From a candidate division FCPU426 bacterium (lineage in GTDB: Bacteria; Oederibacteriota; Muellerivitia; Muellerivitales; Muellerivitaceae): DNA of 38,899 bases. The position numbers were made by a program, and so were the translations under genes. The stretch lies in NCBI GenBank assembly GCA_030041545.1, contig JASHNQ010000058.1, positions 1 through 38,899 on the forward strand, in the 5' to 3' direction. This document shows, in pieces, positions 1 through 38,899 of this stretch (the stretch's first letter is position 1; every line of letters begins with the position of its first letter). The notes below the pieces were generated by a model. It saw nothing but the letters and a program-made list of their open reading frames with translations. It was not told the origin of the DNA and did not search any database.

Positions 1-173
1 TGAAGGATGGCGATGCGCTCTGAAATGGGTTTGGAGGCCCAACCGGGTTGGGCTTTCCGGGCCGCTTGGGCCTCCTTGGCGATATCGGCCGGGCTGTCCT
101 CCGGCATTTCTTTGAGGAGTTCCCCATTGGCGGGGTTGATGATTCTAAGAGTCACTTTTTGCCTTTTTGTCAT
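1..173 (-). CDS. aldehyde dehydrogenase, N-terminal part (runs off the left edge)
   Basis: Reading the minus strand from the ATG at 171-173 gives 57 codons without a stop. They contain the typical aldehyde dehydrogenase opening: an INPANGELL stretch at about residues 12-20, then an acidic segment and an AR-KAQPGW-S-I-ERI pattern around residues 35-55. NAD(P)-dependent aldehyde dehydrogenases oxidise an aldehyde to the acid; the catalytic Cys and Glu lie outside the window. It is the last visible gene of a minus-strand series after a gamma-glutamyl hydrolase, an alcohol dehydrogenase and a glutamine-synthetase-like ligase, which suggests oxidation of a gamma-glutamylated aldehyde (PuuC-like role, inferred). 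The ATG lies inside a dispersed repeat and has no clear ribosome binding site, so the start is uncertain; an in-frame TTG lies 18 bases upstream. Confidence 0.75.
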   Translation of the reverse strand, partial: MTKRQKVTLRIINPANGELLKEMPEDSPADIAKEAQAARKAQPGWASKPISERIAIL

Positions 174-222
174 CGCGAGGAGCCGCCCCAATCGGGGCGA
201 TTGGCGACGTGGCGATCCCAGT
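169..222. repeat. dispersed repeat of the GTCATYGCGAGGAGC type, copy 1
   Basis: GTCATCGCGAGGAGC is followed by a perfect hairpin (CGCCCC at 184-189, GGGGCG at 194-199) and then GACGTGGCGATCCC. I recall the general pattern (GTCATTGCGAGGAGC ... GACG.GGCAATC) as a dispersed intergenic repeat in many environmental bacterial genomes. It covers the start codon of the aldehyde dehydrogenase gene. The rest of the 174-392 spacer shows no gene. Confidence 0.55.
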
Positions 223-370
223 TAGTCTTTCGGTAGAAAGTATTTTCAACCGGGGTTGCTTCGTCATTATCGTCCGCCTAGCTCCATTATCCTTTTGAAA
301 GAGTTAATGGAAAATGGGATAAACTCCCACATTCCTTGATTAAATTTACGGAAATGTGAGGATCGGCGGA

Positions 371-388
371 CATTCCTCGCAATGACAG
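371..388. repeat. inverted partial copy of the same repeat
   Basis: CATTCCTCGCAATGACAG is the reverse complement of CTGTCATTGCGAGGAATG, so the core GTCATTGCGAGGA faces the copy at 169-222. The two copies bracket the spacer between the hydrolase and the aldehyde dehydrogenase. Confidence 0.5.
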
Positions 389-392
389 CAGT

Positions 393-1124
393 TTAAGTTT
401 TATTTTTTTCAGAAGCCTTTAAAAATTCCCTCAGAAAAACCCGGCCATCATAGAGCGAAGAATCTCTGGGGTCCTGGAATTCAGGGTGCCATTGGACGGC
501 TAAACAATAGGGGCCCTCCTCAGCGCGGATGGCTTCTACCAGGTTATCCGGCTGGGACCAAGCCACGGCTGTAAGGCTTTTTCCGAGGTTCTTAATGGCC
601 TGATGGTGGACGCTGTTGACCCGGGTCATAGTGCCCCTTAAAAGTTTCAACTCATGGAAATTCTGGTCATAAATGTCCCAGTTACGGTGCTCCACCACGG
701 TTGGAACCTGGGTTTTGATGTCCTGGTAAAGCGTGCCGCCGAAAGCCACGTTCATCAACTGGGCTCCCCGGCAGATGCCCAAGACCGGTTTGCCCTGCTT
801 TCGGAATTCATTCAAAAGGGCGATTTCATATTGGTCGCGGGCGTAGTCGCCTTCCCACTCCGGCTTGAGTGGTTCTTCCCCGTAGCTTTTGGGCGAAACA
901 TCTGAACCACCCTGCAGGACCAAACCGTCCATTTCGGAAGCCAGGTCGGCCAGGGTCACAGGCGAATCCGGCGCGGGTGAAGGGATCATGTAAACCAAGG
1001 CCCCTTCCCCCATCACCCAGCGCGCCAACGACTGTTCCAGGTAAAGAAGGGTCTTGCCCTTGAAGAGGGGTCTCTTGGGGTCGGCTTGGAAAAAGCAGGC
1101 CGACAGGCCGATTTTTAATTTCAT
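393..1124 (-). CDS. gamma-glutamyl-gamma-aminobutyrate hydrolase-like class I glutamine amidotransferase (PuuD family)
   Basis: A 243-residue protein of the peptidase C26 / class I glutamine amidotransferase fold. Visible signatures are the LQGGSDVSP loop (70-78), the nucleophile elbow GICRGAQ with Cys118, and the catalytic QWHPEF with His213 and Glu215. PuuD-family members cleave gamma-glutamyl amide bonds, for example gamma-Glu-GABA to glutamate and GABA, in the cytoplasm. The start codon overlaps the stop of the upstream alcohol dehydrogenase as ATGA, so the two are translationally coupled. Length matches the family (about 240-260). In this set it would release the end product and regenerate glutamate. 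The exact substrate cannot be read from sequence. Confidence 0.85.
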   Translation of the reverse strand: MKLKIGLSACFFQADPKRPLFKGKTLLYLEQSLARWVMGEGALVYMIPSPAPDSPVTLADLASEMDGLVLQGGSDVSPKSYGEEPLKPEWEGDYARDQYEIALLNEFRKQGKPVLGICRGAQLMNVAFGGTLYQDIKTQVPTVVEHRNWDIYDQNFHELKLLRGTMTRVNSVHHQAIKNLGKSLTAVAWSQPDNLVEAIRAEEGPYCLAVQWHPEFQDPRDSSLYDGRVFLREFLKASEKNKT

Positions 1125-2266
1125 ACCAGGGCCTTGGTAAAGATGGCTTCAAAATCGGCCCGGGTGCAGGGGCGGGGATTGTTCAGGTGGCAGGAATCCT
1201 GGAAGGCCAATTCCGAAAGCCGTTGGACGTCCCCGGCTTGAATTCCGCTTTGGGAAAGCCCCGCCGGGATACCGATCCGTTTCTTCAAGTCCTTAAGCCA
1301 GCCCAAAAAAGCCTCCGGGGTTTCCTCTTCCAGGCCCGCGGCCTGCGCCAGGGCGCGGAACCTTTCGGGCACGGCGCTGGCGTTGAAAGGCAGGGCATGG
1401 TCGATCATGATGCCGTTGGTCAGGCCATGGTGCATATCCTTGAGGGTGGACAGGGCATGGGCGCAGGAATGGACCAGTCCCAGGCCCTTCTGGAAGGCGA
1501 TGGCCCCCATCATGGAGGCCATCATCATGGAACCCCGGGCTTCGATGTCACCGGGTTTTTCCACGCAGGCCGGAAGGTTCTTGACGGCCAGTTTGAGGCC
1601 CTCGAGGGCCACCCCGTCGCAAATGGGGTGGTAATCCTTGGCCAGGTAGGATTCCACGCAATGGGTCAGGGCGTCCATGCCCGTGGCCGCGGTTACGGAC
1701 GCGGGAAGGCCCAGGGTCAGTTCCGGATCGGCGAAAACCGCCCTGGCCAGGAGCTTGGGGTCGAAGATGATTTTTTTCAAATGGGTGGCGTCGTCCGAGA
1801 TGACCGAACTGCGGCCCACCTCGCTGCCCGTGCCTGAGGTGGTGGGCAGGGCCACCCAATAGGGGATTTCGTACTTGAATGGCAGGGCCCCGGGCTTCCC
1901 GTCCTCGTAATCAAACAGGTCGCCGGGATGGTTCACCATCAGGGCGATGGCCTTGCAAACGTCCAGGGCCGCGCCGCCCCCCAGCCCCACCAGGCCATCG
2001 GCCTGGTGCGCCCCGTAGGCCTTCAAACCTTCCAAAACCTGGGATTTCACCGGGTTTCCCCAAATGCCCGAAAAAGTGCCGGGTTCCAGCCCCCCGGCTT
2101 TCAGGGAGTTCAGTGCTTCCGCAAAAACCGGCAGGGCCGCCAGGCCCTTGTCGCTGACCAACAAGGGGCGCTTGAAACCTTGATCCTTGAGGAATCCAGC
2201 GACCTTGGCCCGGACGCCAGGGCCGAAGTGGATGAGGGTGGGGAAGCTGAAACGAGCGGTAACCAT
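1121..2266 (-). CDS. iron-containing alcohol dehydrogenase
   Basis: A 381-residue group III (Fe-ADH) dehydrogenase. The dinucleotide-binding GLGGGAALD is at about 94-102, followed by PTTSGTGSE (141-149). The metal site is provided by Asp198 and His202 (GMDALTH), His270 (HSCAHALS) and His280 (MHHGLTNG). The ATG at 2264-2266 was chosen because GAGGAG lies seven bases upstream; a longer in-frame reading from 2356 runs through repeat DNA. The gene sits between a glutamine-synthetase-like ligase and a PuuD-like hydrolase, and its stop overlaps the hydrolase start. Context suggests it oxidises a hydroxyl group on a gamma-glutamylated substrate to an aldehyde. It could equally act in reverse as an aldehyde reductase. 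Confidence 0.88.
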   Translation of the reverse strand: MVTARFSFPTLIHFGPGVRAKVAGFLKDQGFKRPLLVSDKGLAALPVFAEALNSLKAGGLEPGTFSGIWGNPVKSQVLEGLKAYGAHQADGLVGLGGGAALDVCKAIALMVNHPGDLFDYEDGKPGALPFKYEIPYWVALPTTSGTGSEVGRSSVISDDATHLKKIIFDPKLLARAVFADPELTLGLPASVTAATGMDALTHCVESYLAKDYHPICDGVALEGLKLAVKNLPACVEKPGDIEARGSMMMASMMGAIAFQKGLGLVHSCAHALSTLKDMHHGLTNGIMIDHALPFNASAVPERFRALAQAAGLEEETPEAFLGWLKDLKKRIGIPAGLSQSGIQAGDVQRLSELAFQDSCHLNNPRPCTRADFEAIFTKALV

Positions 2267-2281
2267 AAAACTCCTCAAAAG

Positions 2282-2446
2282 CGAATTATGAATTTTAAAT
2301 TCTAAATTTTGAATTAAGGTTGGTTTTCGATTGGCTTCACCAATTGAAAACTTCAATCTTTTTCATTTATAGAATAAATCTTGGGACTTTCGACAAAGGC
2401 GAAAGTGACCACAATTCATAATTCAAAATTACTAATTCATAATTAG
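2282..2446. repeat. AT-rich palindromic intergenic element, copy 1
   Basis: The left arm is GAATTATGAATTTTAAATT-like. A short hairpin follows (ACTTTCG-AC-AAA-GGCGAAAGT at 2396-2407), then TGACCACAATT, then AATTCATAATT-type repeats that mirror the left arm. The element occupies nearly all of the spacer between the ligase and alcohol dehydrogenase genes. Other copies are at 5462-5545 and 11885-12076, with related ones at 10259, 19872 and 21988. Confidence 0.6.
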
Positions 2447-2451
2447 CTTTT

Positions 2452-3846
2452 CTATATTATTTCAAAGTATCTCTTTAGTTCCCAGTCCGTGACCGTGTCC
2501 TGGAACTGGCGCCATTCCCATTGCCGGGTGCGCACGAAATGGTCCACGAAGGCCTCGCCAAAGAGCTCCCGGGCGATCTTGGACTCGGTCATCTTTTGCG
2601 TGGCCTCGGCGAGGTTTCGGGGCAGCCGGGCAACTGGCGATTGATAACCGCTGCCCTCTACCGGCGCCTCCTTCAAAGCCAGGTTTTTTTGGATGCCGTA
2701 GAGCCCGCTGGCGAAGCAGGCGGCCAGCACCAGGTAGGCGTTGGTGTCCGAGCCACCCACACGCGTTTCCAAACGGGTGGACTTGGGGCCACCGGGGATG
2801 ACCCGGAAAGCCACGGTGCGGTTGTCCACGCCCCAAAGGGGCTTGGTGGGCGCCCAATAGCCGTCCACCAGGCGCTTGTAGCTATTCACATTGGGCGCGA
2901 AAAAGGGCAGGATTTCGGGCAGGCACTTGAGCTGGCCCGCCAGGAAGCTCTTGAAAAGCGCGCTCATGTGATGGGGTGCCTTCTCATCGTGAAAGAGGTT
3001 CTTATCCCCCTTAGTATTCCAAAGGCTCTGGTGCGCGTGGCCGCCGCAACCCGGCAGGGCCGTGTTCCACTTGGCGATAAAGGTGGGCAGGATGCCAAAG
3101 CGGTAGCCGATCTCCTTGGCCGCGGTCTTAAAAAGTACCCCCCGGTCCCCCGCCTCCAAGGCGTCCGAGTACAGGATGGCGGCTTCGAACACCCCCGGCC
3201 CGGTTTCCGTATGCAGTCCTTCCAAGGGCACGCCAAAGGCCGGAAGTTCCTCCATCAGGGCCTTGAAAAAGGGCTGGTTGAGGCTGGATCGCAGGATGGA
3301 ATAGCCGAACATGCCCGGGCTTAAGGGCTGCAAGTGGCTGTAGTTCTTGTCGAAAACCGATTGGGGCGTCTCCTTAAAGTTAAACCACTCGTATTCCATA
3401 CCCGCGCTGGGCTCGCATCCGGCCTTGTGGCATTGGGCAATGACCTTTTTCAGCAACTGGCGGGGGCATACTTCCAGGGCATCTCCCGAACCGCTCTCAA
3501 AATCCCCCAAGAAAAAGGGCACGTTGTCGTCCCAAGGCACCTGCCGGTAGGTCGAAAGGTCGATCCTAGCCTGGGCGTCGGGGTAACCCGTATGCCAGCC
3601 GGTGTATTGGGAGTTGTCATAGCAGGCGTCCGAGGAATCCCAGCCAAAGACCACATTGCAAAAGCCAAAGCCCTTTTCAGCCGCTGCGAGGAACTTGTTC
3701 TTGTGGAGGTACTTGCCCCGAAGGATGCCGTCCAGGTCGGTGATGGCGACTTTCACCCTTTTGACGGCTGGGTCTTTGAGGCGGGCCAGCAAAGCAGGGT
3801 GGTTCTTGGCGCGGGAGGTTTTCACATGGGCCTCCAAAAATTTCAT
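2452..3846 (-). CDS. glutamine synthetase-like gamma-glutamyl-amine ligase (PuuA/GlnA family)
   Basis: A 464-residue glutamine synthetase fold. The N-terminal beta-grasp domain (about 30-130) precedes the catalytic domain. Metal and substrate residues are visible: Glu151 and Glu153 in GMEYEWF, Glu214 and Glu221 in LHTETGPGVFE, His270 in GGHAHQS, Arg343 in DNRTVAFR, and Glu360/Arg362 in STRLETR. Such enzymes use ATP to join the gamma-carboxyl of glutamate to ammonia or an amine. The company of a gamma-glutamyl hydrolase and two dehydrogenases argues for a catabolic gamma-glutamyl-amine ligase rather than the nitrogen-assimilating GS. I see no adenylylation-loop Tyr motif that I can identify with confidence. 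The ribosome binding site is weak (GAAAAGAG). Confidence 0.82.
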   Translation of the reverse strand: MKFLEAHVKTSRAKNHPALLARLKDPAVKRVKVAITDLDGILRGKYLHKNKFLAAAEKGFGFCNVVFGWDSSDACYDNSQYTGWHTGYPDAQARIDLSTYRQVPWDDNVPFFLGDFESGSGDALEVCPRQLLKKVIAQCHKAGCEPSAGMEYEWFNFKETPQSVFDKNYSHLQPLSPGMFGYSILRSSLNQPFFKALMEELPAFGVPLEGLHTETGPGVFEAAILYSDALEAGDRGVLFKTAAKEIGYRFGILPTFIAKWNTALPGCGGHAHQSLWNTKGDKNLFHDEKAPHHMSALFKSFLAGQLKCLPEILPFFAPNVNSYKRLVDGYWAPTKPLWGVDNRTVAFRVIPGGPKSTRLETRVGGSDTNAYLVLAACFASGLYGIQKNLALKEAPVEGSGYQSPVARLPRNLAEATQKMTESKIARELFGEAFVDHFVRTRQWEWRQFQDTVTDWELKRYFEII

Positions 3847-3924
3847 GCTCTTTTCGTCAAGTTCACAGGCATTTTACGGGCGTGTTTCAGGTCCCGATGT
3901 TTAATTGCCGTTAAATATTGGCCT

Positions 3925-4893
3925 CTAATCCAATCCTTCGTCCGAGTCCATGGACTCGCTGTCCACTTTCGGGTCGAACTTAATCTCCGTTGCGATCTGG
4001 TACACCACTTCCCTCGGCAGGTCGCGCATCTTGGAGACCACTTTGACCGCCTCGGTCTTGGAAAAGTTTTGTTCTTTCATGAGCTGTACCAGTTGGTCCG
4101 CGATGGAGACCCCCACCCATTTTTCCTGGTTGGAATGGTCCACGTGCTCGGCGCCTTCCACCACCACCACGAACTCTCCCTTGGGTTCCACCGCCTTGAA
4201 ATGCTTCCAAAGCTCCTGCAGGGTCCCCCTCACGAATTCCTCGTGGAGCTTGGTCATCTCCCTCCCCACCATTCCCTTTCGGTTGCCGAAGACGTTCATC
4301 ATATCCTTCAAGCTGTTGCGAAGGCGGTGGGGGGATTCGAAGAAAACCAAGGTATGTTCCTGGGATTTCATCTGGTGCAGGGTCTTTTGCCGGTCCCCCG
4401 CCTTAGTCGGCAGGAAACCCGCGAAGGTGAAGGGCGTGGCCGGAAAACCCGCCGCTGGCAGGGCCACCAAAAGGGCCGAGGCACCCGGGACCGGAATCAC
4501 TGAAAAGCCTTTTTCCACGGCGGCCCTCACCACCTGGAATCCGGGGTCCGAAATACCCGGCATGCCGGCGTCCGTCACCAAGGCCACCGTGCCGCCTTGG
4601 GCCAAGGCGCCCAGGATTTCATCGGTTCTTTTGACCTCGTTGTGCTCAAAACAGGAAATGAGCTTTCCGGCCTGGATGCCGAAATGGGTCAGAAGCTTGA
4701 GGGTATTGCGCGTATCCTCAGCGGCGATCAAGCTGGCCTCCTTCAGGACCTTCAAGGCCCGGAAGGTCATGTCGTCCAGGTTGCCGATAGGCGTGGCCAC
4801 CAGGTAGAGGGCGGAAGGTTGGATGGCGTTTTTTTCAGCGCTTTTTTCGGGCACGTTTTTTCCGGCCTTTGGGGGAAACCGCGGGAGTCGCAA
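3925..4893 (-). CDS. rsmI: 16S rRNA (cytidine-1402-2'-O)-methyltransferase RsmI
   Basis: A 322-residue tetrapyrrole-methylase-fold enzyme. Signatures: YLVATPIGNLDDMTFRAL and AAEDTRNT near the N-terminus, ALVTDAGMPGISDPG, and VPGASALLVALPAAG. RsmI 2'-O-methylates C1402 of 16S rRNA with SAM, tuning the P-site. The first 20 residues before ALYLVATP are non-conserved and overlap the end of the PAP2 gene by 59 bases. An in-frame GTG at 4852-4854 would shorten the overlap to 20 bases and give a more usual length, so the start is uncertain. The C-terminus carries an acidic tail (about the last 18 residues) that is unusual for the family. Confidence 0.92.
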   Translation of the reverse strand: MRLPRFPPKAGKNVPEKSAEKNAIQPSALYLVATPIGNLDDMTFRALKVLKEASLIAAEDTRNTLKLLTHFGIQAGKLISCFEHNEVKRTDEILGALAQGGTVALVTDAGMPGISDPGFQVVRAAVEKGFSVIPVPGASALLVALPAAGFPATPFTFAGFLPTKAGDRQKTLHQMKSQEHTLVFFESPHRLRNSLKDMMNVFGNRKGMVGREMTKLHEEFVRGTLQELWKHFKAVEPKGEFVVVVEGAEHVDHSNQEKWVGVSIADQLVQLMKEQNFSKTEAVKVVSKMRDLPREVVYQIATEIKFDPKVDSESMDSDEGLD

Positions 4894-5446
4894 CAGTCTG
4901 CTTTGGGAGATAGTATTTTACTTTCTCCACGCCCCACCAGACACTAAAACCCACCAGCAGCCCGAGGGCATAGCCCCCCAATACGTCCGAGGGGTAATGC
5001 AGGCCCAGGTAGATTCGGGACAGGCCCACTAAAAGGGCGATAAGGACGAAAAGCCATGTCAAGGGGCGGAAAACCATGGACAGCAGGAACATGGAAGATC
5101 CCATATTGGCCGCGTGGCTGGAGGGAAAGGAATAGGCGCCGCTTTTCCCCGCGGGGGTCAGCACTCCGTCCAGCGCGTTACAAGGCCGAACCCGCTCCAC
5201 GATCCCCTTAACAACGTGGCTGGCGGTCTGGTCCGAAATCAGGACCGCTAAAACCAGGCTTAAGACCAACCACCGGCCTTTTTCCCCACCCTTCCATAGC
5301 CAGTAAGCCAATAAAGCGGCGATCAAAATCCAGAAATGTTGGATGTCGGTGATGAAGGAAAAAAAGGAATCCAGGAAGGGGGAGGACCAACTTTCGTTGA
5401 TCCAACGGAAGACCGCCACATCCATGGAATAAAGGAACGATTCCAA
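4835..5446 (-). CDS. PAP2-family membrane phosphatase (undecaprenyl-diphosphatase-like)
   Basis: A 203-residue multispanning membrane protein. The three PAP2 motifs are intact: K80..R87-P88 (KGIVERVRP), SFPSSH at 106-111, and SRIYLGLHYPSD at 143-154 with catalytic His150 and supporting Asp154. Hydrophobic segments at about 38-52, 59-72, 116-141 and 155-170 fit the family. PSSH instead of PSGH in motif 2 is common in BcrC-type enzymes, which recycle undecaprenyl diphosphate at the outer face of the inner membrane. The C-terminal tail is strongly basic (GRKKRARKKR). It probably shares a transcript with rsmI. Lipid specificity is inferred. Confidence 0.85.
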   Translation of the reverse strand: MESFLYSMDVAVFRWINESWSSPFLDSFFSFITDIQHFWILIAALLAYWLWKGGEKGRWLVLSLVLAVLISDQTASHVVKGIVERVRPCNALDGVLTPAGKSGAYSFPSSHAANMGSSMFLLSMVFRPLTWLFVLIALLVGLSRIYLGLHYPSDVLGGYALGLLVGFSVWWGVEKVKYYLPKQTVATPAVSPKGRKKRARKKR

Positions 5447-5461
5447 GGGAACCTACAAAGC

Positions 5462-5545
5462 CGAATTATGAATTGTGAATTGGGATTTTCGCCAAAGGCA
5501 AAAATGACCACAATTCAAAATTAAAAATTCATAATTCATAATTCG
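5462..5545. repeat. AT-rich palindromic intergenic element, copy 2
   Basis: A compact copy of about 84 bases. The left arm is GAATTATGAATTGTGAATT. A hairpin ATTTTCGCC-AAA-GGCAAAAAT is followed by TGACCACAATT and AATTCATAATTC repeats. Relative to copy 1, the second stem pair changes from C-G to T-A, a compensatory change. The element fills the whole dus-PAP2 spacer. Confidence 0.6.
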
Positions 5546-6636
5546 CTTTCGGGAAGTGATTCATATATCTCACCCAGGCTTTTCACCACCCAATCCGCGT
5601 CGTCGGAGGTCAACAGTTTTTGGCGCATATCCCGGGCGCCCTCGAAACCCTTCAAATAATGGGTTAAGTGCTTGCGCATTTCCAAGAGGCCCAGGCGGGG
5701 GCCCTTCACCTCGATGGAACATTTCAATTGTTCAAGGGCCACTCCGATGCGGAATTTGAGCGAGGGAGCCCGCATGGGCTTGCCTGTTTCAAGGTAATGG
5801 TTGATTTCCTCGAAGATCCAGGGCGCGCCCATGCTTCCCCGTCCGATCATGATGCCGTCACAGTTGGTTTCCTTGAAAAGACGGTAGGCATCCTCGGCGG
5901 ACTTCACGTCCCCATTGCCGATAATGGGGATTTTGGCTTTCACCTTCAGGCGGGCGATGACTTCCCAATGAGCCTTGCCTTCGAACATCTGGTTGCGCGT
6001 ACGCGCGTGGATGGCCAAAGCCGAGGCGCCGGCATCCTGGACCGCCTCCAGGACCTCGAACACCGCGTTGTCCATGGCGTCGTAGCCCGCCCGGGTCTTG
6101 ACCGTGATGGGCATTTTTCCCTCCGTGGCCTTGACCATGGCTTCCACGATCCATCCGGCCCTTTGGGGTTCCTTCAGGACGGCCGCTCCGGCGTCGCATT
6201 TCAATATCTTCCCCACGGGGCAGCCGAAATTGATGTCGATGACATCGGGTTTGACCTCCTCGGCCACCTTGGCCGCCGCCTCGCCCATGATGACGGGATC
6301 CCCGCCGAAAAGCTGGATTCCAACGGGCCTTTCGGGCTCGGTGAATTCCATCAAGTCGCTGGTTTTCTCGCTTCCCGCGAGTAGCGCACGGGAACTGACC
6401 ATTTCCGTCACCACCATGGCGGCCCCGTGCCGCCGGGCCAGGCGACGGAAGGCCGTGTCGGTATAACCGGCCATGGGCGCCAGGAAGACGCGGCCGTTCA
6501 GGGTGACGTTGCCGAGCTTGAATTCGCGCGCGGCCTTCCCCAGGGCGGTTAAAGGCGCCTCGGAAAGTTCCCCGGCAGGCTGGGGCTGGGTAACCGAATC
6601 CGTTTCGTTTGGGTTTTGATGGGGTAGCACGCTCAT
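5536..6636 (-). CDS. dus: tRNA-dihydrouridine synthase (DusB-like)
   Basis: A 366-residue FMN-dependent TIM-barrel enzyme that reduces uridines in the tRNA D-loop. Signatures: FLAPMAGYTDTAFR (51-64), QLFGGDP, DINFGCPVGK with catalytic Cys139, VKTRAGYD, HARTRNQMFEG, IIGNGDV and DGIMIGRGSMGAPW. The ATG at 6634-6636 touches the TGA of the upstream mgtC-like gene (TGATG), supporting this start and coupling. The first 40 residues are a low-conservation extension rich in Pro, Gln and Glu. Which D-loop positions it modifies cannot be told from the sequence. Confidence 0.93.
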   Translation of the reverse strand: MSVLPHQNPNETDSVTQPQPAGELSEAPLTALGKAAREFKLGNVTLNGRVFLAPMAGYTDTAFRRLARRHGAAMVVTEMVSSRALLAGSEKTSDLMEFTEPERPVGIQLFGGDPVIMGEAAAKVAEEVKPDVIDINFGCPVGKILKCDAGAAVLKEPQRAGWIVEAMVKATEGKMPITVKTRAGYDAMDNAVFEVLEAVQDAGASALAIHARTRNQMFEGKAHWEVIARLKVKAKIPIIGNGDVKSAEDAYRLFKETNCDGIMIGRGSMGAPWIFEEINHYLETGKPMRAPSLKFRIGVALEQLKCSIEVKGPRLGLLEMRKHLTHYLKGFEGARDMRQKLLTSDDADWVVKSLGEIYESLPESEL

Positions 6637-7313
6637 CAGTTAAATATCGCCTCCTGGATGCCGGGCAAGCGGTCGATCCGCCGGTTCAAAGCTTTAGCCG
6701 CCGCCACGGGAATGGGCTTGAAATGGATCACCACGAACCTTTCCCCCTCCCTTCCGGTCTGGACTTCCGTTCGGATGATTTTAACGTTGTTGTCTCTCAG
6801 GATTTCCCGGACCGTCTCGGTCAGGGTGCCGCTCACCCTGGAGCGGAGGGTCAGGTTATGGTAAACACGGCTCACAATGTAGTCATCCAGCAGGTTCAAG
6901 AAATAGAGGGTTAACAGCACCAGGCCCGTTGTCAGAAGGGCCCCGGAATAAAAGCCGCATCCCGCGGCCAAGCCGATGACCGCGCAGGTCCAAAGGGTCG
7001 CGGCGGTCGTCAGGCCGGAAACCACCCCTTCCCGGAGGTGCAGGATGGTTCCCGCGCCCAAAAAGCCGATGCCGGTCAGGACATTCTGGGCGATCCTGGG
7101 GTCCATTTGATAGATCCCGTTCACGACCGGCCCTGTCAGGATGGAAATGAGCATGGCCAGGGCCGAACCCAGCCCTACCAGGACATGGGTGCGAAGTCCC
7201 GCGGGTTTCCTCAGGCGTTCCCGGTCCCAGCCGATCAACCCGGTTAAAAGCAGGGTTATGGCCAGCCTCATGGCGATCATGCCCAAATAAGGGGAAAAGG
7301 GTATGTCTTGCAT
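6636..7313 (-). CDS. MgtC/SapB-family inner-membrane protein
   Basis: A 225-residue protein with the MgtC core: GWDRERLRKPAGLRTH around 24-39, then VLVGLGSALAML, and the conserved NVLTGIGFLGAGTI followed by GLTTAATLWTCAVIGLAAG. Four to five hydrophobic helices lie between residues 8 and 145. A soluble C-terminal domain (about 150-225) resembles the ACT-like tail of MgtC proteins. MgtC proteins modulate magnesium homeostasis and, in some bacteria, F1Fo ATP synthase; the role here is unknown. The gene is followed directly by dus. Confidence 0.85.
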   Translation of the reverse strand: MQDIPFSPYLGMIAMRLAITLLLTGLIGWDRERLRKPAGLRTHVLVGLGSALAMLISILTGPVVNGIYQMDPRIAQNVLTGIGFLGAGTILHLREGVVSGLTTAATLWTCAVIGLAAGCGFYSGALLTTGLVLLTLYFLNLLDDYIVSRVYHNLTLRSRVSGTLTETVREILRDNNVKIIRTEVQTGREGERFVVIHFKPIPVAAAKALNRRIDRLPGIQEAIFN

Positions 7314-7347
7314 GCGCCTTATTCTACACGCTTCTTAAAAACCAGGT

Positions 7348-8367
7348 TTAGTGAAAGGAAGCTTGGGGTTGGGCCGTGGCGGAAAGCGCGGCTTTACGGC
7401 CTTGGGCCAACTGGTAGGCTCCCAATCCCGCCACCATGGCGGCGTTGTCGGAGCAATACTTCGGCGGGGGCACCCGCAGCACGGCGCCAAAGCTTTCGGC
7501 TTCCTTGCGCAGGGCATCCCGCAGGTTTTGGTTGCAGGCCACCCCGCCGCCCGCTACCAGGCTTTTGGGTTTGAGGTCGACCAAGAAGGCATGGACCCGG
7601 CTGGTGATTTCCTCCCGGACGGTGTTCTGGAATTTCGCGGCCAAACGCTGGAGATCCCGCTCGCCCTTCGGGGGATTCTTTTTCACCTCCAACATGACGG
7701 CGGTTTTCAAGCCGCTAAAGGAAAAATCCAGGCTTTTATCCTTCATTTTGGAAAAGGGAAAATGGTCCTGCGAGTCGGGACAGGCCTTGGCTAATTTCTC
7801 GATCATCGGCCCCCCGGGGTAACCCAGCCCCATGAGCTTGGCGACCTTGTCAAATGCCTCTCCCGCGGCGTCGTCGCGGGTGGAGGCTAAAAGGCGGTAC
7901 CGTCCCCAGTCTTCCATGTGGTAAAGCTCCGTATGGCCGCCCGAAACGGCCAAACCAAGGGCGGGGAACTCCACGGAGGCGGCATCGAGTTGGGCGGCGT
8001 AGAGATGGGCTTCGATATGGTGCACGGTGGCTAAGGGCAGGTGGAGCCTGAAGGCAAGCCCCTTGGCCGCGGAAAGGCCCACCAAAAGGGCCCCGATCAA
8101 CCCAGGCGCGGAAGTCACGGCGATCCCGGCAAGGTCGTCGTAAGTGGTCTGGGACTGAACCAGGACTTCTTTCAAGAGGAACGGCAGGCTTTCCAGGTGG
8201 ACGCGTGAGGCCACTTCCGGCACCACGCCGCCATAGCGGCGGTGGAGGTCCATCTGGGAGGCCACTTCGCTGGCCAGGACCTTTTGGCCGTTTTCCACCA
8301 CCGCCACCGCGGTCTCGTCGCAGGAGGATTCAATGCCTAGGATTAGGCCGCGCATCAGAAGATTCAT
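7348..8367 (-). CDS. tsaD: tRNA N6-adenosine threonylcarbamoyltransferase TsaD
   Basis: A 339-residue ASKHA-fold protein that transfers threonylcarbamoyl to A37 of ANN-decoding tRNAs. Signatures: LILGIESSCDETAVAVV at the N-terminus, the metal-binding HHIEAHLY, the ATP-binding VSGGHTELYH, and GGVACNQNLRDAL near the C-terminus. Length is normal. An in-frame ATG four codons downstream (8353-8355) would start at MRGLILG, which fits the family better; neither start has a strong ribosome binding site. The gene lies downstream of a toxin-antitoxin pair on the same strand. Confidence 0.95.
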   Translation of the reverse strand: MNLLMRGLILGIESSCDETAVAVVENGQKVLASEVASQMDLHRRYGGVVPEVASRVHLESLPFLLKEVLVQSQTTYDDLAGIAVTSAPGLIGALLVGLSAAKGLAFRLHLPLATVHHIEAHLYAAQLDAASVEFPALGLAVSGGHTELYHMEDWGRYRLLASTRDDAAGEAFDKVAKLMGLGYPGGPMIEKLAKACPDSQDHFPFSKMKDKSLDFSFSGLKTAVMLEVKKNPPKGERDLQRLAAKFQNTVREEITSRVHAFLVDLKPKSLVAGGGVACNQNLRDALRKEAESFGAVLRVPPPKYCSDNAAMVAGLGAYQLAQGRKAALSATAQPQASFH

Positions 8368-8412
8368 TTGAATTTTACGGCTTTCTTTAGCGGGAAGAGG
8401 AGTGAAAATCCA

Positions 8413-8634
8413 TCATGAATGGGGAGGATGGTTCTTTCGGCTTTTTCCCGCCCTTTTGAAAATATCGTCGATGGTTTGATGTTGGTAGAGTTTCCTGGAA
8501 ACCTTCACGTAATCCGTCGGTTCACGGTGTAAGAGGGCAAGGAACCTCAAAGCCTTGGCCGGCCCCAAGGACTTGTTCAAGGCGTCAATACCCGCTGTTT
8601 TTATCTTTTCATCATTATTTTTTAGTGTTTTCAT
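8413..8634 (-). CDS. small antitoxin-like protein paired with a PIN toxin
   Basis: A 73-residue protein with the pattern IDALNKSLGPAKALRFLALL ... TDYVKVSRKLYQHQTIDDIF. This resembles a family of small proteins usually found beside PIN-domain genes and considered antitoxins. GGATGG precedes the ATG by about five bases. It starts 10 bases after the stop of the PIN gene, so toxin precedes antitoxin, the reverse of the usual vapBC order. No classical DNA-binding motif is obvious. The antitoxin role is inferred from position and resemblance. Confidence 0.6.
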   Translation of the reverse strand: MKTLKNNDEKIKTAGIDALNKSLGPAKALRFLALLHREPTDYVKVSRKLYQHQTIDDIFKRAGKSRKNHPPHS

Positions 8635-8644
8635 AATCCATCCT

Positions 8645-9079
8645 TTACAAGTGAATATAGTCTAACGGATTCAAAAGGGGTGTTTCAAGTTCGGCGATTT
8701 TGAGTCTCTTCATCAACGAATCATCGCAAGTGATGAAATAATCCGCCCCTATAAAAAGGGCACACGCGACATGAACGGCGTCTTTTGAAGAAATCCCGTA
8801 ATGGAACCGAAGTCTTTTGGCGGTTTGATAAACCTCTTGAACCGCCGCGACTTTGAGCCGGCAAAGATCGGAAAGCCGCCCCACCTCATATTTGCGTTCA
8901 GGGAAAGGACATAACTCCGTTTCATCTTCGTGCATGAACGACCACGCCAACTCAATTTTTCCACTTTCGGCTTTTTGGAAAATTTCCTGACAGGCCGCGG
9001 CTTCATTCCGGATTCTTCTTTGCCGGGAATCATCGAATCCCCTTTGGAAACAATTGTAATCAAGATAAAGAATTTCCAT
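8645..9079 (-). CDS. PIN-domain ribonuclease-like toxin (VapC-type)
   Basis: A 144-residue PIN-domain protein. The expected acidic residues are present: Asp7 in YLDYN, Glu51-Glu55 region, Asp100 in SSKDAVHVACAL and Asp119/Asp120 in FITCDDSLMKR. The spacing of KDAVHVACAL..ADYFITCDDSL is typical of the C-terminal half of PIN domains. PIN toxins cut RNA with Mg2+. The gene starts seven bases after yibQ and precedes its presumed antitoxin, so the pair is embedded in a housekeeping transcription unit. Target is unknown. Confidence 0.75.
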   Translation of the reverse strand: MEILYLDYNCFQRGFDDSRQRRIRNEAAACQEIFQKAESGKIELAWSFMHEDETELCPFPERKYEVGRLSDLCRLKVAAVQEVYQTAKRLRFHYGISSKDAVHVACALFIGADYFITCDDSLMKRLKIAELETPLLNPLDYIHL

Positions 9080-9086
9080 GTTTTTT

Positions 9087-10250
9087 CTACTTCACAACTT
9101 CGGACGCGTACACAAACTGAAATCCCTCGTCCTTTAACTTGGGGATGGCAACCTCCAGGGTCTGGAGGGTCACCAGCTTGAAATGCCCGATGGCCACGGC
9201 CAAGCCGTGCTTTTGGGCGTAGTCCGCCGTTTTGTCCAGCTGGGCCAGGATGGATCCGGGCGTATCCAAATTGTCCAGGAATACGTTCCGGTGGGCCGTG
9301 GGCAGCCCTTCTTCCCGCCCGATCTTCTCCATCACCGATTTGGGCGAGGTCCGTGAATCGATGACAAAAAGCCCGTGAGCCTTCACGGCTTGGCAGACGC
9401 CGGTCATCAAGTCCGGGTCCTCGGTGGCGACGCTGCCCATGTGGTTGTTCAGGCCCCGGCAGTTGGGCAGGCCGTCCAGCGCCTCCTCCACGTCCTTTTC
9501 CGCCACGGCGGAGTCCATGCCCTTTTTCAACAATACCTTATAGTTTCCGCCGACCATCCCTTGCTCATGGCCCTCCATGGGCATGTGGCACATCACTTCC
9601 ACGCCATGACTCGGGAACTCCTCGGCCAGCGACTTAGAAAACTCCACGTCGGGGATGATGGACACCGTGACCGGTATTTTGAAGCCATATAACAGGTCCA
9701 GCGCCCCTCCCTTTTGGTAACCCCCGTCGTCGATGATCAGGCAGATGCGGGGCGCGTTCACGGCGTCAAAATCGATCCGTACCGGTGTCCATTCGGCGTC
9801 ATAAGCGAAATCAAACCGGTCCGCCCCGTTCAAGGTGGCGGCCGCCGCCAGCTTTGCGCCGCAGGATTGGGCCGCTCCCCCCAAGGCTTCCGCCGCCTGG
9901 AGGGGGGAAAAAAGCCGGGGCATGCGGAAGGTTTCTTCGTAGGACGGAAACACCCTGCCTTGGACGGTGACGGGGCTGGCTTGGACGTCTTTCTCCAAAA
10001 GCTTCAAGAGGTCCATGGACTCCAGCTTTTGGTTCAAGGCCTTCAGGAGCTTTTGCGTGGCTTTGGCGGGATCGCCTTGGAACGCGGAAGAAGGGGCCGC
10101 AAGGGGCGTAGCTTGGACCACAACCGGGGGTGGCGCCTCCCAATGGCGTCGCCACCAGAGGACGGCCAAGGCCAGTAATATTATCACGCCCAGCAGGTTC
10201 AACAAAAAACCACGGACGCCGCCTTCTTCACCAAACAAGTTTTTAATCAA
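9087..10250 (-). CDS. divergent polysaccharide deacetylase (YibQ family)
   Basis: A 387-residue protein with an N-terminal membrane anchor (about 14-32), a Pro-rich linker, and a C-terminal divergent polysaccharide deacetylase domain from about 165. Visible motifs: RICLIIDDGGYQ, IPVTVSIIPD, MCHMPMEGHEQG, LNNHMGSVATED and FVIDSRTSPKSV. The family (DUF610) is periplasmic and accompanies envC in gammaproteobacteria; its substrate is not established. Here it follows ctpA, envC and ftsEX, so a role in envelope remodelling is likely. The first codon is a TTG at 10248-10250 without a good ribosome binding site, so the exact start is uncertain. Confidence 0.82.
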   Translation of the reverse strand: MIKNLFGEEGGVRGFLLNLLGVIILLALAVLWWRRHWEAPPPVVVQATPLAAPSSAFQGDPAKATQKLLKALNQKLESMDLLKLLEKDVQASPVTVQGRVFPSYEETFRMPRLFSPLQAAEALGGAAQSCGAKLAAAATLNGADRFDFAYDAEWTPVRIDFDAVNAPRICLIIDDGGYQKGGALDLLYGFKIPVTVSIIPDVEFSKSLAEEFPSHGVEVMCHMPMEGHEQGMVGGNYKVLLKKGMDSAVAEKDVEEALDGLPNCRGLNNHMGSVATEDPDLMTGVCQAVKAHGLFVIDSRTSPKSVMEKIGREEGLPTAHRNVFLDNLDTPGSILAQLDKTADYAQKHGLAVAIGHFKLVTLQTLEVAIPKLKDEGFQFVYASEVVK

Positions 10251-10258
10251 AGGTTAAA

Positions 10259-10303
10259 AACTTCCAAAATTCAAAATTAAGAATTCAAAATTCATAATTT
10301 TCA
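10259..10303. repeat. AT-rich intergenic repeat, half copy
   Basis: Consists of tandem AATTCAAAATT / AATTCATAATT units like the right arm of the copies at 2282 and 11885, with no central hairpin. It fills the ctpA-yibQ spacer. Confidence 0.45.
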
Positions 10304-10311
10304 TTTCGGTA

Positions 10312-11868
10312 TTATTCCCCGTCGTCGTCCTGGTTCTTGGAGCGTTCCTCTTCCAGCTTCTTCTCGCCCGCGATGCTGGTGTCCTTGATCTTGGGATATT
10401 GGGCGTAAAGCTGGCGGCTGATCTTTCCGCCGTTATCGACGATTTCCTCGGCCACCTTCACTTGCGGATCGTCCAGCACGGCGGTTTCGCGGGCTTCCGT
10501 CTCGCCCCGCTCCTGACGGACGAGTTCGACATAGAGGCTGTTTTTCAACTCATCGCCGTCCTTTTTTAACTCGTCCAGGTCGGTTTTCTTCACGTTGGCC
10601 AGGCAATAATCGTAGAAACGGTTCATGACCTTGGGGCTCAAATCCTCCTCTGATGCGGGCTTAAAACCCTCCTTGGCCAGTACCTCGGCGAATTTCTCCA
10701 ATATTTCCTTGGTGTAAACCTTGATGGTGGATTCGGTCAGGTCGTGGTCGCGCAAATCCAGGTCGGGCTCGATGCCGATGCCGTGGATGCAAACCCCGGA
10801 GGGGGTGTAGTACTTAGCCATCGTCAGCCTCAGGGCCGCGCCGTCGCTGTTGTCCAGGGGCAGGATGGTCTGCACCGATCCCTTGCCGAAGGTCTTGGAC
10901 CCGATCAGGGCCGCCCGCTTCCAGTCTTTGAGGGCCCCCGCCACGATTTCCGCGCCCGAGGCGCTTCCCTCGTTCACCATCACCACCACCGGCTTGTTGG
11001 CGGGGAATTTCTCCCCGTCCGAGGCGCGGAATTCCTGGGTCTGGTTTTCGCTGCGCCCCTTGGTGGAGACAATCATGTCCCCCTTCTTGCCGAAGAAATC
11101 GGAAACCCCCACCGCCTCGTTCAAGAGGCCTCCCGGGTCGTTGCGCAGGTCGATCACCAGGCCCTTCAAGGGGGCTTTCTTTTCCAGGTCATCCACGGCC
11201 TTGATGAAGTCGTCGGTGGTGTTCTCGATGAACTCGGTGATGCGGACGTAACCGATGTCTCCGGGCAGCATGTACGAATGGATGCTTTCGATCTTAATCG
11301 TATCCCTCACCAAGGTCACATCGAAGGGTTCGTCCATTCCGGGCCGGACGATGGTGATGGTCACCTTAGTGCCCACCTTTCCGCGCAGCAGCTTGACGGC
11401 GTCGTTGATGGTCATGGAGGCGGTGCTCGTATCGCCGATCTTGGCGATCTCGTCGCCCGCCTTGATGCCCGCCCTTTCCGCGGGCGTCCCCTCGATGGGT
11501 GAGACCACGGTCAAGTGGTCGTCCTTGATGGCGATTTCGATGCCGAGCCCCCCGAAATTGCCGGAGGTTTCCGTTTGCATTTCCTTGTATTCGTCGGGGG
11601 TCATAAACTGGCTGAAGGGATCCAGGGTATTGACCATGCCTTGGATGGCGCCGTAAACCAGGTCCTTGGGGTCGGTCTTGTCCACGTCCACGTATTTTTC
11701 GCGGATGATGGCCAAGGCGTCCACGAAGGGGTTCAGGTACTTGTAGACGTCTTCATTGCTTTCCTTGGGGTTGGCGGCTGATTCGCTGGCCGCGCCGGCG
11801 GCGAAGCTCACCCCGCAAAGGGCCAACAACAAAAAGGCCGTGGTTAACAAGGACGGACGACGATCCAT
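10312..11868 (-). CDS. ctpA: C-terminal processing peptidase, S41 family, periplasmic
   Basis: A 518-residue serine protease. Order: signal peptide (about 1-26), helical N-terminal domain, PDZ domain (about 105-190, GGLGIEIA), and S41 protease core. Catalytic Ser304 lies in NEGSASGAE and Lys329 in SKTFGKGSVQT; LVIDLRNDPGGLLNEAV (237-253) is the hallmark strand. The C-terminus has a long charged, helical extension ending in a poly-acidic tail. The ATG at 11866-11868 was preferred because GGAGGAA lies seven bases upstream; an upstream in-frame start would spoil the signal peptide. Ctp proteases trim periplasmic proteins, including peptidoglycan hydrolases, consistent with the ftsEX-envC neighbours. 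Confidence 0.92.
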   Translation of the reverse strand: MDRRPSLLTTAFLLLALCGVSFAAGAASESAANPKESNEDVYKYLNPFVDALAIIREKYVDVDKTDPKDLVYGAIQGMVNTLDPFSQFMTPDEYKEMQTETSGNFGGLGIEIAIKDDHLTVVSPIEGTPAERAGIKAGDEIAKIGDTSTASMTINDAVKLLRGKVGTKVTITIVRPGMDEPFDVTLVRDTIKIESIHSYMLPGDIGYVRITEFIENTTDDFIKAVDDLEKKAPLKGLVIDLRNDPGGLLNEAVGVSDFFGKKGDMIVSTKGRSENQTQEFRASDGEKFPANKPVVVMVNEGSASGAEIVAGALKDWKRAALIGSKTFGKGSVQTILPLDNSDGAALRLTMAKYYTPSGVCIHGIGIEPDLDLRDHDLTESTIKVYTKEILEKFAEVLAKEGFKPASEEDLSPKVMNRFYDYCLANVKKTDLDELKKDGDELKNSLYVELVRQERGETEARETAVLDDPQVKVAEEIVDNGGKISRQLYAQYPKIKDTSIAGEKKLEEERSKNQDDDGE

Positions 11869-11884
11869 GGCTTCCTCCAAGGAA

Positions 11885-12076
11885 CTAATAATTTTAAATG
11901 CTTAATTTTGAACTTTAAATTGCGGTCATTTTCAATCCAAAATCGGCTTGAAAATCCCTTTTATCCATCGAATCAAAGGCGAAACCCTTGATTAAGAAAA
12001 CCTTGGTGTTTTCTTCGGGCGAAGCCGGAAGAAAAGGACCACAATTTAAAATTCAAAATTCATAATTCAAAATTTG
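11885..12076. repeat. AT-rich palindromic intergenic element, copy 3 (long form)
   Basis: About 190 bases in the 217-base spacer between envC and ctpA. The left arm contains AATTTTGAACTTTAAATTG then CGGTCATTTTC. The right arm is its inverse: GAAAAGGACCACAATTT followed by AAAATTCAAAATTC units. An inner hairpin TTTTCTTCGG-GCGAAG-CCGGAAGAAAA precedes the right arm. Long imperfect terminal symmetry makes it look like a small non-coding mobile element. Confidence 0.6.
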
Positions 12077-12085
12077 TGTTTGCAG

Positions 12086-13315
12086 TTACATGCGGTGCTT
12101 AAGCCAAAGCACGGGGTCTTGGGGCACGCCGTTTTTGCGGATCTCGAAATAAAGGCTTGGTCCCACCAGGGAGCCGGTGTCCCCAACTTCCCCCAGCACC
12201 TCGCCCGCCTGGACCCTTTGGCCCTCGGAAACATCCAATTCCGAGGCTTGGGCGTAGAGGGAATAATACCCCTCCCCATGGTCTAAAATCACTAATTTTC
12301 CATAACCTTTGAACCAGTCGGCGTAACGAACCACCCCCGACGCCACAGCCCGGAAGGGCATTCCTGGGGGAGCCTGGATTTGGATGCCGCTGTTGTCAAC
12401 CACTTCCTTAAATTCGGGGTTTCGGTACCTTCCAAAGGGTTGGATGATCCGGCCCGAAACAGGCCACGGAATCCTGCCTCGCCTCACCATCAAGCCCTGC
12501 CCCGCCGGAACCCAGGCCGTTTGCCGTTGCCTGACGTCATCGGCTTCCTTAAGGAGGGCGGATACTTTATCCTGCAGGTCGTGCGCGGCCTGGCTTAACT
12601 CCTCGATCATCCTTTCTTTCTCTTCTTTTTGACGTTCAATGGAAACCAAAAAGAACGTCCTTTCCTTGCGTTCCTGGGAATCATTGGTTTCCTGCTGGCC
12701 CAAAGCCGACAAAATCCGTTTTTCGCGGTGCGCGTTGTCGTCCCACTGCGCGGTTTCCTGTTCGAAGGCTTGTTGGGTTTGAAGGGTTTGGTCGAGAAGC
12801 TTCTCATTGCTTTCGGCAAGGATCATCCCGAATTTCAATTTACGGGCGAGATCGCTGAAGTTTTCCGCGTCCAAAAGGCCGCCTAAAAAAGGCTGACGCG
12901 CGGACATGCGGTAAAGCGCAACCAGGCGGCGCCTCATTAAATCCCGGCACTGGGCCAGTTGCTCCCGGTTTTCAGCCATTTCGCTTTTCAATTGCGCCAC
13001 CCGGGTCCGGGTTTCGTGGAGGTCCTCCTCGTTGGCTTGTTTTTCCCGCCGCAGTTTCCCCAAGGCTTGGTCCACCGCCTGCAGGCGGCTGAGTTCCTTC
13101 TTTTCCTTGGCCTCGTCCTGGCGCTTGCGTTTTTCCTCCTCACCCAGTTTTTGCTCGATGGCCTCCAGGTCTTCTTTGCTCTGGTGGATCTTTGTCTTGA
13201 TCTGTCCGGTGGTCGTCGTCGCCGCGCTTGGACTTGTATCCTGGGCGTAAAGCAAAAGGGGCAGGCACCATCCGGAAAAAAGCGTCACTCTCAAATAAAG
13301 GCGGGTACTCTTCAA
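12086..13315 (-). CDS. envC: murein hydrolase activator EnvC-like protein with degenerate LytM domain
   Basis: About 409 residues. A signal peptide (RLYLRVTLFSGWCLPLLLYA) is followed by a long charged coiled coil (about 40-255) and a C-terminal M23/LytM domain (about 310-405). The zinc ligands of active LytM enzymes are replaced: NSGIQI instead of H-G-x-D, AQASEL instead of AHL, and LYFEIR instead of HLHFEIR. A degenerate LytM domain is the hallmark of EnvC, which activates amidases under control of FtsEX. The TTG at 13313-13315 overlaps the ftsX stop (TTGA) and has GGGAG five bases upstream; an ATG at 13331-13333 is the alternative. Confidence 0.88.
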   Translation of the reverse strand: MKSTRLYLRVTLFSGWCLPLLLYAQDTSPSAATTTTGQIKTKIHQSKEDLEAIEQKLGEEEKRKRQDEAKEKKELSRLQAVDQALGKLRREKQANEEDLHETRTRVAQLKSEMAENREQLAQCRDLMRRRLVALYRMSARQPFLGGLLDAENFSDLARKLKFGMILAESNEKLLDQTLQTQQAFEQETAQWDDNAHREKRILSALGQQETNDSQERKERTFFLVSIERQKEEKERMIEELSQAAHDLQDKVSALLKEADDVRQRQTAWVPAGQGLMVRRGRIPWPVSGRIIQPFGRYRNPEFKEVVDNSGIQIQAPPGMPFRAVASGVVRYADWFKGYGKLVILDHGEGYYSLYAQASELDVSEGQRVQAGEVLGEVGDTGSLVGPSLYFEIRKNGVPQDPVLWLKHRM

Positions 13316-14214
13316 TGAATCTCCCTTATCCATTTGCGTTGCAGCGCCAAGAAAGCCCCCAGGAACCCAAGGACGGTTCCCAAGGCCAGGAGGGTCAGGT
13401 AAAGGCCGGTCCAATCGGCGGCGGGCAGGGCCATCACCATGTCGATCCCGGAGTATTTTGGAAGCGCCACCCCGGCCCCTCGCCGGAAGGCTTCCAATAA
13501 AACGACCACCACCAAGGCGCCCCCCCACCCCTCCAGGATTCCTTCCCATAAGTATGGCGCCCAGCGCATCCATAGGGGCGCGCCCATGCGGGCCATGAGG
13601 ATGTAGTCCTCCCGCCGCGCCCATAACGCCAAAGTAAGGGTGCTGGACACGATGAAAAGGGCCGTTAAAAAAATGAATCCACCCAGAACCAAACCCACCC
13701 ACCGGGCCAAACGGGTCAGGTTCGATACGGTTTCCCACTCGTTCTTACCGTAATCCACTTCCTCAACACGGGAATCCTGTTTGATCTTGGAAACCAGGTC
13801 ATCCAGGTTCGCCGCTGCGTCCTTCCGGAGGACCACCGTGAAGGAATCGGTGAGGGGGTTTTCCCCCAGCGCCTGGACCATTTGGTCGATCTCCGGGTCT
13901 TTCCGGAATTCCTGGAGGGCCTCTTCCTTGGTGACAAGGCGAACCGAGGCCACTCGGGGATCAGCCAGCAGAAGGGTTTCAATCCGCTGCCGGTCCACGG
14001 CCTCGGCGGCAGGGGTGAGGAAAACAGTCATTTCGAATTTTTCACTCGCCGACCCCAGGGCGTGGTCCAAAACCCGGGAAAGGCCCAAGAAAAAGGATAA
14101 CTGGAGGAGCGTGCAGGCCACGATCACGATGACGGCCGTGGACAGGCCCCGCGCCCTCAAAACCTGCAGGAATCCCTCTTTTAGAACGTAACCCAGCCTG
14201 GTGGGTGCACTCAT
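13312..14214 (-). CDS. ftsX: cell division protein FtsX
   Basis: A 300-residue FtsX-type ABC permease. An N-terminal transmembrane helix (about 20-43) is followed by a periplasmic domain (about 45-170) with VFLTPAAEAVDRQRIE. Three C-terminal helices follow, around 175-200, 225-255 and 268-290. The start ATG overlaps the ftsE stop as ATGA, which selects it over an in-frame start 17 codons upstream. FtsX with FtsE transmits ATP hydrolysis to periplasmic EnvC, the next gene. Confidence 0.92.
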   Translation of the reverse strand: MSAPTRLGYVLKEGFLQVLRARGLSTAVIVIVACTLLQLSFFLGLSRVLDHALGSASEKFEMTVFLTPAAEAVDRQRIETLLLADPRVASVRLVTKEEALQEFRKDPEIDQMVQALGENPLTDSFTVVLRKDAAANLDDLVSKIKQDSRVEEVDYGKNEWETVSNLTRLARWVGLVLGGFIFLTALFIVSSTLTLALWARREDYILMARMGAPLWMRWAPYLWEGILEGWGGALVVVVLLEAFRRGAGVALPKYSGIDMVMALPAADWTGLYLTLLALGTVLGFLGAFLALQRKWIREIH

Positions 14215-14903
14215 GAGACGCTTTCTTCCAGGGGTTCCAGTTTCCCTTCGTCCAATTTGATCCATTGGATGGAAGGGCTTAATTTTTCTTTGGCCGCGCT
14301 CAGGAAAGACATTTGCTGGGTAGAAAGGACAATGGTGCTTCCGGTTCGGTTCAGCTCCCGGAAAAGATGGAACAAAATTGAGGTGGATTTGTCGTCCAGC
14401 CCCTGGAAGGGATCGTCGGCCAAAAGGAGGCGGGGCCTGAAAATCATGGCCCTTAAGGCCAGCACCATGCGCTGCTCTCCGGAGGAAAGCCCCACGGGTT
14501 GGGAGGAAGCCTTGCCCGCCAGCCCGGCGTTGGAAAGCAACTTGGCGATGGCTTCCTTCTCCCCTTCCCCCGAGGCGCCCTTGGCTCGGAGAACAAAATG
14601 GATGTTTTCTTCAACCGTTTTATCGGGAAACAGCTTCAAGTCGGGAAAAATCATCCCAACTCCCTGGAGCCATTGTCGTTTTTCTTTTTCCGAAAAGGCG
14701 TAAATATCCTTATGGTCGATTTTTAGGACACCCGAGGTGGGTTTTTCCTCGCCGCCTAATATTTTGAGAATGGTGCTTTTGCCGGCGCGGGAATCCCCCA
14801 AGACAACGGTAAAGGAACCTTCAGGAGCCGAAAAATAGGCGTCGTCCAGGACTTTGACGCCCGAAGGGTGGATTTTGGTGAGGTGGAAAGCTTGGATCCT
14901 CAT
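14211..14903 (-). CDS. ftsE: cell division ATP-binding protein FtsE
   Basis: A 230-residue ABC ATPase. Walker A is GDSRAGKST (about 37-45), the signature is LSSGEQRM, Walker B is LLLADDPFQGLD, and the H-loop position is occupied by TQQ instead of the usual His. Order ftsE-ftsX-envC with ATGA/TTGA overlaps identifies it as FtsE rather than a transporter ATPase. In FtsEX, ATP hydrolysis drives conformational signalling for septal peptidoglycan hydrolysis. The signature LSSGEQ differs slightly from LSGGEQ. Confidence 0.9.
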   Translation of the reverse strand: MRIQAFHLTKIHPSGVKVLDDAYFSAPEGSFTVVLGDSRAGKSTILKILGGEEKPTSGVLKIDHKDIYAFSEKEKRQWLQGVGMIFPDLKLFPDKTVEENIHFVLRAKGASGEGEKEAIAKLLSNAGLAGKASSQPVGLSSGEQRMVLALRAMIFRPRLLLADDPFQGLDDKSTSILFHLFRELNRTGSTIVLSTQQMSFLSAAKEKLSPSIQWIKLDEGKLEPLEESVS

Positions 14904-14989
14904 GGAGTGACGACCTGGACTGTCTGGGAGGAACTCCGCATGGTTTTAAATTAAGCCAGGAAGCCCCAACCCGCAAGGGAAATGCGGTT

Positions 14990-16012
14990 TTAAGGCGCCA
15001 CCGGGGCCTGGGCTTGAGCCCGTCTTTTGGCCCGTCGAATCCGCTTGGCCAGGGCCACATTTTTTTCGTGCTCCTCAAACGTCGTGGCGAAAAGGTGGGA
15101 ACCGTCGCCCTGGGCCACGTAATAAAGGTAGGGCACATCAGCCGGGCTTAGGACCGCCTCAATGGAAGCCAAGCCGGGGTTGCAAATGGGGGTCGGCGGC
15201 AGGCCCCGGTGCTGGTAGGTGTTATAGGGCGACTGGGTGTTCAACTGGTCGTTCGTCAGCCAGGCGCGTTTGTTGGCTAAAACGTAATTAAGGGTGGCGT
15301 TCACTTCCAGGCGGATTTTCTGCCGCAGGCGGTTGAACAGCACTCCCGCGATAATGGGCCTTTCGTCGGCTTTTTGGGCCTCCTTTTCAACGATGGAGGC
15401 CAATATGACCGCTTGGTACGGGGTCAAACCCCGCGCCCGGCATTGGGCCGCAAAATCCCCCCCCACCGTATCGTAAAACTGCCGGACCATGAGCTCCACC
15501 AGGGCCTGGCCATCGGCGCTCACCGGTACGCGGTAGGTTTGGGGGAAAAGGAACCCTTCCGCCGTCGGCCCTTTGATGTCCAGGCTTTTCAAAAGCTGGG
15601 TATCTTCTGCCGTTTTCATGAAATCAGCGGCCGTAATGACCTTCAGGTTTTCCAGTTCCTGCGCGATTTGTTCAGCCGTAAAGCCCTCCGGAACCTTCAA
15701 GGCCAAAAGCTCGCTTTTTCCCTCGGAAAGGGTTGTGAGGACATCCCAAAGGCTCATTCGGGGGTTCAACCGGTAAAGCCCGGCTTTTAATTTACGGTCC
15801 GCGTGGGTCAACTTGGTCAAAACCAGGAAAGGATAGGTGAAATGGATGATTCTCTTTTCTTGGAGGCTTTTGGCGATTTCCCGCGCGGTGGTTTTGGAAT
15901 AAACGGGAATATCCTGGTCCGGCCCCGCAAGGAAAAAAGGGGGGATGAAAACGAAGGTGCAAAGGATAAAGCACGCGAGGAAGGCGTAGCCGTAGATTTT
16001 GAGGATTCTCAT
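14990..16012 (-). CDS. mltG: endolytic murein transglycosylase MltG
   Basis: A 340-residue YceG/MltG protein. One N-terminal transmembrane helix (about 8-28), a LysM-like domain (about 35-100), then the catalytic domain. The active-site stretch is LASIVEKEAQ with the catalytic Glu at about 209, followed by VLFNRLR and NTYQHRGLPPTPICNPG. MltG cleaves nascent glycan strands and sets their length. The gene starts four bases after ruvX, and a spacer of 86 bases separates it from ftsE. Confidence 0.94.
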   Translation of the reverse strand: MRILKIYGYAFLACFILCTFVFIPPFFLAGPDQDIPVYSKTTAREIAKSLQEKRIIHFTYPFLVLTKLTHADRKLKAGLYRLNPRMSLWDVLTTLSEGKSELLALKVPEGFTAEQIAQELENLKVITAADFMKTAEDTQLLKSLDIKGPTAEGFLFPQTYRVPVSADGQALVELMVRQFYDTVGGDFAAQCRARGLTPYQAVILASIVEKEAQKADERPIIAGVLFNRLRQKIRLEVNATLNYVLANKRAWLTNDQLNTQSPYNTYQHRGLPPTPICNPGLASIEAVLSPADVPYLYYVAQGDGSHLFATTFEEHEKNVALAKRIRRAKRRAQAQAPVAP

Positions 16013-16016
16013 GTGG

Positions 16017-16454
16017 TTATTTAACTTCCTTAACGGGTATCAAGGAAGCCCCTTGAAGGGCCGACTGGAGCAACAAGGACGCGGCCACTTTGTCGATCTT
16101 TTGGCGGCGGTCTTCCCTGCGGCTGTTCCCCTCGATCATCAGTCGTTCCGCTTGTTTGCTGGTCAGGCGTTCATCCACGAAAAAAATGGGCACGTTCAAT
16201 TTTTCGGATAGTTTGAGGGTAAAATCCCGGACCTTCTTCGTTGTGGAACTTTCGGTTCCATCCATGTTTAAAGGAAGCCCCACAATGACCTGGGTGACTT
16301 CATATTGGTTGACCAATCCGCCGATGGCGATGATGTCTTTTTGGTTTCCGGCGGATTTCAAGACCGTGAGGGGTTGGGCCGTGACGCCCAGGGGGTCCGA
16401 CAAGGCTACCCCGATGCGGGCACTACCCAAATCAAGCCCTAGCCATCGCTTCAA
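16017..16454 (-). CDS. ruvX: Holliday junction resolvase-like / pre-16S rRNA nuclease RuvX (YqgF)
   Basis: A 145-residue RNase-H-fold protein. Signatures: GLDLGSARIGVALSDPLG at the N-terminus with the catalytic Asp, IVGLPLNMDG in the middle, and FVDERLTSKQAE with the second acidic site. The start is a TTG at 16452-16454 that overlaps the alaS TGA (TTGA). YqgF family members process the 5' end of 16S rRNA; the pairing with alaS and mltG is common. Confidence 0.93.
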   Translation of the reverse strand: MKRWLGLDLGSARIGVALSDPLGVTAQPLTVLKSAGNQKDIIAIGGLVNQYEVTQVIVGLPLNMDGTESSTTKKVRDFTLKLSEKLNVPIFFVDERLTSKQAERLMIEGNSRREDRRQKIDKVAASLLLQSALQGASLIPVKEVK

Positions 16455-19153
16455 AGAGGATCTTTTCCCAAAAATTTATAAATAAAAGAAGGGGCTTTTT
16501 CAAAAGCTTCGCCTATCTTGGTAACATCTTTAATTCCAGCTTGGGCAAAATCGGGACGACCACCACCACCGCCACCAGTAATTTTGGTCAATTCCTTAAT
16601 TAGTTCGCCAGCTTTTATTTGGCTAGTCAAATCCTCAGTTACAGTTGTAATAAATCCAGGATAAGTTGGATTCCCACTTGCTAGGATGGCAATACCACTC
16701 GTACCTATATGACTAAATTTATCTCTCAAATTATCCGAAAGTTGACGTAACCCATCTTTTCCAAGGTCATCATTTTTATATTCAACGAGCACTATCTTGT
16801 CGTCAATTCTTATTCGCTTATCCCAAGCTTCATCAACTTTGCTTCCCGCCAACTTAGACTTGAGGCTTGAAAGTTCTTTATCCTTGGCCTTCATCTCGTC
16901 GAGGAGAGCCTGAACCTTGATCTTGATCTCGGCCTCAGAACTCTTCAAGATTTGGCCTATATCCTTGAGAGTGTCCTCTTCTTGATTAACCTTGGCAAGC
17001 GATCCCTCACCGGTGACGGCCTCGATGCGGCGCACGCCCGAGGCCACGGAGGATTCGCTGGCGATCTTGAACAGGCCGATGTCGCCCGTGCGGTTCACGT
17101 GGGTCCCGCCGCAAAGCTCGGTGGAGAAACCGGGCACGTCCACGACCCGGACCCTCTCCCCGTATTTCTCGCTGAAAAAGGCCAAGGCGCCCTTCTTTTT
17201 GGCCTCGTCAAAGCTCATTTCCTGCTTGGTGACTTCGATGTTGTCCAAGATGCGCTGGTTGACCAGGTGCTCTATCTGCCGCAACTGATCGGGCTTCACG
17301 GCTTCGAAATGGGTGAAGTCGAACCGCAAACGGTCCGGCCCCACGTAGCTTCCGGCTTGGCCCACGTGGGTGCCCAAGACCTGCCGCAGGGCCGCGTGCA
17401 AGAGGTGGGTGGCGGTGTGGTTGCGCATGGTTTCCCGGCGCTCGCTTTCCTCCACCGTGGCCTCCACCTTCTGGCCTTGGGAAAGCTTGCCCCGCTTCAT
17501 GAAGCACCAGTGGCCGATCAGGTTGTCGCTGACCATTTGGGTGTCCAACACATCGGCCCAGGAAACCTCGGCGGAATTGAAGCCTTGCAGTACGCCCTTG
17601 TCTCCCACCTGCCCGCCTTTTTCGGCGTAGAAAGGCGTCTGGTTGAGGATCACAAAGCCGTATTCTCCCTCATTAAGCTTCTCCACGGGCTCATGCTTCT
17701 TATCCTGGACCCGCACAATCTGTACGACCGTGCCTGTGTCCTTGGTTTTCTCATAGCCTTTGAAAACCGTGGCGGCAAGCTTGGAATCCAGTTCCTTATA
17801 AAGGGGCGGAAGGGCCGCGTCGCCGCTTCCTTTCCATCCGGTACGGGCCACTTCTTTCTGGCGCTCCATGGCTTTTTGAAAACCTTGCTCGTCAACCGAC
17901 CAACCGCCGCCGACTTCTTTTAGGAATTCTTTGGTCAAATCGAGTGGAAACCCATAAGTGTCGTAAAGCATAAAGGCGGTTTCGCCCGGGAATATTTTCT
18001 TACCAGCCTTATCAAGGACCTCCACCTTTTGGGCTAATATTTCATTTCCGGCGTCCAAGGTTTCCAAAAAGCGTTCTTCCTCGGATTTCACGACATTAAG
18101 GATATGGGCCTGACGGTCGATGACTTCCGGGTAAACCGAGCCCATGATCTTCCCGACTTCCGGGACAAGATGATTGAGGAAAGGCCCCGTAGCCCCTAGT
18201 AATTTGCCGTGACGCACAGCCCGGCGTAAAATCCGCCTCAAAACATAACCCCGCCCATCATTGGAAGGGAGGACCCCATCCGCGATTAAAAACGTCACCG
18301 CGCGGAGATGGTCGCTAATGACCTGCAAGGACGGATAATCTTTTTTAGGAATACCGGGACCCAATCCAAAAATCTTTTCAGTGGCTCTCATGAGCGGATG
18401 GATGAGGTCCGTTTCATAGTTCGAAGGCAACTTTTGCATGACACTAGCCACGCGTTCGAGGCCCATACCCGTATCAATATTGGGTTTCGGAAGCGGCTTT
18501 AAGGTCCCATTTTCTTGCCGGTCAAATTGCGTGAAGACCAAATTCCATATTTCGAGGAATCGGCCTACCTCGGCTTCGTACTCAAAATCTTTCGGATCAC
18601 CCATTTCAGGATTCAAGTCCACGTAGATCTCGGAACAAGGGCCGCAGGGGCCCGTGGGCCCCATGGTCCAGAAATTGGAATCTTCGCCCAGGCGGACGAT
18701 GCGCTCGGAAGGAAGCCCCGCGGCCTTTTTCCAAAGTTCAATGGCCTCGTCATCTTTCTCGTATACCGACACCCAAAGGCGGGATTTTTCGATTTTGAGG
18801 ATATGGGTGACGAACTCCCAGCCCCATTCGATGGCTTCTTTCTTGAAGTATCCGCCGAAGGAAAAGTTGCCAAGCATTTCGAAAAAAGTATGGTGCCGGG
18901 CCGTATAGCCCACCCGTTCCAGGTCGCCGGTTCGGAAGCATTTCTGGCAGGAGGCCGCGTAAGGCACCTTATGGGGGAAGGGCACAGTGCCCAGGAAATA
19001 GGGTTTGAACTGGTTCATGCCCGCGTTGGCCAGCAGCAGGGTGGGGTCGTTTTCGGGCACCAGGGAGGACGATGGCACAATCTTATGGTCCTTGGACTTG
19101 AAGAAGTCCAGGTAAGCCTGCCTGATTTCATTTCCGGTGGTTGGAACGCCCAT
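16451..19153 (-). CDS. alaS: alanine--tRNA ligase
   Basis: A 900-residue class II synthetase. Aminoacylation core: FFKSKDHKIVPSSSLVPEND at the N-terminus and HHTFFEMLGNFSFGGYFK. The editing domain has the zinc motifs HTATHLLHA and CGGTHV. The C-terminal domain ends in a coiled coil and a GGGGGGRPDFAQAG oligomerisation motif. The ATG at 19151-19153 was chosen because AGGCGGA sits seven bases upstream and MGVPTTGNEIRQ fits the family. Base composition changes visibly inside the gene: about 16460-16980 and parts of 17900-18600 are more A/T-rich than the stretch between. Confidence 0.97.
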   Translation of the reverse strand: MGVPTTGNEIRQAYLDFFKSKDHKIVPSSSLVPENDPTLLLANAGMNQFKPYFLGTVPFPHKVPYAASCQKCFRTGDLERVGYTARHHTFFEMLGNFSFGGYFKKEAIEWGWEFVTHILKIEKSRLWVSVYEKDDEAIELWKKAAGLPSERIVRLGEDSNFWTMGPTGPCGPCSEIYVDLNPEMGDPKDFEYEAEVGRFLEIWNLVFTQFDRQENGTLKPLPKPNIDTGMGLERVASVMQKLPSNYETDLIHPLMRATEKIFGLGPGIPKKDYPSLQVISDHLRAVTFLIADGVLPSNDGRGYVLRRILRRAVRHGKLLGATGPFLNHLVPEVGKIMGSVYPEVIDRQAHILNVVKSEEERFLETLDAGNEILAQKVEVLDKAGKKIFPGETAFMLYDTYGFPLDLTKEFLKEVGGGWSVDEQGFQKAMERQKEVARTGWKGSGDAALPPLYKELDSKLAATVFKGYEKTKDTGTVVQIVRVQDKKHEPVEKLNEGEYGFVILNQTPFYAEKGGQVGDKGVLQGFNSAEVSWADVLDTQMVSDNLIGHWCFMKRGKLSQGQKVEATVEESERRETMRNHTATHLLHAALRQVLGTHVGQAGSYVGPDRLRFDFTHFEAVKPDQLRQIEHLVNQRILDNIEVTKQEMSFDEAKKKGALAFFSEKYGERVRVVDVPGFSTELCGGTHVNRTGDIGLFKIASESSVASGVRRIEAVTGEGSLAKVNQEEDTLKDIGQILKSSEAEIKIKVQALLDEMKAKDKELSSLKSKLAGSKVDEAWDKRIRIDDKIVLVEYKNDDLGKDGLRQLSDNLRDKFSHIGTSGIAILASGNPTYPGFITTVTEDLTSQIKAGELIKELTKITGGGGGGRPDFAQAGIKDVTKIGEAFEKAPSFIYKFLGKDPL

Positions 19154-19540
19154 AATTAATTCCGCCTCATTTCCTTGCGTTAAGAGGTTGGGAATTATAG
19201 CTGAAAACGTCAATGACGGCGAGGGCCGGGCTTATTTCAAAGGGGACCCAGCCGTGTTGGAAACGCGGGGATTATGACCCCGCTGAACACCCTGCCCGAT
19301 GAACGAGCTGGTCAAGCCAAAGCTGTTCATTGAATCGGATTGGATGGGCACTTTGCGTCAGAATATACAAAAAACCGGGGGTAACCCGGTCCCGCCCAGG
19401 GCAAGGTTTTTGAGAATTTCAATCACCCGCTGAACACCCCCAAAGCCCATTATGAGGTAACCCGGAGGTGGTTTGGGCCTTAACCGGACTTAAGGGCCCC
19501 TTTGAGGTCGAAAAAGCCCCTGAAATTGTTGTTATTGAAA
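19154..19540. other. 387-base spacer with hairpins and a 14-base direct repeat
   Basis: No gene is seen. It holds a terminator-like hairpin (separate entry), a hairpin GCGGGG-ATTATGA-CCCCGC at 19265-19283, and the direct repeat CCCGCTGAACACCC at 19279-19292 and 19426-19439. No T-box or known riboswitch could be recognised upstream of alaS. Confidence 0.5.
19368..19390 (-). terminator. rho-independent terminator (minus direction)
   Basis: Stem ACCGGG / CCCGGT (19374-19379 with 19385-19390), loop of five, followed on the minus strand by a run of six T. It would stop transcription coming from the small gene at 19541-19864 before alaS. Confidence 0.6.
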
Positions 19541-19864
19541 CTATTGTCCGGCGACGGAAACGGTCCCCGTGGAGGAATCGTATTGGAGACCGCCCGGCAC
19601 ATGATCCAGGTAATCCGGCACCAGGTCCTGGAGGGTGGAGGGATTGGAACCTTTATCACCCCGGTATTTATGGACCGCCTCTTGGACCTGTCGAAGGTTC
19701 TCGGTGCCGGCAACGGCCTGGGCCTTTTGCAAGTCGTTCTTGAGGGCGTTGGTGTAGCCGGGAAGGGTGTCCTCAGGAGGGGCCTGTTCAACCTTGCCCC
19801 AGAGGTAATAACCGATGGCGCCCGCGATCAGCATCGCCACGAAGAAAATGGTTTTCCAGCCCAT
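19541..19864 (-). CDS. small membrane-anchored protein with pseudopilin-like C-terminal motif
   Basis: A 107-residue protein with one N-terminal transmembrane helix (about 4-22). The C-terminal half has NLRQVQEAVHKYRGDKG and STLQDLVPDYLDHVPGGLQYD, which resembles the C-terminal part of type II secretion pseudopilins (a tyrosine/asparagine-rich LxxLvPxYl..vP pattern). It lacks a recognisable prepilin peptidase site, so I call it only pilin-like. The ATG at 19862-19864 is preceded by GGGGTGG. It is a lone gene between repeats and its terminator. Function unknown. Confidence 0.55.
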   Translation of the reverse strand: MGWKTIFFVAMLIAGAIGYYLWGKVEQAPPEDTLPGYTNALKNDLQKAQAVAGTENLRQVQEAVHKYRGDKGSNPSTLQDLVPDYLDHVPGGLQYDSSTGTVSVAGQ

Positions 19865-19871
19865 GGCCACC

Positions 19872-19975
19872 CCCTCAAAAAAGTTTTGAGTGTTGAGTTT
19901 TGAGTTTCGGAAATTTTTGAACTCTTGGTTCAAAAACACTCATTAACTTCGAACTACGAACTTAAAATTTACCCT
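19872..19975. repeat. AT-rich intergenic element, divergent copy
   Basis: Tandem TTTTGAGT-type units (GTTTTGAGTGTTGAGTTTTG) on the left, a TTTTTGAAC-TCTTG-GTTCAAAAA hairpin in the middle and TTCGAACT/AATTT units on the right. The layout is arm, hairpin, inverse arm, as in the copies at 5462 and 11885. A similar TTTTGAGTT version lies at 21988. Confidence 0.4.
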
Positions 19976-19983
19976 CATTCTCC

Positions 19984-20056
19984 TTAAAAATATCGGGCTT
20001 CGCCCGATGAAAGTAATGAGGATGACACAGTTTTCCTTTTGGGGCCGGAGGCCCAC
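19984..20056. repeat. hairpin plus ATGAGGATGACA intergenic repeat, copy A
   Basis: ATCGGGC-TTC-GCCCGAT hairpin, then GAAAGTAATGAGGATGACAC, TTTTCC, and a second hairpin GGGCC-GGA-GGCCC. It abuts the stop of pdxJ. The same order of elements recurs at 25850 and, in shorter form, at 25967. Confidence 0.5.
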
Positions 20057-20057
20057 T

Positions 20058-20798
20058 TCAATGGACGAACTGTGTAGAAACACTTTTTAAGATGTTGAGC
20101 ATTTCCTTCACCGCCCGTTCTAATCCTACCATAGAAGCGCGGGCGATGATGTTATGGCCGATGTTCAAATCCTCGATTTCGGGCAGTACCGCGACCGGCT
20201 TGACGTTTTGGTAGGTCAACCCGTGGCCCGCGTGCACTTTGAGCCCCAGGGATTGGGCCAGGCGGGCTCCGGCGGCCAGGGCCTGGAATTCCTTGCGCAC
20301 ATTCCCCCTCAACCGGAAAGCCCGGCTATACCGGCCGGTATGAAGTTCGATGAAAGCGGCCCCCAGGCGCGCGGAAAGCTGGATGACTTGGGAGGAAGGA
20401 TCGATAAAAAGGGAAACCGGGATGCCTTTGGATTGGAGAAGATGGATGGCTTTCTCAAACCGGCCCGGGGTGGATTTTAGCGAAAGCCCGCCTTCGGTGG
20501 TGAGTTCCTGCCGCTTTTCCGGCACCAAGGTCACCTGGTCGGGACGGATTTTGAGGGCGAACTTCACCATAAAGTCGGTGGCTGCCATTTCCAGGTTCAG
20601 CTTGGTTTTTATGGTTTTCCGCAGTCCCACCACGTCCCGGTCCTGGATGTGCCGACGATCCTCGCGTAAATGCACGGTGATGCCGTGGGCCCCGGCTTTT
20701 TCCACAAGCCGGGCCGCTTCCAGGGGGTCGGGTTCTTCCTCGCGCCGGGCTTGGCGCAGGGTGGCAATATGGTCGATGTTCACACAAAGGTAGGCCAA
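20058..20798 (-). CDS. pdxJ: pyridoxine 5'-phosphate synthase PdxJ
   Basis: A 246-residue TIM-barrel enzyme that condenses 1-deoxyxylulose 5-phosphate with 3-amino-2-oxopropyl phosphate to give pyridoxine phosphate. Signatures: [57 protein letters not shown] and [11 protein letters not shown]. The start chosen is TTG at 20796-20798: AGGAGA lies just upstream and the ORF starts three bases after the stop of the YbbR gene. A longer in-frame reading exists but overlaps that gene. Length matches the family. Confidence 0.95.
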
Positions 20799-20800
20799 AA

Positions 20801-21205
20801 CTATCTCCTGGACTTTTTGCGGGCGGGATCCTTGGGAACGGGCGCTGAGACGAGTGGAACCTGGAGATCCGAAATGTTGGCCCGAACGCCGTTGGGCAAA
20901 TCGGGGATCCTGGGATGGACGATCACCATCTTTTGGCTTGGCTGACATCCCTTTAAGCTGACCACTGCCTTCAAATCGTCCGGATCCAGGTCCACCAGGC
21001 TTTCCGGCCGCCCAATGAGGACGGCGGGGACAACGGTCTTGACGTCGGGGCCCAGGGCCACCCCTGCCGGGATATCGGTGAACTCGATGTGGAGGGTCAT
21101 TCGGCGCTCCAAGACCTGCCGGGACCCCACGTAGGCCCAAAGGGCAAAGGCGATGAAAACCGCCAGTACCTTTAACCCGAAATTCTCAAAAATCCACCTT
21201 TTCAT
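20801..21205 (-). CDS. cdaR: YbbR-domain regulator of the diadenylate cyclase (CdaR-like)
   Basis: A 134-residue protein with one N-terminal transmembrane helix (about 11-30) and a single YbbR domain (ITSDIPAG-like [14 protein letters not shown], then [12 protein letters not shown]). Typical CdaR proteins carry three or four YbbR repeats, so this is a minimal version. The ATG at 21203-21205 touches the cdaA stop (TGATG). CdaR binds and regulates CdaA at the membrane. The C-terminus is basic. Confidence 0.85.
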
Positions 21206-21969
21206 CAATCCACCTTTGTCCCATAAAGGGTCAGCATTTCCTCCAGGGTTTCCGCGTCGATTTCGGGGGTGATCTTTCCCGCCATGGCGAAGGCGATGGT
21301 GTGGTTTTCCTCCGATACGACGATAGCCAGGGCGTCCGTTTCCTCCGTGATGCCTACCGCCGCCCGGTGGCGGGTGCCGTAGGTCTTGCTCAAGTTAGGA
21401 TTCTGGCTCAAGGGCAGAATGCAGGCGGCGGCGGCGATTTTGCCCCCCCGAATGATGGCGGCGCCGTCATGGAGCGGGGAGTGGGGCACGAAGAACGTCG
21501 CCAAGAGTTCAGCGGTGACATCCGCCTCGATTCGGCTGCCCGACTCGACGATGCTTTGGAGGCTGTCGTCCCGCTCGATCACGATTAAAGCTCCCCGGCG
21601 GCCCTTCACTAGGCTTTTGACGGCGGAAGTGATTTCCTTGAAAAGGGCCGCTTCCCCCTGGAACACGCCGCCCCAAAAGCCGCCCCGGCCGATTTGGGTG
21701 ATGATGCGCCGCAGGTCGGGTTGGAACACCACCACGAAGGAAATCAGGAAAAAGGGCCCCAGGTTGCTTAAAAGCCAATCCAGGGTCAAAAGGTGGAGTT
21801 GGCTGGCGAAAGCCGTGGCCACGAAAATGATGGCGAAACCCAGGACGATACGCGTGGCGTGTACTTCACGGATTAGGAGAAGGAGCTGGTAAACCAGCAG
21901 GGAGACGATCGCGATATCGAGCAGGTCCGCAAGCCGGAAGTTGGAAAGAAGGGTGATAAGGCTGTTCAT
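21205..21969 (-). CDS. cdaA: diadenylate cyclase CdaA (DisA_N domain)
   Basis: A 254-residue c-di-AMP synthase. Three transmembrane helices in the first 90 residues precede the DAC domain. Catalytic signatures are SPLHDGAAII (DGA at 168-170) and TRHRAAVGI (RHR at 200-202). The enzyme makes c-di-AMP from two ATP, a signal for osmolyte and cell-wall homeostasis. AGAGGG precedes the ATG. Position upstream of the YbbR gene is the conserved cdaA-cdaR arrangement; glmM, often third, is replaced here by pdxJ. Confidence 0.95.
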   Translation of the reverse strand: MNSLITLLSNFRLADLLDIAIVSLLVYQLLLLIREVHATRIVLGFAIIFVATAFASQLHLLTLDWLLSNLGPFFLISFVVVFQPDLRRIITQIGRGGFWGGVFQGEAALFKEITSAVKSLVKGRRGALIVIERDDSLQSIVESGSRIEADVTAELLATFFVPHSPLHDGAAIIRGGKIAAAACILPLSQNPNLSKTYGTRHRAAVGITEETDALAIVVSEENHTIAFAMAGKITPEIDAETLEEMLTLYGTKVD

Positions 21970-21987
21970 GTCCCTCTCAAAAAAATC

Positions 21988-22112
21988 GGTTTTGAGTTCT
22001 GAGTTTTAAGTTTTGAGTTAATGATATTTCCCGATTGAATTCCGATCGGAAAACCCTTCGATAAACTCAGGGCCTTGAGCCACGTCGGAGGGTTTCCAAA
22101 ATTCATAATTCA
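21988..22112. repeat. AT-rich intergenic element, copy with long stem
   Basis: Left arm of TTTTGAGTT/TTTTAAGTT units, a central GGAAAACCCT ... AGGGTTTCC stem, and a right arm AAAATTCATAATTCAAAATT identical in style to the copies at 2282 and 12040. It fills the folP-cdaA spacer. Confidence 0.5.
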
Positions 22113-22121
22113 AAATTGTCT

Positions 22122-23288
22122 TTAAGCCAGTCCCCGGCCATAACGCAGGGCGTCCGCTATTTTTACCACAGCGGCCATGCTTTGAACATCATGAACTCTC
22201 ACGAAATCGGCCCCTTGGAGGATGGCGGCGGTGACGGCCGCGCCCGTGGCCTCGACCCGCTTGTCGGGAGGCGCGCCGCCCAGGAGGAACCCCAAGGTGG
22301 ACTTTCGGGAGGGCCCGAAAACCAGGGGTCGTCCCAGAACCCTGAACTCCCAAAGGCGGCGGGTGAGTTCGATGTTGTGCCATGGCGTCTTGCCGAAGCC
22401 AAAACCCGGGTCCAAGAGGAGGCGGTCTTCCGGAATGCCGCATTTCCGGGCATAGGCCATCCTTTGCCGGAAAAAGAAAAGGATTTCCCCCACCACATCC
22501 CGGTAGACTGGTTTCTTCTGCATGGTCCGGGGCATGCCCCGCATGTGCATGAGGATGACCGGGACCTTGAGCCGGGCCGCCGTCTTGCCCATGCGGGCAT
22601 CGAGCCCCAAGGCGCCGATGTCGTTGATCATTTGGGCGCCTTCCCCCACGGCCGCTTGGGCCACCTCCGCCTTATAGGTATCCACGGAAAGGGGAATGCG
22701 GAGCCCCTTGGCGCAGGCCCGAATAACCGGAAGCACCCTTCTTTTCTCCTCGGAGGCCGTGACCGCTTGGGCTCCAGGCCGTGTGGATTCCCCCCCGATG
22801 TCGATCCAATCCGCCCCCTCCTGCTGTATCCGGAGGGCTTGGTCGGCCGCGGCCAAGGGATCCAGGTATCGTCCTCCGTCGAAAAAAGAATCGGGGGTGA
22901 CATTGAGAATGCCCATGATTTGGGTTTTGTGGGCCCACTTAAACCGCCGGTTTCCCCGTCCCTTTAAATCCCAAAGGCCGCTTTGGATATAACCTTTTAA
23001 ACCCGTGGCTATTTGGTCGGACAATTCCGAAAACCCCCTCAAATCTTCCGGCAACCGAAGAGCCCGGCGAAGGGCCATCGCCCAAAGAACTTTAAAAAGC
23101 TTGTCTCTTTCAAAACGGACAAAGCGGGCATGGGATAACCCCGCGAGAAGCCGATGGAATTTTTCGGCCTGGGCTTTTGAGGCGAATTCAACACAAAGGC
23201 TTAATTCGTTGGGAAAACGGATGGGGCGGGAAATATCAAAAGGGTCGGGATGGAGGATGCGGAAGGAAATCCCGGCTTCGCGCGGCAT
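22122..23288 (-). CDS. folP: dihydropteroate synthase with an N-terminal extension
   Basis: A 388-residue protein. The C-terminal 265 residues are a complete dihydropteroate synthase: IMGILNVTPDSFFDGG (124-139), DIGGESTRPGA, PLSVDTYKAEVA, MINDIGAL, ILMHMRGMP, LDPGFGFGKT, FGPSRKS and RVHDV. The enzyme condenses p-aminobenzoate with dihydropterin diphosphate in folate synthesis. The first 120 residues form an extra domain without motifs I recognise. The ATG at 23286-23288 follows the folE stop by four bases; an overlapping TTG at 23301-23303 is the alternative. Confidence 0.93.
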   Translation of the reverse strand: MPREAGISFRILHPDPFDISRPIRFPNELSLCVEFASKAQAEKFHRLLAGLSHARFVRFERDKLFKVLWAMALRRALRLPEDLRGFSELSDQIATGLKGYIQSGLWDLKGRGNRRFKWAHKTQIMGILNVTPDSFFDGGRYLDPLAAADQALRIQQEGADWIDIGGESTRPGAQAVTASEEKRRVLPVIRACAKGLRIPLSVDTYKAEVAQAAVGEGAQMINDIGALGLDARMGKTAARLKVPVILMHMRGMPRTMQKKPVYRDVVGEILFFFRQRMAYARKCGIPEDRLLLDPGFGFGKTPWHNIELTRRLWEFRVLGRPLVFGPSRKSTLGFLLGGAPPDKRVEATGAAVTAAILQGADFVRVHDVQSMAAVVKIADALRYGRGLA

Positions 23289-23292
23289 CCGG

Positions 23293-23842
23293 TTATTTCC
23301 CAATCAGCTGAAGGGCTTCCTTGCGGGTGATTTCGCTTTTTTGGAACACGCCCCGGACCGCGGAGGTGGTCATGCGGGAACCTGGTTTTTTAACACCCCG
23401 CATGGTCATGCACAGGTGTTCTGCCTCCACGATGACCAGTACCCCCTGGGGCTTCAATACCTCCATCAGGGTGTCGGCGATTTGGGTGGTGATGCGTTCC
23501 TGCAACTGGGGACGGCGGGAGATGGTTTCCACCACGCGGGCCAGCTTGGAGAGGCCCGCCAGGCGGTCCTTGCGGGGGATATAAGCCACATGGGCTTGCC
23601 CGTTGAAGGGCAGCAGGTGGTGCTCGCACATGGAATAAAAGGGGATGTCCCGGAGGATGACCATCTCCTCATGGCCTTCGGTTTTGAAAACCGTGACCAG
23701 GTGGGCGGGATCCATGCCGATGCCCGAGAAGACCTCCTCGTACATGTTGGCCATCCGTTTAGGAGTGCCTTTGAGTCCTTCCCGGTTGGGGTTTTCACCG
23801 ATAGCGGCCAGGATTTCCCGGACGGCTTTCTCGATTCGGTGT

Positions 23843-23850
<8 letters not shown>
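23293..23850 (-). CDS. folE: GTP cyclohydrolase I
   Basis: A 185-residue enzyme of normal length that makes dihydroneopterin triphosphate from GTP. Zinc ligands Cys75 and His78 ([10 protein letters not shown]) and Cys147 ([10 protein letters not shown]) are present, with [17 protein letters not shown] and TSAVRGVF. The start is a TTG at 23848-23850 overlapping the ftsH stop by eight bases; GGAGG sits just upstream inside ftsH. It is followed by folP, forming a folate pair. Confidence 0.96.
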
Positions 23851-25780
<1,930 letters not shown>

Positions 25781-25849
25781 AGAACGCTCCTTAAAACGAA
25801 TTACCTTATTGGGAAGGTCATGCTTAAAGAAGGTACCCCCATTTCCCTT

Positions 25850-25935
25850 AAAAAAATAAATCGGGTACAACCCGAACAAGGGGTAATGAGGATGATAGTT
25901 TTTCCCTTAACCGTTGGGCCGAAGGCCCAAGGTTT
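25850..25935. repeat. hairpin plus ATGAGGATGA intergenic repeat, copy B
   Basis: ATCGGG-TACAA-CCCGA hairpin, GGGGTAATGAGGATGA, TTTTTCC, then a second hairpin TTGGGCC-GAA-GGCCCAA (25914-25930). It has the same order as copy A. It lies in the 290-base tilS-ftsH spacer, which holds no gene. Confidence 0.5.
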
Positions 25936-25966
25936 TATTTCAGAAAATAGTATACCCTTATTTTCT

Positions 25967-26022
25967 CTTTAAGTATCGGGCGAAGCCCGGGGAAGGTCAA
26001 TGAGGGTAACACAATTCTCATT
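25967..26022. repeat. hairpin plus ATGAGG-ACACA intergenic repeat, copy C (short)
   Basis: TATCGGGC-GAA-GCCCG hairpin followed by GGTCAATGAGGGTAACACAATT. It lacks the second GGGCC hairpin of copies A and B. Confidence 0.45.
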
Positions 26023-26070
26023 TAGGAATATCCGATAAAAAGCCGTGCGGATTTCCTTGGAAATGGCCGG

Positions 26071-27072
26071 CTAAGTCCCTTTCACGCACAAAATCACTTG
26101 GTTTTGGCGCCGATCAGCCGCCAAACCAAACCCCAAGTCCCGGGGGCCCTTTTCTTTCCCATCCCAAATCCGGAGGATTTCCTCAATCCGATCAAAGGAG
26201 AGCCCCCTGGCTAAGGGATTCAACTTTTCACCCACATGCCGGATCCACCGGCGCTGAAGGGCCAAGGGAATCCCGCTGAAATTCAGGGCGTTGCAGGCAT
26301 AGGTGTTCCGACGCCAACGGCTTCGGACCCTCCGCTCCAACGGTTTTAAGAGCCCTTCCAAAAAGGCGTCCTCCGTCGCGTTGAGCTCTCCCACCCGTGC
26401 CAGTACTTCGGGCAAATTCGGGTTCCACCGGGAAAGGAACGGCAGGATCTCATGACGGATCTGGTTCCGGCGGTATTTTGTTTCCCGGTTGGACGCGTCC
26501 TCCCGCCAGGAAATGCCGCGAGATTCAAGGTAATCCTGGATTTGCCTTTTGGAATAGGAAAGGAGCGGCCGCCAAACCCGAAGTACAATCCCTTGCGGGA
26601 ACCCAAGCGTTTGGAGCGGCCTCAACCCGGCCAGTCCCCTTGCCCCCGCTCCCCGCAGAAGCCGGTCCAGGACCGTTTCGGCCTGGTCTTCCCGGTGATG
26701 GGCGACCGCCACACCCCAGGCATTTTCCCTTTTAGCCAGTCGGAGGAAATAGGAATGACGGATTTCCCTGGCCCAATCCTGCGGTGACCTTTTTCCTTTT
26801 TTAATTCCAACCCTCAAATTCTTAACGCGAAACACCCGGCAGGGGATATGCCAAACTCCGCACCAATGGCGGACCATTTCCTCGTCTTTCAGGGAATCCT
26901 GGCCCCGTAACCCGTAATTCACGTGGGCCGCCACCAATTGTTTTCCCTCCTTGGGGAGTTGCTCCTTCAACAGGCACAGTAATCCCAAGGAGTCCGCGCC
27001 ACCGGAAACGCCCACGATCAAGCGGCTGCTTTTGGAAAAAGGGGGAGTCGGCAAGGAAAGGAGGGAGATCAT
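26071..27072 (-). CDS. tilS: tRNA(Ile)-lysidine synthase TilS
   Basis: A 333-residue N-type ATP pyrophosphatase. The PP-loop SGGADS is at 23-28, with AAHVNYGLRG and AVAHHREDQAETVLDRLLRGAGARGLAGL downstream. A following helical segment (about 220-270) fits the TilS substrate-binding insert; the far C-terminal domain of E. coli TilS is not evident, giving a short version. TilS converts C34 of tRNA-Ile(CAU) to lysidine. A CAT-anticodon tRNA 3' half lies 185 bases upstream. Confidence 0.92.
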   Translation of the reverse strand: MISLLSLPTPPFSKSSRLIVGVSGGADSLGLLCLLKEQLPKEGKQLVAAHVNYGLRGQDSLKDEEMVRHWCGVWHIPCRVFRVKNLRVGIKKGKRSPQDWAREIRHSYFLRLAKRENAWGVAVAHHREDQAETVLDRLLRGAGARGLAGLRPLQTLGFPQGIVLRVWRPLLSYSKRQIQDYLESRGISWREDASNRETKYRRNQIRHEILPFLSRWNPNLPEVLARVGELNATEDAFLEGLLKPLERRVRSRWRRNTYACNALNFSGIPLALQRRWIRHVGEKLNPLARGLSFDRIEEILRIWDGKEKGPRDLGFGLAADRRQNQVILCVKGT

Positions 27073-27256
27073 GGCGGCATCTTTGGTTGAATTTTATTAA
27101 AAGGCTTTGGGCAGTGGAACCATTGACCGCATTTTCACCAAGAGATGAAAATTGGCTTGCCAAGCGAAGCTGGCCAGCAGCATTCACGCCCGGCTTCGTC
27201 TTCGACTACGCCGGACAATCTCCGCAATGTGATTTAATGCACAAGGAAGCGAAAGT

Positions 27257-27301
27257 TGGTAGCGGGGGAGGGATTCGAACCCTCGACCTACGGATTATGA
27301 G
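27257..27301 (-). other. 3' half of a tRNA gene with CAT anticodon, probable attachment site
   Basis: On the minus strand the sequence runs from the anticodon loop CTCATAA through TCCGT, variable AGGTC, T-arm GAGGG-TTCGAAT-CCCTC, acceptor CCCCGCT, A and an encoded CCA. The bases before the loop do not form the matching 5' stem (ACGGA is needed; TTGTA is found), and no D-arm or 5' acceptor follows. So only the 3' half is present. A tyrosine recombinase gene ends 67 bases away, the classic arrangement of an element integrated in a tRNA. It could derive from tRNA-Met or tRNA-Ile2. Confidence 0.75.
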
Positions 27302-27367
27302 TACAAAGCTCAACCCTTAGGTCCCGCCGACAAAGGTCTTAAACGCATTGAATTACAATGGTTTCCT

Positions 27368-28471
27368 TCACCCCTGGTTTTTAACTATTTCCGGTTCAGC
27401 CGCTTTTGTCATATCCGTGTCATTGGGCCTTAAACGGTCAATGGCACCCTGGCGGTCGGACCGGTCAACGGCATCGTATCGCCTGAACATGGCGGTCGTC
27501 TTGTGGCCGCTGATGCTCATGACGACGTTATCAGGAATACCCGCCTTCCGCAGGTTCGTCACCGCGCAATGCCGGAGGTCGTGGAACTTAAAATCCCCGA
27601 TCCCGGCCCTGGCGCAGGCCCTCCGAAACGCGGTCTTAATGTCCTTAATCGGCTTTCCCTTGAAGGTAAATACGAACCGGCTTCCCAGGGTCCGTGGAAC
27701 CCTCTGGAGCGTTTCCACCAGCTTGGCGTCAAAGGGTACTTCCCTTTTTTCCTGGGTCTTGGTGTCGGCGGCTTCCAGCAGGATGATCCGGTGCTTGAAA
27801 TCCACCTGGTTCCACCGGAGATTCAAAATCTCCCCCCTCCGCATGGCCGTCACGTAGGCCAGTTCCACCATGGCCCTTAAATGCGGCGCGCATTGGGACA
27901 AAAGCCTGTTGTATTCCTCCTGTGTCAGGGTCCTGGACCTTGGGAATTCCTTGAAGGGTTTGAGCCCAATCAGGGGATTCCGGTCCAGTTGCCGGTTGAG
28001 GACGGCCCGGCGGACGATGGTCTTTAAACAGGTGGTCTCCCGGTTGAGGGTGGCCCCCGTTATTTCCTTCCGCCTCGCCTGCCTGCTTTTTTCACGCCGG
28101 AAAACAACGTACTTCTCGACTTGGTCAAGGGTGAGGCTCTCCAAGGTTTGGTTCCCGAAAAAAGCCCTGAGATTGCGGACGAATTCCTCGTCGCGCCGGA
28201 AGGTCTTTTTCCTGGACCTGGAATAACCCAAAAACGCCTCTGCCGCCTCGTTGAAAGTTACTTTCGGCTTCTCAGGAGCCAGATACTTGTTCTCAACGAT
28301 GGCTTGAAGGTGTTGGGCCAAAATCTTCTTTGCCTGCGGCAAAGGGATCTGTCCCAACCTTACCCTTGTCCTCTTCTTAAACCCTCCCTCCTGGATGAAA
28401 TAATCCAGGAAGTATCCCCCCTCATCTTTCCTGAGATGTTGGGGTAAACCGTGGACATTAGGTTTGCTCAT
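27368..28471 (-). CDS. tyrosine recombinase (phage-type integrase)
   Basis: A full-length 367-residue integrase. An N-terminal arm-binding region (about 10-65) is followed by a SAM-like core-binding domain (72-165) and the catalytic domain. The active-site set is visible: Arg211 in TAMRRGEIL, His297 and Arg300 in FHDLRH, His323 in SGHKTTAMF and Tyr332 in RRYDAV. It catalyses site-specific integration and excision. The start overlaps the excisionase stop as ATGA, with GGAGGAA ahead. It is transcribed toward the tRNA fragment at 27257-27301. It looks intact. Confidence 0.93.
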   Translation of the reverse strand: MSKPNVHGLPQHLRKDEGGYFLDYFIQEGGFKKRTRVRLGQIPLPQAKKILAQHLQAIVENKYLAPEKPKVTFNEAAEAFLGYSRSRKKTFRRDEEFVRNLRAFFGNQTLESLTLDQVEKYVVFRREKSRQARRKEITGATLNRETTCLKTIVRRAVLNRQLDRNPLIGLKPFKEFPRSRTLTQEEYNRLLSQCAPHLRAMVELAYVTAMRRGEILNLRWNQVDFKHRIILLEAADTKTQEKREVPFDAKLVETLQRVPRTLGSRFVFTFKGKPIKDIKTAFRRACARAGIGDFKFHDLRHCAVTNLRKAGIPDNVVMSISGHKTTAMFRRYDAVDRSDRQGAIDRLRPNDTDMTKAAEPEIVKNQG

Positions 28472-28776
28472 GACTTCCTCCTAATGCCCCTTGCAGTTTT
28501 CATATTAACAGAATCAGGGGCAATCTCCCAAGCGCCATTTGGGCTTGGCTTGTGGAAGACCTTTTGGAACACGGACCACCATACCCGTGGATGACGCCCG
28601 ACTTTTACGGAGGGAAGAATTCCCACGAAGCGCCAATATTGGACCGTCCGGACCGATACCCCCGCCATTAGGGCCACCTGCTCATCGGTCATCAAGTAGT
28701 CCCGGCCGTTTCGCCTTCGGTCTCCATTTCTTCGATCCTTCATAAATCCAATCCCTCCGGCCAAGCCTCCGTTCAT
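28468..28776 (-). CDS. excisionase-like helix-turn-helix protein
   Basis: A 102-residue protein. Residues about 28-66 (MTDEQVALMAGVSVRTVQYW followed by RFVGILPSVKVGRHPRVWW) form a MerR/Xis-type winged helix-turn-helix. Such proteins assist integrases in excision. Both ends overlap neighbours as ATGA, with the SpoVG-like gene upstream and the integrase downstream, so the three are one operon. An internal ATG (MKDRRNGD) has GGAGGG upstream and may be the real start. Confidence 0.75.
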   Translation of the reverse strand: MNGGLAGGIGFMKDRRNGDRRRNGRDYLMTDEQVALMAGVSVRTVQYWRFVGILPSVKVGRHPRVWWSVFQKVFHKPSPNGAWEIAPDSVNMKTARGIRRKS

Positions 28777-29069
28777 CCTTCGGCTTCGGCGGCCTCCTTG
28801 GCCTTTTTCTTGAACTCGGCCACGGCTACCTTCTTGATCTCTTCCTTGGCTTTCTTGTTGGTGTTGCAGAAGTGGAAATAATCCCCTTCGTTCTTGCCAG
28901 GCCTGGAAGGAAACCCCACGAACAGGTCGTTTCCTTCCTTAGTCTTCACCAAAGTCAGGTCATTGAAAAAAAACTCATAACCCGCGATACCTACTTTCGC
29001 GTCGAAAAACGCCTGGGTATTTTCCCCGTCATAGGGATACATCCTCGTCACCTTGATCTTTAATGCCAT
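28773..29069 (-). CDS. SpoVG-like small protein
   Basis: A 98-residue protein. LKIKVTRMYPYDGENTQAFF, then a FFFNDLTLVKTKEGNDLFVG strand pair and FPSRPG ... HFCNTNKKAKEEIKKVAVAEF follow the SpoVG fold: short conserved strands, a GLFIAMPS-like loop and a C-terminal helix. SpoVG proteins are nucleic-acid-binding regulators in Firmicutes and also occur on phages and mobile elements. The ATG at 29067-29069 is taken because the longer reading starts at a TTG inside the insertion-sequence edge. The stop overlaps the excisionase start. The assignment rests on pattern resemblance only. Confidence 0.6.
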   Translation of the reverse strand: MALKIKVTRMYPYDGENTQAFFDAKVGIAGYEFFFNDLTLVKTKEGNDLFVGFPSRPGKNEGDYFHFCNTNKKAKEEIKKVAVAEFKKKAKEAAEAEG

Positions 29070-29151
29070 TTGCGTCTGACCCGCCCCCCTCAAGTTGGTC
29101 CAGTTGAAAAGTCACACTTTTCTATAATGGGCCAAGAAAAAGGGGGTTTTT

Positions 29152-29430
29152 ATGCCAAGGAAGAAACACAGCGCGGAGCAGATCATTTCCATGTTGCGCC
29201 AGGCCGAGGTTGAGCAGTCCAAGGGCCGTTCGGTTGAGGAAGTCTGCCGAGAGCTTCAAATCACCCCACATACCTACTACCGCTGGCGAAAAGAATACGG
29301 CGGCCTCAAGTTGGACCAGGCCAAGCGCCTCAAGGAGCTGGAGAAGGAGAATTCCCAGCTCAAGCGGGTGGTGGCCGACCTTTCCCTGGATAACCGCATC
29401 CTGAAAGACTTGGCCCGGGGAAACTCCTAA
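29152..29430 (+). CDS. IS3-family transposase OrfA
   Basis: A 92-residue protein with the IS3/IS911 OrfA layout. A helix-turn-helix (about 8-47: SAEQIISMLRQAEVEQSKGR, then CRELQITPHTYYRWRKEYGG) is followed by a leucine zipper (about 57-85, LKELEKENSQLKRVVADLSL). A strong AAGGGGG precedes the ATG. Alone it cannot transpose; in intact elements an OrfAB fusion is made by -1 frameshifting. Confidence 0.9.
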   Translation: MPRKKHSAEQIISMLRQAEVEQSKGRSVEEVCRELQITPHTYYRWRKEYGGLKLDQAKRLKELEKENSQLKRVVADLSLDNRILKDLARGNS

Positions 29431-29431
29431 G

Positions 29432-29490
29432 CCCGGAAAAACGCCGAAAAGCGATCCGAGAAGTCTGTGAGACCCACCGGGCCTCATGGA
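29432..29490 (+). pseudogene. start of IS3 OrfB, truncated
   Basis: In the -1 frame relative to orfA the sequence reads SPEKRRKAIREVCETHRAS, the usual OrfB opening (SPARRREAV..V.E..GVS). After that the reading departs from the family and stops at about 29554. The DDE catalytic core is missing. Confidence 0.6.
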
Positions 29491-29530
29491 TTGCCATGGT
29501 TGACCAGGTATGGTCATGGACCAAAAAAAT

Positions 29531-29574
29531 AGCCTTTGCCCGCCGGGTCTCTTAAACCCTTACAGGCAAAGGCT
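29531..29574. repeat. 10-base perfect inverted repeat
   Basis: AGCCTTTGCC (29531-29540) and GGCAAAGGCT (29565-29574), with an inner GGGT/ACCC pair. No T-run follows on either strand, so it is not an obvious terminator. It lies between the IS3 relic and the Asp tRNA fragment. Confidence 0.45.
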
Positions 29575-29608
29575 TCTAAAATCATGCCAGTGACATGAAA
29601 ATTTTGAA

Positions 29609-29653
29609 TGGCGGGGTTGACGGGGCTCGAACCCGCGACCTCCTGCGTGACAG
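29609..29653 (-). other. 3' half of a tRNA-Asp gene (GTC anticodon), probable attachment-site scar
   Basis: On the minus strand: loop CTGTCAC, stem GCAGG, variable AGGTC, T-arm GCGGG-TTCGAGC-CCCGT, acceptor CAACCCC, G and CCA. This matches bacterial tRNA-Asp. The 5' anticodon stem (CCTGC needed, TTGCTA found), D-arm and 5' acceptor are absent. The bases just 5' of the loop (CTTTGCTACT) resemble those of the CAT fragment at 27257-27301 (CTTTGTACT). No integrase lies next to it. Confidence 0.75.
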
Positions 29654-29671
29654 TAGCAAAGTTGCTATCAC

Positions 29672-30154
29672 CTAGGTTAAAGAGCCTTCATGATCGATGA
29701 TTTCTTCGGTGGTCCATTTGTGGTCGCAAAGAGGGTCCTTGCAGGCCCAATGGTTGAGGATGGTTTTCTCAACGAAAACAACCTGTTCTTGGCGGTTAAT
29801 TTCAATGGTTTGGTTGGGCTCAAAAAGGGTGCGGGAAAAAAGTGTGCCTTGGTCCACCCGGTTGATTGTCCTTAACACTTCCCTTTCATCCGAGATGTCG
29901 TAGTCAACCATCTTCCGTTTAAAGAACCCCTTGCATTGCGGGCAACGGCTCTGGAAAAGTTTCTGAATGGCCCACACGAAGGGCTTGAGGGTCACGAAAT
30001 AGACGGGGTAAAAAGTCGCCACTAGGAACGGCCCGGCCCATCCGATGAAGGCCAGCACAGCGCAGACCACAAGAAAAATACCGGCTCCGGTCAGGACCAA
30101 GTGGAACACACTGAATGAAAGGTGAGTTAAAAAGTTCATGGACACGAACCTCAT
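29672..30154 (-). CDS. two-helix membrane protein with a zinc-ribbon-like domain
   Basis: A 160-residue protein, unrecognised as a named family. Two hydrophobic helices (about 14-38 and 40-58) are followed by a soluble part. Two Cys pairs, CPQCKGFFKRK (about 71) and WACKDPLCDHKW (about 137-148), could bind one zinc. Between them lies an acidic, strand-rich segment. An ATG five codons in (30137-30139) has GAGG about nine bases upstream and may be the true start. The stop lies 19 bases from the tRNA-Asp fragment, so it is the first cargo gene inside that junction. Confidence 0.6.
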   Translation of the reverse strand: MRFVSMNFLTHLSFSVFHLVLTGAGIFLVVCAVLAFIGWAGPFLVATFYPVYFVTLKPFVWAIQKLFQSRCPQCKGFFKRKMVDYDISDEREVLRTINRVDQGTLFSRTLFEPNQTIEINRQEQVVFVEKTILNHWACKDPLCDHKWTTEEIIDHEGSLT

Positions 30155-30195
30155 TCACTCTTAAACCTGAATTCAGGATAGGCCTTTTCCCTGCC

Positions 30196-30223
30196 CTCCG
30201 CAATCCCGGAAGGGATTGCGGAG
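30196..30223. repeat. 12-base perfect hairpin
   Basis: CTCCGCAATCCC and GGGATTGCGGAG with a GGAA tetraloop. No T-run is adjacent on either strand. It lies in the 116-base spacer between the genes at 29672-30154 and 30271-30534 and could stabilise or end the upstream transcript. Confidence 0.45.
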
Positions 30224-30270
30224 TCATTATCCCAAAAGCTGTCATCTTCCTGACCAGTTTGTCGGCCTTC

Positions 30271-30534
30271 TCACGACACCAGGGCCACTTTGAGGAACTT
30301 TTCGATTTTTTCGGATATCAGGATAATTTCGCCTTTATTGAGGCCCCGTTCCATTTCCTGTTCCACCCGCTTGCCGCAAAATTCCACCAATTCAAAGAAA
30401 ATCCTCCAAAAATCATCCGATTTCCGTTTGAAGGAAAACTCCGGAATTTCGCCTTTCTCCGCCAATTCCTCCAGCGTTTTCCGGTCCAAAATGGAATCCA
30501 AGACCTTGTTGATGACGATAATAGGGCTTTTCAT
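30271..30534 (-). CDS. hypothetical small protein
   Basis: 87 residues, not recognised. It is highly charged and probably all-helical, with the pattern DDFWRIFFELVEFCGKRVEQ in the middle and a GEIILISEKIEKFLKVAL tail. Only a weak GGGA precedes the ATG. It lies between two other island genes on the same strand. It could be a small regulator or partner protein; nothing in the sequence decides this. Confidence 0.45.
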   Translation of the reverse strand: MKSPIIVINKVLDSILDRKTLEELAEKGEIPEFSFKRKSDDFWRIFFELVEFCGKRVEQEMERGLNKGEIILISEKIEKFLKVALVS

Positions 30535-30589
30535 GATATTTCCCGATTGAAGATTTAACCGACTGAATAAAGACGCGCCTGCAATCGAA

Positions 30590-30868
30590 TCATCCCTTGA
30601 TCCTGAATCCCCGGCCTATCAAAAACCCGTCCACGGCCTCCATCACCAGGGCAAGCCCTTCCCCACCCAGGGGTTCACCCGTCTCTTTTTCCACCCAATT
30701 CCCGACATATTCGAGCAGGTCAATACGGACGGCCTTATGACAGGCCACCAACTGCTCAGGGCTAAGGAGGACTTCCTCCAAAATCCTGGATTGTGGGTAC
30801 ACTTGACAGAGGGTTTCCGTTGTCAGACGGGTGTCCAAGACTCCCCTGATGCGGGCCAACTTTTCCAT
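30590..30868 (-). CDS. hypothetical small protein divergent from an XRE regulator
   Basis: A 92-residue protein, not recognised. Helix-rich, with the pattern ILEEVLLSPEQLVACHKAVR in the middle. The ATG at 30866-30868 is preceded by AAGGTG and by a well-formed promoter (TTGACA, 17 bases, TACCTT), so the leader is very short. A longer in-frame reading overlaps the divergent regulator and is unlikely. Divergence from an XRE gene with a palindrome between suggests it is controlled by that regulator. Confidence 0.6.
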   Translation of the reverse strand: MEKLARIRGVLDTRLTTETLCQVYPQSRILEEVLLSPEQLVACHKAVRIDLLEYVGNWVEKETGEPLGGEGLALVMEAVDGFLIGRGFRIKG

Positions 30869-30884
30869 GGAACACCTTATTTGA

Positions 30885-30913
30885 AAGGTATTCCCCCAAA
30901 AGCCCCTTGTCAA
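30885..30913 (-). promoter_or_regulatory. sigma70-type promoter for the gene at 30590-30868
   Basis: On the minus strand: -35 TTGACA (30908-30913), 17-base spacer, -10 TACCTT (30885-30890). The start codon follows about 17 bases after the -10. Confidence 0.55.
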
Positions 30914-30919
30914 TCTAAT

Positions 30920-30938
30920 AACCGATGGATTATCGGTT
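30920..30938. promoter_or_regulatory. probable XRE operator palindrome
   Basis: AACCGAT-GGATT-ATCGGTT, a 7-base perfect inverted repeat just upstream of the TTGACA box at 30908. A third half-site AACCGAT lies at 30982-30988, inside the first codons of the regulator gene. Spacing and position suggest autoregulation by the XRE protein. Confidence 0.55.
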
Positions 30939-30971
30939 TTATATGGCTTCCACGCAAGGCACCATGCCCCT

Positions 30972-31235
30972 ATGCGGGAAAAACCGATAAAAACGCGGAT
31001 ATTGGAGATGGGAAGGCGGATCGCCGAAATCAGGGCCAAAAAAGGCATGACCCAAGAGCGGCTGGCCGAGATGATGGATAGGTCCCTGGATTTCGTTCAG
31101 GTGGCCGAGTTAAAGGGCCAGATCACCCTCCAATCCCTTTTCCTGTTCGCGGACGCGCTTAAAGTCAGGGTCGAGGAATTCTACAAATCTCCCCAAATAG
31201 GCCACCCCAAACGGGGGCGGCCACCTAAAAAATGA
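30972..31235 (+). CDS. XRE-family helix-turn-helix transcriptional regulator
   Basis: An 87-residue Cro/C1-type protein. The HTH spans about 16-66: RIAEIRAKKGMTQERLAEMM, then LDFVQVAELKGQITLQSLFL and ALKV. The C-terminal tail is basic (PKRGRPPKK). It is divergent from the gene at 30590-30868, with an inverted repeat in the 103-base spacer, and is followed at 130 bases by an NYN-domain gene. It probably represses one or both flanks. Confidence 0.85.
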   Translation: MREKPIKTRILEMGRRIAEIRAKKGMTQERLAEMMDRSLDFVQVAELKGQITLQSLFLFADALKVRVEEFYKSPQIGHPKRGRPPKK

Positions 31236-31271
31236 CTTTTTTCTTCGCTTTCAAAAGTGATTTCCGTTGCC

Positions 31272-31300
31272 TTGAAAGTTATATCCCATCTTTCTAGATT
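31272..31300 (+). promoter_or_regulatory. possible promoter for the NYN gene, with inverted repeat
   Basis: TTGAAA (31272-31277), 17-base spacer, TAGATT (31295-31300). The -35 is part of an inverted repeat CTTTCAA (31248-31254) / TTGAAAG (31272-31278), a possible operator. Confidence 0.4.
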
Positions 31301-31364
31301 TTCCTCAATCCCAACGCCCTTTTGTCTCGTCTAATCCTTAGAACACTATCCAAGAAAGGTTTTT

Positions 31365-31997
31365 ATGGAAAGGGTTTGTATCTTTATCGATGGCAGCAAT
31401 TTTTACTTTGGCCTCAAGCGCAACAACCGGGCCACCAGGGTGGATTATCACCAGTTAAGCCTCGCCCTTGCCGGTCCCGACCGGACCCTCGTTCGCACCT
31501 ATTACTACAACGTGGCCTACGACAAAAACCAATTCCCCGATAAGGCCAAAAGCCAAATGTCCTTCCTGGACTCCCTGGATCATACCCCATATTTGGAGCT
31601 TCGCTTAGGCCGCCTTGTTTCGACCTTTGACGGCAACATCCAAGAGAGGGGAGTGGACGTTTTAATGGCTTCCGACTTGGTCTATTACGCCGCCCGGAAT
31701 GCCTTTGATACGGCCATAGTGGTGACGGAGGATGGGGATTATTACCCGGCCTTGGAAAAGGTCAAGGAATTGGGCCGTCACATTGAACTGGGCGCCTTCA
31801 ACGACAGCCAGAATCGGGAGCTTACCCGGGTGGCCGACCTTCGAATCCCCCTGGATTCGGTGTTGGATAAATACTCTTCCAAAATCTTCCCACCTGACGC
31901 GGAAGACAACCGTGGAAACCTCTCCGGGTATTCCGAGACCGTTAAAAAAACATTTATTGGGAAACTGATCCGGAATCAACCGGCGGGTTCAAGATAA
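31365..31997 (+). CDS. NYN-domain protein (LabA/DUF88 type, putative RNase)
   Basis: A 210-residue PIN-like NYN domain. Conserved acidic residues: Asp9 in FIDGSNFYFGL, Asp98 and Asp104 in ERGVDVLMASDLVYYA, and Asp123/Asp125 in VVTEDGDYYPAL. The last 50 residues are a polar tail. NYN proteins are Mg2+-dependent RNases or RNA-binding proteins of diverse roles, some in defence. AAAGG precedes the ATG. Its 3' end overlaps that of the convergent AbiEii gene by nine bases. It lies downstream of the XRE gene in the same direction. Confidence 0.85.
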   Translation: MERVCIFIDGSNFYFGLKRNNRATRVDYHQLSLALAGPDRTLVRTYYYNVAYDKNQFPDKAKSQMSFLDSLDHTPYLELRLGRLVSTFDGNIQERGVDVLMASDLVYYAARNAFDTAIVVTEDGDYYPALEKVKELGRHIELGAFNDSQNRELTRVADLRIPLDSVLDKYSSKIFPPDAEDNRGNLSGYSETVKKTFIGKLIRNQPAGSR

Positions 31998-32864
31998 CTC
32001 CGCGAAAGCCTTGTTGAGGGCTTCCAAGGTCTTTCCCATGTCGAAAATCCTTCTTTCCGCCTGCGTCAGCACGTCCAGAAGTTCCACCTTAACCCTGCTT
32101 TTCATATGGGCTATTTCCTTGTCCGGGCGGCCCAGGTTGGAGCGGTATTTCTTGAGGTCGGTATCGAAACCGTCTTCCGCGAGTTTGGCCTTGAAAAGCC
32201 GCAGGAATTCGCCGTCCTCGAAATCGAATCCCGCCTTGAGCAGGTAGCCCAGGTCGTAAAAGTCCCTTGGCGCTATGCCCAGCCGCGTGGCGGCGGCCCG
32301 CGTTTTTTCGGCCACCATCTCCTTGAGGTTGAGGCAACGGACTTCGCCGCCGTTAAACAAGGGTTCCTGGGTGAAGGGATGCAGGAACTTATGGTGGACC
32401 TTCCCCGTTTCAGGCGGCATGAGCGGGTGGAAGCGCAGGCCGATCTCGATCTTGACGGACTGCCGGCCCGGAAGGGTGGCGGAATCATAGTGGAGATGAA
32501 AAATATACTGGCTGGACTCCCTATGACCGGCGGCTTCAGACTCAACGGCCATGCCGCAACTTTCCGCCCACGGCTGTATTTTCGCCTTGATCGGCTTGAA
32601 GGCCGCGCTTCGGACCGTCCGGGTGATGGGCCCTTTCGGCAACTCCAGCGTGAAATCCAAATCCTCGCTCAACCGGTAGTAGGAAAAATGGACCTTGCTC
32701 AAGGCCGTCCCGCCCTTGAACAAAAGCTTGCCGCTCAAGGCGCCCAACTTGGAAAGCAGGAGCGTCAGGTAATAATCCTTTTCCAGGAGGTTCTGGGGAA
32801 ACCCGGTTTGCGCGGCGGCCCGTTCCAGGATTTTAAGGAACTCCTCCCTGTTTTCACGCGGCAT
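31989..32864 (-). CDS. AbiEii-type nucleotidyltransferase toxin
   Basis: A 291-residue minimal nucleotidyltransferase of the AbiEii family. Signatures: LLEKDYYLTLLL (26-37), LLFKGGTALSKVHF (47-60) and RLSEDLDFTLEL (64-75) with the acidic metal ligands, then LNLKEMVAEKTRAAATR and PRDFYDLGYLL. AbiEii toxins transfer nucleotides to tRNA or other substrates and cause growth arrest or abortive phage infection. It overlaps the upstream AbiEi-like gene by 11 bases, the classical antitoxin-toxin order. Confidence 0.88.
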   Translation of the reverse strand: MPRENREEFLKILERAAAQTGFPQNLLEKDYYLTLLLSKLGALSGKLLFKGGTALSKVHFSYYRLSEDLDFTLELPKGPITRTVRSAAFKPIKAKIQPWAESCGMAVESEAAGHRESSQYIFHLHYDSATLPGRQSVKIEIGLRFHPLMPPETGKVHHKFLHPFTQEPLFNGGEVRCLNLKEMVAEKTRAAATRLGIAPRDFYDLGYLLKAGFDFEDGEFLRLFKAKLAEDGFDTDLKKYRSNLGRPDKEIAHMKSRVKVELLDVLTQAERRIFDMGKTLEALNKAFAELS

Positions 32865-33666
32865 CCAGGATCACCTTCCACTTTTTATTGATCGGCCCTT
32901 TCCTGGATTTGGAACCGTAAAGGGTGACTAAGGCCGACTTCTCCACGCTCTTCAACAGTGGTTTCAACAACCCCTCTTTCACGCCTGCTTTTTCCAAGAC
33001 ATATCCAATTCTTTTACGGGTCGATTTGTTAGGGAAAAGAGCCGCGTATTTGACGAGCTTCCCAACGTCGGCCTTCCGGGACTGGGCCTGTTGCTCCAGG
33101 ATCTCGAAGGCCTTCTTGAGCCCCCCCACCGCGTCCGGGAAATACAGTAAGTCCACCAGGGTTCTTTCCCGGTCGCCGACCAGGACTTCGCCGCCATGGA
33201 GGGATACCTTCACGGTCCCATACAGGCGGGAAGGGGGGATTTTCACCAGCTTGAAGGTCATTTTCCCGATGGATTTTTCCCGTTGAAGGGCGGTGTTGAG
33301 GATGTACATGGTCTGGGGTATCTGGTCCAGGAAGCCGTAATAGTTGTACATACCCGTATAACCGACGTAATAGTTCCCCTTGGGAAAAAGGATGGGGGGA
33401 ACGAGGTATTCATTGAGGCTCGTCCCCGAGGGCCCGGCTTCCAGGGGCGAATAAAAATAAACACCCTTGGTGATCGCCGTGAGGATGCCCTTGTTTTTGA
33501 GTCGGGCCACCGTCTTGGCCAGGACCACTGGTGGATACTTGAACCAGGACCTCATTTGCTCAAGTGTCACCACGGCAGCCTTCTCATAGGAAAGCCGGGC
33601 GATGGCCTTGGTTTCATTCGGGTTCAAGTAGACCATTGTATTATTTTTCACGGTTTTCCCAACCAT
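32854..33666 (-). CDS. AbiEi-type antitoxin / transcriptional regulator
   Basis: A 270-residue protein. The N-terminal winged helix (about 17-70) is followed by the conserved AbiEi core with a GYTGMYNYYGF stretch and SLHGGEVLVGDRERTLVDLL. In type IV systems AbiEi represses the operon and neutralises AbiEii activity without direct binding. An in-frame ATG ten codons downstream (33634-33636) is possible; neither start has a clear ribosome binding site. The gene is 66 bases downstream of a DUF6088 gene. Confidence 0.82.
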   Translation of the reverse strand: MVGKTVKNNTMVYLNPNETKAIARLSYEKAAVVTLEQMRSWFKYPPVVLAKTVARLKNKGILTAITKGVYFYSPLEAGPSGTSLNEYLVPPILFPKGNYYVGYTGMYNYYGFLDQIPQTMYILNTALQREKSIGKMTFKLVKIPPSRLYGTVKVSLHGGEVLVGDRERTLVDLLYFPDAVGGLKKAFEILEQQAQSRKADVGKLVKYAALFPNKSTRKRIGYVLEKAGVKEGLLKPLLKSVEKSALVTLYGSKSRKGPINKKWKVILDAA

Positions 33667-33673
33667 TGGAGAA

Positions 33674-33693
33674 ATTGTAAATTTTATTACAAT
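33674..33693. promoter_or_regulatory. inverted repeat upstream of the AbiEi gene
   Basis: ATTGTAA-ATTTTA-TTACAAT, a perfect 7-base palindrome eight bases upstream of the AbiEi start and within the spacer to the DUF6088 gene. AbiEi proteins bind inverted repeats near their promoters, so this is a candidate operator. Confidence 0.5.
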
Positions 33694-33732
33694 AGCAGCC
33701 CAAGGTCCGCCCTAGTGAGGGAAAAGTAGGGT

Positions 33733-34329
33733 TCAGCCAAGGCCGCCGGCTTCCCCCAGCAATCCGGCGATCCATTCCGGGAATGATGCCCTTGAGGCGA
33801 CCATCAGTTCCCACTCTTCCTTGGGAAGTTTCCGCCGGATTTTGGCGAGGGCTTCCCTCCCCTGGGCCCGCCCGACCCAGGCCAAGGCCCGCACGGCCAT
33901 CCCGGCGGGGCGGTCGCCCAAGGACAACTGCCACCGTGGCGCGTGCTTGAAACGGATGGTGCGTTTCCCGAGCCTCAGGGTCCGGTTCCTGCCCGAGGTG
34001 AAAAAAATCTCCTGGACGGGAACCTGGGTGGTCAAGCCAAGGGCATTGGCCGCCACCGCCCCGTTGGGGGCCACATTCTCGCCCTTTCTGGCCGCGAGGG
34101 ACTTGATGACGGCTTCCGGGGACGGGGGGCGGCTTCCGAAGCGGCCCTCCACGGGGGCCACGTAGGTCCCGCGCCCAACCCGGATCAATTTCCCGGCTTT
34201 CGTCAGGCGGGTAAAGGCCTGGTCCACGGCGGCGCGGGTGTTGGGGCCCAAAAACTCCTTGGGGGACAACACGCTACCCTCCGGCAAGGCCTTAGATGAA
34301 TTGAGGATGGTTTGGAACAAGGGACTCAT
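33733..34329 (-). CDS. DUF6088 / AbiEi-like antitoxin protein
   Basis: A 198-residue protein of the DUF6088 type. An N-terminal winged helix (TRAAVDQAFTRLTKAGKLIR, then GTYVAP, about 31-58) is followed by SPEAVIKSLAARKGENVAPN, GLTTQVPVQEIFFTSGRNRT and FKHAPRWQLSLGDRPAG. The family normally acts as antitoxin to a nucleotidyltransferase. Here the next gene is a second, different AbiEi-type protein and only one AbiEii toxin follows. It has its own promoter and palindrome upstream. Confidence 0.8.
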   Translation of the reverse strand: MSPLFQTILNSSKALPEGSVLSPKEFLGPNTRAAVDQAFTRLTKAGKLIRVGRGTYVAPVEGRFGSRPPSPEAVIKSLAARKGENVAPNGAVAANALGLTTQVPVQEIFFTSGRNRTLRLGKRTIRFKHAPRWQLSLGDRPAGMAVRALAWVGRAQGREALAKIRRKLPKEEWELMVASRASFPEWIAGLLGEAGGLG

Positions 34330-34342
34330 GGGTGATATTCCT

Positions 34343-34379
34343 TTGTCAGAATTATATGTTTATTTCTGACAATCTTCAA
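34343..34379 (-). promoter_or_regulatory. promoter and operator of the DUF6088 operon
   Basis: On the minus strand: -35 TTGAAG (34374-34379), 17-base spacer, -10 TATAAT (34351-34356). A perfect inverted repeat TTGTCAGA (34343-34350) / TCTGACAA (34365-34372) flanks the -10, well placed for repression by the DUF6088 protein. Confidence 0.65.
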
Positions 34380-34475
34380 GCGGGTGATTTTCACGTTTCC
34401 GGGCATCGGCCATGACGCCCGTGCCATAGGAGGCCTTCCGGCTGCAAAGGAACCAGCGGTTATCCCAACAAAAAA

Positions 34476-34498
34476 GGGGTAGCCATCGGAGCTACCCC
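34476..34498 (-). terminator. rho-independent terminator (minus direction)
   Basis: GGGGTAGC (34476-34483) and GCTACCCC (34491-34498) with a seven-base loop, followed on the minus strand by T6. It ends transcription entering from the HPr-like gene or the TnpB relic. Confidence 0.75.
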
Positions 34499-34536
34499 TA
34501 ATAAGGCATCTTGGTTTTTAAATAATTTCAATGAAC

Positions 34537-34578
34537 CCGCCGCCTTCGGTCACGAAGGCACATCGGCGAAGGCGGCGG
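34537..34578 (-). other. 12-base-pair hairpin, probable right end of a TnpB-type element
   Basis: CCGCCGCCTTCG (34537-34548) pairs with CGAAGGCGGCGG (34567-34578). An alternative inner hairpin GCCTTCG-GTCA-CGAAGGC (34542-34559) is possible. On the minus strand the stem is followed by GTTCATTGAA. A GC-rich hairpin followed by a GTTCA-like sequence just after a TnpB stop is a known feature of the right end and omega RNA of IS200/IS605-type elements. Confidence 0.45.
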
Positions 34579-34603
34579 CTAGTTCCCTTATTCCTCCCTT
34601 AAC

Positions 34604-34713
34604 CTAGCCTTCAAGCCCCCATACCGGATTGGCGCAAAATTCACGTCCGATGGCGGCTGAAACGATATTAATGTCCGCATTCTTATCGGCGTCCATCGGA
34701 TTTGATTGGCGGT
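34604..34713 (-). pseudogene. C-terminal relic of a TnpB (IS200/IS605 OrfB) nuclease gene
   Basis: The minus strand from 34696 reads MDADKNADINIVSAAIGREF and ten more residues before a TAG at 34604-34606. The D-A-D-x-N-A-x-x-N-I pattern is the third RuvC motif at the end of TnpB proteins. Everything upstream is gone: the HPr-like gene ends at 34720. The relic is short and I cannot verify it against a database. Confidence 0.45.
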
Positions 34714-34719
34714 TAATTT

Positions 34720-34992
34720 TTATTCCTTTTCACCGAACTTGCTTGAAAACAAGTTTTGGATCTCCACCCAAGCTTTTTGCGCGTCCTCTCCCTCGAATAT
34801 GAGGTTTAGTTCTTGGCCGTAACCCGCGGCCAGGGTCATAAGGTTGAGGAGGCTTTTAGCGTCCACAAAGCCTTCCTGTCGTTTGACCAGGATGCGGCAC
34901 TTGAATTTCGATGAGGTTTTCACCAATTCAGTGGCCGCCCGCATGTTGAGGCCAAGTTTGTTGAGGATTTTAAAAGTGTGGGTTATTTGCAC
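34720..34992 (-). CDS. HPr-like (Crh-type) protein lacking the phosphorylatable histidine
   Basis: A 90-residue HPr-fold protein. The active-site loop reads NKLGLNMRAATELV where HPr has GLHARPA, so His15 is replaced by Asn while Arg17 is kept. The regulatory site is intact: VDAKSLLNLMTLA, with the Ser46 equivalent. Without His it cannot pass phosphate in the sugar PTS but could still be serine-phosphorylated, like Bacillus Crh (Gln15). The GTG at 34990-34992 is chosen because AGAGG lies upstream; the longer reading is Pro-rich overlap. It lies 34 bases after a lipoprotein gene. Confidence 0.85.
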   Translation of the reverse strand: MQITHTFKILNKLGLNMRAATELVKTSSKFKCRILVKRQEGFVDAKSLLNLMTLAAGYGQELNLIFEGEDAQKAWVEIQNLFSSKFGEKE

Positions 34993-35026
34993 GCGGTCCT
35001 CTCTCCATATGATGTTGGGCGGCTTG

Positions 35027-35929
35027 TTAGGGTTTTCCCGCAGCCAAATCGATCCGGGTCCAGACGTCGAATTTTTCGGGTTCCGGCGTGGCCTGGGAAC
35101 TTGCGCCATTCTCCCCACCGCCACCGCCGCCACTAAACCCACCGCCTAAGTGGGCGCCAAGGCCAAATCCTCCTCCGCCGAACCCGCCGCCCAATCCCAT
35201 GCCCCCGCCTCCATGGTGCCGGCCGCCGCCGGAACGCTTTTTCTGCCTCTGGAATTCCTCGCCGATCATTTCCAGGGACAAGGCTCCCTTTTGCGCCAGT
35301 TCCGGGGGAAAAGGCGATTGACCCCCGCCACGGAGGGGAATCTTGATCTCGTAAACAAAGGTGTAGTTGTCCAGGTAAGCGGCCCAGGACTCAAAGCCGT
35401 TTTGGGCCAGGGCTTGGGAGGTTATGGTCACGGTGCCTCCCTGCCCATCAAGGATTTCCAAATCCTCCGGGATGAATCCGCCCTGAGGGGCCGTCCCCTG
35501 CGCCGGGGATGGCGCGCCGGGGGATGGCGGGGCGGCCGGGCCCTGGGCCGTGACCGCTGTGGCGCCGGTCGTGTCCTCGGTGGTCACCTCGGGGAATTGG
35601 ATTCCAAAGGCCTTCGCCGAGCCCCCCTCGGGGTCGAACCAGGCCGTCAAACCCACGGAGGTGACGGGAAGGGACGAATCCGGGTTTTCCTCGGTGTCCG
35701 TATCGCGGAAGACCATGGCGAGGAAGAGGGAGTCCTCGTTATTGGCGGCGCCCAGAGAAACCTTTGGGCCGTTGACCTCGGTTACGCCGCCGTTCCAGCC
35801 CTGGATGTCCCCGCTGAAGGGTGGGGCCTTTTCCATCCAGACGCTTTTCACGCCCACCGTTCCGCAACCCCCCGCCATCAAGGACGCCAAAAACAAAATG
35901 GGCAAACCCAGTCCGATTCTGTTTTTCAC
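35027..35929 (-). CDS. glycine-rich lipoprotein of unknown function
   Basis: A 300-residue protein with a lipoprotein signal: hydrophobic GLGLPILFLASLMAGGC, Cys22 being the likely lipidated residue. A beta-rich domain follows, with a WNGGVTEVNG...SLFLAMVFRDTDT pattern that recalls CBM9/DOMON-like folds, then a Pro/Ala linker (about 130-155), and a C-terminal segment rich in Gly with HHGGGG and repeated GGGF units (about 240-280). The GTG at 35927-35929 has GGAGGTG upstream; the longer reading has no signal peptide. Function is unknown. Confidence 0.7.
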   Translation of the reverse strand: MKNRIGLGLPILFLASLMAGGCGTVGVKSVWMEKAPPFSGDIQGWNGGVTEVNGPKVSLGAANNEDSLFLAMVFRDTDTEENPDSSLPVTSVGLTAWFDPEGGSAKAFGIQFPEVTTEDTTGATAVTAQGPAAPPSPGAPSPAQGTAPQGGFIPEDLEILDGQGGTVTITSQALAQNGFESWAAYLDNYTFVYEIKIPLRGGGQSPFPPELAQKGALSLEMIGEEFQRQKKRSGGGRHHGGGGMGLGGGFGGGGFGLGAHLGGGFSGGGGGGENGASSQATPEPEKFDVWTRIDLAAGKP

Positions 35930-36342
35930 AAGGCACCTCCGGTGTTTTGAGCGGTTCAAAAAGGCGTTCCGGCCCCAACCCGGGCCGCAGGGATGGACGC
36001 AGGGCCCGTGAACCGGGGGGGTAAGGAATGATGTCGGAAACCATCGCGGGGCGGAATTCAACCGGATTTCATTCAAAGTGCAAGATTTTCATTGCTTGGA
36101 ATTTGGACGTGCTCTCGGGGGAAAAGTGCCGCCGCGCGTCAGAGTGAACATAAAAGCGGTTGTTGAACCGCTGAGAATTATGTGAAGTAAAAACCGAGTC
36201 GTGCTCATAGCCTCGGACATGTTCTTTTACGCAACCCGGAAAATAAAATAGTTTTCCCGGAAGCATTCTCCCCATATAAGAGACTGTAGCAAAACCACCC
36301 ACCAAGGCTTTCTTTGTTGGGGCTCGAACCTTAAAAGAGGGG
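35930..36342. other. 413-base spacer without a recognised gene
   Basis: A short open reading (36069-36305, minus) has no family resemblance and no ribosome binding site, so I do not annotate it. The spacer holds one terminator-like hairpin (separate entry) and otherwise nothing I recognise. Confidence 0.5.
36150..36172 (-). terminator. probable rho-independent terminator (minus direction)
   Basis: AGCGGTT (36155-36161), GTTG loop, AACCGCT (36166-36172), followed on the minus strand by TTTAT. It lies about 170 bases after the stop of the large secreted protein gene. Confidence 0.5.
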
Positions 36343-38899
36343 CTATAAGACTCTCAAATCAAAAAAATCACAAAACAAGCCCGGAATTCCACCTCCGCCT
36401 GCGGACCAATCCCACCCATATCCTATGTCGATGCCAACGTTTTGGTCCCAAAAATCGCTCATTCCCAATCCCAAATAAAGGGCTTGTAGTGTATCAGACT
36501 TAGTTCCTGCAATAGGCGTCGCCAAAAAAATATTGGCGGAATGAATATTAAAGCTATTTCTGAAGGGTTTTTGAGGTTCAAAATAACAATGCAAAAGAAT
36601 GTCAGCCTGGAAAGCTTGAAAATTAGGAAAAAAATTTGAGATAAAAGACGAAAGTGAATCCGATGGCAAAAGGCTACATCCTAAAGCAATACTTGCTCCA
36701 ATTATTGTTCCATCCATTGTGACAATATCGGTCCCCACGGAATCCGGGAACTGGTTGACTAAAACCATCTTATTGGGAAAGTGGACAGTCATCCGGTTGA
36801 GACTGTCAGGATTCAGGTTAATAAGGGTCACGGCCATATAATAGTCGCCGTTTACGTCAAGGGGTATGGGAGTGAGCATTAATTGCTGATCTGAAGGGGT
36901 GGTGGGGTTACCGGAACCGGAAAGGGATTTCCCCCCCAATGTCCCCGCAACTGATGCGAAGAGATTTTGAAAAGTGTTTTGATAACGCGGAAGGCTGAAA
37001 ACGTCAATGTAAATATCTTGGGTCGGATCAATACTTCCTCCGGAACCCCCTCCGCCACCCCCTCCAGTTGACGGACCCGTCGAGTTTCCACCTTGGTTAC
37101 CACCACCCGAATTTGGACCACCTTTTCCAGAACCCGTATTAGAACCTGTCGGTGTAGTAGCTCCACTAGTAGTAGAAGCGGATTGTTCGCCAGATTTAGA
37201 TTTTGATATTTCCGGAGACATTTCCACAAAATTTGGCTTCCAATTACCGGATACCTTTGGGGTTGTCGCGGCAGTTTGAGTTTTTTGAACCGCTGGTGTC
37301 ACAGTTGCAGTAACGGGTATTTGCCCAGTAGGGGTGGATGTCCACGTCATAGTGGGCGTGGGAGGAGGAGTAGGATAATCCATATCAACATTCGTCACTG
37401 GTTCCGGAGCAAAAGAACTCATAGTAAGAGGTAGAGCGTCGGTGAAAGGAACGCAAATTGAACCACTAAGGGACACAGGCATCTCAAAAGACTGGGTCGA
37501 AGGGACAACTTGTTCCAAAATAGATGCACCTCCGGAAAATGCTATCATCAGAGGCCCCTCGTAACTAAAAGTACAAGGCGCTGAAATCCTTAACGGTGTA
37601 GGCTGCGGCGTTGGTGAAGGAAGAAGTGGATTTGAAACGATTGGAATGGAATAAGAAATAATTCCACTCATGGCTCCTTGATAATAATCTTGACCAAGAA
37701 AACCAAGGGCAGGAGCTTTGTTTTTATTAAAGGACATTGTCACCGGGTTATTGTAGGGTATCGGTATTGTTTCACCGCTTTCAGTCCGGTAAATGATCGT
37801 CAATGGCTGGTTAAGAGTAACAAAAGGGGGGTTCTTGCTTTTGGAAAGATTATTTGACTTCATGAAGAGAGACATGGTGACCGGCCCCTGGATATAAAGT
37901 TCTGACCCAGCGGGAATCACCACCTTTGGGTTCTTGTTGTGAATAATCAAAATGGCGTAAAGATAATTGGCGTCTTTCAAATATTGAACTTGATGGTCCG
38001 TATTTTTGTTTTCTTGCGGGTCTAGTATCCCTTTTTCTCCGTTTTTCCCTTCAAGGTCGTCAAGGTGGGCAAATCCTTCAGTGACACCATCCCCGCTCCT
38101 ATCCCTGGAAGAATCTACATAAATAAACCAGTCGGGTATTTTCGGGTCAGCAAGTTTTCCGAAGATGACCTTTTGGGCAAAGGTAAAATTTCCATTTTGG
38201 AGTGCCGACGCCAACCCGTTCTCCGAAATAATTGGAGCGAAGGAATAATCCGTTTTTTCTTCTCCATTGATACTCAATGGACTAGTACCAAACTTTTTCA
38301 AGTAAATTGAAACAGAATTAGAAAAATTATCGGACAAAGAAATATTATTTGTAACCGGTAATCCAAAATCGGTATTTATAACTGAAACCGCACTATCATT
38401 AATTTCAGGGTAATCTCTTTCAAAAATCTCATAGTTTCCCTTATTATCTTTTTTGGTAAAAGCCAATAAAGTGACTGAACCATCGCTACTAGCCTCAAGT
38501 TTCTTTGATGATTCAACCTCAGCGATTAACGTGTTTCCGCTGGCATCAATAAAAAAAGATACTGGGATTGAAACTGAAAGATTTCCCGAAAGGGTGGCTT
38601 GGTTAGTATTGGGAATATTGGACACGGTCATGGAAAAGGGAATCTTTTGTTGGATCGTAACGGGATTCGAATTGCCCGCATCCACCGTAACGGGAAATTC
38701 AGATATTATCGTCATTGGCTGGTCAAGGATTGTAACGGGCAGGCTTAAATGAACTGTTAATGACCCACTTTTAACGACTGACCAATCCAAAAGTTCCTGC
38801 TCGCCTTTGTTAATACCTAAGTTGTCTGGATAACTTAAATTTTCTGCGTAAGACGCACGAAAGAAGAAAAAAAAACAAAGAAAAAAGAAAATTCCAAAA
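36343..38899 (-). CDS. large secreted repeat-containing protein, N-terminus beyond the right edge
   Basis: At least 851 residues; the reading frame is open to the window edge. The first 18 visible residues are a signal-peptide core (a run of Phe ending in RASYA, then ENLSY), so the start codon lies just outside. The body has many short PVTI/PVTM/PLTM strands, a calcium-loop-like DSSRDRSGDGVTEGFAHLDD, a Pro/Thr linker, a Gly/Ser-rich linker and a C-terminal domain of about 200 residues. Base composition is clearly more A/T-rich than its neighbours. No family recognised; likely an exported surface or extracellular protein. Confidence 0.7.
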   Translation of the reverse strand, partial: FGIFFFLCFFFFFRASYAENLSYPDNLGINKGEQELLDWSVVKSGSLTVHLSLPVTILDQPMTIISEFPVTVDAGNSNPVTIQQKIPFSMTVSNIPNTNQATLSGNLSVSIPVSFFIDASGNTLIAEVESSKKLEASSDGSVTLLAFTKKDNKGNYEIFERDYPEINDSAVSVINTDFGLPVTNNISLSDNFSNSVSIYLKKFGTSPLSINGEEKTDYSFAPIISENGLASALQNGNFTFAQKVIFGKLADPKIPDWFIYVDSSRDRSGDGVTEGFAHLDDLEGKNGEKGILDPQENKNTDHQVQYLKDANYLYAILIIHNKNPKVVIPAGSELYIQGPVTMSLFMKSNNLSKSKNPPFVTLNQPLTIIYRTESGETIPIPYNNPVTMSFNKNKAPALGFLGQDYYQGAMSGIISYSIPIVSNPLLPSPTPQPTPLRISAPCTFSYEGPLMIAFSGGASILEQVVPSTQSFEMPVSLSGSICVPFTDALPLTMSSFAPEPVTNVDMDYPTPPPTPTMTWTSTPTGQIPVTATVTPAVQKTQTAATTPKVSGNWKPNFVEMSPEISKSKSGEQSASTTSGATTPTGSNTGSGKGGPNSGGGNQGGNSTGPSTGGGGGGGSGGSIDPTQDIYIDVFSLPRYQNTFQNLFASVAGTLGGKSLSGSGNPTTPSDQQLMLTPIPLDVNGDYYMAVTLINLNPDSLNRMTVHFPNKMVLVNQFPDSVGTDIVTMDGTIIGASIALGCSLLPSDSLSSFISNFFPNFQAFQADILLHCYFEPQKPFRNSFNIHSANIFLATPIAGTKSDTLQALYLGLGMSDFWDQNVGIDIGYGWDWSAGGGGIPGLFCDFFDLRVL

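Follow-up and report, generated by a model that had tools for sequence, protein, structure and literature searches.

How do the 3' halves of two different tRNA genes come to lie close together in a stretch of DNA that has no intact tRNA gene? The question is raised by a 38,899-nt stretch of contig C100 in a 3.8-Mb, 115-contig metagenome assembly; this entire stretch is referred to here as the window. An earlier note on this DNA had described two tRNA 3' halves in the same orientation, and both were found, on the minus strand: an elongator-type tRNA-Met(CAT) 3' half at 27257 to 27301 (CTCATAATCCGTAGGTCGAGGGTTCGAATCCCTCCCCCGCTACCA) and a tRNA-Asp(GTC) 3' half at 29609 to 29653 (CTGTCACGCAGGAGGTCGCGGGTTCGAGCCCCGTCAACCCCGCCA). 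Each is 45 nt long and runs from position 32 to CCA, its first base coinciding with the start of the anticodon loop. ARAGORN detected no intact tRNA in the window, and matching 3' halves, identical or 91 to 96% identical, are contained in intact tRNAs of the same genome and of relatives. When the whole 3.8-Mb genome was searched with a tRNA 3'-end pattern, there were 53 matches, both fragments among them, versus 1 in the control; by these controlled pattern searches, a chance origin of the Met and Asp fragments is negligible. The half-tRNAs are real leftovers of mobile elements that inserted into tRNA genes.

The Met fragment is an attR (B' side), a chromosomal 3' half displaced by integration, with its native neighbor, tilS (26071 to 27072, minus strand; identified from the open reading frame, orthologues, and empty sites in relatives), on its right flank. 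In seven relatives (G001, G002, G003, and G005 to G008), we observed the empty site, at which tilS directly follows an intact tRNA-Met. Upstream of tilS in this genome come the Met fragment, then the 66-bp P arm of the element, which by its sequence extends from the integrase stop codon to the fragment (27302 to 27367, minus strand), and then the gene for a tyrosine integrase of 367 aa (27368 to 28471, minus strand; PF00589, E = 7e-33), whose candidate catalytic residues (R211, K238, H297, R300, H323, and Y332) are all invariant across the family alignment. Two further minus-strand genes encode an excisionase-like HTH_17 protein (xis; 28468 to 28776; Pfam E = 6e-5, slightly below the gathering score) and a SpoVG-like small protein (28773 to 29093; Pfam match below the gathering score). 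Related elements conserve the SpoVG-like gene along with xis and int, and the int-xis-SpoVG block (27407/27453 to 29076) showed 66 to 72% DNA identity in contigs C41, C31, and C102 of G003. The intact tRNA-Met of this genome was found on another contig (C50:19425-19501), downstream of a tRNA-Leu/fMet pair and in the same order as in relatives. It differs from the fragment by a compensatory T-stem pair (GAGAG/CTCTC versus GAGGG/CCCTC in the fragment), and thus both Met halves derive from once-functional tRNAs. We infer that the attL on C50 and the attR on C100 belong to one element, the middle of which is missing; there was no direct overlap between the ends of the two contigs at any of the lengths tried, 20 to 199 bases.

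A candidate arm-type Int site also connects the two contigs. The 10-mer GCAAGGGGCA (28485 to 28494, minus strand), directly upstream of the integrase Shine-Dalgarno sequence, has a single copy in the window, in the integrase leader, and we observed one copy in the stretch of C50 that was read, in the P' arm, 54 to 63 nt beyond the intact tRNA-Met. For the majority of the family's other integrases, this leader position holds GCTGGGGACA, and the element on contig C106 of this genome has one copy of GCTGGGGACA at its integrase leader and one in the P' arm beyond an intact tRNA-Asp. The site variant therefore goes with its integrase, which ties C50 to C100, and judging from the sequence, the 10-mer GCAAGGGGCA may be bound by Int. 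A pattern unbiased as to tRNA (any tRNA 3' end, 8 to 38 nt, and then TGYYMCHDGC) gave six matches in nine genomes and none in the control; all six were at tRNA-Asp, and the window fragment was one of them. With a spacing of 39 to 69 nt, the same pattern gave four matches, at tRNA-Leu(CAA) only. At one tRNA-Leu(CAA) locus (C75:31654-31731; L285), a P' arm containing TGTCCCCAGC lies beyond the intact tRNA; no family integrase was found on that contig, and we propose that the locus is a further element or a remnant.

The surroundings of the Asp fragment are of a different kind. Its 3' flank (29485 to 29608, minus strand) shows 91% identity to the sequence flanking an Asp fragment on C106 (C106:7515-7650) and 80% to that flanking the intact tRNA-Asp on the same contig (C106:28357-28488), the only intact tRNA-Asp found in this genome. 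The flank contains a hairpin that, with its T run, resembles a terminator, and through this hairpin it can be aligned to the P' arms of Asp elements in G003, G005, and G008, and the flanks of tRNA-Asp loci without this type of arm (in G006, in G001, and on contig C8 of G005) are unrelated. A weak candidate arm site, TGTCACTGGC, lies within the flank of the window fragment at 29586 to 29595 and matches the consensus at 7 of 10 positions. Because this flank represents, in diverged form, the P' arm found in tRNA-Asp elements, the Asp fragment is read as a probable internal junction of Asp-type elements, in the order P, Asp 3' half, P'; a plain attR beside chromosomal DNA was rejected on the same evidence. 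In a relative, contigs C119 and C166 of G001 (L151:3718-3764 with L130) seem to meet within an integrase gene and, if joined, would make up a tRNA-Asp element as short as about 4.6 kb.

On the other side of the Asp fragment, an open reading frame for a cargo protein of 160 aa (29672 to 30154, minus strand) ends 19 bp before it. Relatives of this protein were found only on G000:C69, G006:C23, and G003:C25, and the first two of these three contigs also carry an integrase of the same clade. The cargo includes an AbiEii/AbiEi-type toxin-antitoxin pair (31989 to 33666, minus strand; Pfam). An HPr gene at 34720 to 34989, which shares ~67% identity with a copy on C79, could belong either to the cargo or to the chromosome. 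We set it aside as a sign that the chromosome resumes, since copies elsewhere, in this genome and in others, resemble it about equally well and eight relatives lack its neighbor (35027 to 36076). A large open frame without a Pfam match occupies 36343 to 38790, near the contig end.

The DNA between the two fragments suggests how they came together. An IS3-type transposase orfA (29152 to 29430, plus strand; HTH_Tnp_1, E = 7e-20) is followed by an orfB that, in the frames read, is cut at the Asp P' boundary after about 18 to 30 codons. A truncated IS3 that has lost its right end thus separates the SpoVG-xis-int block from the Asp P' arm. We conclude, with a probability of about 0.72, that two different tRNA-targeting elements, both served by one integrase family, left the fragments behind as scars and that the closeness of the fragments is secondary, the product of fusion by an IS-linked deletion. 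By this reading, an element would first have entered the anticodon loop of the tRNA-Met gene upstream of tilS; its own 3' half would have restored the tRNA-Met that is now the C50 attL, and the old 3' half would have been pushed to 27257 to 27301 as attR, adjoining the SpoVG-like gene, xis, and int. The Asp fragment at 29609 to 29653 would be the junction of two tRNA-Asp-type elements, like those in the C106 array. A deletion beside the now-truncated IS3 copy would then have taken out the intervening DNA, bringing a left end of Asp type up against the Met element on its integrase side. We infer this deletion from the scar that it left and likewise the route of the Asp-type DNA into the tRNA-Met island.

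A chimera of the metagenome assembly, in which the Met end (27257 to about 29150) was joined to an Asp array (29430 upward) at the IS3 stretch, would account for a join that falls within a transposase remnant, in an assembly of 115 contigs that has tRNA-Asp arrays elsewhere (C106). However, no second copy of the IS3 stretch was found in this assembly, and the truncation of IS3 on one side is unlike a mis-join at a full repeat; an assembly join is less likely than a deletion beside the IS, and we consider it improbable. Retargeting, in which an element with the Met integrase acquired one att half from tRNA-Asp (or vice versa) such that its two ends name different tRNAs, would fit the stretch from 27302 to 29608, where the left end is of Asp type and the right end of Met type, as well as the nine or more target switches on the integrase tree. 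Yet the arm-site variant that matches the Met integrase is on C50 by tRNA-Met and not in the Asp P' arm, the 7-bp anticodon-loop overlaps differ (CTCATAA for Met and CTGTCAC for Asp), and the junction is marked by the truncated IS3. With this remnant directly after the Asp P' arm, a deletion fusion of two element types explains the neighborhood better than the capture of a new att site, which the earlier note had put forward and which we hold to be quite unlikely.

The same note had seen similar motifs, CTTTG(C)TACT and CCTA-AGG or CCTAGG, beside both tRNAs and took them as a possible trace of related recombinases. Smith-Waterman alignment of the two 30-nt 5' flanks gave a score of 7 (dinucleotide-shuffle mean, 5.3; p = 0.13); comparison with random 30-mers of the window also gave p = 0.13, and the Met/Asp pair took place 18 in a list of 105 collected flank pairs, with 17 ahead of it. 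The CTTTG(C)TACT match requires a gap, and its final CT is already part of the tRNA loop; CTTTG by itself has 117 copies in the window when both strands are counted. In register, the two flanks agree at only 5 of the last 15 bases. CCTAG was seen again 5' of the loop at three junctions, but its distance to the loop varies among them. A recombinase signature common to the flanks is thus rejected by an alignment no better than random, the outcome that the note itself had named as fatal to its claim, and is hardly credible; the closeness of the two fragments and their "similar flanks" mean little.

The broader idea that related recombinases used different tRNAs fared better and holds for the integrase family at large; between the two fragments there is only one integrase. 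Close integrases are many in relatives, mostly within one family of the candidate phylum FCPU426, and are about 51 to 71% identical to the window integrase; viral contigs yielded only distant integrases, with at most 43% identity over short stretches. Eighteen integrases formed one clade in the tree (support, 100/100), and 16 of the 18 could be paired with a total of ten tRNA targets: Met, a second CAT tRNA, Arg(ACG), Arg(TCT), Ser(TGA), Asp, Phe, Thr(TGT), Val, and Leu(CAA). The tree requires at least nine changes of target, and ten targets could not arise with fewer; each target is therefore consistent with one clade. Three geometries were seen: int may be followed by a codirectional 3' half, have an intact tRNA facing it, or be followed by a codirectional intact tRNA. 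An example of the third is on C69, where an intact tRNA-Ser adjoins the integrase and a displaced 40-nt 5' half of tRNA-Ser(TGA) lies about 5 kb away (C69:11393-11432, minus strand; L044:8394-8433), indicating that this element restores the 5' half. It is mildly unusual for a single clade to restore the 3' half of a tRNA in some cases and the 5' half in others. We tentatively suggest that a single, lineage-specific FCPU426 family keeps a conserved candidate arm site, at its own Shine-Dalgarno sequence and in the P' arm, and freely changes both its target (ten so far) and the tRNA half that it carries, which would be a 3' half distal to int, a 3' half beside int in reverse, or a 5' half beside int. 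Beside an internally deleted integrase on C49, there is a tRNA-Thr(CGT) 3' half (C49:52056-52080, minus strand; L042:7057-7081) whose 5' side is apparently within a protein-coding gene, possibly a secondary-site insertion; a second Thr half at C49:47034 has a 30-nt flank in common with a half at C56:44662.

Much of this resembles the islands collected in Islander, in which the target tRNA is split and restored, a fragment is displaced, tandem arrays occur, and targets are frequently switched (PMC4383910). As in those islands, an intact tRNA is restored at one end and a 3' fragment is displaced at the other, with an adjoining tyrosine integrase, crossover in the anticodon loop, tandem arrays, and frequent integrase target switching (PMC4383910). 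An intact tRNA and its cognate fragment in the correct direction and orientation are present on single contigs for C106 Asp (28444 and 7606) and C114 Arg (59873 and 44459) and, for Met, would be provided by C50 and C100 together; a tyrosine integrase lies inside the interval, and tRNA-Met stands directly before tilS at the empty site in the seven relatives. Taken alone, the Asp fragment falls outside the Islander definition, with no intact tRNA-Asp on the same stretch and no integrase of its own. Unlike the Islander description, the neighboring fragments here represent two target types, probably fused by deletion. Whereas Islander lists 3760 islands with a 3' fragment and 159 with a 5' fragment among 3919 (PMC4383910), here one integrase clade uses ten tRNAs and has at least one member that restores a 5' half. 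Tycheposons of Prochlorococcus and Methylophilaceae, as far as the description consulted goes, are alike in having tRNA borders, a tyrosine recombinase, cargo, and tRNA-Met among their targets (PMC10872708). Compared by that description (PMC10872708), the cargo here comprises an AbiE-type toxin-antitoxin, NYN, a coupling protein, ArdC, and RadC, and nothing specific favors tycheposon identity. The coupling protein is VirD4/TraD-like and is encoded in the C50 and C106 elements next to a gene without a Pfam match; of the relaxase and oriT that mark an integrative mobilizable element, no relaxase was identified. In the KplE1 prophage, arm-type sites likewise overlap the regulatory region of intS, the integrase gene, suggesting autoregulation (PMC2951348); there, attL overlaps the int promoter (PMC2951348), whereas here a single candidate arm site lies at the int Shine-Dalgarno sequence, at the attR end.

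Target switching and tandem accretion of tRNA islands are already known from Islander, and the present case falls within that known kind. It shows that stray tRNA halves can gather through accretion and deletion, such that two neighboring tRNA fragments need not be the two ends of one element. With its numerous mapped targets and covarying arm sites, the compact integrase family is useful for studying change in integrase specificity. If it does combine a conserved candidate arm site with free choice of targets and halves, it would offer a natural series for the retargeting of tyrosine integrases.

Follow-up and report, generated by a model that had tools for sequence, protein, structure and literature searches.

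The three-gene operon examined here is very probably the scar of a replacement, in which a DUF6088 antitoxin gene lost its own toxin gene and a complete foreign AbiEi-AbiEii pair came to stand in its place. The genes are located on the minus strand of the window, which refers to the whole stretch of 38,899 nucleotides that was analysed, in the order DUF6088, AbiEi and AbiEii (Table 1). Named relatives place the genome in or close to candidate division FCPU426. The position and strand given for them in a preliminary description were confirmed, and all 3 genes are full length and encode proteins that score above the Pfam cut-offs (PF19570 at 96.6 bits for DUF6088, PF09407 AbiEi_1 at 36.2 bits for AbiEi, and PF08843 at 110.9 bits for AbiEii). 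The PADLOC search assigned the DUF6088 protein to the AbiEi model PDLC02226 (209 bits), the AbiEi protein to another AbiEi model, PDLC02267, and the toxin to the AbiEii model PDLC02304. The DUF6088 and AbiEi proteins were found to be distant homologs in an hhalign profile comparison (probability 96.6, E 5e-10).

Table 1. Positions of the genes and regulatory elements at the DUF6088-AbiEi-AbiEii locus in the window.
Feature	Positions	Strand	Description
Right-hand boundary	31950-31997	+	Final codons of the convergent NYN gene enter the abiEii 3' end
AbiEii nucleotidyltransferase toxin	31989-32864	-	291 aa; start overlaps abiEi by 11 bp
AbiEi antitoxin	32854-33666	-	270 aa; 260 aa if the ATG at 33636 is used
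AbiEi operator (putative)	33674-33693	.	ATTGTAA-N6-TTACAAT, upstream of AbiEi
Putative remnant of the cognate AbiEii	33705-33740	-	(M)AEPYFSLTRAD; TTG start plus 11 codons, overlaps the DUF6088 stop
DUF6088	33733-34329	-	198 aa; orphan AbiEi-type antitoxin, predicted autorepressor
DUF6088 operator (putative)	34343-34372	.	TTGTCAGAA-N12-TTCTGACAA, upstream of DUF6088
Sigma70-type promoter (predicted)	34351-34379	-	TTGAAG-N17-TATAAT; -10 inside the operator arms
Probable intrinsic terminator of the upstream HPr gene	34475-34499	-	10-pair stem, then T-run

The probably lost partner of the DUF6088 antitoxin

The gene located next to DUF6088 was examined for 97 DUF6088 genes, and was an intact AbiEii gene of about 340 amino acids in 66 cases, a broken AbiEii gene in 5 cases, some of which may be assembly errors, and no AbiEii gene in 21 cases, while the remaining 5 genes were located at a contig end. 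The intact toxin gene, found in 66 of the 92 scorable loci, was positioned directly downstream and usually overlapped DUF6088. The partner toxin corresponded to PDLC02289 in the 2 loci tested, and thus to another subfamily than the toxin in the window. A complete partner of the PDLC02289 type was present in genome G006, the DUF6088 protein of which is 76% identical to that in the window. Directly behind DUF6088 in the window, the cognate AbiEii gene of about 340 codons is absent, and only about 12 codons are left.

Aligned at the stop codon of DUF6088, the intact toxins begin with, for example, MPESYFSLSKDDQKEALE in G006 and LSESWFALSRADQAEALE in locus L034. In the same frame and at the same position, the window contains LAEPYFSLTRAD, as compared to MPESYFSLSKDD in G006 and LSESWFALSRAD in L034, after which the frame in the window diverges and reaches a stop codon. 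With a profile of 21 intact toxins, this stub was the highest-scoring 11-mer in the window (77,732 on the two strands together), with a score that falls within the leave-one-out range of the real toxins, and the stub region could also be aligned at the DNA level with G006 and with G003. Judging from the sequence, the gap between DUF6088 and AbiEi is not a mere spacer and holds what we read as the first 12 or so codons of the lost toxin, and since this stub is present, the missing partner of DUF6088 is accounted for. The stub covers only 12 residues, albeit in exact register, and the intact ancestral arrangement was found at the same site in no genome, both of which count against a replacement.

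On a quick tree of DUF6088 with several long branches, loss of the toxin with retention of the antitoxin required 18 changes or more. Stubs of the same kind were identified behind the orphan antitoxin genes in L018, L043, L044, L052, and L055, and no stub was found behind those in L047, L048, and L067. In G003, which belongs to the same family as the window genome, a DUF6088 gene for a protein 74% identical to that in the window is followed by a stub of about 35 codons with an in-frame stop codon, and then by an AbiE pair of yet another subfamily, PDLC02266/02294. In 2 Paracoccaceae, an AbiEi_3-AbiEii pair on the opposite strand was located behind the DUF6088 gene, and other DUF6088 orphans adjoin RES-Xre, HipA, AbiE, and other modules. 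The association of a second AbiE pair with DUF6088 orphans had a Fisher p value of 0.0006 when 3 loci with broken cognate toxins and the window were counted, and was only suggestive when these 4 were left out and L052 and L057 were treated as a single event.

A few individual loci were also noted. RES-Xre toxin-antitoxin genes are located right behind a DUF6088 orphan with a toxin stub at L055:2095-3182. At L019:5277-6904 (G003:C82), the gene behind a divergent DUF6088 gene encodes an AbiEi_3-type antitoxin and the next one a Fic protein; AbiEii was not detected there, leaving 2 antitoxins without a toxin. The genome from which the window was taken contains a second, divergent DUF6088-AbiEii system, which is complete (L024:6008-7763, C106), and a further AbiEi-AbiEii locus (L025:4440-5042, with AbiEii at G000:C101:53154-53840); matches to AbiEii were obtained at 6 places in all in this genome.

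The DUF6088 orthologs in G003 and G006, which are both members of the window genome's family, are 74% to 76% identical to the window protein, with pN values of 0.15 to 0.16 and pS values close to saturation. Because the synonymous sites are near-saturated, dN/dS cannot date the loss of the toxin. The AlphaFold model of the DUF6088 protein (pLDDT 94) contains an N-terminal winged-helix-like domain; in a fold search, no solved structure reached E≤0.001 and the hits were winged-helix domains with weak E values, and sequence searches against the PDB gave no useful match. Since DUF6088 orphans are common elsewhere, the intactness of the gene may reflect a recent loss of the toxin rather than a function.

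Orphan antitoxins, for which anti-addiction has been proposed as a role (PMC7192599, PMC11541004), are already known (PMC7192599, PMC12654330). By analogy, the DUF6088 orphan may have been kept because it protects against incoming DUF6088-AbiEii elements, including AbiEii toxins linked to DUF6088 on plasmids, a reading that is compatible with a replacement and that we put forward tentatively. It fits with the DUF6088 relatives encoded in 423 plasmid records and with the complete system in G006, but selection on the antitoxin before and after the loss of the toxin is inseparable.

The AbiEi-AbiEii pair and its boundaries

The toxin in the window has the features of a type IV nucleotidyltransferase, with hG[G/S]x15DhD and motifs III and IV as defined for AbiEii (PMC3985639), and the motifs KGG-x15-DLD, EKxRAA, and APRDFYD are conserved in an alignment of 9 sequences. 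The AbiEi protein likewise conforms to the type IV pattern, with a winged-helix domain and a C-terminal antitoxin domain encoded just upstream of the toxin gene, and its structural model matches Rv2827c (1zel, E 2e-8) and AbiEi of S. agalactiae (6y8q, E 1e-7). The second ATG, at position 33636, is more likely to be the start codon of AbiEi than that at position 33666, since AATAATACA|ATG agrees with the context of the start codon in the relatives.

We examined 12 relatives of the AbiEi protein (L119-L130; 45% to 59% identity), 10 of which are followed directly by a gene for AbiEii, split by a frameshift in one case; of the other two, one is located at a contig end and in the other the gene for AbiEi itself is broken. 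No DUF6088 gene was found in the flanking sequence examined for the 12 relatives. The palindrome ATTGTAA-N6-TTACAAT in the AbiEi promoter region is short and weak when taken alone, and related elements precede the homologous pairs, such as TATTGTAAAGAAATTTACAATA in L126 and similar half-sites in L121, L122, L124, and L128. Furthermore, the upstream block around TATTGTAATAAAATTTACAAT is akin to that of the AbiEi relatives, and the palindrome is a putative AbiEi binding site. As far as can be judged from these comparisons, the pair is autonomous and brought its operator along. In viruses and plasmids, this AbiEi subfamily had only distant relatives.

An alternative is that the locus is a true three-component system, in which DUF6088 and AbiEi both act on AbiEii, one of them as a second antitoxin or a chaperone. 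The tight same-strand arrangement of 3 intact genes would agree with this, as would the distant homology of the 2 antitoxins. However, the subfamilies of the partners differ, the relatives of the pair have no DUF6088 gene nearby, the stub explains why DUF6088 lacks a partner of its own, and the DUF6088 orphan in G003 stands with a different pair; we consider a three-component system highly improbable. DUF6088 as a second antitoxin of the 291-residue AbiEii was rejected as the main reading on the basis of the subfamily pairing and the autonomy of the pair, and for the same reasons the preliminary suggestion of a two-layer control of one toxin was not borne out at the protein level. Nor were the same 3 subfamilies seen together around the 12 relatives of the pair or in the other scorable DUF6088 loci: the exact triplet, for which a search had been recommended, was found nowhere else, and the loci in G003 and the Paracoccaceae are analogous only. 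The other preliminary suggestion was a composite of 2 systems, one of which has lost its toxin; the stub in register, the mismatch between the subfamilies, and the autonomous pair all speak strongly for it.

We propose that the history began with a DUF6088-AbiEii operon with its own promoter and operator, that the cognate AbiEii gene would then have been deleted beyond about codon 12, and that the place of the deleted toxin is now taken by the autonomous AbiEi-AbiEii pair, which belongs to another subfamily. We also considered whether homologous recombination between the toxin genes had inserted the pair, which is unlikely, since abiEi and the operator came too.

Of 11 relatives, 8 have an exact TTGACA ahead of the pair, and no recognizable -35 box was found before the pair in the window, where the best promoter score between the genes was ordinary for shuffled sequence. 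Only the operator and -10 part is retained. Because the toxin stub and the sequence at its edge take up the position of the -35 box, the junction is probably located between this position and the operator, around 33704-33696.

On the opposite side of the pair, a convergent gene for an NYN-domain protein (31365-31997, plus strand) shares its last 9 bp with the end of abiEii. The NYN protein ends after KTFVK in genome G004 and continues as KTFIGKLIRNQPAGSR in the window, and this continuation into abiEii without the stop codon of the homologs marks the second boundary. Homologs of the NYN protein were identified in all 8 family genomes searched; no toxin-antitoxin locus was located beside them in the stretches examined, and an empty site was not found. 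It was also noted that a neighbouring gene (35027-36076) encodes a protein of 349 amino acids with a glycine-rich C-terminal part, which had no match in the other 7 family genomes.

Operators, promoters and a possible regulatory link

As had been described, a palindrome is located upstream of each antitoxin gene, and the 2 palindromes differ in sequence; the perfect TATAAT of the DUF6088 promoter is indeed flanked by an operator, with the -10 box between the operator arms. The operator TTGTCAGAA-N12-TTCTGACAA had one match in the window, as compared to 0.02 expected in shuffles, and is present in a single copy in the whole genome. The promoter scored 10 of 12, above 500 shuffles; like the other promoter statements here, this relies on the sigma70 consensus, applied to an uncultured phylum. 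The probable terminator of the HPr gene would isolate the DUF6088 transcription unit from that gene.

Of 96 loci, 78 had the sequence TGTCAGA-spacer-TCTGACA ahead of DUF6088 when up to 2 mismatches out of 14 were allowed, as compared to 1 of 1,920 shuffled upstream regions. The spacer was 14 (15 in 2 cases) where the DUF6088 protein was at least 44% identical to that in the window (40/43), and with few exceptions 16 for the more distant proteins, so that the spacer length tracks the protein clade. According to the record titles, the phyla represented include Pseudomonadota, Planctomycetota, Verrucomicrobiota, Elusimicrobiota, Omnitrophota, Gemmatimonadota, and Acidobacteriota. The locus in the window carries TGTCAGA-N14/16-TCTGACA over the -10 box, a feature of DUF6088-AbiEii loci found in the present analysis. 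The conservation of the operator across loci supports a role for DUF6088 as an autorepressor, as has been shown for AbiEi (PMC3985639) and Rv2827c (PMC7319586), and we infer that the protein binds this site. Binding of DUF6088 at the AbiEi palindrome was considered as well, but no second DUF6088-like site was found in the window, and the sites elsewhere in the genome had 3 mismatches and occurred at the control rate, which argues against cross-binding.

In the locus that very probably resulted from the replacement, DUF6088 would still bind the operator over the -10 box and repress its own promoter. Since the gap between DUF6088 and abiEi showed no terminator, transcripts can continue into abiEi-abiEii, the own promoter of which looks crippled, and AbiEi alone would neutralize AbiEii. 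The newcomer pair may in this way have been placed under the promoter of the old gene, on which it may depend, since its -35 box is gone and only the operator and -10 part is left. Transcriptional control of the pair by DUF6088 is plausible, and it is probably through transcription only that DUF6088 affects the toxin in the window.

Whether DUF6088 has become the main repressor of the acquired pair, with nested regulation from 2 operators, is a sub-case of the replacement rather than a competing explanation, and we consider its chances to be about even. The intact operator and promoter of DUF6088, the gap without a terminator, and the loss of the -35 box of the pair with retention of its operator are in line with such a capture, although a weak internal promoter is possible. 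It may instead be that the locus is a plain defence-island neighbourhood of 2 units with separate promoters and without regulatory ties to one another. AbiEi keeps its own operator, and the varied modules next to DUF6088 orphans elsewhere indicate that turnover at such sites is common, but the junction is located inside the toxin stub and the pair has no detectable -35 box, and we regard this as possible without being probable. More speculatively, exchange of a toxin for an entire homologous toxin-antitoxin pair behind a kept antitoxin may be a recurrent route to nested regulation, with the old antitoxin repressing the newcomer pair via its highly conserved operator, which we regard as less likely than not.

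Comparison with known systems

With a replacement, a puzzling operon with 2 antitoxins and one toxin becomes a readable evolutionary history, in which the first codons of the lost toxin are still there. A search for toxin stubs is advisable before similar gene triplets are named tripartite systems. The locus also provides a concrete and testable case of promoter capture, and the DUF6088 operator a putative DNA-binding site, nearly invariant over many phyla, for an uncharacterised family.

The AbiEi-AbiEii pair resembles type IV AbiE systems (PMC3985639) in being bicistronic with the antitoxin gene first, in the overlap of the genes, in the upstream inverted repeat, and in the nucleotidyltransferase motifs, but is located behind an antitoxin gene of another subfamily and lacks the TTGACA -35 box that is usual in its relatives. 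AbiEii/DUF6088 has been listed as a novel pairing (PMC12654330), and the DUF6088 protein, promoter, and operator in the window are typical of such PDLC02226/PDLC02289 pairs, whereas the cognate AbiEii is cut to about 12 codons. Rv2827c of the Rv2827c-Rv2826c system in M. tuberculosis (PMC7319586) has the closest fold to the AbiEi protein, and both families have inverted repeats over the promoter. However, Rv2827c has 4 repeats of 23 bp, whereas the AbiEi gene in the window is preceded by one short palindrome and the DUF6088 operator has arms of 7 to 9 bp and a fixed spacer. Finally, as for the orphan antitoxins described previously (PMC7192599, PMC12654330), the antitoxin is intact, the toxin is gone, and the pattern is recurrent across genomes, but in the window the junction additionally preserves a stub of the toxin, next to a replacing pair of broadly the same type.
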